NCBI RefSeq assembly: GCF_001571405.1
Contig: NZ_BCNX01000006.1
Span: 248,001-312,000 of the forward strand
Direction of reading: 5' to 3'
DNA from: Methanoculleus thermophilus
GTDB taxonomy: Archaea > Halobacteriota > Methanomicrobia > Methanomicrobiales > Methanoculleaceae
DNA: 64,000 nucleotides
Part shown: in pieces, positions 1 through 64,000 of the stretch
Layout of the letters: each line of letters opens with the position of its first letter
Position numbering within the stretch: position 1 is the stretch's first letter
Program-made: the position numbers and the translations under genes
The notes under the pieces: model-generated
What the model was told of the DNA's origin: nothing
Seen by the model: only the letters and a program-made list of their open reading frames with translations
Database searches by the model: none

Positions 1-2095
1 TATCCCGGACACCAAGGTTCGCGAGCGCTGCCATATACTCGTCTTTTACGTTGATCTTGATCTTCTGGAGGCAGACCGTCGAGACACCGCACCGGGGGCA
101 GAGGTCTTTCCCGATATCCTGCCCGCACTTCGGGCACCGGAGGATCGGGACCGTGTGCGTCCCGCACGTACAGAGGTTCTTATAGGTGTGTGCGCCGCAG
201 GCGGGGCAGCGCCGCTCCCCGACCTCAACCTCAATCACTCCGCCGTCGGTGTTGGACCGTGGTTTTGAGGTGCAGGCGGCCTGGAACGATCGGCGTGCGC
301 CACCATCGTCGCCGATCGGAAAGAGCGAGTGCGGCGGCGGTTTCATCTCCCGCGGCTTTGACTTCCCCGGCCGTCCCATCCGCCCGCCGACCCGGGTGCC
401 CGCCCTCGATCGCAGGGTAAAGCCCGAGAGGTGCATCACGAGGTCCATGGAGTTCTCCATCGGGGCGTCCTGCCACGTCGGCCGCTTTTCAAGTTGGAGC
501 GTGAGCCCCAGACACGCAAGGAGGACAAGGTACTCCTTGATTGCGATGCAGTCGCCAGAGAGGTGGTGGGGGACCAGGAGTTCCTCGAGGATCGCTTTGA
601 CCTCCACGCTGTTAGGGACCAGCAGCACCCCGTCCTCGATCCTCCCTTCGGCGCTGATCCGGTCGGCAAGGAGGGCGATATCGGCCGGGGCGATATCGTC
701 CCACATGTAGGTATAGTCGGGGTGGAGCGGAATCCCGTCGAGCGCGAACTCTATCGCCTCGAGTTCGTTTTCGGGGTGGCGGGGGCCGCCTTCAAGCCGC
801 CACCACTCCTCGCAGTAACTGGGAGGCATCAGCGGGTGGTTGTTCTCCATGAACTCCCCGAAACTGATCAGGATCTCGCCGACGTCCAGGATCTCCTCGA
901 CCTGATCAGCGATCCGCTTCGCCTCCTCCTCGTCGTCCACCCGGCGGACCTCACCGCTCCGGAGTTTGACCGTCGGACCCTGGATCGAGTCCACCGGTAC
1001 GATCCCGGCAGCCTTTCCCGGGCGTTCGACCTTCATCTGGGTCCCGACCGCGAGGAAGTCCCCGAGGATGTGCATCGTCGCAGGGTTCAGGCCCGCGGCC
1101 GCAAACCCGGTGTTTCGCGCCCGGCCGAGGCGCAGCCGGAACCCGCCCTTGCGCATCGGATACGAAAAGACCGGGCGGCCGCCGATCAGGTCGCGGATGT
1201 ACTTGTCTTTCGGCTTGATCGCGGCGCTCGCATCATCGTCCCCGCTCTTTGCCGATGCGCCGCCGCTGATCAGGTCCTCGAGCCAGTCCCAGCCCTGCAT
1301 CTTCATCTTCCGGACGTTCTTTAAGATCTTCGGGGCCTTCAGGGCCAGCCCTTCCGCGACGACGAGCGCCATCCCGCCCCGGACGGTGTTCGTCTCCACC
1401 CGCTCCAGGTTCCGGTAGCCGCTCACCTCCTGCTGCTCGGTCGGTTCGCCGTCGATACAGACCGGGCAGTTCTCGATGATCATCCGGAGTTCCTTTTCGC
1501 TCGGGAGATACTGCAGGCTCATGATGCTGTTATACTGCCGGATCTCCTCGATGTAGCGCTCCACCTCCTCAGGGCGGGGGATGTAACGGTTGATCCCGAG
1601 GGCCTGGCGGACGTAGTCGCCCACCAGCACGGAGAGCGCCTGCGCCGTCCCTCCGGCGCTCCGGATAGGGCCTGCGTAGTAGATCTTCAGATACTCCGTC
1701 CCGTCGTCGTTCTTCCCGAGACCGACCTTCGCGATCCCCTCCGTCGGCGCGGCCACCACACCCTCGGTCAGGAGTGCCATCGCCGCCCGGATAGCGTGAT
1801 CGAGGATCTCCTCAGGCGTCGTCTCGCCGAACTTCCGTGCCACAAAATCGTCGCCGATGCGGAGCGCCACCTCTTCCCGGGACATCTCCTGCTCGAGTTC
1901 CCGTATCCTCGCTGCAATTCCTTTGTAGCCGAGGAGCGCCTCCACGCGGTCGGCGAGGTCGCTTGCTATCGGGATCTCGATCTCCGTTCTCGGGTCGAGT
2001 CCGCGAGCCCGCGCGGCAGCGGCGATCTGCATCGCAGACTCAAGCCCCGCCTCGAGGTTGGCGAGGTATTGAGCGATAGCAGGTGAGACCTCCAT
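1..2095 (-). CDS. polC: DNA polymerase D large subunit (DP2), 3'-truncated by window edge
   Basis: About 698 residues are visible, beginning [17 protein letters not shown]; the C-terminal catalytic half lies beyond the left edge. This is the large, polymerase-bearing subunit of the archaeal replicative family D polymerase, which works with the DP1 exonuclease subunit and PCNA. Recognisable stretches are [20 protein letters not shown] near residue 140 and [16 protein letters not shown] near residue 410. The visible part ends in a cysteine-rich region with repeated CPxCG-type pairs (around residues 650-690), a zinc-binding feature of the family. The ATG at 2095 is the natural start; no longer frame is open upstream. 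It is the last gene of a minus-strand run. No intein is visible in this part, but later insertion sites are outside the window. Confidence 0.95.
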
Positions 2096-2190
2096 ACATC
2101 ACTGTATGGGCCCTTCATGCATTTAGAAGGCTCGGGGTCGAGTGAGATGGTCGGTCAGAATGTAACTTTTGCCGGATCATCGATCCCCTC

Positions 2191-4068
2191 TTATACATCC
2201 TCCGCCGCTTCCAGGGCGAAGAGGATGGCTGATCCCGATCCGTCTCCCGCATTCCAGGCCCAGACCTGCCCTCCATGCCGCTCGACGATCCGTCTGCAGA
2301 TGGCGAGGTCAAGACCGGGGGTCTCGAGGTCGCGGTGGGAGGAATCGGCAGTGAAAACCTCATCAAAGACGCGTTCGAACTGATCCCGGGTCAATCCGGC
2401 TCCGGTGTTGCTTACCGCGACGATCACGACCCCGCGGTCGCGGGCGGCGGTAATGCTGATGGTCCCTGTCCCGTTCGGCATACCCCTGACGGCGTTGGCG
2501 ATCAGGTTGTCGAAGACCTCGGTAAGGAGGACCCGGTCGGCCCTGACGGTGATCTCCGCCGGGATGCTGGTGTCGACCGTTATGGCCTTCGCCCCGAAGG
2601 GGACGGTGTAGTTTCGGAGAATCGTGTTCAGTTCGGTGCGCAGGTTCAGCGCCTCAAGTTCGAGCTCGATATTCGAGGTGTTCATGCGGGCCAGTTTCAG
2701 TGTCTTCTCGACCAGGTCTTTCATGTAGTTGACGTTGCCGCCGATGATCCCGAGGAGGCGCCGGAGAGCCGGGTCCTGCTCAAGCTGGAGGATCCGGGGC
2801 ATGAGCGCGACCAGGGAGACCAGCGGAGCCTTGAGGTCGTGGCCGAGTTGCGATATGAACTCGTTCTTCTGGTCAAGAAGCCTCTCCACATCGGCAGTCC
2901 GTTCTCTTACCGCGGCGTCGAGGTCCCGGTTGATGGTGGAGAGCTCGTCCCGCAACATCTCCAGTTCCTGGTTCTTCGCCTGGAGGTTCTTTGCAAACTC
3001 TTCAAGCGCTTTCTCCGTCTGCACGCGCCCGGTGATCTCGACACCGAGCTGCAGCATCAGGTTCGACCCGTCCGTATCGGTGAACGGGTAGGCGTGAACC
3101 TCGTAGACCCTCCCGTCCGAATGCCTCCACGTCCACTGTTGTGGAATCTTACGGGAAAAGACCAGCGAACCACGGCAGGGATCGCATGGCACAAGAGAGG
3201 CTTGCTGCACCATGTAGCAGGGCCGCCCCTCCGGCTCGCCGAACGTCTCTCGAAACGCCCGGTTGACGAACTGGAACATGTGGTCCTCTCCCTGCAATGT
3301 GACATAGGCGGGAAGGGTGTCCAGGACCGAGAAGAGGCGGGAGCGTTCAGCGTTCAGGATCGCTTCCATCTCTTTGTATCGGGTGATCTCTGAGATCCGG
3401 CAGGCGACTGTGGCGCGATCGAGGCAGAGTCCCGATATGGCGAACCAGCGGGAGACGCCGTTCCGGTCAAGAAACTGCGTCTCGATGACCGCGACCTGCT
3501 CGCCAGGTTCCGCCATGGCAATGAACCGCTTGCGGTCTTCGGTGCAGGGCCAGATCCGCGATATCGGCATGTTCTTGAGTTCGTCGTGCGTATAGCCCAG
3601 TGCCTCTGCGAACTCACGGTTCGCGTCTGCAATTGCACCGTCTTTACGCCTGAGAAGGAACGCTCCTCCGGGCCCCCTCACCATGCCTTCCCGCCGCCGG
3701 GCCCGTTCGCGGGTCGAGTACCCGAGGGTTGAAGCGATCGAGGCGAGAGCAATCATGCCGACGAAGGGGAGGAGCGCCGCGAAGATAGGTGCAGCCGTCT
3801 CGGGGTATGCACGGAGCGACCCGACACCGAGCGAGGCGAGCCCGAGCAGGGTGGCTGCGATGATTCCCTTCTCATGGTAGTGGTAACCGGCAAGTATGGC
3901 GGAGATGAAGAGGAGGGGCCAGAGGATGAGGCTTGTTGCGGGGGACTCCACGAGGGCGGCGGTAATGACCGAAGTAACCGAGATCCCTACAATCAATACC
4001 GCCCGGGGGTTCCCGGAAAGCCCCTCCCACAGGACCCGGATGGGCTGTTCAACCGCATGAGGTGCCAT
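2191..4068 (-). CDS. membrane PAS-PAS sensor histidine kinase
   Basis: A 625-residue sensor kinase. The N-terminus has about four hydrophobic segments (residues 24-40, 46-62, 68-86, 93-115). PAS-like domains follow at about 133-232 and 240-352, then a coiled coil at 350-405, the H-box SQLGHDLKAPLVSL with phospho-acceptor His410, and an ATPase domain. The N-box DNLIANAVRGM is intact. The G1 motif reads NTGAGL where DxGxG is usual, and the G2 region reads GLDLAICRRIVERHGG, so ATP binding may be weakened. The second PAS has a cysteine cluster (Cys284, Cys295, Cys298, ending CDPC), a pattern seen in other PAS domains that may bind metal. There is no receiver domain and no adjacent response regulator. 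It follows two HEAT-repeat genes on the same strand, 27 bases after the second, which suggests one operon. The sensed signal is unknown. Confidence 0.88.
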   Translation of the reverse strand: MAPHAVEQPIRVLWEGLSGNPRAVLIVGISVTSVITAALVESPATSLILWPLLFISAILAGYHYHEKGIIAATLLGLASLGVGSLRAYPETAAPIFAALLPFVGMIALASIASTLGYSTRERARRREGMVRGPGGAFLLRRKDGAIADANREFAEALGYTHDELKNMPISRIWPCTEDRKRFIAMAEPGEQVAVIETQFLDRNGVSRWFAISGLCLDRATVACRISEITRYKEMEAILNAERSRLFSVLDTLPAYVTLQGEDHMFQFVNRAFRETFGEPEGRPCYMVQQASLVPCDPCRGSLVFSRKIPQQWTWRHSDGRVYEVHAYPFTDTDGSNLMLQLGVEITGRVQTEKALEEFAKNLQAKNQELEMLRDELSTINRDLDAAVRERTADVERLLDQKNEFISQLGHDLKAPLVSLVALMPRILQLEQDPALRRLLGIIGGNVNYMKDLVEKTLKLARMNTSNIELELEALNLRTELNTILRNYTVPFGAKAITVDTSIPAEITVRADRVLLTEVFDNLIANAVRGMPNGTGTISITAARDRGVVIVAVSNTGAGLTRDQFERVFDEVFTADSSHRDLETPGLDLAICRRIVERHGGQVWAWNAGDGSGSAILFALEAAEDV

Positions 4069-4095
4069 CAGACTCAGTGTCTGAGGGCTTTTGGA

Positions 4096-4641
4096 TCATT
4101 TATGCTTCGCGGATCGCCCCGTACCTCTGCTCTTCTCCAGAGCTTCGGTGAGGGGCCCGGCGCCGGGCTCTCCCATCTTCCAGAGAAGAAGGGCTGCTCG
4201 CTCCTGCGTCTCCGGGTCAGGGCTCTTCATCAACTGGAGGAGCGGCTCAACTGCCGGCTCACCAATCCGGCAGAGGGCAACTGCGGCGAACGGCTGGAGA
4301 TCCGGATCGGCGTTCCTGACGATATCGATGAGGGGATCTACCGCGGCCTCCCCGATCGTCACCAGAGCTGCTGTGGCGTAGCGCAGGAAGTCCCGGTCTT
4401 TCTCAGCGCGCAGGGCTGCGAAAATGGGGCCGATTGCAGGTTTGCCGATCTGTGAGAGCGCGCGAGCGGCGTACCACCGGAGATCATTGTCCCCCTCCTT
4501 CATTGCGGCGATGAGCGGCTCGACCGCCGCTTCTCCCATCATCCCAAGCTCGGCGGTCGCCGCCCGGCGTCTTTCGAGAGGGCCCCGCCGGAGGTCGGCG
4601 ATCAGTTCATCAATCCGGGTATCAGCAGTCATAGCGTTCAT
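4096..4641 (-). CDS. soluble HEAT-repeat protein
   Basis: 181 residues made almost entirely of PBS-lyase-type HEAT repeats of about 31 residues. Each carries a motif such as AAxALxxIGxPAVxPLIxxL, and about five repeats can be counted. No signal peptide or catalytic motif is visible. Such repeats form an alpha-solenoid used for protein-protein contacts. It lies 17 bases after a larger membrane-anchored HEAT protein and 27 bases before the PAS histidine kinase, all on the minus strand. A scaffold or adaptor role in that signalling unit is an inference. The ATG at 4641 is chosen because AAGGA lies just upstream; an in-frame ATG at 4632 is possible. Confidence 0.8.
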   Translation of the reverse strand: MNAMTADTRIDELIADLRRGPLERRRAATAELGMMGEAAVEPLIAAMKEGDNDLRWYAARALSQIGKPAIGPIFAALRAEKDRDFLRYATAALVTIGEAAVDPLIDIVRNADPDLQPFAAVALCRIGEPAVEPLLQLMKSPDPETQERAALLLWKMGEPGAGPLTEALEKSRGTGRSAKHK

Positions 4642-4658
4642 GTGTTCCTTCGCGGGTG

Positions 4659-5858
4659 TTAACTCTTCCTGATGCTGCCAAGCGCCTCCCGGGCCGCCTC
4701 GCGCACTTCCGTTCGCTCATCCTGCAGTGCCATGATCAGGCCATCAACAGATCTGGCGTCACCTATCTCCCCGAGGGCCGTTGCTGCTCCCGCACGGATG
4801 CGCCAGTCATCATCCCGGAGCGCCGCAATAAGCGGGGCCGTGGTCCCCTCCCCAATCCGGCCGAGCGCGGCGATCCCCCCCTTGCGGAGCAACTCGTCGT
4901 CCGTCCGGAGCGCGGCAAGAAGCGCGGGGACGGCGGTCTCCCCGATATCCCCAAGTGCACTCGCGGCCCGCTCCCGAACCCCCTCATCGGGGTCAAGAAG
5001 CGACCCGATGAGGACGGCAACGGCCTCTTCACCCCCGATCTTTCCAAGCGCCAACGCCGCCCCCTGCCGGACGCGCCCGTTTTTGGAGCGAAGAGCCGTG
5101 ATAAGCAGATCCCGTGCAGGCTCGCCGATCGCAGAGAGCGCGAGGGCCGCGCGGCTCCGGACATAGGAGTCCTCGTCGTCGAGCGCCTCCATCAGCGCCG
5201 GGACCGCCGCAGGATCACCGATATCCCCGAGAGCGACTGCAGCCATCCACCGAACATCGACGCTCTCGCTTTTCAGGCTCTCCGTGAGCGGCCCAACGGC
5301 GGGAGGACCCAGTTTTCCGAGCGCCTCTGCCGCCTTCCAGCGGACGCCGCTCTCGGGATCCGTGAGGAGGGCGGCAAGCGGTCCGACCGCTGCCGGATCT
5401 CCGGCATCGCCGAGGCATCCGGCAGCCTGATAGCGAGTATCCGGGTCTCTGCTTCTGAGTCGGGCGATTTGTCGTTGTATGTTGCGGTTGCACGCGGGTG
5501 TGCCCGGCTCGCCGATGCGGAAGTGCAGGCCGTCGGCACGCCGTTGCGCGGCGAGATCGAAGAGGTAGCCAAGGACGTACGAGACGACGACGAGGAGCCC
5601 CGCACGCACGAGAGTACTTGCCCCTGCGTCCCCGATGATGTAATCGAGGGCGATATGGAGGGATGCAATCAGGATCCCCAGGTATACTGCTTGCCTCCGA
5701 TACCAGAACGCGGCAGGGATGAGCACGAGGTAGAAGAGATCGGCGTACTCAAGACCGTTCCCGGAGAGCAGGTGTGTCGCTGTCTCAAGGATGACGATGA
5801 TCCCGGTGGCAAGGACAATGATCGCAAGTCTGCCCCATGCCGTTTCTGTGAGCCTCAT
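4659..5858 (-). CDS. membrane-anchored HEAT-repeat protein
   Basis: 399 residues. The first roughly 110 are hydrophobic, with three or four predicted transmembrane helices (around 12-32, 40-52, 57-74, 83-103). A short linker leads to about eight consecutive 31-residue HEAT repeats with recurring ALGxIGxPAAVxxL patterns. The repeats are likely cytoplasmic. It is the first gene of the apparent operon with the small HEAT protein and the PAS histidine kinase. The family gives no enzymatic role; a membrane docking platform is an inference. The high similarity among its own repeats suggests recent internal duplication. Confidence 0.8.
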   Translation of the reverse strand: MRLTETAWGRLAIIVLATGIIVILETATHLLSGNGLEYADLFYLVLIPAAFWYRRQAVYLGILIASLHIALDYIIGDAGASTLVRAGLLVVVSYVLGYLFDLAAQRRADGLHFRIGEPGTPACNRNIQRQIARLRSRDPDTRYQAAGCLGDAGDPAAVGPLAALLTDPESGVRWKAAEALGKLGPPAVGPLTESLKSESVDVRWMAAVALGDIGDPAAVPALMEALDDEDSYVRSRAALALSAIGEPARDLLITALRSKNGRVRQGAALALGKIGGEEAVAVLIGSLLDPDEGVRERAASALGDIGETAVPALLAALRTDDELLRKGGIAALGRIGEGTTAPLIAALRDDDWRIRAGAATALGEIGDARSVDGLIMALQDERTEVREAAREALGSIRKS

Positions 5859-5948
5859 CCCTCATGAAAAGAGGTGCCGGCCGCCCTGATAAAATCATGT
5901 GATGGGCGGTTATGGGCGGCCGGGAGGCTGCATCCCGCCCGGTTAGCC

Positions 5949-6503
5949 TTACCGCTGCTCTGCCGCCGCAGTTTTCGCTTTCCCGCCGCCGACCTCTTCG
6001 AGTTTGGCTAGCGAGGCCTCAATGAACGCGGGAATATCGTCCGGCTTACGGCTCGAGACCAGGTTCCTATCCACCACGACGTCCCGGTCGATATACTCCG
6101 CACCGGCGTTCTTGATATCCTGGATGATGGACTTCCAGCCGGTGATCTTTCGGCCCCTGATCACCTGTGCGGTGATCAGGAGCTGCGGCGCGTGGCATAT
6201 GGCAAAGACTGGTTTGTCGCTCTCGACGAACCGCCGCACGAACTCGACGGGCGCATCGTGGGCCCGGAGTTTGTCGGGCGAGTATCCGCCGGGTATGAAG
6301 AGCGCATCAAACTCGTCCGGCGATACATCCGAGGCGGCCCGGTCGATCGTGACCGGTGTCTGCTCCTTCTTCCCGTGCACGGTCTCGCCCTGGGTGAGGC
6401 CCACATGGACAAGGTTATGTCCGGCCTTCCGAAACGCCTCCGCCGGCTGCGTATACTCGACGTCCTCAAACATATCCGTGATCAGGACCGCTATCCTGCT
6501 CAT
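5949..6503 (-). CDS. DJ-1/PfpI family protein (class I glutamine amidotransferase-like)
   Basis: 184 residues starting MSRIAVLITDMFEDVEY. This is a full-length member of the PfpI/YhbO branch of the DJ-1 superfamily, which includes proteins described as intracellular proteases or as deglycases/glyoxalases. The nucleophile elbow is visible as FAICHAPQLL with the conserved Cys-His pair, and FIPGGYSPDKLR forms the oxyanion/glutamate region. The start at 6503 rather than further upstream is set by a strong ribosome site (GGAGGAAAGGTG) directly before this ATG. It is divergent from the P-type ATPase gene. Substrate cannot be told from sequence. Confidence 0.9.
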   Translation of the reverse strand: MSRIAVLITDMFEDVEYTQPAEAFRKAGHNLVHVGLTQGETVHGKKEQTPVTIDRAASDVSPDEFDALFIPGGYSPDKLRAHDAPVEFVRRFVESDKPVFAICHAPQLLITAQVIRGRKITGWKSIIQDIKNAGAEYIDRDVVVDRNLVSSRKPDDIPAFIEASLAKLEEVGGGKAKTAAAEQR

Positions 6504-6645
6504 CACCTTTCCTCCTTGGGCCGGGCAGATGCCCGGCACCGGATCAACTCGGCCGTGAGATAATAAGTTTGCCGGGCTGGATGCCGATCCTGGAGTTCCC
6601 CGTCATAGCCGTCGTTGCGGTCTTCTTGGTGATACCGAAACGATC

Positions 6646-6662
6646 TCTATACTTTTTTATAG
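6646..6662 (+). promoter_or_regulatory. TATA box for the P-type ATPase gene
   Basis: The stretch CTATACTTTTTTATA lies about 25-35 bases upstream of the ATPase ATG (6685). At usual archaeal TATA-to-start spacing, transcription would begin only a few bases before the start codon. No ribosome site precedes the ATG, so a near-leaderless mRNA is likely. Confidence 0.55.
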
Positions 6663-6684
6663 ACCGGCACAAAATCGGGAATAT

Positions 6685-9420
6685 ATGGGCGTGTTGGACC
6701 GGGAGGCGGGAGAGGCTTCGATCGCCGAAGAAGGGCCTCTGCCCGACTGGCACACTCTCATGAGAGAGGAGATCGAGCAGCGACTCGGCACCGGTCCATC
6801 CGGCTTGAGCACCGAGGAAGTGGAGGCGCGACTGGAGCGCTACGGCCCAAACGTCCTCCAGAGAGAAGCCCGTGAGACTCGTCTTACGGTCTTTCTGCGG
6901 CAGTTCAAGAGCGTCTTGATCATCATCCTGATCATCGCCGCAGCGGTCTCGTTCCTCGTCGGCGAGGCAATCGATGCATTTGCTATTCTCATTATCGTTG
7001 CATTGAATGCCGTACTCGGTTTTTCCCAGGAGTGGCAGGCAGGAGAGGCGATCGAGGCGCTCAAAAAGCTGCTTGTCCAGCATGCCGTGGTCGTTCGCGG
7101 TGGAGAGCGGCGGGAGATCGATGCCTCCGGGATCGTTCCGGGAGACATCGTCGTCGTTGAGATGGGGGAACGGGTGCCTGCCGACCTCTTCATCATCGAG
7201 GCGACGTCGCTCCAGGTGGACGAGGCGCCATTGACGGGCGAGTCATCCCCGGTCAACAAAGCGCCGGGGTCGCTTCCTCCCGAGACTCCGCTTGCCGAGC
7301 GGAGCAACATGGCTTTTGCGGGCACGACGGTGGTCAACGGCCGTGGATACGGGATCGCGGTCGCCACGGGGATGAAGACCGAATTCGGGAAGATCGCCGG
7401 CCTCTCCCAGCAGGTTGCGGATGTGACGACGCCGCTTGCACGGCAGATGGACCGGCTCGGCCGCGACCTCGGGCTGATTGCCATCGGTATAGCGGTTCTC
7501 GTCGTCATCGTCGGTCTCCTGCAGCAGCGTGGGTTCCTGGAGATGTTTTTGATCGGCGTCTCGCTCGCGGTGGCGGTGATCCCCGAGGGTCTCCCGGCGG
7601 TCGTGACGCTGACGCTCGCTCTCGGCATCAAGAGTATGATGCGGAGAAACTGCCTGATCCGCCACCTCCCCGCGTCGGAGACGCTCGGTGCGGTCTCGGT
7701 GATCTGCACGGACAAGACGGGAACCCTCACCCGGAACGAGATGACGGTCGTCCGGGTGAGGACGCCGGGGGAGGAGGTCACGGTGACCGGGGCCGGATAT
7801 GCCCCGGAAGGCGAGTTCCTCGTCGGGGAGAGAACCATCGACCCTCTTGCGGATCCGGGGCTCCGGCAGTATCTCCGCACCGTCCTCCTCTGCAACCACG
7901 CGACCCTCGCTCTCGAGGAAGGCGGGTGGCGGATCTTTGGCACCCCGACCGAAGGGGCGCTCGTCGTCGCGGCGGCAAAGGCCGGCCTCTCCCGGGATGA
8001 CGCCCCGGAGACGGTAAAGGAGTTCTCGTTCAACTCCACCCGGAAGCGTATGACGATCATCTACCGTGAGGACGAGGGTGACGTTGCCTATGTGAAAGGA
8101 GCGCCGGAAGTGCTCCTCTCCCTCTCGTCCCGGGCTCTCCTGGCCGGTTCGGTCGTGCCGCTCACAGAGGATCTTCGCGCCAAACTTCTTGCCGAGATCG
8201 AGGAATACGCATCGCAGGGGCTCCGATTGCTCGGAGCGGCATACCGCCCGCTCCCCGCGGGCCTTGAGTGGACCGAGGATTCGGTTGAGCAGGACCTGAT
8301 CTTTCTTGGGTTTGCCGGGATCGTCGATCCACCGCGCCCGGAGGCGGCGGAGGCGATCCGGCTCTGCAAGAGCGCCGGGATAGACGTGATCATGATCACG
8401 GGCGACAACCCGCTGACCGCGTATACCATCGCCAAGAACCTCGGCCTCTCGAGCGAAGGAGCGCTGACCGGGGCCGATCTCGAGTCTATGAGCGATGAGG
8501 ACCTTGAGCGGCGTCTCCGGACGACGAAGGTCCTCTCCCGGGTCACGGCGGAGCATAAACTCCGGGTGATCGATGTTCTCTCCAAAGACCAGGCGGTCAT
8601 CGCCATGACCGGCGACGGCGTCAACGATGCACCAGCACTAAAGAAAGCAAGCATCGGGATAGCCATGGGGATCAAGGGAACGGACGTGGCGAAGGAGTCA
8701 AGCGACATGGTGCTCGTGGACGACAACTTCGCAAGCATCGTCGCCGGCGTCGAGGAGGGACGGCGGGAGTACGACAACATCTCCCGGTTCACCCGCTATC
8801 TCCTCTCCTCGAACGTCGGGGAACTCGTCGCGATCGTCGGGGGGATCCTCCTCGGCCTGCCCCTCATCCTCATCCCCGTCCAGATTCTCTGGATAAACCT
8901 CGTCACCGACGGCCTTACAGCCCTTGCTCTCGGCCTTGAGCCTGCCGAGCGGGACGTCATGCAGAGAAAGCCGCGCGATCCGGGAGAGGCCATCCTCACA
9001 CGGAGCGCATATCTTGTCATCTCCATCCTCGGGATATGGCTCGGTCTTCTGACCATCTATGTATTCTCCGGCCTCTATGAGATCGACCTCGACCGTGCAC
9101 GGACGATGGCGTTCACCGGGCTTATCATATTCGAACTCTACAACGTGCTGAACTTCCGGTCGTTTCGGTTCCCGCTCCACCAGATCGGGTTCTTCTCAAA
9201 CCCCACCCTGCTCCTTGCGATCCTCGGGGGTCTCGCTCTCCAGGCAGTGGTCGTCTACGTCCCTATCTTCAACACCTTCCTCGGGACCGCGCCGCTCACC
9301 CTGGCCGACTGGGGTCTGCTTGCACTCCTCGGCCTGCCGGTCCTGATCGCGGGAGAGGCCTACAAGGTCATCCGGCTGCGGGCCGGAAAGGGGGCCGAAG
9401 CCCCTCCCGTTCCGGCCTGA
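6685..9420 (+). CDS. P-type Ca2+-transporting ATPase (P2 type)
   Basis: 911 residues, typical for a PMR1/SERCA-like cation pump that moves Ca2+ across the cytoplasmic membrane at the cost of ATP. Visible landmarks are the N-terminal cation ATPase domain, LTGESSPVNK in the actuator domain, the phosphorylation site DKTGTLT (Asp343) and GDGVNDAP (about 643-650). The ion-binding segments match SERCA closely: PEGLPAVVT in M4, SSNVGELVAI in M5, and WINLVTDGLTALALG in M6 with the Asn/Asp pair. This makes Ca2+ more likely than Na+/K+ or Mg2+, though Mn2+ cannot be excluded. About ten transmembrane helices are expected. It appears to be monocistronic, with an ion permease gene following 217 bases later. 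Confidence 0.92.
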   Translation: MGVLDREAGEASIAEEGPLPDWHTLMREEIEQRLGTGPSGLSTEEVEARLERYGPNVLQREARETRLTVFLRQFKSVLIIILIIAAAVSFLVGEAIDAFAILIIVALNAVLGFSQEWQAGEAIEALKKLLVQHAVVVRGGERREIDASGIVPGDIVVVEMGERVPADLFIIEATSLQVDEAPLTGESSPVNKAPGSLPPETPLAERSNMAFAGTTVVNGRGYGIAVATGMKTEFGKIAGLSQQVADVTTPLARQMDRLGRDLGLIAIGIAVLVVIVGLLQQRGFLEMFLIGVSLAVAVIPEGLPAVVTLTLALGIKSMMRRNCLIRHLPASETLGAVSVICTDKTGTLTRNEMTVVRVRTPGEEVTVTGAGYAPEGEFLVGERTIDPLADPGLRQYLRTVLLCNHATLALEEGGWRIFGTPTEGALVVAAAKAGLSRDDAPETVKEFSFNSTRKRMTIIYREDEGDVAYVKGAPEVLLSLSSRALLAGSVVPLTEDLRAKLLAEIEEYASQGLRLLGAAYRPLPAGLEWTEDSVEQDLIFLGFAGIVDPPRPEAAEAIRLCKSAGIDVIMITGDNPLTAYTIAKNLGLSSEGALTGADLESMSDEDLERRLRTTKVLSRVTAEHKLRVIDVLSKDQAVIAMTGDGVNDAPALKKASIGIAMGIKGTDVAKESSDMVLVDDNFASIVAGVEEGRREYDNISRFTRYLLSSNVGELVAIVGGILLGLPLILIPVQILWINLVTDGLTALALGLEPAERDVMQRKPRDPGEAILTRSAYLVISILGIWLGLLTIYVFSGLYEIDLDRARTMAFTGLIIFELYNVLNFRSFRFPLHQIGFFSNPTLLLAILGGLALQAVVVYVPIFNTFLGTAPLTLADWGLLALLGLPVLIAGEAYKVIRLRAGKGAEAPPVPA

Positions 9421-9637
9421 GCCTATTTACTTAAAAATCCTGCCGAACCCGGGTTTTGCTCTTCCGGAATGGCGGGTTTGCCTTTACGAGGGCAGAGCAG
9501 ACCGGCATGATTATAGGAAGACCGTGCCTACTTGAATTTTACAGTCTGACCTTCTTGGGGAGTTCTATGTTTGTCCTTCAGTCTCTCTCAACGTGTCATG
9601 CCAAACTGGGTTCCTACCGTTGCCGGGGTGGCGGATC

Positions 9638-10921
9638 ATGATCGTCGGCCCGGAATTGATCGCCATCGCGGTCTTCCTCTTCACTTACGCGCTCATCATC
9701 GACGAGCGGATCCACCGTGCGGTGGTCGCGATGCTCGGCGCCTCGATCGTCGTCCTCCTCCACATCGTCCCCTGGGAGATGATTCCGGAGTACATCGATC
9801 TCGGAACCATCTTCCTCCTGATTGGAATGATGATCATCGTCAATACCGCCCGTGGAAGCGGTCTTTTTGAGTATATCGCCATCAAGACCGCAAAACTTGC
9901 AAAAGGGAGCCCGATGCGGGTGCTGATCCTCTTCTCGATCGTAACCGGCCTTACGAGCGCGTTCCTCGACAACGTCACGACGGTCCTCCTCATCACTCCG
10001 ATGCTCCTCTACGTCGCAAGCGTCATGAAGACCAGCCCCATGCCCTTCCTGATCGCCGAGATCTTTGCTTCCAACATCGGCGGCGCGGCGACCCTCATCG
10101 GTGATCCCCCGAACATCATGATCGGTTCGGCCGCCGGTCTGACGTTCAACGAGTTCATCATCAACATGGCGCCGATGATGGCCGTCAACCTACTTGTCGT
10201 CCTTGGGCTCCTCGCCCTGATCTATCGAAAAGATCTCCACGTCTCTCCCGATGAACGGGAGAGTATCGAGAGGACGTTTGCGGAGTTGAAAGATCGGGAG
10301 GCCATCCGCGACTGGTCGCTCTTTAAAAAGTCGGTCATCGTCATCGCGCTCGTCATCGGGATGTTCTTCATCCATGACCAGCTTGGTCTTGAGCCCGCTC
10401 TCGTCGCCTTGATCGGTGCATCGATCCTCCTCTTCTGGAGCAGGCAGTCGCCGGAGGAGATCTTTGAGAAGATCGAGTGGCCTGCCCTCTTCTTCTTCGG
10501 CGGGCTCTTCGTCGTCGTCGGGGCCCTCGTCGAGACCGGGGTCATCGCGAGTGTCGCCCAGTTCGTTGTCGAGAACGTCCACTCGGAGGGCGAGGCCATC
10601 CTGATCATCGCTTGGTTCTCGGCGATCGCTTCAGCAATCGTCGACAACATCCCGCTCACCGCCACCCTGATCCCCCTGATCCAGGATATGAGCGTGGCGA
10701 TGGATATCTATCCGCTCTGGTGGGCGCTTTCGCTCGGCGCCTGCCTGGGCGGGAACGGCACGGTCATAGGGGCGTCGGCAAACGTCGTCGTCCTCGGGAT
10801 TGCCGCACGGAATGGTTACTCCATCTCGTTTATGGAATTCTTGAAGATCGGAATGCTCGTGCTCTTCATCACGGTTGCCATCGGGACGGCATTCCTCTGG
10901 TTCAACTACGTCGTCCTCTGA
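9638..10921 (+). CDS. ArsB/NhaD (SLC13-like) ion permease
   Basis: 427 residues with about eleven hydrophobic helices and the inverted-repeat pattern of the ion transporter superfamily. Diagnostic stretches are TSAFLDNVTTVLLITP followed by GGAATLIGDPPNIMIG in the first half, and SAIVDNIPLTATLIPL with GGNGTVIGASANVV in the second half. This architecture is shared by the arsenite permease ArsB, Na+/H+ antiporter NhaD and the P-protein, so the transported ion is unresolved. No arsR, arsC or arsA is nearby, which argues against a dedicated arsenic role. The ATG at 9638 is preferred over one 45 bases upstream because GGGGTG precedes it at good spacing and the hydrophobic sequence starts there. Confidence 0.85.
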   Translation: MIVGPELIAIAVFLFTYALIIDERIHRAVVAMLGASIVVLLHIVPWEMIPEYIDLGTIFLLIGMMIIVNTARGSGLFEYIAIKTAKLAKGSPMRVLILFSIVTGLTSAFLDNVTTVLLITPMLLYVASVMKTSPMPFLIAEIFASNIGGAATLIGDPPNIMIGSAAGLTFNEFIINMAPMMAVNLLVVLGLLALIYRKDLHVSPDERESIERTFAELKDREAIRDWSLFKKSVIVIALVIGMFFIHDQLGLEPALVALIGASILLFWSRQSPEEIFEKIEWPALFFFGGLFVVVGALVETGVIASVAQFVVENVHSEGEAILIIAWFSAIASAIVDNIPLTATLIPLIQDMSVAMDIYPLWWALSLGACLGGNGTVIGASANVVVLGIAARNGYSISFMEFLKIGMLVLFITVAIGTAFLWFNYVVL

Positions 10922-10926
10922 TCCGA

Positions 10927-11211
10927 TCAGGTCCTCGGGGGCCTGGACTCCAGGCTCCCCCGGGCGGCCTCAACCTCCTGGATCCGGCCGACGACCCACT
11001 TATACGCGGTCGAGGCCGCCTCCCGGGCTGAGGCGCTCGGGTCCTCTTCTCTCATCTTCGCGAGCGGCTCTCTTGCCTTGGGGTCTGCAATCGTCCCGAG
11101 GGAGAGGGCCGCCTGCGCCCGAACGAACTCGTCCGGGTCCTGGAGTGCACGGATCAGCCCGTCGACGTCCCGGGCATCCCGCATGGTGTCGATATCATCG
11201 ATGGTCGCCAT
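10927..11211 (-). CDS. small HEAT-repeat protein
   Basis: 94 residues beginning MATIDDIDTMRDARDVDGL, with about two HEAT repeats (RALQDPDEFVRAQAALSLGTIADPKAREPL). It is clearly paralogous to the next gene upstream on the same strand, which begins MAQRKDIDAMRRSRDVDGL. No membrane segment, signal peptide or catalytic motif is visible. It is convergent with the ion permease, 5 bases from its stop. The role is unknown; small HEAT proteins normally act through protein contacts. Confidence 0.72.
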   Translation of the reverse strand: MATIDDIDTMRDARDVDGLIRALQDPDEFVRAQAALSLGTIADPKAREPLAKMREEDPSASAREAASTAYKWVVGRIQEVEAARGSLESRPPRT

Positions 11212-11290
11212 GAGAACCTCCTGGTCGTTTCGTCTAGGCGTCCCGGCGGTATATATGCCTTACCGGGTGGAGCGCAGGTTGCCCGACCGC

Positions 11291-11554
11291 TTACTTCAGG
11301 CCCCCCACTGCCCTCTGGCCGGCAAGCCTCGCCGCCACCTGGGTGTGCGCGAGAGACGCCGCCCGCCGGACACCCGCGTCCGGATCCAAGAACTTCAGCC
11401 TCGCCAGCGGTTCGATCGCCCGTTCGTCTCCGACGAGTCCGAGGGCTTCGGCGGCTGTCTGCCGCACGATCTCTTCGGGGTCCGAGAGGGCGAGAATGAG
11501 TCCATCGACATCCCGGCTCCTCCTCATTGCATCGATATCTTTCCTCTGCGCCAT
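11291..11554 (-). CDS. small HEAT-repeat protein, paralogue of its downstream neighbour
   Basis: 87 residues from the ATG at 11554. That start aligns with the paralogue (DIDAMRRSRDVDGLILAL versus DIDTMRDARDVDGLIRAL) and has GGTG six bases upstream; a longer frame to 11593 exists but would add an unrelated N-terminus. It contains about two HEAT repeats. The tandem duplication and sequence divergence suggest the pair arose by local duplication. Function unknown. Confidence 0.7.
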   Translation of the reverse strand: MAQRKDIDAMRRSRDVDGLILALSDPEEIVRQTAAEALGLVGDERAIEPLARLKFLDPDAGVRRAASLAHTQVAARLAGQRAVGGLK

Positions 11555-11659
11555 GATCATCACCAGCTCTCTGATACGGCGCACTTTGGGCACTTCGTGT
11601 TATGAACGTTGCGAAAGAACCGCTTTCAGGGCAATCCTGAACAGCCGGCCAAAAAGGGG

Positions 11660-12988
11660 TTAGTATGTTGCGAGGTAGCGGTCGATCTCCCAGGGGTGGA
11701 CCGCCGTCCGGTAGGCATCCCACTCAGCGTTTGCGACGTTCGTGAGGGCCTCGACGACGTGGGACCCGAGCGCCTTGCAGATGAGTTCGTCGGCGAGCAG
11801 GGCCCGGTGCGCCTCGGCGAGATCGCCGGGCAGAGTCTCAATCCCGTTGCTGCCCCGCTCGGTGGTCGTCATGTGGAAGATGTTCTTGTGAACCTCGGCC
11901 GGGGGCTCGATCTTACGGCGGACTCCATCCATCCCGGCGGCGAGCATCGCGGCAAACGTGAGGTAGGGGTTGCAGGTGGGATCGGGGCTTCGGAACTCGA
12001 CCCGGGTGCTGTTGCCGCGCGGCGCCGGAATCCGGATCAGGGCCGACCGGTTGCTCGTGCTCCAGCTGATGTAGCAGGGGGCCTCATATCCGGGGACGAG
12101 CCGCTTGTAGGAGTTGATCGTCGGGTTCGCGACCCGGGTGATCGCCGGCGCGTGTTCGAGCAGCCCGGCGATGAAGTGCATGCAGGTCTCTGAGAGCTGG
12201 AGGGGCGCGTCCGGATCGTAGAACGCGTTCTTCCCGTCTTTTGCGAGCGAACAGTTGGTGTGCATCCCGCTTCCGTTGATGCCGTAGATCGGCTTTGCCA
12301 TGAAGGAGGCATGCAGGCCGCGCATCAGCGCCATCGTCTTGACCGCGAACTTGAACGTGATGACGTTGTCGGCGGTATGGAGAGCGTCGCTGTACTTGAA
12401 GTCGATCTCGTGCTGGCTCTCGGCGACCTCGTGGTGGGAGGCCTCGATCTCGAACCCCATATCGGTGAGCGCGAGGATGATCTCACGCCGGAGGTCCTCG
12501 GCAAGGTCGGTTGGGGCCAGGTCGAAGTAACCGCCGGCATCCTGGAACTGTGTCGTCGGCCGCCCATCGAGCATCTTGAAGAGGAAGAACTCGAGCTCCG
12601 GCCCGGTATTGAAGACGTAGCCATCTTTCGCCGCATCCTCCATCGCCCGCCGGAGGACGTAGCGTGGGTCGCCCTCGAACGGTCTGCCGTCCGGTTTGCA
12701 GACGTCGCAGATGAACCGGGCGACACTCTTCTCCCGGGGCCGCCAGGGCAGGAGCGTGTAAGTCGAGAGGTCGGGTTTGAGCACCATGTCTGACTCCTCG
12801 ATCCGGACGAACCCCTCGATTGACGACCCGTCAAATCCAATGCCGTCGGTGAGAGCTTTCCCGACCTGTTTGGCCGGGATGGCGACGTTTTTGGGCATGC
12901 CAAGGAGGTCGGTGAACTGCAGTCGGAGGAATCGGACGTTGTCTCGTTCGATTCTCTCGAGCATCGCCGAGATGTTGTCTGGTGTCAT
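11660..12988 (-). CDS. glnA: glutamine synthetase, type I
   Basis: 442 residues, the usual GSI length. It makes glutamine from glutamate, ammonia and ATP, the entry point of ammonium assimilation. Landmarks are GIGFDGSSIEGF near residue 50, the metal ligands in FNTGPELEFFLF, HHEVAESQHEIDFKY, the ammonia-site GINGSGMHTNCSL, NPTINSYKRLVPGYEAP, and the C-terminal FRSPDPTCNPYL. The start at 12988 fits known GSI N-termini and the promoter, because the TATA box lies about 29 bases upstream. No ribosome site is present, as expected of a leaderless transcript. A GGAA-N6-TTCC operator between TATA and start predicts NrpR repression under nitrogen excess. It is divergent from the glutamate synthase genes, completing a GS-GOGAT block. 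Confidence 0.97.
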   Translation of the reverse strand: MTPDNISAMLERIERDNVRFLRLQFTDLLGMPKNVAIPAKQVGKALTDGIGFDGSSIEGFVRIEESDMVLKPDLSTYTLLPWRPREKSVARFICDVCKPDGRPFEGDPRYVLRRAMEDAAKDGYVFNTGPELEFFLFKMLDGRPTTQFQDAGGYFDLAPTDLAEDLRREIILALTDMGFEIEASHHEVAESQHEIDFKYSDALHTADNVITFKFAVKTMALMRGLHASFMAKPIYGINGSGMHTNCSLAKDGKNAFYDPDAPLQLSETCMHFIAGLLEHAPAITRVANPTINSYKRLVPGYEAPCYISWSTSNRSALIRIPAPRGNSTRVEFRSPDPTCNPYLTFAAMLAAGMDGVRRKIEPPAEVHKNIFHMTTTERGSNGIETLPGDLAEAHRALLADELICKALGSHVVEALTNVANAEWDAYRTAVHPWEIDRYLATY

Positions 12989-12994
12989 GTAGAA

Positions 12995-13008
12995 GGAAAC
13001 TTCCTTCC
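12995..13008 (-). promoter_or_regulatory. NrpR operator GGAA-N6-TTCC of glnA
   Basis: GGAA at 12995-12998, six bases, then TTCC at 13005-13008. This exactly matches the operator bound by the nitrogen repressor NrpR in Methanococcus. It lies between the TATA box (13014-13021) and the glnA start (12988), where repressor binding would block RNA polymerase. The identity of the regulator here is an inference, as nrpR itself is not in the window. Confidence 0.8.
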
Positions 13009-13013
13009 AATAG

Positions 13014-13021
13014 TATTTATA
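13014..13021 (-). promoter_or_regulatory. TATA box of glnA
   Basis: TATAAATA on the minus strand, centred about 29 bases before the glnA ATG, which predicts transcription starting within a few bases of the start codon. Confidence 0.7.
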
Positions 13022-13025
13022 CTTG

Positions 13026-13045
13026 TCTGATCTATACTGATCAGA
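13026..13045. promoter_or_regulatory. inverted repeat TCTGATC-N6-GATCAGA in the glnA/gltB divergent region
   Basis: A perfect 7-bp inverted repeat with a six-base spacer (TATACT), just upstream of the glnA TATA box and about 70 bases upstream of the glutamate synthase start. It could be a second operator acting on either or both genes, and its spacer could serve as a TATA element for the plus-strand genes. No known regulator is assigned. Confidence 0.45.
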
Positions 13046-13111
13046 GCGTTCCCTCACCCCTCCGGACCACGAGGGTATCGGATGGGGGGGAGCGGGTCGA
13101 CCGTGATGGTT

Positions 13112-14167
13112 ATGTGCGGTATAATTGGCGTAATGGATAGATCTCGCCGGACGATGGACGGTTCCGGCATCCGAGAAGCCCTCTCCATAATGAACGAGCG
13201 CGGCAGCGGCGAGGGGGCGGGCTACGCAGCCTACGGCATCTACCCCGATTACCGGGACTGCTACGCCCTCCATGTCTTCTTCGACAACCCTCGTGAGAAC
13301 AAGCCCTTCCTTGACGCGGCGCTCGCGCAGTGGGGGACGATCGAGCACGATGAGCCGATCCCGACCTACGACCGGCCAAATCTCCGGGCGGTTCACACCC
13401 CCTGGCGCTATTTCTTCCGACCCGATCCCTCCCTCGCGGTGCCGGGGAGCACGATGCCGGAGGATGATATCGTCAGCGCCCTGGTGATGCAGGTCAATGC
13501 CGCCCGCCGCGGCGCGCTCATCATCTCCTCCGGCAAAGACCTCGGGGTCTTCAAGGCCGGCGGGTTGCCTGAGGACGTCGCGGACTTTTACCGGATCGAG
13601 GACTACGAGGGCTACATATGGCTAGCGCACAACCGTTACCCGACCAACACCCCCGGATGGTGGGGCGGGGCGCACCCGTTCAACCTCCTCGACTGGAGCG
13701 TCGTCCACAACGGTGAGATCACCTCCTACGGGACCAACCGGCGCTACATCGAGAGTTTCGGCTACAAATGCACGATGCTGACGGACACCGAGGTCGTCGC
13801 CTACTTGATCGACCTTCTGGTGCGGCGGCACGGGCTCGACGTCGACCTCGCTGTTCGGGCGCTTGCTCCCCCGTTCTGGGAGGAGATCGACCGGATGCCC
13901 GGGGCGGAACGGGAGTGGAACTCCGCCCTTCGGCTTACGTACGCATCGGCGATGATGAACGGACCGTTCGCCATCGTGGCTGCAAACCGCGAGATGATGG
14001 TCGGATTCACCGACCGGACCAAACTCCGGCCGATGGTCGTCGGCGAATGCGGCGACCGGCTCTTCATCTCAAGCGAGGAGGCGGCTATCCGAGCGATGGA
14101 GCCCGACGTCGAGTCGATCCGGATGCCGGCCGCGGGAGAGCCGGTGATCGGGAGGGTTGTCGGATGA
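13112..14167 (+). CDS. glutamate synthase amidotransferase subunit (class II GATase)
   Basis: 351 residues from the ATG at 13112, which places the catalytic cysteine at position 2 (MCGIIGV). An upstream in-frame ATG would bury it. The domain hydrolyses glutamine and passes ammonia to the synthase subunit. HNRYPTNTPGWWGGAHPF and WSVVHNGEITSYGTNRRYI are glutamine-binding stretches typical of GltB N-terminal domains. In archaea the large GOGAT chain is split into separate genes; this is the first, and it overlaps the next by four bases (ATGA). Bases GTGAT precede the start. Confidence 0.9.
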   Translation: MCGIIGVMDRSRRTMDGSGIREALSIMNERGSGEGAGYAAYGIYPDYRDCYALHVFFDNPRENKPFLDAALAQWGTIEHDEPIPTYDRPNLRAVHTPWRYFFRPDPSLAVPGSTMPEDDIVSALVMQVNAARRGALIISSGKDLGVFKAGGLPEDVADFYRIEDYEGYIWLAHNRYPTNTPGWWGGAHPFNLLDWSVVHNGEITSYGTNRRYIESFGYKCTMLTDTEVVAYLIDLLVRRHGLDVDLAVRALAPPFWEEIDRMPGAEREWNSALRLTYASAMMNGPFAIVAANREMMVGFTDRTKLRPMVVGECGDRLFISSEEAAIRAMEPDVESIRMPAAGEPVIGRVVG

Positions 14168-15675
14168 TGATCGGGAGCCTACCCCCACGCTACCGGGTCA
14201 CGATCGACCCCGTCCGATGCATGGAGTGCGGGCGGTGCATCGAGAACTGCTCCTACGGTGTCTTTTCACGAGACGGAGACCGGATCTTTGTCAACCCCCG
14301 AAACTGCACCGCCTGCCACCGATGCATCGCCTGCTGCCCGAGGGATGCCATCCTCCTTGAGGAGCAGCCCTGCGACTACCGGAGCCATCCCCTCTGGACC
14401 CGCGAGGCGCGGGAGGCGATCTACAACCAGGCCCGGACAGGAAAGATCATCCTCGCCGGGATGGGCAACGCCCTCGACTACCCGGTCATCTTCGACCGCC
14501 TGGTCCTGGATGCCTGCCAGGTCACGAACCCGAGCCTCGATCCCCTGCGCGAGCCGATCGAACTGGTGACCCACCTCGGGAAGAGGCCGGTAAGGCTCGA
14601 TCTCCGCCGTAAAGATAGCGGCGACGTCGAACTTCGGACCCGGCTCACCCCGAACCTCCGCCTTGAGACCCCGGTGATGATCGGGCACATGAGCTACGGA
14701 GCGATCAGCCTCAACGCCCAGATGGCCCTGGCCCGGGCGGCAAAAGAGGCCGGGACCTATATGGGCACCGGAGAAGGGGGCCTGCACTCGGCGCTCCACC
14801 CCTATCAGGACCGGATGATCGTCCAGGTCGCCTCGGGGCGGTTTGGCGTGGAGATCGACTACCTGGAGCGCGGCGCTGCGATCGAGATCAAGATCGGCCA
14901 GGGCGCAAAGCCCGGCATCGGCGGGCACCTCCCCGGCGAGAAGGTCTGCGATGGGATCTCCCGGACCAGGATGATCCCCGAGGGGTGCGACGCTATCAGC
15001 CCCGCGCCGCACCACGACATCTACAGTATCGAAGACCTCGCGCAGCTCGTCCGGGGGCTCAAGGAGGCGACGGAGTGGAAGAAGCCGGTCTTCGTCAAGA
15101 TCGCCGCCGTCCACAACGCGGCCGCCATCGCCGCCGGGATCGCCCGCTCGCCGGCCGACGCCGTCGTCATCGACGGGTTCCGGGGCGGCACCGGCGCAGC
15201 CCCGAAGGTCTTCCGCGACCACGTCGGCATCCCGATCGAGGCGGCGGTCGCAAGCGTCGATGCGAAACTCCGTAGTCTTGGGATCAGGAACGAGATCTCG
15301 ATCATCGCGAGCGGCGGCATCCGGGGAAGCGCCGACGTTGCAAAAGCGATCGCCCTCGGCGCGGATGCGGTCTACATCGGCACCGCGGCGCTTGTGGCGA
15401 TGGGCTGCCGGGTCTGCGGGAACTGCTACCGCGGCCTCTGCCCCTGGGGGATCGCCACCCAGCGCCAGGATCTCGTGGACCGCTTGGACCCCGACGAGGC
15501 CGCACGGCATGTCGCGAACCTCATCCACGCCTGGACGCTCGAGCTCTCCGAACTCCTGGGTGCGGCCGGGATCAACAGCATCGAGAGCCTGCGGGGCAAC
15601 CGCGACCGGCTCCGGGGCTACATGCTCGACGAGGGCCTGATGGAGGTCCTCGACGTGAAATCGGTGGGGGCGTAA
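14164..15675 (+). CDS. glutamate synthase FMN/Fe-S subunit
   Basis: 503 residues. The N-terminus carries two 4Fe-4S ferredoxin motifs (CMECGRCIENC near residue 19 and CTACHRCIACC near residue 49). The rest is the FMN-binding TIM barrel of glutamate synthase, with IGHMSYGAISLNAQMALA, GGLHSALHPY, IKIGQGAKPGIGGHLPG, VDGFRGGTGAAP-type and IIASGGIRG segments, and a late cysteine cluster CRVCGNCYRGLC for the 3Fe-4S centre. It makes glutamate from 2-oxoglutarate and the ammonia released by the preceding subunit; the electron donor is probably ferredoxin. GGGAGG precedes the ATG. The third canonical GOGAT domain (GXGXG beta-helix) is not encoded next to it. Confidence 0.92.
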   Translation: MMIGSLPPRYRVTIDPVRCMECGRCIENCSYGVFSRDGDRIFVNPRNCTACHRCIACCPRDAILLEEQPCDYRSHPLWTREAREAIYNQARTGKIILAGMGNALDYPVIFDRLVLDACQVTNPSLDPLREPIELVTHLGKRPVRLDLRRKDSGDVELRTRLTPNLRLETPVMIGHMSYGAISLNAQMALARAAKEAGTYMGTGEGGLHSALHPYQDRMIVQVASGRFGVEIDYLERGAAIEIKIGQGAKPGIGGHLPGEKVCDGISRTRMIPEGCDAISPAPHHDIYSIEDLAQLVRGLKEATEWKKPVFVKIAAVHNAAAIAAGIARSPADAVVIDGFRGGTGAAPKVFRDHVGIPIEAAVASVDAKLRSLGIRNEISIIASGGIRGSADVAKAIALGADAVYIGTAALVAMGCRVCGNCYRGLCPWGIATQRQDLVDRLDPDEAARHVANLIHAWTLELSELLGAAGINSIESLRGNRDRLRGYMLDEGLMEVLDVKSVGA

Positions 15676-15689
15676 CGCCGCCCCCTCTC

Positions 15690-16850
15690 TTACGACGTCG
15701 CGACCTCGACGCACTCTTTCCTTGTCCCGATCCGGGCGAGCGCGCCGCACATCCCGGGGACATAGGCAAGGGCCTTGCCCGAGTCGACCATGATCGAGGC
15801 GAACTCATCCATCCGTGGCGAGACGACCATGCAGGTATCCGTGATCACCCGGGCGCCGCTCCGCTCGATGGCGTCCACGAGGTCGGGATTTGCCGCCGCG
15901 ACCCCGCGGGCCGCGAAGATGTAGAAGGGTTTTGTCGTCGTCTTGCCTCTGAGAAGTTCGGCGAGGTCGCGGAGTTCGTCCACCGAGCAGTGGGGGCACC
16001 CGACCGCGACCGCCTCGACCTCGGTCTCTGCAAAGAGAGCCTCGACCTCGTCCCGGGATACCGTCACCCGGTCGAGGTCGTCGGTCGGGAAGTTGAAGAC
16101 CCGGGTCTCGGGGGTGATCTTATCGACGTGGAAGAGCGCAACCGCCCCTGTCGCGGCCATCGCGGCCCCGAGCGCCTTGAGCTGGTCGCGGTTCGGCCGG
16201 ATATCCGTAAAGATCGGGATTCGGTTCCCAACCTTCTTTCCGGCGATATGCCCGATCGCGCCCCAGTGGTCGGACCGCGGGCTCGTGCCGCCCTCGACCT
16301 CGACGACGACCTGCGGTCGCCGGTTCTCGACGATGTGAAGACCGTAATAGGGGGTTTTTCCGATAATCGCCGCTGCAAGGGCGCTCGGCCCGCCTTCCCG
16401 GTTCGTCCGGGCGCCGAGGACAGAGTTCGCGTAAGCGACCGCCGAGGACTCCGCCCATGCCAGGTGCTCGCCGTACTCCGTGATCCGGAGGTAGTAGGGG
16501 GTGCAGGTGCACTCGATCTTGATCCCGAGCCTCCGGCAGGCCTGGACGACCTCCATCTGGTGGCGGGCGAACTCTTCGTCGATCCCGAACTCCTGCCACC
16601 CCTCCTGCGGCATTCCGATGGGGTTTAAGACCGTCGGGACCGCCACCCGGGCGTCGAGGCTCTGCAGCCAGGCAAGCCCCCATCTCCCGATGGTCTTGTA
16701 GGACGCACCGCTCACCTGGGCGCTCGTGATCGGGATGAGTCTCTCGGCCCCGTAGACCCTGCCGAGCGCAACCAGGATCTCCATCATCTTCTGGCGTGTC
16801 TCGCCGAACTCGCCGGCGAGCACCCTCTCGTCATCCTTCTCGAGATACAT
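15690..16850 (-). CDS. AcnX-type dehydratase large subunit, probable mevalonate 5-phosphate dehydratase
   Basis: 386 residues starting MYLEKDDERVLAGEFGE, the family-typical N-terminus of aconitase X (DUF521) catalytic subunits. In archaea such proteins were shown to dehydrate mevalonate 5-phosphate to trans-anhydromevalonate 5-phosphate. Conserved pieces include ITSAQVSGASYKTIG, IECTCTPYYL, AVGCPHCSVDEL and ITDTCMVVSPRM; the cysteines in the last three are Fe-S ligand candidates. The ATG at 16850 (overlapping the upstream TAA, with GGAG eight bases before) is preferred over a GTG at 16859. It follows UbiD- and UbiX-type genes, which supports the mevalonate assignment. The small subunit (DUF126) is not in the window. 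Confidence 0.85.
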   Translation of the reverse strand: MYLEKDDERVLAGEFGETRQKMMEILVALGRVYGAERLIPITSAQVSGASYKTIGRWGLAWLQSLDARVAVPTVLNPIGMPQEGWQEFGIDEEFARHQMEVVQACRRLGIKIECTCTPYYLRITEYGEHLAWAESSAVAYANSVLGARTNREGGPSALAAAIIGKTPYYGLHIVENRRPQVVVEVEGGTSPRSDHWGAIGHIAGKKVGNRIPIFTDIRPNRDQLKALGAAMAATGAVALFHVDKITPETRVFNFPTDDLDRVTVSRDEVEALFAETEVEAVAVGCPHCSVDELRDLAELLRGKTTTKPFYIFAARGVAAANPDLVDAIERSGARVITDTCMVVSPRMDEFASIMVDSGKALAYVPGMCGALARIGTRKECVEVATS

Positions 16851-18091
16851 TACGGCCACTCCGCTCTCTTGAATTCGTCCTCTCGCCCCATAACCATCGT
16901 GGCATCGACTCCGACCTTCACGTTCGTCCCGTCTGCAAGGCGGGTCGGGTCGAGCGACGAGCCCCGCACCCCGGTGACGATCATGATGTCGGTATCGCCC
17001 CTAACCCGGGTCGCGATCGCGTACTCGACGTCGTGGGGGTCGTGAATGTCGATGTCCTCGTCGACCACGACGACGTGTTTGAGGGAGGTATGGGCCGCGA
17101 ACGCCGCCATGATGGCGTTTTTGGCATCGCCTTGCGTGTTCTTGCGGATCTGGATCACCGCGTGGAGGTAGCCCGCGCCGCCTTTTGTGAGGAGGACGTC
17201 GCGCACCGTCGTCACCTCGGCCACGGCGCGGTAGATCTTCGGTTCGTACGGCGCTCCCATCAGGAGCTTGTGCTCGTCGCCGGCGGGAAGGATGCCGTGA
17301 TAGATCGGGTCCTCCTTGCAGTACATCTTCTCAAACTCAATGATGTGCTGCTGGCGCACGGGGTCGTAGGTCCCGGTGATATCGACAAAGGGGCCTTCCG
17401 GCGCCATTTCGGCGGTGATGTAGCCTTCGAGCACGATCTCGGCATCGGGGACCCTAACACCGTTCTCGCACTCCCGGAGTGCTAGTTCCCCGCCCATCAG
17501 TTCCGCGGCGTAGGCGAACTCCTTGCCTTCCGGAACACGGGTGCAGGCGGCGAACGTCACGAGGGGATGGGTCCCGATGGTGACCGCGACCGGGAGTTTC
17601 TCTCCCCGGGCGAGGGCTGCTTTGAGGAGCGTATGGGTATGCCGCCCCTCCACCAGGCGGGCGACGACCCTGTGATCGTCGAGGACCATCATCCGGTGGA
17701 TGGAGGCGTTCTCGACGCCATTGTAGCGCGAAAAGACGATCCCGGAGGTGATGTAGCGCCCTGCATCCCCCGGGAAGTGCTTCATGATCGGGAGGCGCGA
17801 AAGATCGGCGGGGACGCCGCCCTCGAGCCGCCCGTCATCCACGACGCGGCCGCTGTAGGTCATGGCCGCGAGGTGCCGGACGAGGTCCTTCTCCTCCACG
17901 CCGAGCGCCGCTGCAAGCGCCCCGCGGCTTGAGAGGAGGTTCATCACCGCCCTGTGCCCGTCGAGGTCGTGGAAGAAGAGGATCTTATCGGTCCGGCTTG
18001 CCATACGGGGAGCCTCGTAGACGGTCGAGCAGGGCCGCTCGATCTCCTCGACCCTGCCGAGCTCCCTCATCCGTTCAATGAAGTTACGCAT
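16850..18091 (-). CDS. UbiD-family decarboxylase, probable anhydromevalonate phosphate decarboxylase
   Basis: 413 residues. UbiD enzymes use prenylated FMN to decarboxylate unsaturated acids. In the archaeal mevalonate pathway one of them converts trans-anhydromevalonate 5-phosphate to isopentenyl phosphate. ITSGIVFSRYNGVENASIHRM is a prFMN/Mn-binding region, and ENGVRVPDAEIVLEGYI with the Glu pair is the catalytic region. The C-terminus contains DPTRLADGTNVKVGVDATM. The gene sits between ubiX (8-base overlap) and the AcnX gene (TAATG junction), so translation is probably coupled. The generic alternative is an aromatic-acid UbiD, but the AcnX neighbour makes the isoprenoid role far more likely. 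Confidence 0.87.
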   Translation of the reverse strand: MRNFIERMRELGRVEEIERPCSTVYEAPRMASRTDKILFFHDLDGHRAVMNLLSSRGALAAALGVEEKDLVRHLAAMTYSGRVVDDGRLEGGVPADLSRLPIMKHFPGDAGRYITSGIVFSRYNGVENASIHRMMVLDDHRVVARLVEGRHTHTLLKAALARGEKLPVAVTIGTHPLVTFAACTRVPEGKEFAYAAELMGGELALRECENGVRVPDAEIVLEGYITAEMAPEGPFVDITGTYDPVRQQHIIEFEKMYCKEDPIYHGILPAGDEHKLLMGAPYEPKIYRAVAEVTTVRDVLLTKGGAGYLHAVIQIRKNTQGDAKNAIMAAFAAHTSLKHVVVVDEDIDIHDPHDVEYAIATRVRGDTDIMIVTGVRGSSLDPTRLADGTNVKVGVDATMVMGREDEFKRAEWP

Positions 18092-18638
18092 CGTATCCGC
18101 TCCATCGAGTGCCGAGATTATGTTTGACCCCCAGATGATCGAGCACCCGGGCCACCACCATATCGACGAGGTCGTCGATCGTCTCCGGGCGCTGGTAGAA
18201 GGGGGGGCTTGCGACCATCACGGTCGCGCCCGCCTCGTCTGCGGCGAGCATGTTCTTTAGATGAATCCGGGAGAGCGGCATCTCTCGCAGGAGGAGGAGA
18301 AGGGGCCGCCTCTCCTTGAGGCAGACGTCCGCCGCCCGGCCGATCAGGTTCTCGGCGAGGCCGTTGCTGACCGCTGCAAGCGTCTTCATGCTGCAGGGGA
18401 CGATCGCCATCCCGTCGTAGCGAAACGAGCCGCTCGCGATATCGGCTGCGAGGTTGCTGTTCTCGGCGTATATGGCGTTGAATCCGTCCAGATCCACGCC
18501 CTCGAGCTCGGCTATCTGCCGGGCGGTATCGGAGATGACGATATGCACCGTTGCCTGATCGCAGAGCACCTCGAGCAGGCGGCGGGCGTAGATGACCCCG
18601 CTTGCCCCGGTGATCCCGACGACGAACTCTTTTGTCAT
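18084..18638 (-). CDS. ubiX: flavin prenyltransferase
   Basis: 184 residues, standard UbiX length, starting MTKEFVVGITGASGVIYARRLLE. The GITGASG loop binds FMN. It attaches a dimethylallyl group to FMN to make the prenylated cofactor needed by UbiD enzymes. MAIVPCSMKTLAAVSNGLAENLIGRAADV and LLLLLREMPLSRIHLKNM are strongly conserved. It is the first gene of the minus-strand isoprenoid block and overlaps the ubiD-type gene by 8 bases, tying cofactor supply to the decarboxylase. Confidence 0.95.
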   Translation of the reverse strand: MTKEFVVGITGASGVIYARRLLEVLCDQATVHIVISDTARQIAELEGVDLDGFNAIYAENSNLAADIASGSFRYDGMAIVPCSMKTLAAVSNGLAENLIGRAADVCLKERRPLLLLLREMPLSRIHLKNMLAADEAGATVMVASPPFYQRPETIDDLVDMVVARVLDHLGVKHNLGTRWSGYDA

Positions 18639-18653
18639 GGGCTCCTCATGAGT

Positions 18654-19862
18654 TTATGTCACTGCAAGTTTATCCTGTTTTGTCGCCCGCTTCACCCTGA
18701 GCACCTCCATCGCCGCCTGCTCCACGGCCTCGCGGTTTCTCTTCGTTGTGTAGACCCCGAGCCGCCACTGCTGCCGCCGGGTGTCGTTTAGGGTGTTGAT
18801 GAGCGGGGAGACCTCCTCGATATCGACCATCGCATGGCTGTTCCTGACCCGGACCTCCATCGAGAGGGCTCGCGGAAGCCGGGGGATATCCACAAGGACC
18901 TCGTCCTCGGGGACACCGGCGGTCTCGGCGATGGCGGCGGCGATCTCCCGCTCCCGGGCGGGCCCGAGGTCCTGCTGGAGGGCTGCGACGTTCACCCGGT
19001 CTTCGCCGACATAGAGCGCCCGTTTGTAGAGGTCCCGGACGTAGACCCGGCGGGCAAGATCGCGGGTGATCGGATTGGTCGAGTGCTTCAGCCGCTCCAT
19101 GCAGGCCGCGTCGTCCATCCGGGCGAACGCCTCCGGATCGGCGTCGGGGGCGTTTAAGATCTCTTTTCGGAGGGCGTGGACGAACATGCTCGTCGCGATC
19201 CGGCTCACGTGGTGGAAGTAGACCGCCGGGCGCATCAGGGTCCGGGCGATGAGGAGCGACTCGGCGGCGTTGATCCCGCCTTCGTGGAGCGCGACGCCGG
19301 AGTCGGTCAGGATCGTCGACCGGATCAGCCGGTGGGCGTCGACCGTTCCGTAGGGCACGCCGGTGTAGTGGGCGTCCCGCATCAGGTAGTCCATCCGGTC
19401 GACGTCCAGGCTCCCGTGGATGATACTTGCGAGGCGGTGCTCGCCCGAGACGACGGCGCAGACCTCGGCGGGATCGATCCCCTCCGCTTCGAGGATCCCG
19501 GCGATCGTCCCCTCCCGGACGAGGTGTTCGATCTCGTGGTGGCTCCGCCCGGTGAACTCCTCCATCACCGGCTCGGTGACGTGGGAGAAGGGGCCGTGGC
19601 CGACATCATGGAGGAGGGCGGCCGTGGTGACGAGTTTCGTCTCCTCGTCGTCGAGCCCAAGCTGCTGCGACATGAGCCGTGCAAGGTGCATCGTCCCGAG
19701 CGAGTGCTCGAAGCGGGTATGGTTCGCCCCGGGGTAGACGAGGTTTGCAAAGCCGAGCTGGGAGATGTGGCGGAGCCGCTGGACGACCTCCGAGTCGAGC
19801 AGCCGGAGCGCGAGCGCGTCCGCCTCGACGTAGCCGTGGACCGGATCTTTGATGATCTTCAT
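18654..19862 (-). CDS. HD-domain phosphohydrolase (dNTPase/SAMHD1-like)
   Basis: 402 residues. The N-terminus KIIKDPVHGYVEAD, the metal-binding set NHTRFEHSLGTMHLA and LLHDVGHGPFSHVTEP, and VDRMDYLMRDAHYTGVPYGTVD define the HD phosphohydrolase group related to dGTP triphosphohydrolases and SAMHD1. The likely reaction is removal of triphosphate from dNTPs or a related nucleotide, but several archaeal members remain uncharacterised. It ends 15 bases upstream of ubiX on the same strand, so it could be cotranscribed. Its start faces the CofD-like gene with only 35 bases between, and no ribosome site is evident. Confidence 0.85.
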   Translation of the reverse strand: MKIIKDPVHGYVEADALALRLLDSEVVQRLRHISQLGFANLVYPGANHTRFEHSLGTMHLARLMSQQLGLDDEETKLVTTAALLHDVGHGPFSHVTEPVMEEFTGRSHHEIEHLVREGTIAGILEAEGIDPAEVCAVVSGEHRLASIIHGSLDVDRMDYLMRDAHYTGVPYGTVDAHRLIRSTILTDSGVALHEGGINAAESLLIARTLMRPAVYFHHVSRIATSMFVHALRKEILNAPDADPEAFARMDDAACMERLKHSTNPITRDLARRVYVRDLYKRALYVGEDRVNVAALQQDLGPAREREIAAAIAETAGVPEDEVLVDIPRLPRALSMEVRVRNSHAMVDIEEVSPLINTLNDTRRQQWRLGVYTTKRNREAVEQAAMEVLRVKRATKQDKLAVT

Positions 19863-19897
19863 CCGTTCTGTTAAGATTCTTGGGAGAGGGGTGATAA

Positions 19898-20818
19898 ATG
19901 TATGGAGGAATGATCACCTTCCTTTCCGCCACCCCGGGCTCCCTCCCGTTCATCCAGGGCGTCCGGCAGATCCTCTACGACACCGAGATTGCCGTCGTCG
20001 CGTCCACCGCCGGGGACTGCCGGATCTCGGGGGGCCACGTGGCCCCCGAGGTCGATGCAGCCCTCTTCCTCTTTGCCGGCATCCTCGATACCAACCGGTG
20101 GTGGGGGATCAAGGGTGACACCTACGCCACCCATAACTACCTCCTGAAGGTGGCGGGGGGCGAGCCCTTCCCGATCGGCGACCGCGCCCGGGCCGTCCAG
20201 ATCGCCCGGGCGGCGCTCCTCGATGCCGGCCTGACCCTGACGGAGGCGGTTCGGGCGCAGTCCTCCTCGCTCAAGATCGGGGCGACCGTCCTCCCGGTGA
20301 CCGACGAAGAGTGCGGCCTCCTCATCGACACCGGGACCGAACGCCTCCCGCTCCTCACCTACCTGATGACCGCTCCGTCCGATACCGAGGTGCGGGAGAT
20401 CGTCTCTGCCGCACCCGCCCCTCCGGCGGTCACGGACGAGGTGCGGGCGGTGATCGAGGGAAGCGACGCCGTCGTGATCGGACCCTCAAGCCCGGCCGCA
20501 AGCGTCCTTCCAATCCTCGAGTGCGCCGGGATGCGGGACCTCCTCCGCGACCGGTTCGTCGTCGCAGTCTCGCCGTTCCGCGGGGGCGTCGCGCCGGACC
20601 CGAAGGACGCCGCGCTCATGTATGCCGCCGGAGAGAAACCGACCTCCCCGGGGGTCTCCCGGCTCTACGGGGATATCGTCGACGTCTTTGTCCAGGACCG
20701 CCACGACCCCGACGAGGTCCCCGGCTCGCTCCGGCTGGAGACCAGCCTCCTGCACCGCCGGCAGGCCGAGTCACTCGCCTGGGACGTCATGGCGGTCATA
20801 CGGCACGCGGTTTCATGA
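19898..20818 (+). CDS. diverged CofD-family paralogue
   Basis: 306 residues, homologous along its whole length to the CofD gene that follows 72 bases later, with shared landmarks [42 protein letters not shown] and VIGPSSPAASVLPILECAGMRDLL. The nucleotide-binding N-terminal loop is altered: CofD has [12 protein letters not shown], but this protein has SATPGSLPFIQG. The [16 protein letters not shown] segment becomes STAGDCRISGGHVAPE. It probably no longer catalyses the F420-0 reaction, or uses another substrate, or acts as a partner subunit. The ATG at 19898 is preferred over 19910 because GGGGTGAT precedes it; the GGAGG before 19910 is too close. Confidence 0.8.
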   Translation: MYGGMITFLSATPGSLPFIQGVRQILYDTEIAVVASTAGDCRISGGHVAPEVDAALFLFAGILDTNRWWGIKGDTYATHNYLLKVAGGEPFPIGDRARAVQIARAALLDAGLTLTEAVRAQSSSLKIGATVLPVTDEECGLLIDTGTERLPLLTYLMTAPSDTEVREIVSAAPAPPAVTDEVRAVIEGSDAVVIGPSSPAASVLPILECAGMRDLLRDRFVVAVSPFRGGVAPDPKDAALMYAAGEKPTSPGVSRLYGDIVDVFVQDRHDPDEVPGSLRLETSLLHRRQAESLAWDVMAVIRHAVS

Positions 20819-20856
20819 ACCGGCGGGTCTATAGCGCACACGCGATTGGAAACAAT

Positions 20857-20866
20857 CATATAAGGA
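20857..20866 (+). promoter_or_regulatory. TATA box for cofD
   Basis: CATATAAGG about 28-34 bases before the cofD ATG (20891), giving cofD its own near-leaderless promoter despite the CofD-like gene just upstream. Confidence 0.45.
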
Positions 20867-20890
20867 TGGACCTGATACGCTAATTATCCA

Positions 20891-21793
20891 ATGATTACCT
20901 TCCTCTCAGGCGGGACCGGGACCCCAAAGCTCCTCCGCGGAATGCGCGAGCTGCTGGAGGAGCGGGAGATCGCGGTCGTCGTCAACACGGCCGAGGATAT
21001 GTGGCTCTCGGGCAACCACCTCTCTCCCGACGTCGATACGGTCATGTACCTCTTTGCGGGCATCCTCGACACCAGCAAGTGGTGGGGAATCCACGGCGAC
21101 ACCTTCATCACTCACGACCTTCTCAAAAGACTCGGCATCAACGAGTTCATCGCCGTCGGTGACCAGGACCGGGCGATCCACGTCGCACGGGGTGAGATGC
21201 TCCGGAACGGAATAAGCCTCACCGAGGCGACGAAGGCCCTCTGCAAGACCCTGACCGTCCAGGCAACGGTTCTTCCCATGACCGACTCCCCCGTGACGAC
21301 CTACGTCCGCACGAAGATGGGCGAGATGCACTTCCAGGAGTACTGGGTGAAGCACCGGGGGGATGTGGCGATCGACGGCGTCGTCCGCAGGTTCAGCGAG
21401 CCCCCGGTCGCGACAGAAGAGGTTATCGAGGCGATTGAGAGAAGCGATGCCGTGGTGGTCGGGCCGAGCAACCCGGTCACGAGCATCTCCCCAATCCTCG
21501 AGTGCGCCGGTGTGAGGGAGGCGCTCCGCCGGCAGCGTGTCATCGCGGTAAGCCCCTTCATCGGCGATGCGCCGGTCAGCGGCCCGGCGGCGGCTCTGAT
21601 GCGTGCGTTTGGAAAGGAGGCCTCCTCCGCCGGGACCTGCAGTCTCTATGAGGACTTCGTGGATGTCTTCATCCAGGATATCCGGGATCCGGTCGCGATC
21701 GAGGGGGCTCTGCGCCTCGATACCCTCATGGTCAACCGGGGCAAGAGCCTCGATCTCGCTAAAAATATCCTCTCTTTGATTTACGGGTGCTAG
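20891..21793 (+). CDS. cofD: 2-phospho-L-lactate (or phosphoenolpyruvate) transferase of coenzyme F420 synthesis
   Basis: 300 residues with the complete CofD fold. The nucleotide loop is [18 protein letters not shown], followed by [39 protein letters not shown] and [17 protein letters not shown]. It joins the guanosine-diphosphate-activated lactate unit to the deazaflavin Fo, forming F420-0, the hydride carrier of methanogenesis. CofC, CofE and CofG/H are not in the window. It has its own promoter and follows a degenerate paralogue, pointing to a local duplication. The 3' end is close to the convergent iscU-like gene. Confidence 0.95.
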
Positions 21794-21798
21794 ATCCT

Positions 21799-22188
21799 TC
21801 ACCCACTCTTCTGCTTTTTGCGGTAGTCTTCTATCGCGGCGTGGAGCGCCTCTGCCGCGAGGTTCGAGCAGTGCATCTTCCGGGGCGGCAGCCCATCGAG
21901 TTCGCTCGCCACGTCGTCGCGGGTGATCTTCATCGCTTCGTCGAGCGTCTTCCCTTTGGCCATGTCGGTCACCATGCTGCTCGTGGCGATTGCCGATCCA
22001 CACCCGAACGTCCGGAACTTGATATCCTCGATGACGTCGTCCTTGACCTTGATGAAGATCTCCATGATGTCCCCGCAGACCGGGTTGCCGACCTTGCCGT
22101 AGCCGTCCGGGTTCTCAATCACCCCGACGTTGTGCGGATTCATGAAGTGCTCCATCACCTTCTGGCTGTATCCGATCTGTTCTGCCAT
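21799..22188 (-). CDS. IscU/NifU-type Fe-S cluster scaffold
   Basis: 129 residues with the three scaffold cysteines at positions 38 (NPVCGD), 63 (FGCGSA) and 107 (KMHCSN). The N-terminus YSQKVMEHFMNPHNVGVI is typical of the family. It assembles a transient 2Fe-2S or 4Fe-4S cluster from a cysteine desulfurase before delivery to target proteins. No iscS is adjacent in the window. Instead it stands last in a minus-strand series of sulfur-carrier genes (TusA, TusA-like, DsrE), although 146 bases separate it from DsrE. Confidence 0.92.
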   Translation of the reverse strand: MAEQIGYSQKVMEHFMNPHNVGVIENPDGYGKVGNPVCGDIMEIFIKVKDDVIEDIKFRTFGCGSAIATSSMVTDMAKGKTLDEAMKITRDDVASELDGLPPRKMHCSNLAAEALHAAIEDYRKKQKSG

Positions 22189-22334
22189 AGTGTTACCGTC
22201 CTATAGCGGTGTAACAACCTGTAGGAGTTTAACTGTTTCTCTGGCGGCCTCGGCGATCCGGGGCACCTCGTCCGACCCATTGCCGCGCCCGGGTGTTGGG
22301 TCGTGATAGTGCCCCGGATCCTCTGGAATCCTCC

Positions 22335-22694
22335 CTAAAACGTAATGACTGCATCGGCATCGATGGCGAGGTCGTTTAGGGTAAGGGAACCGACGACCCG
22401 CCCCTCCTCGATGAAGTCCCCTCGCTCGAGGCCGAGAGTCTCGGTGCTCTGCTCGCAGATGTAGATCTTTGCTCCCGCGGCGATCGCCTGGTCCCTCATC
22501 TCAGAGAGTTTCGGGAAGTTGCCGGCCTGGATCTCCTCCGCCGCCCCTCTCTTGACGACCGTCACCCCTTTGATCATGAAGAAGATGTCCACGTCCACGC
22601 CCATTGCTCGCGCCGCGGTAGCGAGAACGAACGGCGCATACAGCCTCTCGGGAGTGTCGATACCGCTGGTCTGGATATAGAGTATCCGTGCCAT
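22335..22694 (-). CDS. DsrE family protein
   Basis: 119 residues with the DsrE/TusD-like fold. The sequence MARILYIQTSGIDTPERLYAPFVLATAARAMG shows the P-loop-like start, and KIYICEQSTETLG carries the cysteine at the position of the active-site sulfur carrier. Such proteins pass persulfide sulfur between carriers. GGAG lies upstream of the ATG. The gene follows two TusA-family genes on the same strand, consistent with a sulfur-relay role. Acceptors (Fe-S clusters, thiolated tRNA, methanogenesis cofactors) are not resolved. Confidence 0.85.
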   Translation of the reverse strand: MARILYIQTSGIDTPERLYAPFVLATAARAMGVDVDIFFMIKGVTVVKRGAAEEIQAGNFPKLSEMRDQAIAAGAKIYICEQSTETLGLERGDFIEEGRVVGSLTLNDLAIDADAVITF

Positions 22695-22805
22695 ACATCA
22701 AACTCCTGCCCGGATGGAACGGAGGTCCCCTCCCCGGCCGCTCTCTCACGGCTCATCTGCTCGGCCGGCGCCTGTCAGCCACGCAAGCCTCCAGTCTCCA
22801 TCCGA

Positions 22806-23057
22806 TCACTTCGCTTCTACAGGCGCCACCCTCCCCTTGCGCAGGATGATGGTCGTAACACCCGAGGTGACATGCTCCTCCTCGATCGTATGTCCGCTCT
22901 CACCGGCCCAGTTCCGAACCATCTCGACAAGATCGGGTTTATCGGTCGTTACCTGCAGGATCTGCCCCTCGTTGAGCGCCTTCATCTCCGTCTCGATCGA
23001 GAGCATGGGCGACTGGCAGATGCCAACGCAGCTGACTGTCTTATCCGCATACATCAT
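22806..23057 (-). CDS. TusA-like sulfur carrier, variant active site
   Basis: 83 residues from the ATG at 23057; GGTGAT lies just upstream, overlapping the end of the preceding tusA. The fold is TusA/SirA-like (VSCVGICQSPMLSIETEMKALNEGQILQVTTDKPDLVEMV), but the usual CPxP motif reads CQSP with a second cysteine four residues before it. The key cysteine is kept and the first proline is lost, so sulfur transfer is plausible but untested. It lies between canonical TusA and DsrE. Confidence 0.8.
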   Translation of the reverse strand: MMYADKTVSCVGICQSPMLSIETEMKALNEGQILQVTTDKPDLVEMVRNWAGESGHTIEEEHVTSGVTTIILRKGRVAPVEAK

Positions 23058-23066
23058 CCCTATCAC

Positions 23067-23309
23067 CTACTTCATCTTCCGGATGCAGAACCTCATGACT
23101 CCGTCAACCTTTTCGAACTTCACGATCTCGTGACCCATCCGGTCTGCCCAGCGCCGGATGTCCTCCTCTGCGGCAGGGTCGTCCGCCTTGACCATGAGCA
23201 CCTCTCCGACGTCGAGTTTCTCGATGGCCTCTTTTGTCATCGTGACCGGCATGGGACAGTAGAGCCCGATACAGTCCACGACCGCCATGGGTTTATTCTC
23301 CAATTCCAT
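23067..23309 (-). CDS. TusA-family sulfur carrier protein
   Basis: 80 residues, with the canonical motif DCIGLYCPMPVTMTKEAIEKL and active Cys18 in CPMP. TusA proteins carry persulfide sulfur from cysteine desulfurase to downstream acceptors. The ATG at 23309 has GGAAGGT upstream; an in-frame ATG at 23288 is possible. It is the first gene of the sulfur-relay cluster. About 95-120 bases upstream lies a promoter element resembling the one shared by the envelope island. Confidence 0.88.
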   Translation of the reverse strand: MELENKPMAVVDCIGLYCPMPVTMTKEAIEKLDVGEVLMVKADDPAAEEDIRRWADRMGHEIVKFEKVDGVMRFCIRKMK

Positions 23310-23738
23310 CTCTGTACCTTCCTTTGGGGTGCGCGTGTGGGAATCCGAGCATCGTAGCGCGTCATGGGCAGACTCCCGGCCGCACCGGATCATGTACCGA
23401 TGGCATATATGCGTTTCTCTGACAAACGTCCGGTACGAAAAACCGCATAGATCGGCCATGATTGCCGGGGATTTGGAGAATCCCCCGCTGTCTCGCCTCG
23501 ATTAGGGGATCCGTTTACAGGGTGACGACGGGTACCTGGAAACCCTGTTCTTTTGGTCTATCGGTAGTCCCCTCCCCCTCAGTTGAGCATGACTAAATAC
23601 CATTTTTAACGCGCTTTTTTCTAATTTGGTGGTATATTCGGGGGCTATTCCTAAAAATAGGAAAAATTTTGCCCCATTATTAAATTTATGGCTGTTATAA
23701 CCGAAAACATTAAAAAATCAAGTGATAGATGATCTCTA
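23310..23738. other. divergent intergenic region tusA / pdaD
   Basis: 429 bases without a supported gene. The part next to tusA is of average composition. From about 23580 on it becomes AT-rich and holds a TATA-like TAAATTTATG near 23681-23690 for the plus-strand gene. A perfect inverted repeat TTCCTA-AAAA-TAGGAA lies at 23648-23663, itself flanked by GGGGC (23641) and GCCCC (23671). This could be an operator or a hairpin. Confidence 0.5.
23404..23428 (-). promoter_or_regulatory. probable tusA promoter, weak copy of the island motif
   Basis: On the minus strand TTTGTC, two bases, AGAAAC, then a TATA-like GCATATATG. It keeps the order and spacing of the motif found before the envelope-island genes, with several substitutions. 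Predicted transcription start near 23380, leaving a leader of about 70 bases. Confidence 0.45.
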
Positions 23739-24281
23739 ATGTTTGTTCCGACCAAGTGTTTCTTTACAAAAGGTGTGGGGATCCACAAAGACAAACTGGC
23801 ATCGTTTGAACTGGCCCTCAGGCAGGCAGGCATCGAGAAATACAATCTTGTTTACGTCTCGAGTATCTTTCCCCCGAACTGTCAGCTGATATCGAAGGAG
23901 GAAGGCTTAAAGGAACTCTCTCCGGGCAGCATCGTCTACGTCGTCATGGCCCGGAATGAGACCAATGAACCGAGCCGGCTTGTCTCTGCCGCCATCGGAC
24001 ATGCAATGCCCAAGGAGAGCGACGCCTACGGCTACCTTTCCGAGCACCATGCCTTCGGAGAGACCGCGGAAGTGTCGGGCGAGTACGCCGAGGACCTTGC
24101 GGCGACAATGCTCGCGACAACGCTCGGCATCGAGTTCGATCCCGACCAGGCATGGCAGGAACGCGAGCAGATCTACAAGGCGAGCGGACGGATTATAAGC
24201 ACGACGCATACCTGTCAGGCGGCGGAAGGGGATATGAGCGGCCGCTGGACCACGGTCATTGCTGCGGCGGTCTTCCTGTAA
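23739..24281 (+). CDS. pdaD: pyruvoyl-dependent arginine decarboxylase
   Basis: 180 residues. The proenzyme cleaves itself between two serines to create a pyruvoyl cofactor; the site is visible as [10 protein letters not shown] with Ser41-Ser42. The mature enzyme converts arginine to agmatine for polyamine (or agmatidine) synthesis. The N-terminus with [19 protein letters not shown] and the later [14 protein letters not shown] match archaeal PdaD. The gene stands alone behind an AT-rich promoter region. Confidence 0.95.
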
Positions 24282-24425
24282 GTCCACACCACCCCGGGCG
24301 GCCGCCCTCTTTTCCCGCGGCCGTCCGGGTCCAACCATATCAACCCCTCTTGGCGGAGCGTTCCTCCGGGCTGGAGCGCAAGACAAAATACCTCCCGGGG
24401 CCCACACTGTATCCAGGTTTTTCAC

Positions 24426-25715
24426 ATGCGTCAACCAATACAGGCCGTAACCCCCAAGACCGAATATGCTGAGGTCATTGGATGGGTGCACGAGGTCCGC
24501 GACCTCGGTGGACTTGCGTTCTTTGTTATTCGTGATAGATCCGGCATCATCCAGGTGACTATCCCGAAGAAGAAGGTCACGGCTGAGGTTCTTGAGACTG
24601 TCCGGAACATCTCAAGAGAATCCGTGGTCCGGGTCCGTGGCCAGGTAAAGGCGATCGAGAAAGCACCCGGCGGACGCGAGATCGTCCCCGAAGAACTTGA
24701 GATCATCAGCCTTGCGGAGAGCCCGCTCCCGCTCGACGTCGCCGAGAAGGTCCCGGCCGAGCTCGATACTAGGCTTGACTCCCGGTTCCTGGACGCGAGA
24801 AAACCGCGTGTCCGCGCCATCTTCTTCATCCGCTCTGCGGTGACCTGCGCCGCGACCGCGTTCCTTGCCTCACGGGGCTGCATCAATATCACCACCCCGA
24901 AGATCGTCGCCGCCGCGACCGAGGGCGGTACCGAGCTCTTCCCGATCGCCTACTTCGAGAAAGAGGCCTTCATGAACCAGAGCCCGCAGCTCTATAAGCA
25001 GATGATGATGGCTGCCGGGTTTGAGAGCGTCTTTGAGATCGGTCCCATCTTCCGGGCCGAGGAGCACAATACCGTCCGCCACCTCAATGAGGCGACGAGC
25101 CTCGATGTCGAGGTCTCGTTTGCGGACCACAACGACGTCATGGAACTCCTGGAAGACCTGATCATCCACGTCTACGAGACGGTCGCAAAGACCTGCAGCA
25201 ACGAACTCGCGGAGCTCGGGATCGAACTTGCGGTTCCGAAGAAGCCGTTCCCCCGGATCCCGTATATCGAGGCGATCGAGATCGCAAACCGCACCATCGA
25301 GGAGAAGATTGCCTTCGGCGGTGACCTCTCCCCGGCGGCCGAGCGGGCGGTCGGCGATGCGGTCGGGACGCACTACTTCATCGTCGATTGGCCGACCGAT
25401 ACCAGGCCCTACTATGCGATGCCCTACCCGGACAGGCCTGAGTTCTGCAAGGCCTTCGACCTGATGCACCCCAGGATGGAACTTGCCTCCGGTGCCCAGC
25501 GTATCCACGACTATAACCTCCTGGTGGAGCGGATCCGCGCAAAGGGCCTCTCCCCCGAGAGTTTCGAGTTCTACCTAAAGACGTTCCGCTACGGGATGCC
25601 TCCGCACGCCGGATGGGGCCTCGGCATCGAGCGTCTCGTGATGACGATGCTCGATCTCGGAAACATCCGCGAGGCGGTGCTCTTCCCGCGCGACCGACAC
25701 AGACTGACCCCATGA
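24426..25715 (+). CDS. aspS: aspartyl-tRNA synthetase (archaeal type)
   Basis: 429 residues, the short archaeal/eukaryotic-like form without the bacterial insertion domain. An OB-fold anticodon-binding domain (about 15-100) precedes the class II core. Visible are motif 1 around the 130s, motif 2 as [27 protein letters not shown], and motif 3 as [28 protein letters not shown]. It charges tRNA-Asp; many archaeal forms are non-discriminating and also make Asp-tRNA-Asn, which sequence inspection alone cannot settle. The stop overlaps the next ATG by four bases (ATGA), so the methionine synthase gene is probably cotranslated. Confidence 0.96.
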
Positions 25716-26614
25716 CCCTGACGAGCGTGCGTCTCCCGACCACCGTGGTCGGGAGCTACCCGGTGGTGAAAGGCTCGGGGCTTTTTGCCCGCATGAACCC
25801 GCTCAAGCATGCGGTGGAGGTAGCGGTCGCCGACCAGATCAGTGCCGGGATCGATATCATCTCCGACGGCCAGGTCCGGGGCGACATGATCCGGGCCTTC
25901 ACCTCCCACCTCCCCGGTATCCGGGGGTCTTCGGTCGTCGGAAAGGTCCAGCCGGCACAGCGTCCCATAACGCTCGCGGACACAAAGTACGCCCTCTCCC
26001 GGCACCCGAAGGTGAAGGGGATCCTCACCGGTCCGAGCACGCTTGCACACGGTCTTGCCATCGAGACGTCGTTCTACCGGAACAAGGAAGAACTGGTCCT
26101 CGATCTTGCTCAGGCGCTCGCAGTCGAGGCGAGACACCTCCAGGACGCCGGGGTTGCCCTCATCCAGGTCGATGAGCCCATCTTCTCGACGGGGGCGGCA
26201 AACATCGCCGTCGGCCGGGAGGCGGTGAACGCGATCGCCGGGGTGCTGCGCACTCCCGTCTGTCTCCACGTCTGCGGGAACCTCGAGACTGTCATCGATG
26301 ATATTCTCAGAACAAACGTCGCCATATTCGATTTTGAGTTCGCAAACAACCCCGGAAATCTCGAGGTGCTCTCGGAGAAGGATCTCCGGGGCCGGATGGT
26401 CGGCTATGGGTGCGTCGACTCGGCAGATCCGGGGATCGAGAGTATTGAAGCGATCAAAAAGAGGATCGAGGCCGGGGTCGATATCTTCTCGCCGGAGGCG
26501 ATGCTCCTTGATCCTGACTGCGGTATGCGGATGCGGACGCGGGATGAGGCGTTCGGCAAACTGAAGAATATGGTCGCTGCGGCGAAACTTGTCCGGGCCG
26601 AGTATACGGACTAG
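25712..26614 (+). CDS. core (folate-independent) methionine synthase, MetE C-terminal-like
   Basis: 300 residues corresponding only to the catalytic C-terminal barrel of MetE, as in methanogen enzymes that take the methyl group from a methylcorrinoid protein instead of methyl-folate. The start TTVVGSYPV is typical. The zinc ligands are visible as CLHVCGN (His-x-Cys) and DPDCGM near the C-terminus, and LIQVDEPIFS holds the catalytic acidic residues. It overlaps aspS by four bases. The exact methyl donor is inferred from the family. Confidence 0.88.
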   Translation: MTLTSVRLPTTVVGSYPVVKGSGLFARMNPLKHAVEVAVADQISAGIDIISDGQVRGDMIRAFTSHLPGIRGSSVVGKVQPAQRPITLADTKYALSRHPKVKGILTGPSTLAHGLAIETSFYRNKEELVLDLAQALAVEARHLQDAGVALIQVDEPIFSTGAANIAVGREAVNAIAGVLRTPVCLHVCGNLETVIDDILRTNVAIFDFEFANNPGNLEVLSEKDLRGRMVGYGCVDSADPGIESIEAIKKRIEAGVDIFSPEAMLLDPDCGMRMRTRDEAFGKLKNMVAAAKLVRAEYTD

Positions 26615-26662
26615 GCCGCCGGCGTCCCTCTCCCGGATGTCGCGCCAAAAAGAGTATTCTCC

Positions 26663-27247
26663 TTAAACCACCCTGCTCGTCGTCGAGAGTTCAAGCCCCT
26701 TTGCTATGATATGGTAGGGGATCACCCGCTGCGGCACCTCCCCGCCTTTGAGTTTCTCGACGGCGAGCGTCCGCTCGACCTCGTTGCCGTGGATCTCGTG
26801 TCTGAGAACGATGAAGACGTCGGCGGCGCGCATCATTCGCGCCTCCTCGAGGGGCGTGTGGTGGTTGGTGTAGAGGAGGTAGACGATGTTTGCCCCTCTA
26901 TCGATGATCCCGCGAGTATCCTCGAGGACGAACCTCGTGGCCGCATCAATCCCCCAGGCGGTGATCAGTGTGGAGAGAGAGTCCACGACAATCCTCTCCC
27001 CCTGCATGGCTCCGGCGAGCGCCGCGGCATCCATCCCCCGTGCGTCGGTCATGCCCTCCTCGGGCACGGCATCGAGCATCAGGTAGGTGCCTCCCTCCTC
27101 TCCCGCCTGCCAGAACTGTTGCGCCAGGAGTTCGAGACCGCTTAGTGGGGATCCGGAGATGATGATGCGGGTGCCTGGCGGGACCCCCCCGTTGAGCACA
27201 AGATCCAGGCCTGCGATTCCTGTAGAGCGCCTTATGATTTCTGCCAA
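26663..27247 (-). CDS. KaiC/RadA-superfamily protein lacking a Walker A lysine
   Basis: 194 residues resembling one KaiC-type domain. It starts RSTGIAGLDLVLNGGVPPGTRIIISG as KaiC and RadA homologues do. Where GxxGxGK(T/S) should be, it reads GSPLSGLELL, so the P-loop lysine is missing. The Walker B region is recognisable as ERIVVDSLSTLI. It is therefore probably a non-hydrolysing homologue that acts by binding. The start is a TTG (27247) with GGGGT upstream; no better ATG is available. No obvious partner is nearby. GvpD-like or KaiC-like signalling roles are possible. Confidence 0.75.
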   Translation of the reverse strand: MAEIIRRSTGIAGLDLVLNGGVPPGTRIIISGSPLSGLELLAQQFWQAGEEGGTYLMLDAVPEEGMTDARGMDAAALAGAMQGERIVVDSLSTLITAWGIDAATRFVLEDTRGIIDRGANIVYLLYTNHHTPLEEARMMRAADVFIVLRHEIHGNEVERTLAVEKLKGGEVPQRVIPYHIIAKGLELSTTSRVV

Positions 27248-27322
27248 ATCGTTACCCCGGAGAACTCCTCCAGCGTATCTATACGCCGCCTTCTCCTTAA
27301 AATACTACCCCCGGGACGTGAT

Positions 27323-28867
27323 TCAGCACGCGCCGCCGGTGTTGCAGTATTCCTCCCGGAGACGCTTTCGGAGGAGTTTCCACCCGTTCACCCGGGGGAT
27401 CTCGTCGACAAGGATGACCCGGCGGGGGACCTTGTAGCCTGCAAGGCGTTCGCGGGCGAAGGCTATGATCTCTTCGGGTGAGATGCCATTTCCGGCAGGG
27501 ACCACCACCGCCACCGGCACCTCTCCCCGATGCTCGTCGCTGCACCCGAATACCGCCACGTCGCGGATGCCCGGGTGCTGGACCAGGACGTCTTCCACCT
27601 CGGTCGGGTAGACCTTCCAGCCCGACATGACGATCATGTCCTTCTTGCGGTCGGTGATATACAGCATGCCCGCTTCGTCCAGGTGGCCGATATCGCCGGT
27701 CAGGAACCAGCCGTCGGGGAGGAAGGCCGCGGCGGTCTCTTCCGGCATCTGCCAGTAGCCGAGCGCCACCCCCGGCCCCCGGAGCGCGATCTCGCCGTCA
27801 ACGCCTACGCCCAGTTCCCGGCTTGGATCGTTTACATCGACGATCTTCACCTCCGAGAACCCGACCGGGGTGCCGACACTCTTATACTCGTCCGCAGTCG
27901 CGTAGTGTTCGGGACGGATGGCGGTCCCGGTTCCGACGACGACCGTCTCCGAGAGGCCGTAGGCGTTGACGATGGGTATGCCGAACCGCTTGTGGAACGG
28001 TTTCCAGACCCCGGGGGTCAGGGGGCCGCCGCCGCTGATCATCACCCGGGCGGTGGCGAGGGCCGCCTCGGTCCCCGGCGGGGTCTGGATGAGGGAGTGG
28101 ATCACCGGCGGCATTCCGGCGACGACTGTGGCCCGGTATTCCCTTGCGAGTTCGAGGTAGCGGTCGAGGTCGAACCGCTCCATAATGACGTACGTCCCGC
28201 CGGCCCGGAGGGTGGCGATCCCCCAGCTGATGCCGACGTGGCCCATGGGGTAGATCCCGAGGTAGATGTCGTCCTCGGTGAGCCGCAGGACATCCCGCTC
28301 GGCATCCATCGCCGCGATCCAGTTCCCGTGGGTGAGCATCGCGCCCTTCGGTTTGCCGGTGGTGCCGCTCGTGTACTGGATCTGGCAGAGGTCGTCGAAC
28401 CGGCAGTGGGCGGCCCGGAGGCACGGTTCAGCACCAAGGAGGTCGGTCCATGGGACAGCGCCCGCAGCCTCTCCGCCGACGGAGATGACGTTTCGGAGCA
28501 TCGGTGCCTGATCCCGGATCCGCTCGACGAGGGCCGCACCCTCCACGTCGGTGATGACGGCGGCGGCCCCCGCGTTATGGATGGCATAGAGGACCTCGCC
28601 CTCGCGGTAGACCCGGTTCGTCGGGACCGCGACGGCCCCGATCCGCCAGAGGGCAAGGTAGGCGATGAGGTATTCCGGCGAACTGTCCAGATAGATGCAG
28701 ACCCGCTCCCCGTGTTCGATGCCGAGCGCGAGGAGCCCGCCGGCAACCCGGGCGACCCGGTCCCGGAGGTCGGATCGGGTATAAGACTCCTTCCGGGAGG
28801 GGACGATGAGAGCGATTTTATCGGGGTTACAGGCGTTGGCATCGAGGAATGTGGTACAGTTCGGCAT
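27323..28867 (-). CDS. AMP-forming acyl-CoA synthetase
   Basis: 514 residues of the ANL superfamily. It carries the ATP motif YTSGTTGKPKGAMLTHGN, the adenylate motif YGLSETVV, GWFLTGDIGHLDEAGMLYITDRKKDMIVMSGWKVYP, and the C-terminal hinge region. It should activate a carboxylic acid as an acyl-AMP and transfer it to CoA. The catalytic-lysine region reads RVNGWKLLRKRL, one residue longer than the usual GK step. The substrate (fatty, branched-chain or aryl acid) cannot be assigned, and hydrogenotrophic methanogens have few obvious uses for it. GGAG lies 7 bases before the ATG, and a TATA box (AGTATATAC, about 28901-28910) precedes it. Confidence 0.87.
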   Translation of the reverse strand: MPNCTTFLDANACNPDKIALIVPSRKESYTRSDLRDRVARVAGGLLALGIEHGERVCIYLDSSPEYLIAYLALWRIGAVAVPTNRVYREGEVLYAIHNAGAAAVITDVEGAALVERIRDQAPMLRNVISVGGEAAGAVPWTDLLGAEPCLRAAHCRFDDLCQIQYTSGTTGKPKGAMLTHGNWIAAMDAERDVLRLTEDDIYLGIYPMGHVGISWGIATLRAGGTYVIMERFDLDRYLELAREYRATVVAGMPPVIHSLIQTPPGTEAALATARVMISGGGPLTPGVWKPFHKRFGIPIVNAYGLSETVVVGTGTAIRPEHYATADEYKSVGTPVGFSEVKIVDVNDPSRELGVGVDGEIALRGPGVALGYWQMPEETAAAFLPDGWFLTGDIGHLDEAGMLYITDRKKDMIVMSGWKVYPTEVEDVLVQHPGIRDVAVFGCSDEHRGEVPVAVVVPAGNGISPEEIIAFARERLAGYKVPRRVILVDEIPRVNGWKLLRKRLREEYCNTGGAC

Positions 28868-29056
28868 GTGGATACTCCGTGTTGCAGGGTTGAACTTCGG
28901 TGTATATACTTGTCCATAACGGTGTAAATAGGTTGCCCAAGGGGAGGTTTGCGATCATGGGTCGCCACCGGAATAAGGGTGAGGAGGCCCCTCTGCCCGC
29001 AATTATCCCAATATCAAGGACGGATCGCCGCAAAAAAAAGAGTTTTGATCTTTCGG

Positions 29057-31477
29057 TTACTGGTATTCCAGCGGCTGCGTCTCTTTCGGCAGCCCGCCCT
29101 TGAAATGCTGCTGGATCTTCTGGTAATACTGCCGGAGCCGATCGTTCATCGTCGCGTGCACCCTCTCCCGTGCCCGCTCGAAGTGCGCCTGGTTCACGAG
29201 GGGGGCCCCTTCCCGCATGGCAAGCATGGCCGCCTCTCTGCCGAGCGCCTCGAGGTCCGAGCCGACGAACCCCTCGGCATCGGCCGCGACCTTTCGCAGG
29301 AGCTGGGTCCGGGCGGGGTCGTCGATGGTAATCTTCTGCTCGGCGAGGAGGTCGACGATCTTCTTCCTCCTTACGTGGCGGGAGAGCCCTTCTTCTCCCT
29401 CGCTTGCCGCAATCGCGGCACGCTGGGTCCTGAAGTCCTCAAGGCTCGCCTGGCGGTTGGTCCCGACGGCCAGGATCAGATCCTCGATCTCGTTCTCCGA
29501 GAGCCCCTCCGTCATGGCCACGAGGTCCTCGATCACGGAGCCCTCGATCGGCATGTAGCGGGTGTGAATCCCGAGGATCTTCTCCCGATCATCCCGGCTG
29601 GGCTCGCCGATATAGACGAGCCGGTCGAACCTCCCCGGCCGCAGAAGCGCCGGGTCGACCATATCCGGCCGGTTCGTTGCGCCCATCACCACCACGCCGC
29701 GGAGTTCCTCAAGACCGTCGATCTCGGTCAGGATCTGGTTTAAGACGCTCTCGATCACGTGCGACTCGGTGCCGGCGCCGCGGGCGGTGGCAAGAGCGTC
29801 CAGTTCATCGAAGAAGATGATCGACGGGGCCACCTGTCGGGCCTTCTTGAAGACCTCGCGGACGGCACGCTCGCTCTCGCCGACCCACTTCGAGAGGAGT
29901 TCGGGTCCTTTGACCGGCACGAAGTTCGCCCCGCTCTCGCTTGCGACTGCCTTTGCAATGAGGGTCTTTCCTGTTCCCGGCGGCCCGTAGAGGAGGACAC
30001 CCTTCGGCGGCTCGATGCCGAGTTCCTCGAACCGCTCGCGGCGGGTGAGCGGATACTCGACCGCTTCGCGGATATCCTGCTTTGCCTCTTCAAGTCCGCC
30101 CACATCTTCCCACGATATGTGCGGGACCTCAAGGAGGATCTCACGCATGGCGCTCGGGCCTACGTCACGGAGGGCGTCGCGGAAGTCTTTCCCCTGCACC
30201 TCCATCTTCTCGAGGATCTCCGGCGGGATCTCCTCGGCCTCCATATCGATCTCGGGGAGGTAACGCCGCAACGCCTTGATCGCTACCTCACGGGCGAGGG
30301 CGGCAAGGTCCGCACCGACGAACCCGTGGGTCTGCTGGGCGATTGAAGAGATCACCACGTCGTCCGCAAGCGGCATACCGCGAGTGTGGATCTGGAGCAC
30401 CTGAACCCGGTCGTCCTCCGAGGGGACCCCGATCTCGATCTCGCGGTCGAACCGTCCGGGACGCCGGAGGGCCGGGTCGATGGCGTCAAGCCGGTTGGTG
30501 GCGCCGATCACCACGACCTGTCCCCGTTCCTCAAGCCCGTCCATCATCGTCAGGAGCTGGGCCACGACACGCCGTTCGACCTCTCCGGTCACCTCTTCAC
30601 GTCGGGGTGCGATCGAGTCGAGCTCGTCGATGAAGATGATGGCAGGAGCATGCTGCCGGGCGTCCTCAAAGACCTCGCGGAGCCGCTGCTCGCTCTCGCC
30701 GTAGTACTTCGAGATGACCTCGGGCCCCGCAATCGAGATGAAGTGGGCACCGCTCTCGCTTGCGACCGCTTTTGCGATGAGGGTCTTTCCCGTTCCGGGC
30801 GGTCCGTAGAGGAGAACACCCTTCGGGGGCTCGATGCCGAGCTTACGGAAGATCTCGGGATGCCGCATGGGCAGTTCGATCGTCTCACGGACGCGCTGCA
30901 ACTCGTCCTTTAAGCCGCCGATATCCTCGTAGCTGATCCGTTTCACGCCCTCAAACCCGGCAGCAGGTTTGTCGGAGAACTCGATCTTCGTGTTCTTGGT
31001 GATGATCACGGCGTTCTCCGGCTCGACCACCACGGCCTTGAATGCAACCAGCTGGGGCTGCATGAACGGGAGCCCGGCCTGGATCGGCACGGAGTCGTTC
31101 TTGACGATCGGGAAGTCGATCAGCTTGTTGACGACGCTGCTGTAGTTGATGGGAAGCTGCTTTGGGAGGTCCTCAGGAGGTGCAAGCACGACCCGTTTCG
31201 CCTCGACCTCTTCGTCCAGCGTTTTTACCTTTACGCGGTCTCCGATGCTAGCACCGGTGTTGAGCCGTGTAAAATTATCGATGCGGACCTTACCCTGGTG
31301 CCAGTCGTTCACCATGGCACGCCAGACTTTGGCCACAGTGCGACGCTTACCCTCAATAGCGACGAGGTCTCCGGGGCTGAGCCGGAGCTGCAGCATGGTG
31401 TCTGGGTCAAGACGTGCCTTGCCCGCCCCCTGATCCTCCGGATACGCGCTATCCACCTTCAAGTATATCTCGGGCAT
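29057..31477 (-). CDS. CDC48/VCP-type AAA+ ATPase
   Basis: 806 residues with the full archaeal CDC48 (VAT) layout. An N-terminal double-psi barrel and adaptor domain (about 1-185) are followed by two AAA domains, with Walker A GPPGTGKT near residues 224 and 498 and Walker B sequences [12 protein letters not shown] and [11 protein letters not shown]. It forms a hexameric unfoldase that feeds proteins to the proteasome and separates complexes. The C-terminus ends in a poorly ordered tail after YYQKIQQHF. It is divergent from larC with only 46 bases between, so their promoters overlap; a TATA-like TTATAAATC lies about 25-30 bases before this start. Confidence 0.97.
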
Positions 31478-31523
31478 TACCTCTAGTTCTTATATTTCGG
31501 GGATTTATAAGTACTGGAGGCGC
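31478..31523. promoter_or_regulatory. overlapping divergent promoters of cdc48 and larC
   Basis: 46 bases holding a plus-strand TATA-like CTTATATTTC (31487-31496), a minus-strand TTATAAATC (about 31503-31511), and the larC ribosome site GGAGG. The two TATA boxes are interleaved, so the two genes may compete for transcription machinery. Confidence 0.45.
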
Positions 31524-32717
31524 ATGAAAGTACTTCTCTTCGACCCGTTCAACGGAGCCGCGGGCGACATGATCATCGGTTCTCTCCTCGATCTGGGGGC
31601 GGACGAGGGGTTTGTTCGGGCGGCGATGCGCTCCGTCGTCGGAGAGCCGACAATCGAGCGGGTGGACCGCTCCGGTATCCAGGCCATCCAGGTGAGGACG
31701 AACGCACCGGTGCAGCATCGATCGCTTGACGAGGTGCTCGATATCGTGGCAGGAAGCGACGCCCCTGCGGCCGCACGCGAGATGGCCCGCCGGGTCTTCC
31801 TCCGGATACACCGGGCCGAGGAGAGCATCCACGGAGAGGGCGCGCACTTTCATGAGGTGGGTGCGGACGACGCGATCGCCGATGTTCTCGGGGCCTGCAC
31901 CGCACTCCACTCCCTCGGCGTCGAGAAGGTCGCCGTTCACCCGGTGGCCCTCGGCCGGGGTTTTGCGGTAGGTGCACACGGGACCTTCCCCATTCCGGCC
32001 CCTGCAACCGTGGCCATCCTCGCGGAGTCCAATCTCGCGACCGTTCCGGGGAACGAGGAGCGTGAACTCTGCACCCCGACGGGGGCCGCACTCCTTGCCG
32101 AATTCTCGACGACCCGGTCACAGGATCTCGGCCCTGCGGCAATCCGGGCGGTCGGCTACGGGGCGGGGAGCAGGAACCCCCCGGGGAGGCCCAACGTCCT
32201 GCGCTCGATGATCCTTGAGACGGAGGAAAAGGGCCACGGCGACCGGGTGGATATTCTCGAGACGAACGTGGACGACGTCACCGGGGAGGCCCTCGCCTAT
32301 ACGCTCGGCCGTCTGATGGAGGAGGGGGCTAGGGATGCAAGCGCAAGCCCCATCGTGATGAAGAAGGGCCGGAGCGGACACCTCGTCCGTGTCATCTGCC
32401 GTCCCGAAGCGACCGATCGCCTCGTCGGCGTGATGGCCGCAGAACTAGGGACGCTCGGGATACGCTGCATACCGATGGTTCACCGCTCCGTCGCCGAGCG
32501 GACCGTCGAGCGAATCACGGTCAGCTTGCGCGGGCAAGAGATCGCGGTAGACGTCAAGTGCGGTTGGTCGGGAGGAAAGATCACCTCCTTCAAGGCGGAG
32601 TACGAGCAGGCGGCAGCATACGCGAGGGATCTCGGGATTCCGCTCCGGGAGGTCACGGGAACGGTTGAGGCGGCTGCACGCCGGATCTTTCTCGAGCGGG
32701 GTGTGCTTGACCCATGA
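31524..32717 (+). CDS. larC: LarC family nickel insertion protein (DUF111)
   Basis: 397 residues in a single continuous frame. The N-terminus MKVLLFDPFNGAAGDMIIGSLLDLGA and the segments FHEVGADDAIADVLG and DDVTGEALAYTLGRLMEEGARDA are diagnostic. LarC inserts nickel into the pyridinium dithiocarboxylate mononucleotide to form the nickel-pincer cofactor of lactate racemase and related enzymes. In Lactobacillus larC is split by a programmed frameshift; none is needed here. No larB, larE or larA lies in the window, so the cofactor's client enzyme is unknown. GGAGG precedes the ATG, and the gene overlaps radB by four bases. Confidence 0.9.
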   Translation: MKVLLFDPFNGAAGDMIIGSLLDLGADEGFVRAAMRSVVGEPTIERVDRSGIQAIQVRTNAPVQHRSLDEVLDIVAGSDAPAAAREMARRVFLRIHRAEESIHGEGAHFHEVGADDAIADVLGACTALHSLGVEKVAVHPVALGRGFAVGAHGTFPIPAPATVAILAESNLATVPGNEERELCTPTGAALLAEFSTTRSQDLGPAAIRAVGYGAGSRNPPGRPNVLRSMILETEEKGHGDRVDILETNVDDVTGEALAYTLGRLMEEGARDASASPIVMKKGRSGHLVRVICRPEATDRLVGVMAAELGTLGIRCIPMVHRSVAERTVERITVSLRGQEIAVDVKCGWSGGKITSFKAEYEQAAAYARDLGIPLREVTGTVEAAARRIFLERGVLDP

Positions 32718-33391
32718 AGTCCGAGCGTGTCAGCACGGGGTGCCGGCCCCTCGACGACCTGCTGGGCGGCGGGCTCGAGCGGCGGGCCATCACCCAGATC
32801 TACGGCGAACCGGCGAGCGGAAAGAGCACCCTCTGTCAGATGGCCACGGTGGCCTCTCTCCGGGCCGGGAACTCGGTCGTCTACATCGATACTGAGGGGT
32901 TCTCGGTCGAGCGCTTCTCGCAGATTGCCGGAGCGGATGCAGGGACACTTGCGGACCGGCTCTACCTCTTTGAACCGTTCGATTTTGCCCAGCAGGGGGT
33001 GATGATCGCCGATGCGGAAGGGCTGCTCAAGAGAGACGGTCACGCCCCCGTCGACCTCATCGTGATGGACTCGGCGACCGCACTCTACCGGACCGAGCTC
33101 GATCTTGGGCGGGAAGCACTGCGCAAACTCCTGCGCCATATCATAAAACTCCTCGGGCTTGCGAAGAAGTACGATATCCCGGTCCTGATCACCAACCAGA
33201 TCTACGTGGACGTGGAGCGGGAACGGGTGGCGGGTCTTGGGGGGACGGCGCTTGAGCACATCTCAAAGGCCATCGTGAAGCTCGAGAAGAAGGATGGTTC
33301 CCGGCGGGCGATGCTTGCAAAGCACCGGTCCCGGCCGGAAGGGCTCTCGTTCGATTTTGTGATCACCGAAGACGGGATCAGAACGATATAA
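32714..33391 (+). CDS. radB: DNA repair and recombination protein RadB
   Basis: 225 residues, a RecA-family ATPase core without the N-terminal HhH domain of RadA, which defines RadB. STGCRPLDDLLGGGLERRAITQIYGEPASGKST includes the Walker A GEPASGKST, and VDLIVMDSATALYR is Walker B. RadB is a euryarchaeal RadA paralogue thought to assist RadA loading. It overlaps larC by four bases at its start and the convergent dapF by 14 bases at its end. Confidence 0.95.
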   Translation: MKSERVSTGCRPLDDLLGGGLERRAITQIYGEPASGKSTLCQMATVASLRAGNSVVYIDTEGFSVERFSQIAGADAGTLADRLYLFEPFDFAQQGVMIADAEGLLKRDGHAPVDLIVMDSATALYRTELDLGREALRKLLRHIIKLLGLAKKYDIPVLITNQIYVDVERERVAGLGGTALEHISKAIVKLEKKDGSRRAMLAKHRSRPEGLSFDFVITEDGIRTI

Positions 33392-34202
33392 CGCCGGTAA
33401 AGACCGTCTCGGCGGGGCCTTCCATCGTGACGGTCTCGCCAAACCGGATGACGAGCGGGCCGCCTTTTGTCTCGACCCGCACCGTATCACCGGTCTTTCC
33501 GAGGTGGCGGGCGACGGCGGCGGACGCCGTGGCCCCTGTCCCGCAGCTGAACGTCTCGTCCTCGACGCCGCGCTCGAACGTCCGGATCCGGAGCGAGCCG
33601 TCGCCCGCCTCTTCGACGAAGTTGACGTTCGCACCCTCAGGGAAGGTGGGGTGGTTCCGGATGACCGGGCCGACGGCGGCGATATCGACGGCGCCGATCT
33701 CCTTTACAAAGATGACGGCGTGGGGGACGCCGGTGTTTGCGGCATACACGGTGAAGTTCAGGATCTCCTCTTTATATTCGCCGTCCCCGACGGCGGGGAT
33801 GGCGCTCCGCTCGAAGGCCGGCGTCGGCATCGTGATCGTCGCCGTGAACTCGTCGTCGGTATAACCCATTTTCACCGGGACTATCCCGGCCCCGGTCTCG
33901 ACCGAGCAGGACTCTTTGACGTAGCCGGCATCGTAGGCGTACTTCGCGAGGCACCGGATGCCGTTCCCGCACATCGCGGCCTCGCTCTCGTCGGGCTGAA
34001 AGAGCCGCATCCTGATATCGGCGGCATCGGATGCCTGGAGGAAGAGGACGCCGTCCCCGCCGATGCCGAACCTGCGGTCGCAGAAGAGCGCTGCAAACGC
34101 TCCCTTCATCTCCTCGGGGATGGCTTCCTGTTCGAATTCGTCAATCAGAATAAAGTCGTTGCCGTTTCCCTGCAGTTTGGTAAATCCGATCTCCATCTCC
34201 AT
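33378..34202 (-). CDS. dapF: diaminopimelate epimerase
   Basis: 274 residues. It interconverts LL- and meso-diaminopimelate in lysine synthesis; archaea lack the peptidoglycan use. The two catalytic cysteines are visible in MCGNGIRCLAKYAYD and DETFSCGTGATASAAVA. The N-terminus FTKLQGNGNDFILIDEF is standard. The 3' end overlaps radB by 14 bases on the opposite strand. ATG at 34202 is taken, with GAGAGG upstream; an in-frame ATG two codons later is equally compatible. Confidence 0.95.
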   Translation of the reverse strand: MEMEIGFTKLQGNGNDFILIDEFEQEAIPEEMKGAFAALFCDRRFGIGGDGVLFLQASDAADIRMRLFQPDESEAAMCGNGIRCLAKYAYDAGYVKESCSVETGAGIVPVKMGYTDDEFTATITMPTPAFERSAIPAVGDGEYKEEILNFTVYAANTGVPHAVIFVKEIGAVDIAAVGPVIRNHPTFPEGANVNFVEEAGDGSLRIRTFERGVEDETFSCGTGATASAAVARHLGKTGDTVRVETKGGPLVIRFGETVTMEGPAETVFTGVISF

Positions 34203-34489
34203 AGTGTAGCCTCTCTATTGTAGGTATTGGGAGCGGCGGGTGATAAACGGTGGTGCCCGGGTGGAGGATGGGGGATCTTTGAGATGGTCCTCTGCCTTCC
34301 CGGCATGAGTGCATCTACGATGTCGGAACAGATGATCGGTTCCTACTCCTCCATGTGCCTCTCGGATATAATGAAACAGCGGACAGCAGAATCAACCCGG
34401 AGACCAGGTAACGGATGCCTCTTGCATGGGGCATTCCACAGACCGAAGGTAGCAGGAGAGGTCGAAGGCAAAAAGGGGGACGGCGATGA
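34203..34489. other. intergenic region dapF / island lipoprotein
   Basis: 287 bases. A short frame on the minus strand reads as a hydrophobic peptide but has no convincing start, and overlaps the end of the lipoprotein gene. I see no promoter or RNA structure I can support. It marks the left boundary of the accessory island. Confidence 0.4.
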
Positions 34490-35047
34490 TCAGGCCGATC
34501 TTCCAGAACCATCCACCGATGCTGCAATCGCCACCATCTCATCCATCTCCTGTGTGCCGGAAAGGCAGTATGCATAGCGGCTATCACTCCAACGAAGCAT
34601 GTTTTCCCCATCTCCGGGAGTAAACGTTCCGTTTGTCCCGTCGATCGTCACCCCAACAGAACCTGTGGTTTTCTGCCCCGGGCAGGGGTTGCCCGGGACA
34701 GGCACCTGCGTGATACGAAGTTCATCCTCGCCTTTCGCGTAGATCAAGGATATTCGGTTGTCCGGTTCGCCATGCTGTAATGCATACGAAAAAGAGTAGC
34801 CACCTGGCAGATACGATGGTACCGGGAGATCCGTACCAAACTTTTCATGCACCTCTTTTAGCGTATACACGATGACGGGTGTTATCGCAAGTGGTGGAGC
34901 GGTTGGATCGGTTGTAGGGCCGATAATAGATCCGTTGCTGCCGGAATCGGATTTTTGAGGCTCTTCCCCGTAATCGAGGCATCCTGCAGCAACCAATCCC
35001 ACAACCAGTAGTACAAAGGTTACTAGAGTAAGCATTTTTGGGTTCAT
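34490..35047 (-). CDS. lipoprotein with DUF4367-like domain
   Basis: 185 residues from the ATG at 35047, which has GAGGAG upstream. The signal sequence LVTFVLLVVGLVAAGC has a clear lipobox, with Cys22 as lipid anchor. A Ser/Gly/Pro-rich linker follows. The folded part has VPSYLPGGYSFSYALQHGE near the middle and WSDSRYAYCLSGTQEMDEMVAIAASV at the end, a pattern like the DUF4367 domain of bacterial anti-sigma and cell-surface proteins. The match is by eye. It starts two bases after the stop of the upstream secreted protein gene, so both should share the motif promoter near 35755. Confidence 0.7.
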   Translation of the reverse strand: MNPKMLTLVTFVLLVVGLVAAGCLDYGEEPQKSDSGSNGSIIGPTTDPTAPPLAITPVIVYTLKEVHEKFGTDLPVPSYLPGGYSFSYALQHGEPDNRISLIYAKGEDELRITQVPVPGNPCPGQKTTGSVGVTIDGTNGTFTPGDGENMLRWSDSRYAYCLSGTQEMDEMVAIAASVDGSGRSA

Positions 35048-35048
35048 G

Positions 35049-35564
35049 TCAACTCCTCTTCTCCTGTAAATCATTGTACAACTGATCAATACTTGGATAA
35101 AACGTGAAGAAATCAGCAGGACAATCAATTGTAAGTTCATCAGGGCGCTTATTGAACAACGCTAACATTTTTTTGGGCACACGAAGAACCACGATGCCTT
35201 CATCATCTCTGATTTCTGAAGGGGAATAGAATGTTGTTATTTCGGCGTCGCATCCTTGATGTGCCGTTAAACTTGATTTCTCAGCCGTTAATTTGACTAG
35301 CCGGGGATCAGTGCTTTCGTTATTCTCTAGTATCCACGATTCGGAAAAAACCAGAGTGATCAACTCTGATTCATCAAGGGGATCTGCAATTTTAATGTCG
35401 TCGGTGATATAGTCAGGGGTGACGGCGTATCTTGAAGGCTCTGGCCCCTCTACAAGGGAAGTTGTTCGGTTTTCACCTGCACTTACAACAGACACCATCA
35501 TCACACTCACCAGCAGCACGGCGAGGAGCATGGAAAATGCCTGCATTCCAATTTTTCCGTTCAT
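35049..35564 (-). CDS. secreted protein of unknown function, island paralogue signal
   Basis: 171 residues. The signal peptide (about 1-29, MNGKIGMQAFSMLLAVLLVS to SAG) is nearly identical to that of the gene starting at 38650 (MNEKIGMRAFSTLLAVMLMS), while the mature parts differ. The mature domain is acidic and contains LTIDCPADFFTFYPSIDQLYNDL at the end; I do not recognise it. The shared region extends upstream through a leader of about 164 bases to a promoter motif near 35755, so promoter, leader and signal sequence have been duplicated as a unit. It is followed after one base by a lipoprotein gene. Confidence 0.7.
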   Translation of the reverse strand: MNGKIGMQAFSMLLAVLLVSVMMVSVVSAGENRTTSLVEGPEPSRYAVTPDYITDDIKIADPLDESELITLVFSESWILENNESTDPRLVKLTAEKSSLTAHQGCDAEITTFYSPSEIRDDEGIVVLRVPKKMLALFNKRPDELTIDCPADFFTFYPSIDQLYNDLQEKRS

Positions 35565-35728
35565 TTCACATTCCTCCAGGGATTTCCCGGAGGCAGGAGA
35601 GGCATACCTTCAAGTACGGGAAGCGCACACATTCCCTTTGCCTCCGGGCGCGCGGGACGTTCACCCATCCGATTCGTTACTGGCCGGGTGAACCTCCGCA
35701 CCGTTGCAGGCGCCGCCTGCGGCACTCA
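35565..35728 (-). ncRNA. conserved structured 5' leader, copy 1 (family A)
   Basis: The RNA between predicted transcription start (about 35728) and the ATG at 35564. It is very similar along its length to 38651-38814. It can form a hairpin GCAGGC/GCCUGC (35706-35720), a second hairpin GUUCACCC/GGGUGAAC (35659-35666 with 35686-35693), and a stem CCCGGAGGC/GCCUCCGGG (35640-35648 with 35586-35594). The last arm contains CCUCC, which could instead pair with the ribosome site GGAGG (35573-35577). The two pairings exclude each other, so a translational switch is conceivable. Confidence 0.5.
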
Positions 35729-35744
35729 TGATTGAAAACTTAAC

Positions 35745-35770
35745 GTTCCTCCTATATCCCTTTTCTGTCA
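35745..35770 (-). promoter_or_regulatory. island promoter motif, copy for the 35564 gene
   Basis: Minus-strand TGACAGAAAAGGGATATAGG followed by AGGAA. Matches the consensus TTGTCCCAGAAAAGGTATAT with a few changes. The TATA part (about 35752-35757) lies roughly 27 bases before the point where the conserved leader begins. Confidence 0.6.
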
Positions 35771-35935
35771 CGATCATCTACACGTCGGGGCATTGCATCC
35801 ATTTGGCTCTCTTAAATATGCCGCAGCCGTCAAGGACCTGTGCTGAGATGATCGATAGGAGAGACCTGATGCCAGGAGGTCACGCCAGCCGGTATTTGGC
35901 GGGTCCGGGGCAGTGTCTCTCCCCGGGGACCTCCT

Positions 35936-36271
35936 TCATGACCACGTCGTCAGCACCACGTAATACACACTCTCGTACTCTATGAGCGGGTACTGCCCGG
36001 TCTCCCGGTCGGGGCCGTAGGCATCGCGGAGCGCCTTGCTCTCTGCGTACGAGACTTGAGCGCCTCCGATGACGCGCTGGTCCCGCGAGCCTCACTCCCA
36101 CGCCGACGGGTTGTGCTCTTCGCCCCGGATCACTGCATCGAGCGCGGGGTGCTGCTTTAAGTCCTGGTCGGTCAGGTGGATGACGGATGCATTCTCCGGG
36201 GGAGCAGCTGGGACCCTCATGACGGGCGGGCATACCAAGAGGGCGGTGCCTCCTGTGTAGGTCTGCTTCAT
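35936..36271 (-). pseudogene. small gene interrupted by one in-frame TGA
   Basis: A frame starting at ATG 36271 with a strong ribosome site (GGAGG, nine bases upstream) reads 59 codons (MKQTYTGGTALLVCPPVMRV to HNPSAWE). It meets TGA at 36092-36094, then continues in the same frame for 51 more protein-like codons (GSRDQRVIGGAQVSYAESKA to YYVVLTTWS) to TGA at 35936-35938. Composition on both sides is alike, so this was probably one protein of about 111 residues. It lies downstream of the paired secreted proteins on the same strand. I do not recognise the family. A sequencing error or readthrough remains possible. Confidence 0.6.
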
Positions 36272-36381
36272 GCCGTTTTTCCTCCAAGTTTTCGTCTTCG
36301 GATAACGGGGCGGAACGTGGACAAACTCCAGACCACAGGACCCACGCCGAAGGGGAGGAGCCGCCGCCTGACCCTCCGGCA

Positions 36382-37503
36382 TCAGGCCGCTCCCGTTGCT
36401 TTACGGATGAAGACGAGGTGACCCCAGGGGGAGGACGACGCCGGTTGCTCCCCGGGCCGTGACCAGCCGGGTTCCGTATCGATCTTGATACCCGCCAGAA
36501 CGTGCCACGCGGTGTCGTTCGCGGCGGGCTGTATTCCCACGACCTTCGAAACAGGTGTCAGGTTGAGCGAACCGGTGGCACCCTGGGTAAAGTATCCGCA
36601 CCCGGTAGTCCAGGCGACGCCTGTCGTGTCGTGAGCGTGAAACCCGACCGGGCGGCCGAACAACCCGGAGAATATGCCGAAGATATCGAAGGTGTTCAGG
36701 AGTTTTCCGACAACGTCTCCTGGGGACATCGGGTATCGCGGGGAGGTCTGGGGGCTGGATTGGCTGAAGAATCCACCAAAAGGCTTTAGAGAGTAATATG
36801 CCGTGTCCAGGTCATAACTTACGCAAAATCCCGAGTTTCTCCAGCCCTCCTCCGGCGTCATAGCGATGTAAGACCCGAGGCAGAAATACTCGTGACCCGG
36901 ATCACTGTCGTTAGAGTGCTGCTGGTAAAGTACCGTTGTTGCGATCATCTGTCCGGCGCCCGGGGATACCCGGACGGTCGTGTGGCGTGCGACCTCGACA
37001 TACTCGTCGGACAAACCGGCCGCATCACGGAGATATTCACGCACCACCAGGGCTTCCTTGCCGGATATCCAGTCCTCCGCCCGGGCCGCAAAACCGTCCG
37101 GTGCCGAGGTCGCTCTATCAGTCACCTCGGCGTAGGATACCGTGGCACCGTCGGGGAGGACACAAGTGTAGTATCCGGCGAGCTCTGCGTCAGGGGGGAT
37201 ATTCGGGAAGAAGACCGCTTCATACCGGAAAGACCGATCTATGTTGGAAAGGACGGAGGAAATACCGGGCACGCGGTCTCTCCAGTCAGTTACCTCACGC
37301 GGCGAGAGGTTTTCATGAGATAGGTAGAGCGAATCCGTATTCGAACTATTGAAACCGTCATAAGATGAGTTCCCGGGAAGCGCACAGGCTACATCGATCG
37401 CTGCAATGCAGACACAAAGTAGCACTATGAAAGACAAGCATTCGATCCGGGTCTGTTCCTTCGGTTCAGACGTCAAAAAAAGAAAAGTTGGTGATGTTGA
37501 CAT
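36382..37503 (-). CDS. secreted protein, paralogue of the upstream island gene
   Basis: 373 residues. A signal peptide ends near ALP (hydrophobic core LSFIVLLCVCIAAIDVACA, preceded by an unusually long polar start, so the true start may be slightly downstream). The mature protein shares a set of features with the gene at 37517-38650: VLPDGATVSYAEVTDRA, a downstream AEDWISG, QSSPQTSPRYP, and a C-terminal SPWGHLVFI. This indicates an ancient duplication. Several cysteines could form disulfides. It starts 13 bases after the stop of that gene and is probably cotranscribed. The family and function are unknown to me. Confidence 0.68.
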   Translation of the reverse strand: MSTSPTFLFLTSEPKEQTRIECLSFIVLLCVCIAAIDVACALPGNSSYDGFNSSNTDSLYLSHENLSPREVTDWRDRVPGISSVLSNIDRSFRYEAVFFPNIPPDAELAGYYTCVLPDGATVSYAEVTDRATSAPDGFAARAEDWISGKEALVVREYLRDAAGLSDEYVEVARHTTVRVSPGAGQMIATTVLYQQHSNDSDPGHEYFCLGSYIAMTPEEGWRNSGFCVSYDLDTAYYSLKPFGGFFSQSSPQTSPRYPMSPGDVVGKLLNTFDIFGIFSGLFGRPVGFHAHDTTGVAWTTGCGYFTQGATGSLNLTPVSKVVGIQPAANDTAWHVLAGIKIDTEPGWSRPGEQPASSSPWGHLVFIRKATGAA

Positions 37504-37516
37504 AGACTATCCATGG

Positions 37517-38650
37517 TTAGGTCTGAACGTATCCCCCGCTCCACTTAACCTTACAGAGATGACCCCAGGCGTTCGTTCCGGAAGGAGCGAAATATACGAT
37601 ACCATCAACAATCTTTTCCCAACCGTTTGAGACATCGGCCATCGCTCGGGAGATAACATATGTGCTACCATCTCGCGCGGATGACTGCGAACAGTATGAC
37701 TGCTGGCCTGGAGTGAATTCGAATGTAGTAGCTGCGCAACTGGCCCACAAGTTAAACTCCTCGTCCCAGTTATACGTGTTGCCATACGGGTGGTGAAGTT
37801 CAACACGTGTGTCAGGAATGGCGGTTGACCACTGAAGCACACAACCCCCGGTACCAAGAGAGAGGCCGACTGTCGTATACCCCGTCGTAGTCTGTGGATT
37901 ATTCTGGCTTACATAAACACCCGGCAAGTGCTGATAATAACCCGGGACGGAATAGTCAGAATCTATTTCCACATTAAACTGGTAGTTTCTATACGGCTCG
38001 TAACCAGATATATCAATGCCCGGATCAGTTCTCAAGGTCGTCTTTGTGAAGAAATAATCCTGATTCGAGTTAGTTTCTTGATTATCCCAGTACCATGTCG
38101 TTGTAAGGTACGCACGCCCGACACCAGTGTAGGTTCTACTTATCGTCGCGGTATGAATTGGAGTCGGTCCGTATGAAAGAAGCCCAAAACTGCCCTCTTT
38201 GAGAGACTCGGCTGTTTTACTCTTCAGCGGCCCATCAATCCAAGCATCTGCATGAGAAGATATTTCCTCCAACGAGGGGTTATCTTCGGATGAAACTACC
38301 TCTGCATAGGATACGCTCTCTCCATTTGGAAGAACCCGAAACACGTAAGCAACTACTTTCTCACCTTCAGATATATCAACTTCAGCTGTGCCGATATACC
38401 TCGGGGGGACATTCTTAAATTCTTCTTCAAAGGAACTCATTGCTGTTTGAGTCCTAGCGCTGATCAATTCCTTGGGTATTTCAGAATCAACAAGACGTAC
38501 AGTGTACTTTTCCATGTCATACTGCACATTTTGTTCGGTACCCTGAGACTGCCACACCTCTTCGACGGCCATGACCGGCACCAGCATCGCACTCATCAGC
38601 ATTACTGCCAGGAGTGTAGAAAATGCCCGCATTCCAATTTTTTCATTCAT
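37517..38650 (-). CDS. secreted protein of unknown function, first gene of island operon
   Basis: 377 residues with a cleavable signal peptide (MNEKIGMRAFSTLLAVMLMS, cleavage near VMAVEE). The mature part is rich in Tyr, Thr and Asn, with VLPNGESVSYAEVVSSEDN, ADAWIDG, SQNNPQTTTGYTT and a C-terminal NAWGHLCKVKW that recur in the next gene. It looks like a beta-rich surface protein. SD GGAGG lies at 38659-38663. A conserved 164-base leader and a strong copy of the island promoter lie upstream. Composition is less GC-rich than neighbouring housekeeping genes, which hints at different origin or relaxed codon use. Confidence 0.7.
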   Translation of the reverse strand: MNEKIGMRAFSTLLAVMLMSAMLVPVMAVEEVWQSQGTEQNVQYDMEKYTVRLVDSEIPKELISARTQTAMSSFEEEFKNVPPRYIGTAEVDISEGEKVVAYVFRVLPNGESVSYAEVVSSEDNPSLEEISSHADAWIDGPLKSKTAESLKEGSFGLLSYGPTPIHTATISRTYTGVGRAYLTTTWYWDNQETNSNQDYFFTKTTLRTDPGIDISGYEPYRNYQFNVEIDSDYSVPGYYQHLPGVYVSQNNPQTTTGYTTVGLSLGTGGCVLQWSTAIPDTRVELHHPYGNTYNWDEEFNLWASCAATTFEFTPGQQSYCSQSSARDGSTYVISRAMADVSNGWEKIVDGIVYFAPSGTNAWGHLCKVKWSGGYVQT

Positions 38651-38814
38651 TTCGTTTTCCTCCGATAGTGTCCCGGAGGCCGGAGAGGCATACCTTCAAG
38701 TACGGGAAGAGCACACGTTCCCTTTGCCTCCGGGCGCGCGGGACGTTCACCCATCCGATTCGCTACTGGTCGGGTGGACCTCCGCACTGGTGCAGGCGCC
38801 GCCTGCGGCACCTA
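38651..38814 (-). ncRNA. conserved structured 5' leader, copy 2 (family A)
   Basis: Counterpart of 35565-35728. Hairpin GCAGGC/GCCUGC lies at 38792-38806. GUCCACCC/GGGUGAAC (38772-38779 with 38745-38752) has one mismatch compared with copy 1. Stem CCCGGAGGC/GCCUCCGGG is at 38726-38734 with 38672-38680, enclosing a smaller GGGAA/UUCCC hairpin. The ribosome site at 38659-38663 can alternatively pair with CCUCC of the stem. Confidence 0.5.
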
Positions 38815-38831
38815 CAAGTGTTCACTGGTCA

Positions 38832-38863
38832 GTTTTGAGATATACCTTTTCTGGGACAAACAC
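38832..38863 (-). promoter_or_regulatory. island promoter motif, copy for the 38650 gene
   Basis: Minus-strand GTGTTTGTCCCAGAAAAGG followed by TATATCTCAAAAC, one of the best copies. TATA is centred near 38842; start of transcription predicted near 38815, exactly where the leader repeat begins. Confidence 0.65.
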
Positions 38864-39175
38864 CAACTCGACGTGCGGCTTTTCTGGAAAAGAGCAGGGC
38901 TAGCACCCCGGGATCGCTATAGGCAACACCGCCGGCAACGGACCCTTTCCGGGAGGAACCCCGCCCGATGACAAAAGCAGCGCCCGAAGGAGCAGAGATG
39001 TTCCAACTGATCCGGTGCAGGGACGCTCTCGGCGTTCACCGCGCGCAGGCCGCCCCGGTACGCCCGTACTGCATCAATCTCTTCGGATATGGCAGCTCCA
39101 GGCACGATACGGTCTTGTTAGTCCTCTAACACGTTCGTCTCCGGGAAAAGTGAGCGCAGAGGCGAGAATAGAATT
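38864..39175. other. intergenic region between divergent island promoters
   Basis: About 312 bases between the promoter of the minus-strand secreted genes and that of the plus-strand genes. Short open frames exist on the minus strand (38917-39105) but lack a ribosome site and protein-like composition. I see no other structure. Confidence 0.4.
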
Positions 39176-39206
39176 GGTGTTTGTCCCATAAAACTCATAA
39201 AACGCG
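39176..39206 (+). promoter_or_regulatory. island promoter motif, copy for the 39224 gene
   Basis: GGTGTTTGTCCCATAAAACT followed by CATAAAACGCG. Here CATAAAA (about 39196-39202) stands in for TATA, roughly 25 bases before the ATG at 39224, so this transcript would be nearly leaderless. Confidence 0.55.
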
Positions 39207-39223
39207 GATCACAATCCTTCTTC

Positions 39224-39676
39224 ATGGCATCAGCAAAGAGAAAACGCATGGCATTTGTCCTGCTGCTCGTCGTTGCCTTCCTTGCCGTGCCTCCCGTGTC
39301 GGCAACGGAAGGTGACGGGTACACGATTCGCCCTTCGACGTCGGACGACCCTGTGACGACCCTGCGGCTCTCCGACACCGTCAGTCAGGGCGAGACCAAC
39401 AGGCACCAGTTCTACGTCGGAAGCGGCGTCGCATATCTCGAAGTGTACCTGAACTGGGGATCGACCTCCGACTCACTGGCGTTGACCGTCTACGCCCCTT
39501 CGGGTAGTAAGATCGGCACGTTCCGCGACAACGCCGATGGCGCTGTAAATGGAAAAATTCATATCGACATTGACCCGGATAGTGGTTATATAAGTCAGGG
39601 GACCTGGACCTTCGATGTATACGGCGAGAAAGTATCCTCTCAGAGATCATACACCCTCAACCTCTACCAGCACTAG
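39224..39676 (+). CDS. secreted beta-sandwich protein (PPC-like)
   Basis: 150 residues. The signal peptide MAFVLLLVVAFLAVPPVSA ends near residue 28. The mature domain is all-beta in character (QFYVGSGVAYLEVYLNWGSTSDSLALTVYAPSGSKIG and GTWTFDVYGEKVSSQRSYTLNLYQH), reminiscent of pre-peptidase C-terminal domains that decorate secreted proteins. Standing alone it would be a small surface or shed protein. Its 3' end overlaps the regulator gene by 62 bases in another frame. The mature N-terminus GYTIRPS resembles the extracytoplasmic start of that regulator (YTVRPS). Confidence 0.7.
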   Translation: MASAKRKRMAFVLLLVVAFLAVPPVSATEGDGYTIRPSTSDDPVTTLRLSDTVSQGETNRHQFYVGSGVAYLEVYLNWGSTSDSLALTVYAPSGSKIGTFRDNADGAVNGKIHIDIDPDSGYISQGTWTFDVYGEKVSSQRSYTLNLYQH

Positions 39677-40445
39677 ATCGGGCAGGCTTCTCCGGCTGCT
39701 CACCCTCTCGGTCCTCTTTTTGGTGCTGCTGGTGTCTGTCGCCGATGCCACTGAATACACGGTCCGGCCCTCGAGAAATGTCGGACAAGAGCCCGGTACC
39801 TCTATGTCGGGCGAGAAGGTGCAGGAGATCGACCCCATCCCGCTCTGGCTCTTCCTGTTGCTGTGCATATTTCCCCAGTTGACGGCGGCCCCGATCGAAG
39901 CTCTTCTCCCCCTGAAGGCTGTCGGATACTTCGGGTACAGAAGGGTCTGTAGAGAAAATGCTCTGGACAACCCACGGAGGCTTGAGATCCTCAGTTTCAT
40001 CAAGGCAAACCCGGGGCTGCATTTCAGGGAACTATTGAGGACTATGTCCGTAGCGAGAGGGACGCTTGATTACCACGTCAGGGTAATGGTATCCGGGGGC
40101 CTTTTGAAGGCAGTGCCGGAGAAAGGAAGAATTCATTATTTCCCCGCAGATTCACGTTACTCGGCCGAGGAAGAGACCCTTATCATCGCGATGGAGAACG
40201 ACAGCCTGAGGAGGATCATACTACAGATCCACCTGAATCAGGGTGCACGCACCGAAGAACTCGCAGAGGAGTCGGGCCTCTCCAGGGCTACGATATATAC
40301 GCACGTCAAGCATCTGGAAGATCTGGGAATTGTACGATCGGAAAGGGCGGGACGGTCCGTGCGGTATGCCCTCACCGACGATTATTCCCGCGTATTGATG
40401 ATCCACCAGAACAGCAGTCCCGAACCCGCCCGGGTTTCGGTGTAA
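39615..40445 (+). CDS. predicted membrane-anchored winged-helix transcription regulator
   Basis: 276 residues. The N-terminus has a hydrophobic segment (LLTLSVLFLVLLVSVADA, about 28-45), a short polar stretch, and a second segment (IPLWLFLLLCIFPQLTAA). Two winged-helix domains follow (about 119-180, with NPRRLEILSFIKANPGLHFRELLRTMSVARGTLDYHVRVM, and about 190-260, with EELAEESGLSRATIYTHVKHLEDLG). The DNA-binding part would face the cytoplasm. Its placement inside the island makes it the best local candidate regulator of the shared promoter motif. The ATG at 39615 lies within the preceding gene, and no better start is seen before the first hydrophobic segment. Confidence 0.75.
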   Translation: MYTARKYPLRDHTPSTSTSTRSGRLLRLLTLSVLFLVLLVSVADATEYTVRPSRNVGQEPGTSMSGEKVQEIDPIPLWLFLLLCIFPQLTAAPIEALLPLKAVGYFGYRRVCRENALDNPRRLEILSFIKANPGLHFRELLRTMSVARGTLDYHVRVMVSGGLLKAVPEKGRIHYFPADSRYSAEEETLIIAMENDSLRRIILQIHLNQGARTEELAEESGLSRATIYTHVKHLEDLGIVRSERAGRSVRYALTDDYSRVLMIHQNSSPEPARVSV

Positions 40446-40711
40446 CATGTCGATGGATGGGCCCTCCCGAATGAGTTCGGAGTCCTGAGAGTTGCGGTTG
40501 ACATGTCTTCTCCACAAGATGCTTTCAGACACTTTTGCCTTCTCGGTTCTGATGAACGAGGCTACAATGCTCGACTTCCGCTGGTGACGGGTAGGTGCGC
40601 GCGCTTTGCATGCAACCGGCATCCGGGTACGGCGCCGGAGTAACGGGCTCCGATACCTGTAGGCCCACTTGTTTTTCATGTCTGGGGCCGTCGGGTGCTC
40701 GGTTGAGCTGA
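40446..40711. other. intergenic region downstream of the island regulator
   Basis: 266 bases with no supported gene. It ends at the promoter motif of the next unit. I see nothing else in it. Confidence 0.4.
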
Positions 40712-40744
40712 TGATTGTCCTAGAAATAGTATATGGGAGAACGG
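40712..40744 (+). promoter_or_regulatory. island promoter motif, copy for the 40921 gene
   Basis: TGATTGTCCTAGAAATAGTA followed by TATGGGAGAACGG. TATA centred near 40731; predicted transcription start near 40758. Confidence 0.62.
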
Positions 40745-40756
40745 CGAATCCTCCAT

Positions 40757-40920
40757 CGGTGATACCGCACGCGGTATCCCGCGGGGCCGGGAAACTCGAT
40801 TGGCGTCGTGCCCCGGCTCCCACAGCGTGCCCGGAGGGCGATAGGGCTATTGGTGCTCGGAAGAGATAGCCATTGTGGTCCTGTGTTCCTTTGGGTACCT
40901 TCTAAAACCGAGGAACGAAG
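40757..40920 (+). ncRNA. conserved structured 5' leader, copy 1 (family B)
   Basis: Similar to 44861-45046. Shared hairpins: GAUACCGC/GCGGUAUC (40761-40778), GCCGGG/CCCGGC (40786-40791 with 40812-40817), and GGCUAU/AUAGCC (40845-40850 with 40866-40871). In copy 2 two of these stems carry A-to-G or similar changes that turn pairs into G-U wobbles, so pairing is preserved. This suggests selection on RNA structure. Confidence 0.5.
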
Positions 40921-41331
40921 ATGACACAGAAAAAAGGTCCTTATATCAGGCCTGTACTCATGGCCCTGTTACTCGTGGCCATGGTTGCCGTGCCTGCGGT
41001 GAGTGCATATCAGGCGTCAGACTATGCGACGTCTTACAAAGAGACGTTGCCAACCCGGATCCAGTACTACGCTGAAACCGACGTGACCGAGGTAATGGAT
41101 GAGATCTATATCCAGGCAAGCCTCTGGCATACTGACAGCTCGTCAACCACCAGGGAAGTCAGTATTACTCCTATGGAGGTCTATTACAATGTGGATGACG
41201 CCGGTGCATATGGGGTGTATTCCAATCCTGCGCCGGGCGACTACCAGGCCCGAGGATACCGTGCGCTGGTCGAGAACGGTGTCGTATCGAAGAGCTGGTT
41301 TAATCAGAACGGCTGGACCCAGGTGAGATAG
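40921..41331 (+). CDS. small secreted protein (island family)
   Basis: 136 residues with a signal peptide (PVLMALLLVAMVAVPAVSA, cleavage near AYQ). The mature part of about 105 residues is rich in Tyr, Ser and Thr and ends NPAPGDYQARGYRALVENG and SKSWFNQNGWTQVR. The gene at 45047 shares the promoter, the leader, the signal type (VPAVSA) and a comparable C-terminal PPAGSYYTHTRAW segment, so the two are likely distant paralogues. It stands before three ABC-2 permease genes, as if it were cargo or a partner of them. Function unknown. Confidence 0.68.
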   Translation: MTQKKGPYIRPVLMALLLVAMVAVPAVSAYQASDYATSYKETLPTRIQYYAETDVTEVMDEIYIQASLWHTDSSSTTREVSITPMEVYYNVDDAGAYGVYSNPAPGDYQARGYRALVENGVVSKSWFNQNGWTQVR

Positions 41332-41425
41332 CCTGACCTCATGCTTCTGGCCTTGGGACCGTTGTTTCCTGTAAACAGCGGTCCCTTTGCCCCTTTGAAT
41401 GTGAGCATATGAGCGGTGATACCCC

Positions 41426-42427
41426 ATGCACGTAATCCGGAACAACTCCTTGACCGGAGGTGGCCTGCTGACGGTGGTGCGCAAGGAGTTTGCCGACCAC
41501 CTGACGAACCGGACGTCCCTCGTCCTCGCTGTCCTGCTCCTCGTGGTCTGCGTCCTCCCGTTCCAGCAGGGCCTTGCCGGATATCGATACGCCCAGGAGG
41601 CGTACGCCGATCCTGTCATCGACGAATGGGGTTTTCACGAGCCGATGCTTGGCTTGCCGAATGCCGCCGACGTCTACTTCCCCCTCCCGGAGGCCATATC
41701 GACCGCCGGGGCGATCCTGGCGATCGCCATGGGGTTCGACCTCGTCTCGCGGGAGCGGCAGACCGGCTCACTGAAGATGCTCCTCGTCCGGCCGATCTTC
41801 CGGGACGAGGTCATCACCGGCAAGGCGCTCGGAGGCCTCCTTGCTCTGACGGCGATCATCGCCGCCGGGATTGCCGCCTCGGTGGCGGTCCTCCTCCTTG
41901 AAGGGATCGTGCCCGGCCCGGATGATCTGGTCTCGATCCTGCTCTTTTCACTTGCAACGGTTGCGTTTCTGGCGTTCTACTTCGGCCTTGCCCTGGCAAT
42001 CTCGACGGTGGTTCCGCGGACGGGGAAAGCCTTTTTGTATGCACTGATTGCGTTCTTCATCTTTTCAGCCGTAATTCCGGCGGTGGGGGAGGTTACGAAG
42101 GACACCTTTGCCGGGGCTCATCCTCTCCCGGGAGCAAGCCCCTCCGAACGAGAGGAGCATCAGGCCCGGCTCGATCTGATCGAGAGTGTCGTGACGGTCT
42201 TTTCTCCGCAGTGGAACTACAAGCTGGTTGCAGCAAGCGCCCTTGAACCACGGCTCACCGCCTATTCATTCCTCGGGGGTTCCTGGGTGTTTCTCCCGGA
42301 CGACGGGAGCACCCGGCCGATGGATGCCCTCGCGTGGTTCTGGCAGAACGCGCTGGTGCTCTTTCTGGCGCCGCTCGCGCTCTTTGTGCTCGCCTATATA
42401 GCGTTCCAGAGGATGGATGTCCGGTGA
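41426..42427 (+). CDS. ABC-2 type permease, island copy 1
   Basis: 333 residues with about six transmembrane helices. A short cytoplasmic start carries RKEFADHLTNRTSL, and a large extracytoplasmic loop follows the first helix. The family hallmark is GFDLVSRERQTGSLKMLLVRPIFRDEVITGKALGG after helix 2, the coupling segment that contacts an ATPase in ABC-2 exporters. The last residues FQRMDVR are shared by all island copies as a MD(I/V)R or IDLR ending. GGTGAT precedes the ATG. No ABC ATPase is encoded in the island. Confidence 0.85.
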   Translation: MHVIRNNSLTGGGLLTVVRKEFADHLTNRTSLVLAVLLLVVCVLPFQQGLAGYRYAQEAYADPVIDEWGFHEPMLGLPNAADVYFPLPEAISTAGAILAIAMGFDLVSRERQTGSLKMLLVRPIFRDEVITGKALGGLLALTAIIAAGIAASVAVLLLEGIVPGPDDLVSILLFSLATVAFLAFYFGLALAISTVVPRTGKAFLYALIAFFIFSAVIPAVGEVTKDTFAGAHPLPGASPSEREEHQARLDLIESVVTVFSPQWNYKLVAASALEPRLTAYSFLGGSWVFLPDDGSTRPMDALAWFWQNALVLFLAPLALFVLAYIAFQRMDVR

Positions 42428-42434
42428 TGCCCCG

Positions 42435-43436
42435 ATGAGAATCGATCTTTCCCGTGTCGCGATCATCGCGCGAAAGGAGTTTGCCGACCACCTCACCGAC
42501 CGGACGTTCCTCCTGGTGCTCGCGCTCTTCGGCATCCTGACCGTCCTTGCCCTGCATGACGGACTTGCCAGTTACGCGAGTTCATTGCAGTGGTATGCAC
42601 TTCAGCTGGAGGCGATGAAGGCCGCCGTTCCCCCGTCGATACCGCCAAATTCCCCTTATATCCCGTCGACCATGTATATCCTCCTGGCCCCCAGGGAGAA
42701 TTTTCTCCTCTTCGGCCCGGTTCTCGCGATCGCCGTGGGGTTCGACCTCATCTCCGGGGAGCGGACGACCCGCTCGCTCCGGATGCTCCTCGTCCGGCCG
42801 GTCTTCCGGGACGAGGTCATCACTGGCAAGGCCGTGGGCGGCGCCGCCGTGCTGGCGCTCGCATCCGCCGTGCCGTTCATCCTGGCGCTGGGCGCGATGC
42901 TCGTCGCCGGGTTCACCGTCACGCCTTACGCGGCGGTGATGGTGGTGCTCTTCTGGGGGGCCACGGTCCTCTACCTGCTGGCATATTTTGCCGTCGCCGT
43001 CGCGTTCTCCGGGTTTGCCGAAGACGGCGGCCGGGCGCTTGCCTGGGCGATGGCGGTCTTCATCCTCTTCTCGACGGCCGTTCCCACCGCGGCCGGGTAT
43101 GCAGCCGGTCTGGCCGCCGGCCCCCTCCCCGAACCGCTCCCGGAGGACGCCCTGCCGGAGGGGATGCAGAGCTACCTGGAGGAGCAGAGCAGGTACTACG
43201 GGACGTACAACGGTGTTAGAAACGCAGTCCTGGCGCTCAGCCCAAACAGCAACTATGAAGGGATGTATGAGACGGTGGTGGAGGTTCTGGTTGACTATCA
43301 TGGCGAGGACGCGGTGACTCACGCCCCCGGAGAACTGCTGGACCGGCTCTGGCAGAATGTCGTTGCCCTCGTTGCGTTCCCGGCGATCTTCCTTGCCGTA
43401 GCCTATGTGCGGTTCATGCGGATCGATCTGCGATGA
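42435..43436 (+). CDS. ABC-2 type permease, island copy 2
   Basis: 333 residues from the ATG at 42435 (MRIDLSRVAIIARKEFADHL), chosen because GGTGAT, which overlaps the stop of copy 1, lies just upstream; an ATG six codons earlier is possible. It has six predicted helices and the coupling segment GFDLISGERTTRSLRMLLVRPVFRDEVITGKAVGG, nearly identical to copy 1 there and diverged in the outer loop. It ends FMRIDLR. The stop-start proximity to copy 1 implies cotranslation. Confidence 0.85.
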   Translation: MRIDLSRVAIIARKEFADHLTDRTFLLVLALFGILTVLALHDGLASYASSLQWYALQLEAMKAAVPPSIPPNSPYIPSTMYILLAPRENFLLFGPVLAIAVGFDLISGERTTRSLRMLLVRPVFRDEVITGKAVGGAAVLALASAVPFILALGAMLVAGFTVTPYAAVMVVLFWGATVLYLLAYFAVAVAFSGFAEDGGRALAWAMAVFILFSTAVPTAAGYAAGLAAGPLPEPLPEDALPEGMQSYLEEQSRYYGTYNGVRNAVLALSPNSNYEGMYETVVEVLVDYHGEDAVTHAPGELLDRLWQNVVALVAFPAIFLAVAYVRFMRIDLR

Positions 43437-43630
43437 TAATCGGATTTTGGGTGAAAAATGACAGATATCAAACATTCTCCGATAAAGAGATGGTTTATTC
43501 GGACGAACTGGTCTCGGTTGCCCGGATTGAGATGCCCGGATGATGGTGCAGCGATCTCGATGCAGACCTCCAGTCCGCGGCGGTGCAGGACTATTACGCT
43601 CTCGTCGCTCGCTGCCAGGGGTGGCTTTCC

Positions 43631-44674
43631 GTGACTTCAGGCTTGTTCGTCGTGCTGCAGAAAGAGTTTGTCGACCAGTTAACCAACCGACGCTTCCTCA
43701 CTATATTTGCATTGTTCCTGATCATATCCGTGATCGGCGTACACGATGGGGCAGACCAATACAACAATATGCTCGCATCGTACGCACAGCGGATGCAGTC
43801 CATCTCTTCCGATACCCAGATACCGGGATATATGCCAGAAATACCCTCGTCCCTGATAATTTTTACAAAGATGACCGATTACTTTGTGATGTTCGGGGTC
43901 TTCCTGGGCATCGCCATGGGCTTTGACCTTATATCGAAGGAAAAGGAGACACGATCACTCAGAACTCTTCTCTCCCACCCGGTGTTCAGGGATGAGATTG
44001 TGAACGGAAAAGCAATCGCCAGCGCCCTGGTACTGGCGATCGCCCTCGGTGCGACGATAGCAGTATCGGTTGCCATCCTCCTCATTATGGGCATTATTCC
44101 GACCGCCGACGAACTCTGTGCAATCCTGCTGTTCGCTGGTATATCTACGATGTTCGTCCTGACCTACTTCTCGCTTGCTCTCATGATGTCCACCGTCGCG
44201 CCGGACAGCGGAACAGCCCTCATATCCACCCTTGCAATCTTTCTGCTCCTCTCATCAGCCGTACCAATCTTAGGCTGGACGGCCGCCGAGATGATTGCCG
44301 GTTCGCCACCCACTCTTCCTGCCGATGCCCAGGGCTCTCATTACATCTCTAAAAACATCGATTCCAGTGAATTTGAGCAGTATGAGCGAGAAATGCAGTC
44401 TTACTGGGAGGGACGGGCTGCCGCATCATCTCTGATCAATTTGCTCTCTCCGAACGTCAATTACCAAAAAACTGCACTTGCTGTTACCGATCCGAAGATT
44501 GCCGTGACCATGGATAACAATCCATACTCCTTCGTTGAAGGGCCTCCGGAGACACAACCCGGCCTGGATGAAATTCTCGACAGGATCTGGGCAAATGTTG
44601 TTGCACTCATTGCTCTGCCATGTGTATTCTTCTCTGCCGCGTATGTTACGTTCATGCGGATGGACATCCGGTGA
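43631..44674 (+). CDS. ABC-2 type permease, island copy 3
   Basis: 347 residues from a GTG at 43631 that has GGGGTGG upstream and gives an N-terminus of the same length as the other copies (VTSGLFVVLQKEFVDQLTNRRFL). A longer frame to 43583 is open. Coupling segment GFDLISKEKETRSLRTLLSHPVFRDEIVNGKAIAS. It is lower in G+C and more diverged than copies 1 and 2, and lies 194 bases after copy 2, so it may have been acquired separately. It ends FMRMDIR. Confidence 0.82.
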   Translation: MTSGLFVVLQKEFVDQLTNRRFLTIFALFLIISVIGVHDGADQYNNMLASYAQRMQSISSDTQIPGYMPEIPSSLIIFTKMTDYFVMFGVFLGIAMGFDLISKEKETRSLRTLLSHPVFRDEIVNGKAIASALVLAIALGATIAVSVAILLIMGIIPTADELCAILLFAGISTMFVLTYFSLALMMSTVAPDSGTALISTLAIFLLLSSAVPILGWTAAEMIAGSPPTLPADAQGSHYISKNIDSSEFEQYEREMQSYWEGRAAASSLINLLSPNVNYQKTALAVTDPKIAVTMDNNPYSFVEGPPETQPGLDEILDRIWANVVALIALPCVFFSAAYVTFMRMDIR

Positions 44675-44815
44675 CGGCAGAGATGGGCCCAACCTAGGAT
44701 GCGCGCACCTCGCCTACCGCCGGTCTCCGGAGGGGATGCCGGAGCACCAGACTTCGTTGCCGGGAGAGCCATCCTTTTTTCCGATCCGAAACCTTCGGGT
44801 GCCCCGACGTTCTGA

Positions 44816-44848
44816 TGATTGTCCTAGAAATGGTATATAGGATAACGG
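44816..44848 (+). promoter_or_regulatory. island promoter motif, copy for the 45047 gene
   Basis: TGATTGTCCTAGAAATGGTA followed by TATAGGATAACGG; nearly identical to the copy at 40712-40744. TATA centred near 44835. Confidence 0.62.
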
Positions 44849-44860
44849 CTAAGTCTCCAT

Positions 44861-45046
44861 CGGCGATACCGCATGCGGTGTCCCGCCGGGGGCCGGGAAC
44901 CCCGATCGCCATCGTATCCCGGCTCCCAAAAGCGTGCCCAGAGGGCAAAAGCGTGCCCAGAGGGCAATAGGGCTGTTAGCGCTCGAAAGAGATAGCCGTT
45001 ACGGTTCCGTGGTCCTCCCGGGTATGCACAAAGGAGGAATGGAACC
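44861..45046 (+). ncRNA. conserved structured 5' leader, copy 2 (family B)
   Basis: Counterpart of 40757-40920. Hairpin GAUACCGC/GCGGUGUC at 44865-44882 (one G-U wobble), GCCGGGA/UCCCGGC at 44892-44898 with 44917-44923, and GGCUGU/AUAGCC at 44971-44976 with 44992-44997 (one wobble). It contains an extra 19-base tandem repeat not present in copy 1. Ribosome site GGAGG lies before the ATG at 45047. Confidence 0.5.
44928..44965 (+). repeat. 19-bp perfect tandem duplication in leader
   Basis: The unit AAAAGCGTGCCCAGAGGGC occurs twice in a row (44928-44946 and 44947-44965). The paralogous leader has a single, slightly different unit, so this is a recent slippage or duplication. Confidence 0.85.
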
Positions 45047-45505
45047 ATGAAAACGAAATCTCTTTCCGGAATCAGCGCCCTCATCGTGGCGCTGCTGGTC
45101 GTCGGCGCGATCTTCGTGCCGGCGGTGAGTGCAACGACTTCGGAGAACGCACAGGATGGCACTGCTGATACAACTACCCTGAATCAGGTTGACAGGAGAG
45201 GCGATGATTTCCTGGACTGTTATGGATGGCTCACCAAGGAGACAAACTGGATCCGATATGGTGGATGGGCGTGGTGCAGTTATCCGGCAGAGCGCCTAAA
45301 CATCAAGGTCTCTCTCCGTGACCGGGCCACTGATCAGGATCTGGGCTACACCGCTTACTCGGGCGCTAACCTTGATTACATCGAAGCGCAGGATAATCTT
45401 GAAGTGCAACCACCTGCCGGAAGTTATTATACCCACACCCGGGCATGGAGTGCAGGGCCGTCTCACGACGTATTACATAACTCTCCCACAATCACCTGGC
45501 CATGA
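45047..45505 (+). CDS. small secreted protein (island family)
   Basis: 152 residues with a signal peptide (LIVALLVVGAIFVPAVSA, cleavage near ATT). The mature part contains two Cys/Trp-rich segments (DDFLDCYGWLTKETNW and YGGWAWCSYP) and ends QPPAGSYYTHTRAWSAGPSH, weakly like the 40921 protein. The two cysteines could form a disulfide. GGAGG precedes the ATG. It is followed by the PepSY-like protein and a permease, the same order of small secreted protein before permease as at 40.9-44.7 kb. I do not recognise the family. Confidence 0.68.
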   Translation: MKTKSLSGISALIVALLVVGAIFVPAVSATTSENAQDGTADTTTLNQVDRRGDDFLDCYGWLTKETNWIRYGGWAWCSYPAERLNIKVSLRDRATDQDLGYTAYSGANLDYIEAQDNLEVQPPAGSYYTHTRAWSAGPSHDVLHNSPTITWP

Positions 45506-45579
45506 GGGAGCATGCTTATGAAAGAGACGGCCAATCTCCCCTTTTTTCTCAGGCCATTCCGCAGCTCAGGAGTTCTACC

Positions 45580-46509
45580 ATGACAAACAAACTCACAGGC
45601 ATTCTTCTCATTCTCTGCATAACGGGGGTTCTCATCGTCGCTGGTGTCTGGTTTTCCGTGACCGCCGCCGACCCTCTGCCGCCGGAACCGCCGCTCTCCC
45701 CCACCCCCGGGACGACGCCGACCGGTGACGGCATCACCGAGGCGGAAGCAAAGACGATCGCCGCTGCCGCCCTCCCTGATATCGTCCGGGCGGAGACCGC
45801 GAGGGTCCGGCTCGAACGCGGCCTCTTCGACGTCTCCGACTCCAACGCCACCCGGCAGGCCCAGGTCCGGGTCGATGCCCGGACCGGAGAGATAACCGGC
45901 TTTGTCGTCCACGTTCCGGCCCTGGCAGGCCGACCGGCCGAGCCAGTCCTCACGATGGAGGAAACGTACGGGATCGCGGAGGAGTTCCTCGCCGACCGGG
46001 GCGAGACTGCCGACCTCGCGGCCGCGGTCGGAAAGTACTACACCCCCCACAAAAACGAGCGAACCGGCGAAACGGTGGCCGGGTACTACGGTGTCGCCCT
46101 CCATCGCTCCATCAGGGGTATCCCCTGTGCCTGGAATGGCTGTTGGATTGACGTTGACGCGGTCACCGGCGAGATCCGCCGTTACGATCGGTTCTGGGAC
46201 CTCGACGCGGCGCGGTGTACGGCCGATACCGAACCCGCGATCACCGCAGAGGAGGCGGAGGAGAGTGCCAGGGGCTACATCCAGGACACGTACGGGGAGC
46301 TTTCCGGACTTACCTTCCGCTCCGCGACGCTCGTCTGGGCCGACAACTCCGCCCCGGCGACGGGTGAGGTCCCGCTCGCGTGGAAGGTCTCGTTCGACGA
46401 CGACTACTACCGGTCGCTGGGAACGCTGCTCACCGCCGCTGTCTTCGTCGACGCCCGGACCGGGGAAGTCCTTTCCTGCGACTACTACCGCCGCCCCGGG
46501 GCTGCCTGA
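45580..46509 (+). CDS. membrane-anchored or secreted PepSY/YcdB-like protein
   Basis: 309 residues from the ATG at 45580, which has GGAG eight bases upstream. An N-terminal hydrophobic segment (ILLILCITGVLIVAGVWFSV) is an anchor or signal, followed by a Pro-rich linker. The rest has three or so units of about 80 residues of the PepSY/YcdB type, each ending in a phrase like VRVDARTGEITGF, IDVDAVTGEIRRY or VFVDARTGEVLSC. These domains are extracytoplasmic and often act as inhibitors or ligand binders. It ends 9 bases before a permease gene and is paralogous to the 47834 lipoprotein. Confidence 0.78.
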   Translation: MTNKLTGILLILCITGVLIVAGVWFSVTAADPLPPEPPLSPTPGTTPTGDGITEAEAKTIAAAALPDIVRAETARVRLERGLFDVSDSNATRQAQVRVDARTGEITGFVVHVPALAGRPAEPVLTMEETYGIAEEFLADRGETADLAAAVGKYYTPHKNERTGETVAGYYGVALHRSIRGIPCAWNGCWIDVDAVTGEIRRYDRFWDLDAARCTADTEPAITAEEAEESARGYIQDTYGELSGLTFRSATLVWADNSAPATGEVPLAWKVSFDDDYYRSLGTLLTAAVFVDARTGEVLSCDYYRRPGAA

Positions 46510-46518
46510 GGAGGGAGC

Positions 46519-47535
46519 ATGGAAGTCGGGCGCATCTTCACCATCGCCGGGAAGGAGTTTGCCGATGCCCTGCGGGGCAGAAAGTTCCTCCTCATCTTGG
46601 GCATCTTCCTCGCCATCGCGTTTGTCGGGGCGATGCTGGGACTTCAGAATTACGCCTCGAATCTTGAGATCTACACGAAGGCTTTGAGGCTGGGAGCCGA
46701 TTTCTCGCCTCACTGGAGTATCCGGCCGACGATCCTCTACGTCTTCATGCGGATGGGAGAGACTGTCTCGATCCTTGGTGCAGTGCTCGGGATCGCCATG
46801 GGGTTCGACCTCATCTCCGGTGAGCGGGAGGAAGGATCCTTAAAGGTGCTCCTCGCCCGGCCGGTCTTCCGGGACGAGATCATCACCGGCAAGGTCCTCG
46901 GCGGCGCGATGATCCTTGCGCTTGCGACCGGCCTTGCCCTCACGATCACCCTCGCCCTCCTCCTCATGGCCGGCCACCTGCCGCTCCTCAGGGAGTTCTG
47001 GCTGATCCTCGTCTTTGGGGCGGTCACGTTCCTTTACCTGTTCGGCTGCTTCGGGATCGGGCTTGCGATGTCGGCCGTCTCCCGCCGGAGCGGGGAAGCA
47101 CTCCTCTTCTCCCTCTCGGCCTTCTTCATCCTCTCGCTCGTCGTTCCGGCCGCCGGAGCGGCCGTCGCCGATCTGGTCGTCGGGAAGACTCCGGAAGCGC
47201 CGCAGATCGTCGACGAGAAAGACCTGGATCTCTGGTATGCCTACCAGGAAGAATTCGATCAGCACTTCACCCTGCGAGCGAGTATCGTCCAGGTGGCAAA
47301 CCTCTTCTCACCGGAGTGGAATTACAAGGAGATCACGCAAGCGGTCACCAAACCCAACTTCTACCTGATCACGCACGGCCCTGCCGACGACTCCTTCTAC
47401 TACCCGGCCGACGCGGAGCCGGAGTTCGGTGTGATCCTCGGCTACCTCTGGACCAGTATCGTCGCCCTCCTGCTCATCCCTGTTCTTTTCCTCGGTTTTG
47501 CCTATGCCAGGTTCCTCCGAATCGACCTCCGATGA
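46519..47535 (+). CDS. ABC-2 type permease, island copy 4
   Basis: 338 residues beginning MEVGRIFTIAGKEFADALRGRKFLL, with GGAGGGAGC directly upstream. It has six predicted helices and the coupling segment GFDLISGEREEGSLKVLLARPVFRDEIITGKVLGG, and ends FLRIDLR. The outer loop carries LFSPEWNYKEITQAVTKP, matching NLLSPxxNYxx loops in the other copies. It is paired with the PepSY-like gene just before it. No ATPase adjacent. Confidence 0.85.
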   Translation: MEVGRIFTIAGKEFADALRGRKFLLILGIFLAIAFVGAMLGLQNYASNLEIYTKALRLGADFSPHWSIRPTILYVFMRMGETVSILGAVLGIAMGFDLISGEREEGSLKVLLARPVFRDEIITGKVLGGAMILALATGLALTITLALLLMAGHLPLLREFWLILVFGAVTFLYLFGCFGIGLAMSAVSRRSGEALLFSLSAFFILSLVVPAAGAAVADLVVGKTPEAPQIVDEKDLDLWYAYQEEFDQHFTLRASIVQVANLFSPEWNYKEITQAVTKPNFYLITHGPADDSFYYPADAEPEFGVILGYLWTSIVALLLIPVLFLGFAYARFLRIDLR

Positions 47536-47558
47536 TCTCGATCCGCGGGCTTCCCAGG

Positions 47559-47579
47559 AACCCGGCAAACCGCCGGGTT
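47559..47579 (+). terminator. stem-loop after permease copy 4
   Basis: AACCCGGC, five-base loop, GCCGGGTT: a perfect 8-bp stem 24 bases after the stop codon. No T-run follows, so it may be a 3' end or mRNA-stability structure instead of a terminator. Confidence 0.4.
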
Positions 47580-47641
47580 CTGTGACCTCCGGGGCTTGTT
47601 GGACTTTCTGCACGCGCTGGCAAACTTTCATCTACTACTCC

Positions 47642-47690
47642 GGCTGCAGGCGACCGGGTACGCGCACTCTGCCTGCAGCCGGTTACCCGG
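47642..47690 (+). ncRNA. potential H-type pseudoknot in intergenic region
   Basis: GGCTGCAGGC (47642-47651) pairs perfectly with GCCTGCAGCC (47671-47680). In the loop, CCGGGTA (47654-47660) is complementary to TACCCGG (47684-47690) just after the stem. Both helices are perfect, giving a classic pseudoknot on the plus strand. It lies between permease copy 4 and the next promoter motif; role unknown. Confidence 0.4.
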
Positions 47691-47776
47691 CTTGGATGTC
47701 GAAGCAGCGCGCTCCGATGACAGATGAGCTCGTTCTTTCCCTGGGCCGAGAGCCTTCGAATGCCCGGATAAATCGG

Positions 47777-47808
47777 TGTTTGTCACAGAAAAGGTATATG
47801 AGAGAACG
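47777..47808 (+). promoter_or_regulatory. island promoter motif, copy for the 47834 gene
   Basis: TGTTTGTCACAGAAAAGGTA followed by TATGAGAGAACG, preceded by GG as in the copies at 39176 and 38863. TATA centred near 47796; predicted start near 47823, leaving a leader of about 10 bases. Confidence 0.65.
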
Positions 47809-47833
47809 TCGACGCCTCGATTAGGAAAAGTGC

Positions 47834-48835
47834 ATGAGTAACATGACTCTCAACAAAACCAGTTGCACCCTCGTGACGGTGCTTCTCCTCCTGGCCTGTG
47901 CGGCAGCATCGGCGGGGTGTACCGGGACGAATGCGGATGAAAACGGATCGGCTGCACCGACGTCGCCGGAAGCGACAGCGTCACCCGGGGCGACACCGGC
48001 CCAACCGTCGTCAGGCGGCTTGCTCGGTGAGGAAGAAGCGCGTTCGCTTGCCGTGGCCGCACTGGAGCGGGAGATGCCCGGCATCCGGATCGAACGGATG
48101 GTTGCCGAACCGTACGATGTGCAGACCTATGGCGACGTCTGGCGGTTCCGGGTGAAAGCGGAAGACGACCCCGACCTGGAAGGCGATATCAGTGTATGGA
48201 TCGATGCCGCCGACGGGGAGATGGTGTACTTCCTGGATGGCCGTGACTATTATCGGCCTGCCGATCCCTCAGTCACGATCGAGGCGGCGGAGGAGATTGC
48301 CAATGCGTATCTCCGGGAGCGAAAAGAGAGTTCGGACGTCGTGAAGACCGTCGCTGTACTCTCTACGGTAGATACACCGCTGGGTTCGCGAAACGGTCCG
48401 TACCATTTCGTGTATCAGCGCTCGATCGACGGCGTCCTCTGCCTGTACGATGGGGTTACCCTTGATATTGATTCGATCGACGGCCGCGTTGTTTCCTATC
48501 ATAAAGCCTGGAGAGTATCGGACAACGACACTACGGCCGATCCGGACCCTTCGATCACCGAGGACGCGGCGCAAGAGCGGGTTCTGGCGTATCTCAATGA
48601 CACGTACGGCACGGATCCCGGCGAGATCGTTATCCGGGCGACCGAGTTGCGATGGTACGATCTGGCTGCACGGCAACGCCGGTCGCAGGAACCGGTCTCG
48701 GTACCTCTTGCCTGGCGCATCGAGTTCGACGACGAACGGTACCGGTCGCAGGACCCACCGCGAACCACCACGGTATGGATCGACGCGCATTCGGGGGAAA
48801 TTCTCAGTGCTGCATATGACAACCTGAGGAGGTAG
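47834..48835 (+). CDS. PepSY/YcdB-like lipoprotein
   Basis: 333 residues. The lipobox ASAGC ends the signal sequence (TLVTVLLLLACAAASAGC), so the protein should be lipid-anchored outside the membrane. A Ser/Thr/Pro linker leads to repeated PepSY/YcdB-type units, with ISVWIDAADGEMVYF, LDIDSIDGRVVSY and VWIDAHSGEILSA marking their ends. It is clearly paralogous to the 45580 protein (same repeat phrases, similar length) and is likewise followed by a permease, four bases after its stop. Confidence 0.78.
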   Translation: MSNMTLNKTSCTLVTVLLLLACAAASAGCTGTNADENGSAAPTSPEATASPGATPAQPSSGGLLGEEEARSLAVAALEREMPGIRIERMVAEPYDVQTYGDVWRFRVKAEDDPDLEGDISVWIDAADGEMVYFLDGRDYYRPADPSVTIEAAEEIANAYLRERKESSDVVKTVAVLSTVDTPLGSRNGPYHFVYQRSIDGVLCLYDGVTLDIDSIDGRVVSYHKAWRVSDNDTTADPDPSITEDAAQERVLAYLNDTYGTDPGEIVIRATELRWYDLAARQRRSQEPVSVPLAWRIEFDDERYRSQDPPRTTTVWIDAHSGEILSAAYDNLRR

Positions 48836-48839
48836 TCTG

Positions 48840-49868
48840 GTGGAACACGACGGGACGGCAGACCGGGTATCCGTTCCGCACCGCCTGCTCTTCGTGGCAG
48901 GGAAAGAGTTTGCCGACCACCTGTCGAGCCGGCGGTTCATCCTTGTCCTTCTTCTCTTCCTGATCCTCTGCTCCGTCTCCCTCTTTGAGGGCATCGAGGT
49001 ATACAGCGCGAGGCTTGCGGCATACTCGGGCGCTACGGGCGGCTGGGTGTCGCCGGTGAAGCCCTCCATCCTTGATGTCTTCCGCAGCCTCTCCTCGCAG
49101 ATCAGGAACTACGGACCGCTGCTGGCGATCGCGATCGGGTTCGACTTGGTCACGCGGGAACGCTGGTCGGGTTCGCTCAAAACCCTTCTCACCCGTCCGG
49201 TCTTTCGGGACGAGATCATCACCGGGAAAGCGATTGGGGGATTCGCCGCCCTGGCACTGGCGATGAGCATCGCGGTTCTCATCGCGCTCGCCCTGCTCCT
49301 GCTCTCTGCAATCGTCCCTTCGCCTGACGAACTCGGTGCGATCCTGGTCTTCTGGCTCGTTTCGCTGGTGTACCTCTTCACGTTCTTCTCGGCCGCTCTC
49401 CTCGCCTCGTCGGTCGTTGCCGAGAGTGGGAGCGCTCTTGTCTGGTCGCTGGTCGCTATCTTCGTCTTCTCCTCCGTCGTACCGATGGCCGGTGGCATTC
49501 TTACCGATGCGACTGCCGGAACGCCTCCGGCTGCGGTGAATACGAGCGACCCGCACTTCACCGAGGAGGTGTGGCTGCAGTACCGGGAAGAGCTGCGATC
49601 CTTCGAAGAGCACCGGAACCGTATCGCAATGACCGTCAATCTGCTCTCGCCGCAAAGGAATTACCAGGAGCTCTCGATAGCGATCACCTCCCCATGGATC
49701 TCGATGTGGGTCATCCCTGATCCTTTCGCCTTGCGGACAGAGGTCCCGCTCCCCGATCTTCCCGGCCTGATCGCTCTCGTCTGGCAGCCGATCGTGACCA
49801 TGCTTGCGTTTCCGGCGGTCTTCTTCGGAGCGGCATACGCCCGGTTCCTGCGGATAGACCTGCGGTGA
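48840..49868 (+). CDS. ABC-2 type permease, island copy 5
   Basis: 342 residues from a GTG at 48840 preceded by GAGGAGG. It has KEFADHLSSRRFILVLLLFLILC in the first helix region, the coupling segment GFDLVTRERWSGSLKTLLTRPVFRDEIITGKAIGG, six predicted helices, and a C-terminal FLRIDLR. It is paired with the PepSY-like lipoprotein upstream. It is the last gene of the island. Confidence 0.85.
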   Translation: MEHDGTADRVSVPHRLLFVAGKEFADHLSSRRFILVLLLFLILCSVSLFEGIEVYSARLAAYSGATGGWVSPVKPSILDVFRSLSSQIRNYGPLLAIAIGFDLVTRERWSGSLKTLLTRPVFRDEIITGKAIGGFAALALAMSIAVLIALALLLLSAIVPSPDELGAILVFWLVSLVYLFTFFSAALLASSVVAESGSALVWSLVAIFVFSSVVPMAGGILTDATAGTPPAAVNTSDPHFTEEVWLQYREELRSFEEHRNRIAMTVNLLSPQRNYQELSIAITSPWISMWVIPDPFALRTEVPLPDLPGLIALVWQPIVTMLAFPAVFFGAAYARFLRIDLR

Positions 49869-50002
49869 CGACAACGGCTCCAGATATGCCCCTGTGCAGC
49901 GAGCTGCGGCACCCCTGTCTGGATGGAACCGGTATCCGGGAAGGGTACTGAAGCCTCCCTGCGCCCTGAGCAGCCCGCCGCCCTCCTGCAGAGAGCCCTC
50001 GC

Positions 50003-50275
50003 TTAGAACCTTCGATAAACCCTGCTCCGATGTCCGACCGTGATAACATGGATCACCAGGAGGTCATCTATGATCGAGAGGATCGCCCGGTAATCCCCGA
50101 GCCGGAGAGAGTAGAGTGGGGGGCTATTCGGGCTCTTCAGTTTTTTTAAATGCTTCTTCGGGTCGGTCTCGCCGGCGAGCGATGCAAGTTCCTCGCCTAT
50201 CTGGACTGCTATGGGTCGTGGAATGCTCTTGAAATCATGACGGGCCGCCGCGGTGATGACCACACGGTAGGTCAT
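50003..50275 (-). CDS. RelE/ParE-type toxin
   Basis: 90 residues of the RelE superfamily, beginning YRVVITAAARHDFKSIPRPIAVQI and ending YRAILSIIDDLLVIHVITVGHRSRVYRRF, with the Arg and His/Tyr residues common to mRNA-cleaving RelE toxins. It overlaps its antitoxin gene by four bases, the usual order of antitoxin first. Function as a translation-dependent ribonuclease is inferred. Confidence 0.88.
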   Translation of the reverse strand: MTYRVVITAAARHDFKSIPRPIAVQIGEELASLAGETDPKKHLKKLKSPNSPPLYSLRLGDYRAILSIIDDLLVIHVITVGHRSRVYRRF

Positions 50276-50505
50276 TCCTCCTTCAGCTCCGCCATGACCT
50301 CCTCAAGGGTGTAGACTCTCCCGGCCCTGATATCCTCAAGCGATCGCTCGATCTGGCGGATCGTCTCCTCACTGAGCGGCTCCTCGTCGACTGCCATATC
50401 TGCCAGGCGCTCGATAACCTCGTTATATGATTCCCGGGGATGGACTTTCAAGGCGTTGAGCCTGTCCCTGAGTTCTACGTCGATCTTGATGGTGGTGCTC
50501 GTCAT
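50272..50505 (-). CDS. antitoxin of the RelE-type pair
   Basis: 77 residues. The N-terminus TTIKIDVELRDRLNALKVHPRESYNEVIERL resembles a ribbon-helix-helix DNA-binding domain. The acidic C-terminal helix (SLEDIRAGRVYTLEEVMAELKEE) probably wraps the toxin. An 18-bp imperfect palindrome lies right before the ATG, in line with autoregulation. Confidence 0.85.
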   Translation of the reverse strand: MTSTTIKIDVELRDRLNALKVHPRESYNEVIERLADMAVDEEPLSEETIRQIERSLEDIRAGRVYTLEEVMAELKEE

Positions 50506-50510
50506 ACCCA

Positions 50511-50528
50511 GGTATACTCAAGTTTACC
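50511..50528. promoter_or_regulatory. palindromic operator of the toxin-antitoxin pair
   Basis: GGTATACTCAAGTTTACC: arms GGTATAC and GTTTACC with one mismatch around a four-base centre, starting six bases before the antitoxin ATG. The likely ligand is the antitoxin itself. Confidence 0.5.
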
Positions 50529-50621
50529 CAATGAAGGTTTGCATGGGCGGCTGTCATGCGGCTCCCTGGAGGAGCGTTTGGGGGTGCCGGGATTGTTACC
50601 GAGGGGGCGATGTGGTCTCCC

Positions 50622-51551
50622 TCACCGCAGCTCCTCGACCTTCCACCCCAGGTAATCCCGGATCACCGTGAACGCGAGCTCCGGCGGGATCGCCCCCTGC
50701 TCGGTCACGATCAGGTCGATGTAGTCCGCGGGCGTCACGTCGAAAGCAGGGTTTCGGACCCGAACAAACGGGAGTTTCTCCGCCACCTCCCTGGGGAGCA
50801 CCTCGGCAGGATCGCGTTCCTCGATCTCGATCAGTTCCCCGAGGATCGTCCGCGGCGCGAACTTATAGGTCTCCGCCGCCACGATGACGTTCGTCCGGGC
50901 CTCGTGTGCGGCAAGCGCGATCTGGGCGGTCCCGATCTTGTTCACCACCGCGCCGTTCGCCGCGATCGCGTCGGCGCCGACGAAGACCAGGTCGACATCG
51001 TTGATGAAGTAGCGGACCGCCGAGTCGACGATATAGTTCGTGCGGATCCCGGCGTCGTTTAGGGTCTTGATCGTGAGGAGCCCCTGGCCCCGCGGCCGGA
51101 CCTCCGTCGCGTAGACCTCGATATCCTTTCCCTGGCGGTGTGCTTCGAGGATGCACCCGAGCGCCGCCTCCGAGTTGCAGTGGGTCATGAGGACGTCGCC
51201 GTCGGAGATGTGGCGTGCCCCGATCTCGGCTATCCGCTCGATTGCGTGCTCCGAGTGCTCGATGAACTCCGCAGCCCGGGCAAGAACCGCCGCCCGCCCC
51301 TCTTCCACGGACCCAAATGAGTCGAGCGCCCGCATTACGCTCTTTACAGCGTTCGGCAGCGAAACGGCCGTCGGACGGGTCGCTATGAGGATCCCGGCCG
51401 CCTTCTGCATCTCGCTCTTGAACGTCTCCGGGTCGGATATGTTGAGATTTTTCGCGTAATCGGCGAGCGCCTCCACCGCGGCCCGGGCGATCCTGCCGGC
51501 GCCCCGAATCTCCATATTCTTTATGCTTGCTGCGGTCTCACTCAGTAACAT
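50622..51551 (-). CDS. ribose 1,5-bisphosphate isomerase
   Basis: 309 residues of the eIF2B-like family, in the archaeal branch that turns ribose 1,5-bisphosphate into ribulose 1,5-bisphosphate for type III Rubisco in the AMP-recycling pathway. The catalytic pair fits Cys125 (LMTHCNSEAALG) and Asp194 (VFVGADAIAANG), with GTAQIALAAHEA after it. Alternatives in the family (methylthioribose-1-phosphate isomerase, eIF2B) have different signatures around ATEVRPRGQG. AMP phosphorylase and Rubisco are not in the window. Confidence 0.88.
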   Translation of the reverse strand: MLLSETAASIKNMEIRGAGRIARAAVEALADYAKNLNISDPETFKSEMQKAAGILIATRPTAVSLPNAVKSVMRALDSFGSVEEGRAAVLARAAEFIEHSEHAIERIAEIGARHISDGDVLMTHCNSEAALGCILEAHRQGKDIEVYATEVRPRGQGLLTIKTLNDAGIRTNYIVDSAVRYFINDVDLVFVGADAIAANGAVVNKIGTAQIALAAHEARTNVIVAAETYKFAPRTILGELIEIEERDPAEVLPREVAEKLPFVRVRNPAFDVTPADYIDLIVTEQGAIPPELAFTVIRDYLGWKVEELR

Positions 51552-51607
51552 AGTTCTTCATTCAAGAGACGACCAGAGACTACATAGACTTAATCGACGT
51601 GAGATGT

Positions 51608-52480
51608 ATGTCGGTAGCCGTTGTTTTTGATAGTGCAGGCACACTTCTCCGGACCTATCGTGTAGCGCGTGACGTCCTCCACGACGAGATGCTGATCGAC
51701 GTCGAGACCACGACCCTCACCTTCGGTGCCGAGGGGAGGGTGCTCGTTGTCCTCCATCTCCATTCACGGGACGTCATGGGGGCACCGCCCGACCAGCTCC
51801 TCTCCGAGTTCTTCCATGAAAGGTCGGTCGGGTTCGGAGTGGCCTGTTCCCGGCGTGTCATCCCCGCCGAGGATGTCGCGGAAATCCTCTACAGCGATAA
51901 GACCGCCCAGGTGAGCGATCTCCAGGCCTGCATCAGGGAGGTCTGGAGTTGCTGCAAGAGAGAGTCGATCGTCACAATGAACAGCGGCGTGATCCTGAAC
52001 ATGGACCTCTCCGGCATCGAGTTTACGGTCACCACCGGGGGGAGGCCCTTTAGCGGTGCAAAAGAGACCATCAGCACGCTGCACCGGATGGGTGTCCCCG
52101 TATACATAGCGTCCGGTGACCGTGTCGCGAAACTCGAACGGATGGGCGACTATCTGGGTATTCCCCGGGAGCGGGTCTATGGCGTCGCCACACCCTCGAT
52201 GAAGGCCCGGATCGTGGAAGACCTTAAAGAGCGGTACAGTAAGGTCGTCATGGTAGGGGATGCCATCAACGATCTGAACGCCTTCCGGAAGGCCGACCTT
52301 GCACTGCTGACCGAGCAGCAGTCCGACCGGAAACCCGAGATCCTGTATTCAAGCGTCGATATGGTGATCCGCAACGTCAGCGAGGTGCCCGGTATCGTGG
52401 CCGAACTCCTTAAGGATATCGCGGCGGCCGAGAAAAAGTGCAATAATATAAACTCTAATATGATCCCACGAGAAGATTAG
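51608..52480 (+). CDS. HAD-superfamily protein at the head of the MCR activation operon
   Basis: 290 residues from the ATG at 51608. The HAD nucleophile motif reads VVFDSAGTLLR, so the second motif residue is Ser, not Asp. The C-terminal part matches the P-type ATPase-like HAD core, with ISTLHRMGVPVYIASGDRVAKLERMGDYLGI and VVMVGDAINDLNAFRKADLALL. A ~120-residue middle insert contains several cysteines. It ends 18 bases before component A2, so it is probably the first gene of that operon. A phosphatase role is possible, but the Asp loss makes it uncertain. No role in MCR activation has been assigned to it that I know of. Confidence 0.78.
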   Translation: MSVAVVFDSAGTLLRTYRVARDVLHDEMLIDVETTTLTFGAEGRVLVVLHLHSRDVMGAPPDQLLSEFFHERSVGFGVACSRRVIPAEDVAEILYSDKTAQVSDLQACIREVWSCCKRESIVTMNSGVILNMDLSGIEFTVTTGGRPFSGAKETISTLHRMGVPVYIASGDRVAKLERMGDYLGIPRERVYGVATPSMKARIVEDLKERYSKVVMVGDAINDLNAFRKADLALLTEQQSDRKPEILYSSVDMVIRNVSEVPGIVAELLKDIAAAEKKCNNINSNMIPRED

Positions 52481-52498
52481 TTTAGCGAGGAGCTCAAG

Positions 52499-54109
52499 AT
52501 GACCCCACTTATTACTGTAAAGGACCTCTGCATGGAGTTCGACGGGACCGTTGTGCTCAAGAATATTAATTTTGAGGTGGCAGAGGGGGAAACAGTCGGC
52601 ATTATCGGAAGGAGCGGGGCCGGCAAGACAGTTCTTATGCACCTTATGCGGGGAGTGGATCAGCCCCCGTCGGGGGGCTCGATCGTCTATCACGTTGTCA
52701 CCTGTGAGGGTTGCGACTACATCGGCGTGCCGAGTGAGGCCGGGAAACAGTGCCCCGTCTGCGGCGGCGAATTAAAACCGCTCGATGTCGACTTCTGGGC
52801 GGAGGAGAACGCCCAGATGAAGCGGCGGATCATGCGCAGAACCGCCATCATGTTCCAGCGGACGTTTGCACTCTATGGCGACGATCGGGTGATCGAGAAC
52901 GTCCTGCGGGCGCTTGACGATATCGGCTACCCTCCGGAGAAAGCGGTCAGCAGGGCCGCTGACCTCATCGATCAGGTCCGGCTCTCCCACCGGATGATGC
53001 ACATCGCCCGCGATCTCTCCGGCGGCGAGAAGCAGCGGGTGGTACTCGCCCGACAACTTGCAAAGAACCCGTTCCTGCTCTTTGCGGATGAGCCGACCGG
53101 GACGCTCGATCCGGAGACCGCCACCCTTGTCCACCGGATGCTCATCGAGAGCGCCGAGGCGAACGATATGGCGATGGTGATCACGTCGCACTTCTCAAGC
53201 GTCATAAGAGACGTCGCAGATCGTGCAATATTCCTTGAGAATGGGGAGATTAAGGCCATCGGTGCTCCTGATGATATTATCGGCCGGTTCATGGAGAACT
53301 ACAGCGACGCCGAGCAGCACGAGATCGGAGAGGTCGGCGAGAAGATCCTGGTCGCTCGAGACGTCGTCAAGCGTTATCTCTCGGTCGACCGCGGCGTGGT
53401 TCGGGCAGTCAACGGTGTCTCCTTCGACGTCAATGAGAAGGAGATCTTCGGGATCATCGGCAAGAGCGGTGCGGGCAAGACGACTCTCTCGCGGATCATA
53501 TCAGGGATCCTTGAGCCCACGAGCGGCGAGATGAACATCCGGATCGGCGACGACTGGATCGATATGACCAAACCCGGGATAGCGAACCGCGGCCGGGCAA
53601 AAGGCTATATCGGTCTCCTCCATCAGGAGTACGATCTCTACCCGCACAGGACGGTCCTTGACAACCTGACCGACGCAATAGGCCTAGAGTTCCCAAAAGA
53701 ACTCGCGATGAGAAAGGCGATCATCACCCTCGGGATGGCCGGCTTCACTCCCGAAAAGAGCAAAGAGATCCTGGACCGATACCCCGATCAGCTCTCCCAG
53801 GGTGAGAAACACCGGGTGGCTCTCGCACAGGTTCTCATCCGTGAGCCCCTGCTGGTCGTCCTCGACGAACCGACCGGCACGATGGACCCCATCACGAAGA
53901 TCGACGTGAAACACTCGATCTTGCATGCCCGTGAGGAGATGGACGAGACATTTATCGTGATCTCGCACGATATGGAGTTTGTGCGAGACATCTGTGACCG
54001 CGTGGCTCTCATGCGGGGAGGCAAAATCATCAAGATGGGTCCGACGGAGGAGGTGCTTGCCCACCTCACCGAGGATGAGCGAAAAGTGATGGGGGCAGGT
54101 GCTCCCTGA
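52499..54109 (+). CDS. atwA: methyl-coenzyme M reductase activation component A2 (ABC-type ATPase)
   Basis: 536 residues with two ABC ATPase domains in one chain. Walker A GRSGAGKT is near residue 39 and GKSGAGKT near 321; the signatures are DLSGGEKQRVVLAR and QLSQGEKHRVALAQ, with Walker B LLFADEPTGTLD and LVVLDEPTGTMD. The first domain has a zinc-ribbon insert (CEGCDYIGVPSEAGKQCPVC, about 66-86), a trait of component A2. It supplies ATP-driven energy for reducing the nickel of F430 in MCR to Ni(I). No membrane partner is expected. It is followed after 10 bases by methanogenesis marker 3. Confidence 0.95.
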   Translation: MTPLITVKDLCMEFDGTVVLKNINFEVAEGETVGIIGRSGAGKTVLMHLMRGVDQPPSGGSIVYHVVTCEGCDYIGVPSEAGKQCPVCGGELKPLDVDFWAEENAQMKRRIMRRTAIMFQRTFALYGDDRVIENVLRALDDIGYPPEKAVSRAADLIDQVRLSHRMMHIARDLSGGEKQRVVLARQLAKNPFLLFADEPTGTLDPETATLVHRMLIESAEANDMAMVITSHFSSVIRDVADRAIFLENGEIKAIGAPDDIIGRFMENYSDAEQHEIGEVGEKILVARDVVKRYLSVDRGVVRAVNGVSFDVNEKEIFGIIGKSGAGKTTLSRIISGILEPTSGEMNIRIGDDWIDMTKPGIANRGRAKGYIGLLHQEYDLYPHRTVLDNLTDAIGLEFPKELAMRKAIITLGMAGFTPEKSKEILDRYPDQLSQGEKHRVALAQVLIREPLLVVLDEPTGTMDPITKIDVKHSILHAREEMDETFIVISHDMEFVRDICDRVALMRGGKIIKMGPTEEVLAHLTEDERKVMGAGAP

Positions 54110-54119
54110 GGTGCAGGTA

Positions 54120-55646
54120 ATGGAGATCCTCCTGGACGGTGAACGTAGAGAGGTGCCGACCGGGTCCCGGCTCGGAGATCTCCTCCCCGAACGGGACGAG
54201 CGGTTCAGCGTCGCAGTCATCCGGCCGGCGCTTGAAGAGGATGTGGCGGAGTCCCAGGAAGTCCGGTTCGTCACCTCCGCGGGCGATATGGTCGTCGAGA
54301 TGGCGGACCCGGCGTTTACCGCCCGGCTCTTTCGCCCCGGGCTTGCCGAAGACCTTCGCCTGCACTGGCAGGACCGCTACGCCGCTGCGTTTGGGCCGTT
54401 TGAATCCAGCATCCGGCCGGCCCGGACCCCTGGCCGATACGAGCGGGGTGACGTGATCCTGGGGTGCGGCGGCTACGACCCGTCAAACTCCTACCTTATC
54501 TTTGCGCGCATGCGGCATTCCGCAGATTATGGCGCCCCGGCGGACGGCGGCGTCATCGGCAGAGTCATCAGCGGCCGGGGGCTGCTTGACCGTCTCGGTG
54601 AAGGCGACCGGGTCATCAAGGTTGAGCGCATCCTCCGGCGTGCCGACCGGTCGCACGTGATTGTCACCCGCGATGCAGAGTTTCCGCTTGAGGACGGGAT
54701 GCAGATCATCTCCTATGTGGAGGCGGAAGTGCAGGGCTTCGGGGCGGACGGGATCGATACAAATACCGCTCGAAGCGTCGAGCACTTCCTTCTCTCCATC
54801 AAGGACGGCCGGTTCCGTGTGGACCGTTCGAGCAGCACCCATATTCTTGATACTCACCTGGTTCCGGCGAAGGTCCCGATGGAGTTCTCGGGCCCGAGGC
54901 TTGAGGGGACCATCACGGCGAGAACCTCTGGGAAAGCCTCGGGAGCCATCTACATCTACACGCAGGGAGTCTCGGCAAGCCCGGCCCATACTGTCGTCGG
55001 AAGGGTCGTCCACGGGCTTGAACTTGTCCGGTTTGCGGGCAAGGACGACCTCATTGCCATCCGTGCCGACCCGGAGCGGTTCGACCTCGTCGGACTTGCG
55101 CTCCCCGAAGCCGAAGCGGTCGCCGCCCGGCGCGGCGTCACGCTCGTTGCCGATGCGACCGACGGTGATCGCGTGGTGGTCGACCAGACCCCGGCGACGA
55201 CACTTGAGGTGCTCGCCGCGGGAGAGGTTCGGGTCGCAACGCAGCCCGCCGAGAACGTCATCACCATCAAGCTTGATGAGGCGGCTGCGCCACGTACGGT
55301 TACGATCTTTCGCGAGGTGACCGGACTTAAGCATCGCGCTGTCGGGAAGATGCCGCTCGTCTTCATGTTCGAGGATGTCTTCCTCTTCAAACCAAAGATT
55401 GCAAAGGGCGTCGGGATCATCCCGGAGAATACACCCACGGGCGAGGTTCCGGCCTATACCCTCGCGATGACGAACGACTCACGGCGGGGGGCCGGCATGG
55501 TGGGTATCCGGACGACACCAAACGCGGAGTTCGGCCCGACGTCTGAGCCGCTCACGGGAACGAACGTCATCGGGAAGGTGATCGATGCTGGAAACCTTGC
55601 CGGGATGCGCGAAGGGGCAACAGTCTATGTTAGGGAGGTGAAGTGA
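54120..55646 (+). CDS. methanogenesis marker protein 3
   Basis: 508 residues from the ATG at 54120, which has GAGGTG upstream; a frame to 54099 is open but overlaps the A2 stop. Family hallmarks are GCGGYDPSNSYLIFARMRHSADYG, a cyclophilin-like GGVIGRVISGRGLL, and TPTGEVPAYTLAMTNDSRRGAGMVGIR. Markers 3, 7 and 17 with McrC and component A2 copurify as the MCR activation complex in methanogens. It overlaps the next gene by four bases. Confidence 0.93.
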   Translation: MEILLDGERREVPTGSRLGDLLPERDERFSVAVIRPALEEDVAESQEVRFVTSAGDMVVEMADPAFTARLFRPGLAEDLRLHWQDRYAAAFGPFESSIRPARTPGRYERGDVILGCGGYDPSNSYLIFARMRHSADYGAPADGGVIGRVISGRGLLDRLGEGDRVIKVERILRRADRSHVIVTRDAEFPLEDGMQIISYVEAEVQGFGADGIDTNTARSVEHFLLSIKDGRFRVDRSSSTHILDTHLVPAKVPMEFSGPRLEGTITARTSGKASGAIYIYTQGVSASPAHTVVGRVVHGLELVRFAGKDDLIAIRADPERFDLVGLALPEAEAVAARRGVTLVADATDGDRVVVDQTPATTLEVLAAGEVRVATQPAENVITIKLDEAAAPRTVTIFREVTGLKHRAVGKMPLVFMFEDVFLFKPKIAKGVGIIPENTPTGEVPAYTLAMTNDSRRGAGMVGIRTTPNAEFGPTSEPLTGTNVIGKVIDAGNLAGMREGATVYVREVK

Positions 55647-56107
55647 TGGCTGAGTATATCCCGGAGTACGTGGGTACGGTGACCAAATACGTCTTCGTCG
55701 AGTCCCCGACCCTGACCCCCGGCGAGCTCGCACTCAAGGCCTACGAGGCCTCCGAGGGCGTCCTGATCAAGGAGACCTGTTTTGGGCTGCAGGTGACGGG
55801 CGAACCAGAAGCCGTCGACCGCCTCATCGAGGTGATACGTGCGTTTGATCCCGCTCATATCTTCGTCAAGGACCGGGGCTTCCCGCCGGGCGACCCGCGG
55901 CGGTGCCGGGCAAACCTCGGCGGGGCGAGGCCCGGTTACCTGGGCCATGAACGGGAGGTGCGTATCCTCCGCTACATCACCCGCGGCCTTGAGGTACTCG
56001 AGCGACGGGAGACTGAGGCCCCGGATGAGGTGCCCGCGGCGCCCAAGAAGAAACCAAAACTCGATATAAAGCGATTACAAGAACTGATTGAGAAAGAGGA
56101 GTCCTGA
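55643..56107 (+). CDS. methanogenesis marker protein 6
   Basis: 154 residues. PEYVGTVTKYVFVESPTLTPGELALKAYEA and FVKDRGFPPGDPRRCRANLGGARPGYLGHE are typical of the family, which is found only in methanogens and their relatives. The C-terminus is Lys/Glu-rich. Its chemistry is unknown; its place between markers 3 and 5 links it to MCR activation. Confidence 0.92.
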   Translation: MMAEYIPEYVGTVTKYVFVESPTLTPGELALKAYEASEGVLIKETCFGLQVTGEPEAVDRLIEVIRAFDPAHIFVKDRGFPPGDPRRCRANLGGARPGYLGHEREVRILRYITRGLEVLERRETEAPDEVPAAPKKKPKLDIKRLQELIEKEES

Positions 56108-56111
56108 ATAT

Positions 56112-56564
56112 ATGGCAAAGGTGTTTATTTACCCTGCAACGAGCCTCATCCTCTCCGACCTGGTGGCCCGGTTCGGACATAAGCCGCTCGGTTCGGCCCT
56201 CGGTATCCGGGAACGGATACAGACCGCCGGGGTTGACTCCCCGCCCCTGCAGATCACGCCCGAAGAGCCAAAGCGCGGCTTAAAGTATGCGGCAGTCGAG
56301 GTGCCGTCCGGCGTCCGGGGGCGGATGGCGATCTACGGTCCGCTCATTGAGGAGGCCGAGGCCGCGGTCATCGTCACTGATGCCGATCTCGCGTTTGGGT
56401 GTATGGGCTGCGCCCGCACCGATGAGTTGATCCTCTTTTCCCTGAGGCAGAAAGGTATCCCGATCCTCGAACTGAAATACCCCACAAATGAGGAAGAAGG
56501 CGTGCAGTTCGTCGCCGCCATCAAAAACTTCCTCGCAGGACTTCCAAAGGAGAGTGAGGAATGA
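56112..56564 (+). CDS. methanogenesis marker protein 5
   Basis: 150 residues from the ATG at 56112 ([23 protein letters not shown]), with GAGGAG about ten bases upstream. [15 protein letters not shown] carries a Cys-x2-Cys pair that could bind a metal or cluster. The gene starts four bases after marker 6 and overlaps marker 15 by four. Function unknown beyond its genetic link to MCR activation. Confidence 0.92.
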
Positions 56565-57799
56565 GCCAGAAAGTGCGGATTGCGCAACTCTCCTGCGGCC
56601 CGGAATACAGCGGCGTTCAGAAGGAGATCTACGACGCCGCCAAGGCGGTGGATGCAGAGATCTTCTTCCCCGATATCGCGCTCGCCGATGTCGAGCGGGC
56701 GGTCGCTTCTTTCGGGCTTGATGTCAAGAGCGCCGACTTGAAACTGATGATCGCCCGGGCCATGGCCCTGGTGGAGGGGAAGGTGGATGCGGACGGGGTC
56801 TTCATCAGCACCTGTTTCAGGTGCGCCGAGGCGGCGATCGTCCGAAACGAACTTCGCCGGTACATTCCCGAGCACTCCAGACTTCCGGTGGTGAGTTACT
56901 CCTTCACCGAGCGGACGACCGCAGGCACACTTCTCACCCGGATGGAAGCCCTGACCACCATCGCCCGCCGGAGAGCGCTCCTTGCACGTGAGGTGCAGAC
57001 CGGGATCACGCTGGGCGTCGATTCGGGGTCGAGCACCACAAAAGCCGTTGTGATGAAGGATAACGAGATCGTCGGCACCGGCTGGCTCCCGACGACCGAG
57101 GTGATCAAGAGCGCCGACGGGGCGATCGCCCAGGCGCTCGAGATGGCCGGTCTTACACGCGATGATATCCAGGCGATCGGGACCACCGGGTATGGCCGGT
57201 TCCTGATCGGGAAGCACCTCGGCGCCGACCTCATTCAGGAAGAGTTGACGGTGAACTCGAAGGGTGCGGTCTACCTCGCCGATCACCAGCGGGGTGCCGC
57301 GACCGTCATCGATATCGGCGGCATGGACAACAAGGCGATCAGTGTCATCGACGGCATCCCCGGGACGTTCACGATGGGCGGGATCTGCGCCGGTGCAAGC
57401 GGCCGGTTCCTGGAGATGACCGCAAAGAGGCTCGGTGTGGATATCACCGAACTCGGCCCCCTCGCGATGAAGGGGATGGCGAAGAACGTCCCGATGAACA
57501 GTTACTGTATCGTCTTTGGAACACAGAGCCTGGTGAACGCGCTTGCGGCAGGCTCCTCGCCGGAGGACGTAGCAGCTGCGGCCTGTCACAGCGTCGCTGA
57601 GCAGGTCTTTGAGCAGCAACTGCAGGAGGTCGACATCAAGGAGCCGGTGATCATGGTCGGCGGCACCTCGCTCATCGAGGGGCTGGTCTATGCAATGGGC
57701 CAACTCCTGCAGACCAAGGTCGTCGTTCCGCGCTACTCGCAGTACATCGGTGCGGTCGGGTCGGCCCTGCTTGCGTCCGGGTTTATCCAGGGAGAGTAG
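56561..57799 (+). CDS. methanogenesis marker protein 15 (BadF/HgdC-like ATPase)
   Basis: 412 residues. The N-terminal about 140 residues are specific to the marker and contain [17 protein letters not shown]. The rest is an ASKHA ATPase of the BadF/BadG/HgdC type, with [21 protein letters not shown] as phosphate loop, [12 protein letters not shown], and [20 protein letters not shown], where the cysteine matches the cluster ligand of HgdC-type activators. HgdC-like proteins use ATP to drive low-potential electron transfer, which fits an activase for MCR. It is one base apart from marker 17. Confidence 0.93.
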
Positions 57800-58384
57800 A
57801 TGCCCCCATTAAACTACTTCGTGGTGGAGTCCCCAGACGAGGTCGGGAAAGAGGCGTATGAGCGGATTGCGGCCGATGTCCTCCAGGACCTCGACCTCAT
57901 CAAAGTGATCGACCGGCTGCACATCTACGTCGATCCAAAGGTGCCGATCTTTGTGGCTGCCGGGGTCCTGCGCCATATGCCGCGGACGATCCGTGTTAGC
58001 GATTTTGCAAACGTCAACCCCGGCGAGAAGGAGATCGTCCTCGATATCGCCGACGAGACATACCTTGCGCCGCTGCTTCAGAAACTCTGGGCGCGTTTCG
58101 GGAAGGAGAACGTCGAGCAGCCGGACAGGTTCACCGTCGTCCTCCCGGCAGGAATCGTCGGGAGGGAAGACCTTGAACAGATGGTGGTGGCCGACCCGAG
58201 CGAGACGCTCTATAAAGACATCATCTACGCGCTCCAGTATATCGCACCCGAGGGGTTCAAGGTCCGCCGCCAGTACATCCGGGACGGGAGGTTTTACTAC
58301 GTGGCCAGTGAAGATACCCTCCCGGGCGATATCGTGGAGCGGGTTGTTGCGCCGATATTCGAGAAGATGGGGGAGAGACTGTGA
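57800..58384 (+). CDS. methanogenesis marker protein 17
   Basis: 194 residues, starting MPPLNYFVVESPDEVGKEAYERIAADVLQDL right after the marker 15 stop. PRTIRVSDFANVNPGEKEIVLDIADETYLAPLLQKLW is characteristic. It is found in the MCR activation complex of methanogens; no catalytic motif is visible. Its stop overlaps the GTG start of marker 7. Confidence 0.93.
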   Translation: MPPLNYFVVESPDEVGKEAYERIAADVLQDLDLIKVIDRLHIYVDPKVPIFVAAGVLRHMPRTIRVSDFANVNPGEKEIVLDIADETYLAPLLQKLWARFGKENVEQPDRFTVVLPAGIVGREDLEQMVVADPSETLYKDIIYALQYIAPEGFKVRRQYIRDGRFYYVASEDTLPGDIVERVVAPIFEKMGERL

Positions 58385-59322
58385 CGACGCTTGTACCGGT
58401 GACCTACAAGGGCGGTGTCTACCGGCACGATGAGATTATGGACCTGATCGACGATCTTGGCGGCTATATCGTGCAGAAACACGTCATGGCCCAGGACGTC
58501 GTGCTCCAGTCGTTCGTTCCGCGGGACGACATCGACCTGATACGGGAGATCTCAAAACCGCTTGCCGGCGAGGTTACTGAAGCGCCCCTCGTCGGGACCG
58601 AGATCGCTGTTGTGAGCCCGAGCCTCGAGATCCATCACCTCCCCCACATCGCATGCGATATCGCCGAGTACCTTCGACGGGTTGGCGCAAAGACCAACAT
58701 GGTCGGGCTTGCGAGAGGGTTCGGGAAGCGGATCGCAAACCTCAACGACGAGGAGCGGGACGTCATCAACGAGCACGATCTGGCCGTCTATGTGCTGGGA
58801 AGTTTCGAGGAGTGCATCCGGCAGAAGTTTCCGGCGCTCCGGCGCGGGATCCATGTCCCGATTGTGGTGACCGGCTCTCCGGACCGTGAGACCCTGATGC
58901 GGATCATTGACCCGCCTGTCGAGGGTTACGTCGGCGGCGTCGGCCGGATCATGCACCGGCTCAAGCGTCCCGAGGAACTTGCGAAACTCGATGAACTGGT
59001 CGACGAGGTCTCGAGAACCCTGGACGCCCGACGGGATGACCTCGCGCGGGACCCGCTCTCCGTCTTCCCGCCCCGGCTGATGGCGATCATCGAGGAGCAT
59101 ATCCACGAGGTCAGTATGCTGACGCACCCCACACCGGTGACCGTTCAGATGGAAGGACTGCGGGTGAAACTTCCTTTCGATCTCTATGCCCCCGAGATTC
59201 GGGCACTCGAGGTCACGGACGGGGTGACCATCGGGGATATCGCCGATGTCACACCGTCGCGGATGCGCAATTACATATTGATCCGGATTAAACCTTTCTC
59301 GGAGACTAAGATACTGGTGTAG
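58381..59322 (+). CDS. methanogenesis marker protein 7
   Basis: 313 residues starting from GTG (58381). The sequence LVPVTYKGGVYRHDEIMDLIDDLGGYIVQKH, LGSFEECIRQKFPALRRGIHVPIVVTG and DPLSVFPPRLMAIIEEHI is typical of the family. In the activation complex it works with McrC and markers 3 and 17. Last marker gene of the operon; an AhpD-like gene follows after two bases. Confidence 0.93.
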   Translation: MTTLVPVTYKGGVYRHDEIMDLIDDLGGYIVQKHVMAQDVVLQSFVPRDDIDLIREISKPLAGEVTEAPLVGTEIAVVSPSLEIHHLPHIACDIAEYLRRVGAKTNMVGLARGFGKRIANLNDEERDVINEHDLAVYVLGSFEECIRQKFPALRRGIHVPIVVTGSPDRETLMRIIDPPVEGYVGGVGRIMHRLKRPEELAKLDELVDEVSRTLDARRDDLARDPLSVFPPRLMAIIEEHIHEVSMLTHPTPVTVQMEGLRVKLPFDLYAPEIRALEVTDGVTIGDIADVTPSRMRNYILIRIKPFSETKILV

Positions 59323-59324
59323 CG

Positions 59325-59771
59325 ATGGACTTTGAGAAGATACTTGCAAGGGTCGCTGAGCGCGGATCGGATGCGATCGCGAAGGAGTTCCTCCGGGAGA
59401 TTGAGGCGGAATACGGAAGAGTCCCTCTAATTTTTGAGCGGATGGCGGAGCGGCCGGAGATCCTCATCTCGCACCTGCTCTATAAGGGTTCGGTTGTCGA
59501 GACCAGCCAGCTCGATCCAAAGACTATCGAGCTCATAAGCCTCGCGGTGGGTGCCGCGCTCAAGTGCAGCCACTGTATCGAGTACCACATGCAGGCGGCG
59601 ATGGCGAAGGGCGCAACCCGGGCCGAGATCCTCGAGGTGATCCTGATCGCAGGGATGCTCGCGAATGCCGCGGTCCTCGCTGACGCCTACCGGGTGGTGA
59701 ACGGTTCGGATCCCTGCCCCTCCTGCGACATCAACGGAATGGGTCTCAAAAAGACCTGTTCGGATGAGTGA
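59325..59771 (+). CDS. AhpD-like carboxymuconolactone decarboxylase family protein
   Basis: 148 residues with the AhpD-like core ELISLAVGAALKCSHCIEYHMQAAMAKGATRAEILEVI. The redox pair CSHC with the following His is the peroxidase/disulfide-reductase signature of the family. A further cysteine-rich C-terminus (DPCPSCD and KKTC) is unusual. It starts two bases after marker 7, so it is probably cotranscribed with the MCR activation genes and might protect or re-reduce that machinery; this is inference. Confidence 0.85.
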   Translation: MDFEKILARVAERGSDAIAKEFLREIEAEYGRVPLIFERMAERPEILISHLLYKGSVVETSQLDPKTIELISLAVGAALKCSHCIEYHMQAAMAKGATRAEILEVILIAGMLANAAVLADAYRVVNGSDPCPSCDINGMGLKKTCSDE

Positions 59772-59777
59772 CCCCAT

Positions 59778-60518
59778 CTATTTGGGCCATATACCCCCCA
59801 AGCCTCGGTCTTCCCTCTCTTTTGGACAGACTCCTGCATTCTTTCGCAGATTTCTTCCAGCGTACGCCGCAAGCAGAACCGAGAGGACGCCGGTGATAAA
59901 GATACCGTCGAATATTCCCGCTCCCCCGATGGAGAGGATGGTCGGCTGGTCCCCGGCAAGTGCGGCAAGTATGGCAGGGTTTGCGAGTTTGAGGATATCG
60001 GCACCGAGCAGGGTGCCCATCGTTCCCCCGGCGTAGGCAAGCCCTGCTGCCGTCTGGCAGCCGCGAGCGAGGAGAAGCCCTGCAGCCGCCCCTGCGATGG
60101 GTGCGATGTAGAAAGGCATGGTGATCCCGAGACCTGGGACGGGTGTTGCGAAGACATAAGCGATGAGCGATACGGCGATGATGGCGGCGAGGGTCTTTGG
60201 GCGTGAGATCCGGCCCCTTGCGATCATCTCGAGACTCACGATGAGTGGAATTATCGCTCCCCCGACGTTGGCCGCGATGGTGGCACCGCCGAGGGTTACC
60301 AGCGGGATGTCGATCAGGCTGCCGATGAGGGCTCCTACGGTTACCAGCACAGCCTGGTAGAACCGGAGCCCTATAGATTCGAACGTCCCTTCGGCAATAA
60401 GGAGCAGATTGAAGATGACGAGAGCGGGTATGAGAATGGCGAGGGCGATAAGAATCTGATCCGGACTGAAGAGGAACGGTAGAATCGTGATCGTCGGCAG
60501 CTCAGTCTCTATGGCCAT
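59778..60518 (-). CDS. DUF1614-like integral membrane protein
   Basis: 246 residues with about seven transmembrane helices and the conserved loop IDIPLVTLGGATIAANVGGAIIPL, plus GGTMGTLLGADILKL and ILSIGGAGIFDGIFITG, typical of DUF1614 proteins; their function is not known to me. The start at 60518 is preferred over 60572 because the TATA box AAATATTTTA (60541-60550) is 27 bases upstream, which gives a leaderless mRNA. It is convergent with the MCR activation operon. Confidence 0.8.
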   Translation of the reverse strand: MAIETELPTITILPFLFSPDQILIALAILIPALVIFNLLLIAEGTFESIGLRFYQAVLVTVGALIGSLIDIPLVTLGGATIAANVGGAIIPLIVSLEMIARGRISRPKTLAAIIAVSLIAYVFATPVPGLGITMPFYIAPIAGAAAGLLLARGCQTAAGLAYAGGTMGTLLGADILKLANPAILAALAGDQPTILSIGGAGIFDGIFITGVLSVLLAAYAGRNLRKNAGVCPKEREDRGLGGIWPK

Positions 60519-60540
60519 ACACTGGATGAGCCTCTGTCTT

Positions 60541-60550
60541 AAATATTTTA
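60541..60550 (-). promoter_or_regulatory. TATA box of the DUF1614-like gene
   Basis: AT-rich TAAAATATTT on the minus strand, centred 27 bases before the ATG at 60518; it decides the start as a leaderless one. Confidence 0.5.
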
Positions 60551-60572
60551 ATCTGCTCTCCCCGATTGGCAC

Positions 60573-60874
60573 TCAGAGGTGGATTAGGTGGAAATGGGTT
60601 TCTGCAGATATATGAATATTCCAAATTCAATGAAATATAGTCGATACTATATAGAAATGATTATAAGTCGATAGTTGGGATAAGTTTATCCAGCAAATAT
60701 CTCCCGGATCAAGCAACAGGGGATTGTCCGCATCTTGCTGTGCGGGAGATTGCTCCTCTGTTGATATAATACGAATCTCGACTTTGTTCATCGTGATAGA
60801 TCTGTATATGCCAAGGTGTGGGTGTTTGAAGACGGTTTCATTCTATCCAATAAGTTGCAGTTGTGCGGAGGTGC
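60573..60874. other. AT-rich divergent intergenic region
   Basis: About 300 bases, much richer in A+T than the surroundings. It holds an inverted repeat ATATAGT-CGAT-ACTATAT (60635-60652). A longer imperfect stem-loop lies around 60718-60762, whose ends CAGGGGA and TCCTCTG pair and whose inner CCGCA/TGCGG also pair. These could be operators or leader structure for the plus-strand gene; I see no coding sequence. Confidence 0.5.
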
Positions 60875-61594
60875 ATGACGGCCATTACAGCTGAGGACCT
60901 GATCCGGCGCCTGGAGCGATTTCAGGCGTGTGGCCCGATTCCACTCGATGTGAAGAGGGGGGAGATCATGGGTATCCTCTGCAGCGGTGACCGAAGTCGA
61001 GAGACGCTGGCTGCAATCATCTCAACGGTTCTTTTTCCGGTTCCCGCGTTTGCGGAACGCTCGCCGCTTGCAATCCTCGGGAACCTCGGGGATGTGCGGC
61101 GGAGCATGGGCATCGTGTTCCCGGAGCCGGTGCTTGACCCGGCTCTGACCGTCAGGGAGAACCTGAATTTTCATGCACAACTGCAGGGGATGAGCAATGA
61201 GGTCCGAAGAAGACGGATCCTCGATCTTGCGAGACTCTTCGGGCTCTCTGATAGTCTTGACGTCGCGGTTGGGACCTGCTCCCCTACCATGGTACGGCAC
61301 CTTGAGATCGCCCGGGCGTTCCTTGCATATCCCGGTGTCCTCTTCCTTGCTGAGCCGACGAAGGGGCTGGACGACTCCGGCCGAGAGGAGACCTGGAAAC
61401 TGCTGCAGCGGTTGAACCGGGAACGGGGGGTGACGGTCATCTTTACGACTCAGGATCTTGTTGAAGCGGAGGCAATCTGCACCAGGGTTGCCGTGATTGA
61501 TGGCGGGGAGATTGTGGCACTCGATACGCCGGAGACCTTCCGTGCGATCATGACCGTCAGTAGTGCATCGATGAAGTTTGACGACATCGTGTGA
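60875..61594 (+). CDS. degenerate ABC-2 type ATPase homologue
   Basis: 239 residues from the ATG at 60875, which has GGAGGTGC right before it. The whole ABC ATPase fold is recognisable, but every catalytic motif is eroded. Walker A reads CSGDRSRETL with no Lys; the LSGGQ signature reads CSPTMVRHLEIARAF; Walker B reads VLFLAEPTKGLDD with Ala for Asp; and the H-loop reads TTQDLVEAE without His. It cannot hydrolyse ATP in the normal way. The frame is intact and has a good ribosome site, so it is likely a pseudoenzyme, perhaps regulatory. No permease is adjacent. Confidence 0.8.
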   Translation: MTAITAEDLIRRLERFQACGPIPLDVKRGEIMGILCSGDRSRETLAAIISTVLFPVPAFAERSPLAILGNLGDVRRSMGIVFPEPVLDPALTVRENLNFHAQLQGMSNEVRRRRILDLARLFGLSDSLDVAVGTCSPTMVRHLEIARAFLAYPGVLFLAEPTKGLDDSGREETWKLLQRLNRERGVTVIFTTQDLVEAEAICTRVAVIDGGEIVALDTPETFRAIMTVSSASMKFDDIV

Positions 61595-61639
61595 GATGGT
61601 TCGTCTCTGATACCACTGGGGATATCAGAGATCGGAACA

Positions 61640-61648
61640 ACTATATGA
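61640..61648 (+). promoter_or_regulatory. TATA box of the rhodanese lipoprotein gene
   Basis: ACTATATGA centred 26-27 bases before the ATG at 61670, giving a leaderless transcript; no ribosome site is seen before that ATG. Confidence 0.5.
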
Positions 61649-61669
61649 CGTTGGGCCTGATGTGGGCCC

Positions 61670-62104
61670 ATGGTTTCCCCTCACCTTTCGTTTGTCTTCC
61701 TGCTCGCCGCCGGAAGTATCGTTGCGGCGACCCTCGCCGGCGGCTGTCTGAGTGATGCCCCGGCTCCTGATAACCAGGTTATCCGGACCATACCTCCGGA
61801 TCAGGCATCCGCCCTGATCGAAGAGAACAGAGAGAATCCGAATTTTGTCATCGTGGATGTGAGAGGACCGGATGAGTTTGCTGCCGGTCATATCCCCGGT
61901 GCAGTCAATATCAATTCGGCGAATTTTGAGGAGCATATAGGAAGTCTTGACCCCGAGGCGGTCTACCTCATATGCTGCCAGAAGGGAGGTCGGAGCGCCG
62001 GTGTCCGGGAGATGATGCGGGAGGCCGGGTTTTCGGAGGTCTATGAGATCGAGGGCGGAATGAGCGCCTGGACGGCCGCGGGCCTCCCTGTGGTGCGAGA
62101 CTGA
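61670..62104 (+). CDS. rhodanese-domain lipoprotein
   Basis: 144 residues. The lipobox LAGGC (about 22-26) indicates export and lipid anchoring. A single rhodanese domain follows, with VIVDVRGPDEFAAGHIPGAVNI and the active loop CCQKGGRSAG, where the catalytic cysteine is the second of the pair (CQKGGR). It may move sulfane sulfur outside the membrane. The start fits a leaderless promoter. It is convergent with groEL. Confidence 0.88.
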   Translation: MVSPHLSFVFLLAAGSIVAATLAGGCLSDAPAPDNQVIRTIPPDQASALIEENRENPNFVIVDVRGPDEFAAGHIPGAVNINSANFEEHIGSLDPEAVYLICCQKGGRSAGVREMMREAGFSEVYEIEGGMSAWTAAGLPVVRD

Positions 62105-62167
62105 ACTACCCCGAACGAGCGGAGATGGAGTGGAAAAAGGGGAGTGGAGGTTCTATTTCCCCTTGCC

Positions 62168-64000
<1,833 letters not shown>

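Follow-up and report, generated by a model that had tools for sequence, protein, structure and literature searches.

The window analysed here, a stretch of 64,000 nucleotides from the 2.22-Mb genome of Methanoculleus thermophilus, carries overlapping genes for a small secreted protein (the partner) and a predicted membrane-anchored regulator, together with genes for further secreted proteins and ABC-2 permeases (Table 1). As originally predicted, partner and regulator frames overlap by exactly 62 bases in different frames. The start codon of the regulator is less certain: one ortholog lacks the ATG at 39615, another has CTG in its place, and the genus g25 form, without any overlapping extension, seems to start just past the partner stop. 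The first of the three NosY-like permeases (41426) matched PF12679 with an E-value of 1.5e-38; this label and the TolB-like one used below are based on inspection of the sequences together with the ABC-2 Pfam match. The putative targets, which comprise PepSY/DUF4901, PPC and TolB-like proteins and NosY-like permeases, point to export and secreted proteins. Known RNAs of Rfam were absent from the window. A RelE/ParE-like gene and a small antitoxin-like gene adjoin the cluster (window 50003-50505, minus strand), and such a pair is also conserved near regulator loci in G024 and G006 (L099, L119).

Table 1. Genes, protein regions and boxes of the regulator locus, in window coordinates.
Feature	Position	Strand	Basis
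Type II box (GATGATCGTGACAGAAA) upstream of secreted-protein gene 35564	35762..35778	-	
Divergent secreted protein, putative target	37517..38650	-	ORF call
Type I box, divergent secreted-protein gene	38848..38864	-	
Type I box (GGTGTTTGTCCCATAAA), partner and regulator promoter	39176..39192	+	
Secreted PPC-fold partner, 150 aa, mature start GYTIRPS	39224..39676	+	PF04151 E 1.4e-5, AlphaFold2
Predicted membrane-anchored tandem winged-helix regulator, 276 aa	39615..40445	+	Pfam, hydropathy, AlphaFold2, orthologs
Regulator outer stretch, residues 47-76 (EYTVRPSRNVGQEPG...)	39753..39842	+	Column conservation among orthologs
Winged helix 1 (HTH_HVO_0163_N)	39972..40148	+	PF24266 residues 121-187; AlphaFold2
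Winged helix 2 (HTH_24 / ArsR-like)	40200..40373	+	PF13412 residues 195-241; AlphaFold2
Box (GATGATTGTCCTAGAAA), operon downstream of regulator	40710..40726	+	
Secreted 136-aa protein, putative target	40921..41331	+	ORF call
Three NosY-like ABC-2 permeases (41426, 42435, 43583), putative targets	41426..44674	+	PF12679, paralogy
Box upstream of 45047 secreted protein / PepSY / permease genes	44814..44830	+	
Secreted 152-aa protein, PepSY/DUF4901 exported protein, ABC-2 permease	45047..47535	+	
Box (GGTGTTTGTCACAGAAA) upstream of PepSY and permease genes	47775..47791	+	
PepSY/DUF4901 lipoprotein-like protein and ABC-2 permease	47834..49868	+	

Hydropathy, Pfam matches and an AlphaFold2 model established the anatomy foreseen for the regulator, in which two hydrophobic segments (residues ~22-46 and ~72-98) precede two winged helices (~120-178 and ~196-253). 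The first winged helix matched PF24266 (E 4e-16, 59.1 bits against a gathering cut-off of 31) and the second matched HTH_24 above the Pfam cut-off (E 2e-15). The C-terminal winged helix also gave a match to NF033788 (ArsR/SmtB) of 59.8 bits, over the family cut-off of 55, and single-domain PDB matches such as HlyU, CzrA and SmtB; the regulator itself is a fusion of a predicted transmembrane part with tandem winged helices. The AlphaFold2 model, built on a shallow alignment, gave the winged helices pLDDT values of 84-90 and modelled the membrane part poorly, with low confidence at residues 38-75 and 90-103, so that the topology rests on hydropathy and conservation. Both hydrophobic segments are conserved in the family, and the first may be a cleaved signal peptide, a reading based on an A-x-A pattern in the sequences. 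Orthologs with 68-82% identity are found in 14 other Methanoculleus genomes. In the phylum sample, strong PF24266-family matches are often found in open frames that, at only ~170-220 aa, are too short for the transmembrane plus tandem winged-helix layout. A second regulator of the same genome, a 69% identical paralog, lies ~66 kb away (G000:C6:221992-222777, L035) with its own partner, boxes and permeases, and is a possible cross-talk partner.

The assignment of the partner to the PPC domains comes from a marginal PF04151 score (26.3 bits, cut-off 25.9) and from its fold, a beta-sandwich in the AlphaFold2 model whose best PDB match is Tk-SP subtilisin, with collagenase PPC and collagen-binding domains also matched. 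Most family members have a homolog of the partner as their immediate upstream neighbour, and this extends to regulators with as little as ~30% identity to the 39615 product. No partner was detectable in the subfamily of L023-L025, L027, L028, L030 and L031, which keeps a GYTVxPA-like outer start. One Methanoculleus clade (G005, G010, G015, G016, G027, G033) has a partner that is a pseudogene or carries an internal deletion, and one G115 copy is reduced to a remnant; in the clade and in G115 the promoter element and the regulator frame persist. Such repeated loss with box and regulator kept indicates that the partner is dispensable or modulatory.

The likeness noted originally between the start of the regulator's outer stretch (EYTVRPS) and that of the mature partner (GYTIRPS) is borne out by a search of the fetched loci, in which 257 of 608 predicted proteins have a hydrophobic segment at the N-terminus. 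A Y[TSI][VIA]xPS motif near the N-terminus occurred in 11 of these 257, and all 11 are the regulator or the partner described here, so the common YT[VI]xPS start is not due to chance. The motif extends to the outgroup, both in regulators (GYTVRPSQN in G137, GYTVHPSQN in G106, EYTITPSRN in G123 and G115, DYTVRPSLN in G085, EYTARPSLN in G073) and in partners (GYTVRPS in G137, GYTVCPS in G106, SYSVRPS in G073, GYIVRPS in G085, AYSISPS in G123). Across genera this outer stretch of ~30 residues is the most conserved region of the regulator: its mean column conservation in 22 ortholog sequences is 0.80, compared with 0.67-0.69 for the winged helices. The value falls to 0.41 in 27 other family members, and the outer tail is therefore strongly constrained in the orthologous group. 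A speculative and rather unlikely reading is that YT[VI]xPS serves partner and regulator as a common docking element, the N-terminal strand of the partner and the outer tail of the regulator competing for one groove. This groove would belong either to the PPC domain or to some third component of the envelope, and the amount or state of the secreted partner would then set the activity of the regulator.

The motif originally thought to define a regulon proved to be a 19-bp core (TYGGYGTTTGTCCNAKAAA, the type I box) abutting a TATA-like element at near-fixed spacing. Within the window, TTGTCCCAGAAAA had five matches with up to two mismatches when 0.62 were expected. As a genome scan the exact-motif search was too narrow, giving a single site in the genome, and it was replaced by degenerate patterns with reversed controls. 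With the first of these patterns, 92 sites were obtained from 25 of the 35 Methanoculleus genomes, the reversed control giving three matches in those genomes. The regulon is real: all 83 distinct sites in the fetched loci are intergenic, at a near-fixed distance from a TATA-like element, which lies 3 nt past the box in 68 of them. A same-strand gene start follows within 350 bp in 59/83, probably an underestimate since the context was read with a home-made gene caller, and an opposite-strand start in 2/83. The architecture, a box adjoining a VRAAA-like BRE and a TATA-like element in fixed orientation, is thus established, with consensus GA.ttGGTGTTTGTCCcAgAAA.ggTaTAt in Methanoculleus and CaGTTCGGtGTTTGTCCcAtAAA in genus g25.

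Several further features of these promoters were observed. The 5' leader after two box promoters (window 40596-40890 and 44700-45016) is conserved before the start codon (CGTGCCC.GAGGGC.ATAGGGCT); its copies are 72-77% identical, parts of it recur upstream of other genes of the fetched loci, and it could be a leader RNA or merely a recent duplication. The leader of the divergent secreted-protein gene (38650-38864, minus strand; ~200 nt from box to ATG) resembles other type I leaders, as judged from long sequence stretches in common in several Methanoculleus genomes. A lone box-like site (GACGTTTGTCAGAGAAA) with a TATA-like sequence (window 23414-23430, minus strand) lies upstream of a TusA-like cluster (23309-22806), away from any regulator, and may be due to chance. 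In genus g25, boxes occur in back-to-back divergent pairs 11-21 bp apart (L152 9484/9495 and 11202/11223; L153 5261/5282, 11653/11674 and 12909/12921), and in G115 a 12.5-kb stretch contains about ten boxes or near-boxes, the regulator of this genome being present in two tandem copies.

The leaders bear on the idea that the box is promoter sequence that was inherited and duplicated together with secreted-protein operons, and is read by no dedicated regulator. The window does hold two 191-nt promoter-leader copies with 72% identity, and many targets are paralogous; nonetheless, the box keeps its sequence and spacing in front of unrelated genes (ATPase, PPC partner, TolB-like, PepSY), and in AT-rich genomes the flanks diverged while the box was kept, which leaves this account very improbable. 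The position of the box also raises the question of whether a bound regulator would activate or repress. Since the box ends in a putative BRE and abuts the TATA-like element, a repressor bound there would exclude TFB, and the second winged helix resembles ArsR-type repressors, so that the regulator might block TFB/TBP until an envelope signal releases it. However, the ArsR resemblance is one of fold only, and the near-fixed orientation and spacing to the TATA-like element over dozens of sites were taken as more typical of an activator. Repression is accordingly held to be a minority possibility, and activation is moderately favoured over it because the position of the box matches that of TFB-RF1 and EarA sites.

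Association of box and regulator was examined in a class-wide sample of 199 genomes in which box pattern and protein were searched independently. Outside Methanoculleus, close orthologs (E<1e-38) were found in 6 of 165 class genomes (G073, G085, G106, G115, G123, G137). Clustered type I boxes occurred in four of these six and in none of the other 159 (Fisher 5e-7); this class was defined after the data had been seen, and the fairer figure is that for any pattern match, 5/6 against 6/159 (2.8e-6). Motif matches in G095 and G109 were judged to be chance, as they lie in or beside coding sequence and the usual TATA-like position is empty. All six ortholog genomes have a box or variant at or beside the ortholog; in all but G073 and G085 the sites are located at its own promoter and at the next operon. 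The whole layout is conserved in G137, in the order box, partner (72%), regulator (51%), box and homologs of 45047 and 45580. In G115 and G123, which represent one distant genus, the flanks have diverged, and a box precedes both the regulator and an ABC ATPase with NosY-like permeases; the regulator promoters of G073 and G085 carry the variants TTTGTCATAGAAAATTTATA and TTTGTCGTAGAAAATTTATA (pattern TTTGTC[AG]TAGAAA). Thus, co-occurrence outside the genus, proposed as a check on the original prediction, is positive and establishes the association across genera, clustered type I boxes being found only with a close ortholog and adjoining it.

Inside the genus the agreement is partial. Exact TTGTCC sites occur in 11 of 15 Methanoculleus genomes with an ortholog and in 3 of 20 without; most box sites are orthologous rather than independent, and linkage alone would hold box and regulator together in synteny. 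The four ortholog genomes lacking exact TTGTCC form clade C, whose own promoter reads TTGTGCTATAAA in the aligned loci; such downstream sites as were found in the clade have TTGTCACAG or TTGGCACAG. The clade C variants differ at type I-defining positions. Variants of the box (CCTAG / CCGAG / CACAG) track regulator clades, but this was discounted as evidence of binding, descent of the locus explaining the link. Three of the 20 congeners without an ortholog (G001, G013, G024) do have type I boxes, and a motif present where the regulator is absent is what had originally been named as speaking against the proposal. In one of them, G001, a secreted-protein gene is preceded by a perfect type I box (L160 5417) at a locus with no regulator, in synteny with the second regulator locus of the window's genome; this box is an apparent orphan left by regulator loss. 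The persistence of boxes in these three genomes, and the probability that part of the box is core promoter, would also fit a box read by another factor, such as a TFB variant or a soluble regulator, with the membrane regulator as a mere target linked by synteny. This explanation is nevertheless improbable, given that none of the 159 outgroup genomes that lack an ortholog has clustered type I boxes, and that same-genus relatives of the outgroup carriers with only remote homologs have none either.

A type II box (consensus GAcGtGTaGAcGaTTGTCACAGAAAacGTttATA) defines a second, related group, whose pattern has sites in 30 of 35 Methanoculleus genomes (31 of 61 overall, including that of the window) and none in controls. 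In Methanoculleus, 52 of the 92 first-pattern sites are at most 15 kb from a family member (4.2 expected), as are 14/54 once ortholog loci are set aside (1.9 expected); for type II the figure is 31/84 (3.7 expected). The promoters of p101-type regulators themselves carry type II-like elements (AACGTGTAGAGAGGATCGACAGAAAACTTAAG), and the matching ABC ATPase of the window's genome (C16:2672), with 88% identity to its G028 counterpart, is preceded by a type II variant. The box family is wider than this regulator, with the type II box at loci of related paralogs, and the sequences are reasonably read as a family of paralogous membrane regulators whose boxes are related. Every detail of the original observation that was checked held, and the earlier proposal that an envelope-reading regulator controls the motif regulon is upheld in part: the regulon and the co-occurrence outside the genus were confirmed, and the support, though strong, is indirect.

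Known systems resemble this one in part. Like the transmembrane regulators termed TTRs (ToxR/CadC), in which Methanomicrobia are enriched according to a survey (PMC10269533), the regulator has a DNA-binding domain and predicted transmembrane segments in a single polypeptide, as seen in its two winged-helix folds with PF24266 and HTH_24 matches above cut-off and in the two hydropathy segments. ToxR has a partner protein, ToxS, according to the available part of one source (PMC7496328). In contrast to TTRs, the two tandem winged helices here follow an N-terminal membrane part, the outer part spans only ~30 residues, and partner and regulator have a common mature N-terminal motif. ArnR/ArnR1 of Sulfolobus acidocaldarius is likewise an archaeal membrane-bound one-component regulator with boxes upstream of BRE/TATA (PMC6396743). 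ArnR has one N-terminal HTH, HAMP and sensor domains and two C-terminal transmembrane segments, and its boxes are paired inverted repeats TCGAC-N5-GTCGA (PMC6396743); here the order is reversed, the transmembrane pair preceding the two winged helices, no HAMP match appeared among the families shown in the domain search, and the consensus differs from the ArnR box. In the HVO_0163-type tandem HTH proteins (PF24266), the family of the first winged helix, the added element here is the N-terminal membrane part; the literature search found no description of their function.

The closest parallel in promoter layout is TFB-RF1 of Pyrococcus furiosus. According to the accessible part of that study, its gene lies downstream of a membrane-protein gene in one operon, and it activates both this operon and a putative ABC exporter through a box whose distance upstream of BRE/TATA is conserved (PMC5937170). 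The putative box described here has the same layout, upstream of BRE/TATA at the regulator's own operon and at ABC-exporter operons. TFB-RF1 uses a palindrome, TCTGAANTTCAGA, with weak BREs, a box not common to the present regulator, and membrane anchoring, predicted here, is not stated in that part of the text (PMC5937170). As for EarA, the part of its report that was available describes how deletion of the BRE bypasses the requirement for the protein (PMC5512572). Searches on HVO_0163, Methanoculleus regulation and PPC/PepSY regulators retrieved nothing on a regulator-partner-box system, and the portion available of a paper on 'dark matter islands', which treats archaeal secreted and membrane islands in general, does not mention the regulator-partner pair (PMC4158269). 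As far as could be found in the literature, the proposed switch of regulator, partner and box in Methanoculleus has not previously been described.

Altogether, the locus looks like a direct envelope-to-gene switch, in which the regulator is probably a membrane-held one-component factor that binds the type I box and most likely activates exporter and secreted-protein operons on an envelope signal. From the sequences we infer DNA binding, the orientation in the membrane, activation over repression and the signal. The signal-like first segment would export the short conserved tail starting YTVRPS, and the second would anchor the protein with its two winged helices facing the cytoplasm. There, the regulator would bind the type I box immediately before BRE/TATA, both in its own operon and in the ABC exporter and secreted-protein operons, most likely activating them by placing TFB/TBP, as TFB-RF1 does. 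The trigger would be a change outside the cell, reported by the outer tail or by the secreted PPC partner.

Signalling from the envelope to promoters is little known in archaea, ArnR being among the few membrane-bound archaeal regulators studied. In this regard, the locus brings together a regulator with its outer tail and secreted partner, a 19-bp box, and exporter and secreted targets as a defined set of candidates, which recurs in several methanogen genera and is directly testable, and the recurrent losses of the partner are natural experiments on its role. The docking idea, if true, would amount to peptide-mimicry sensing across the archaeal envelope, in paralogous pairs of regulator and partner with related boxes.
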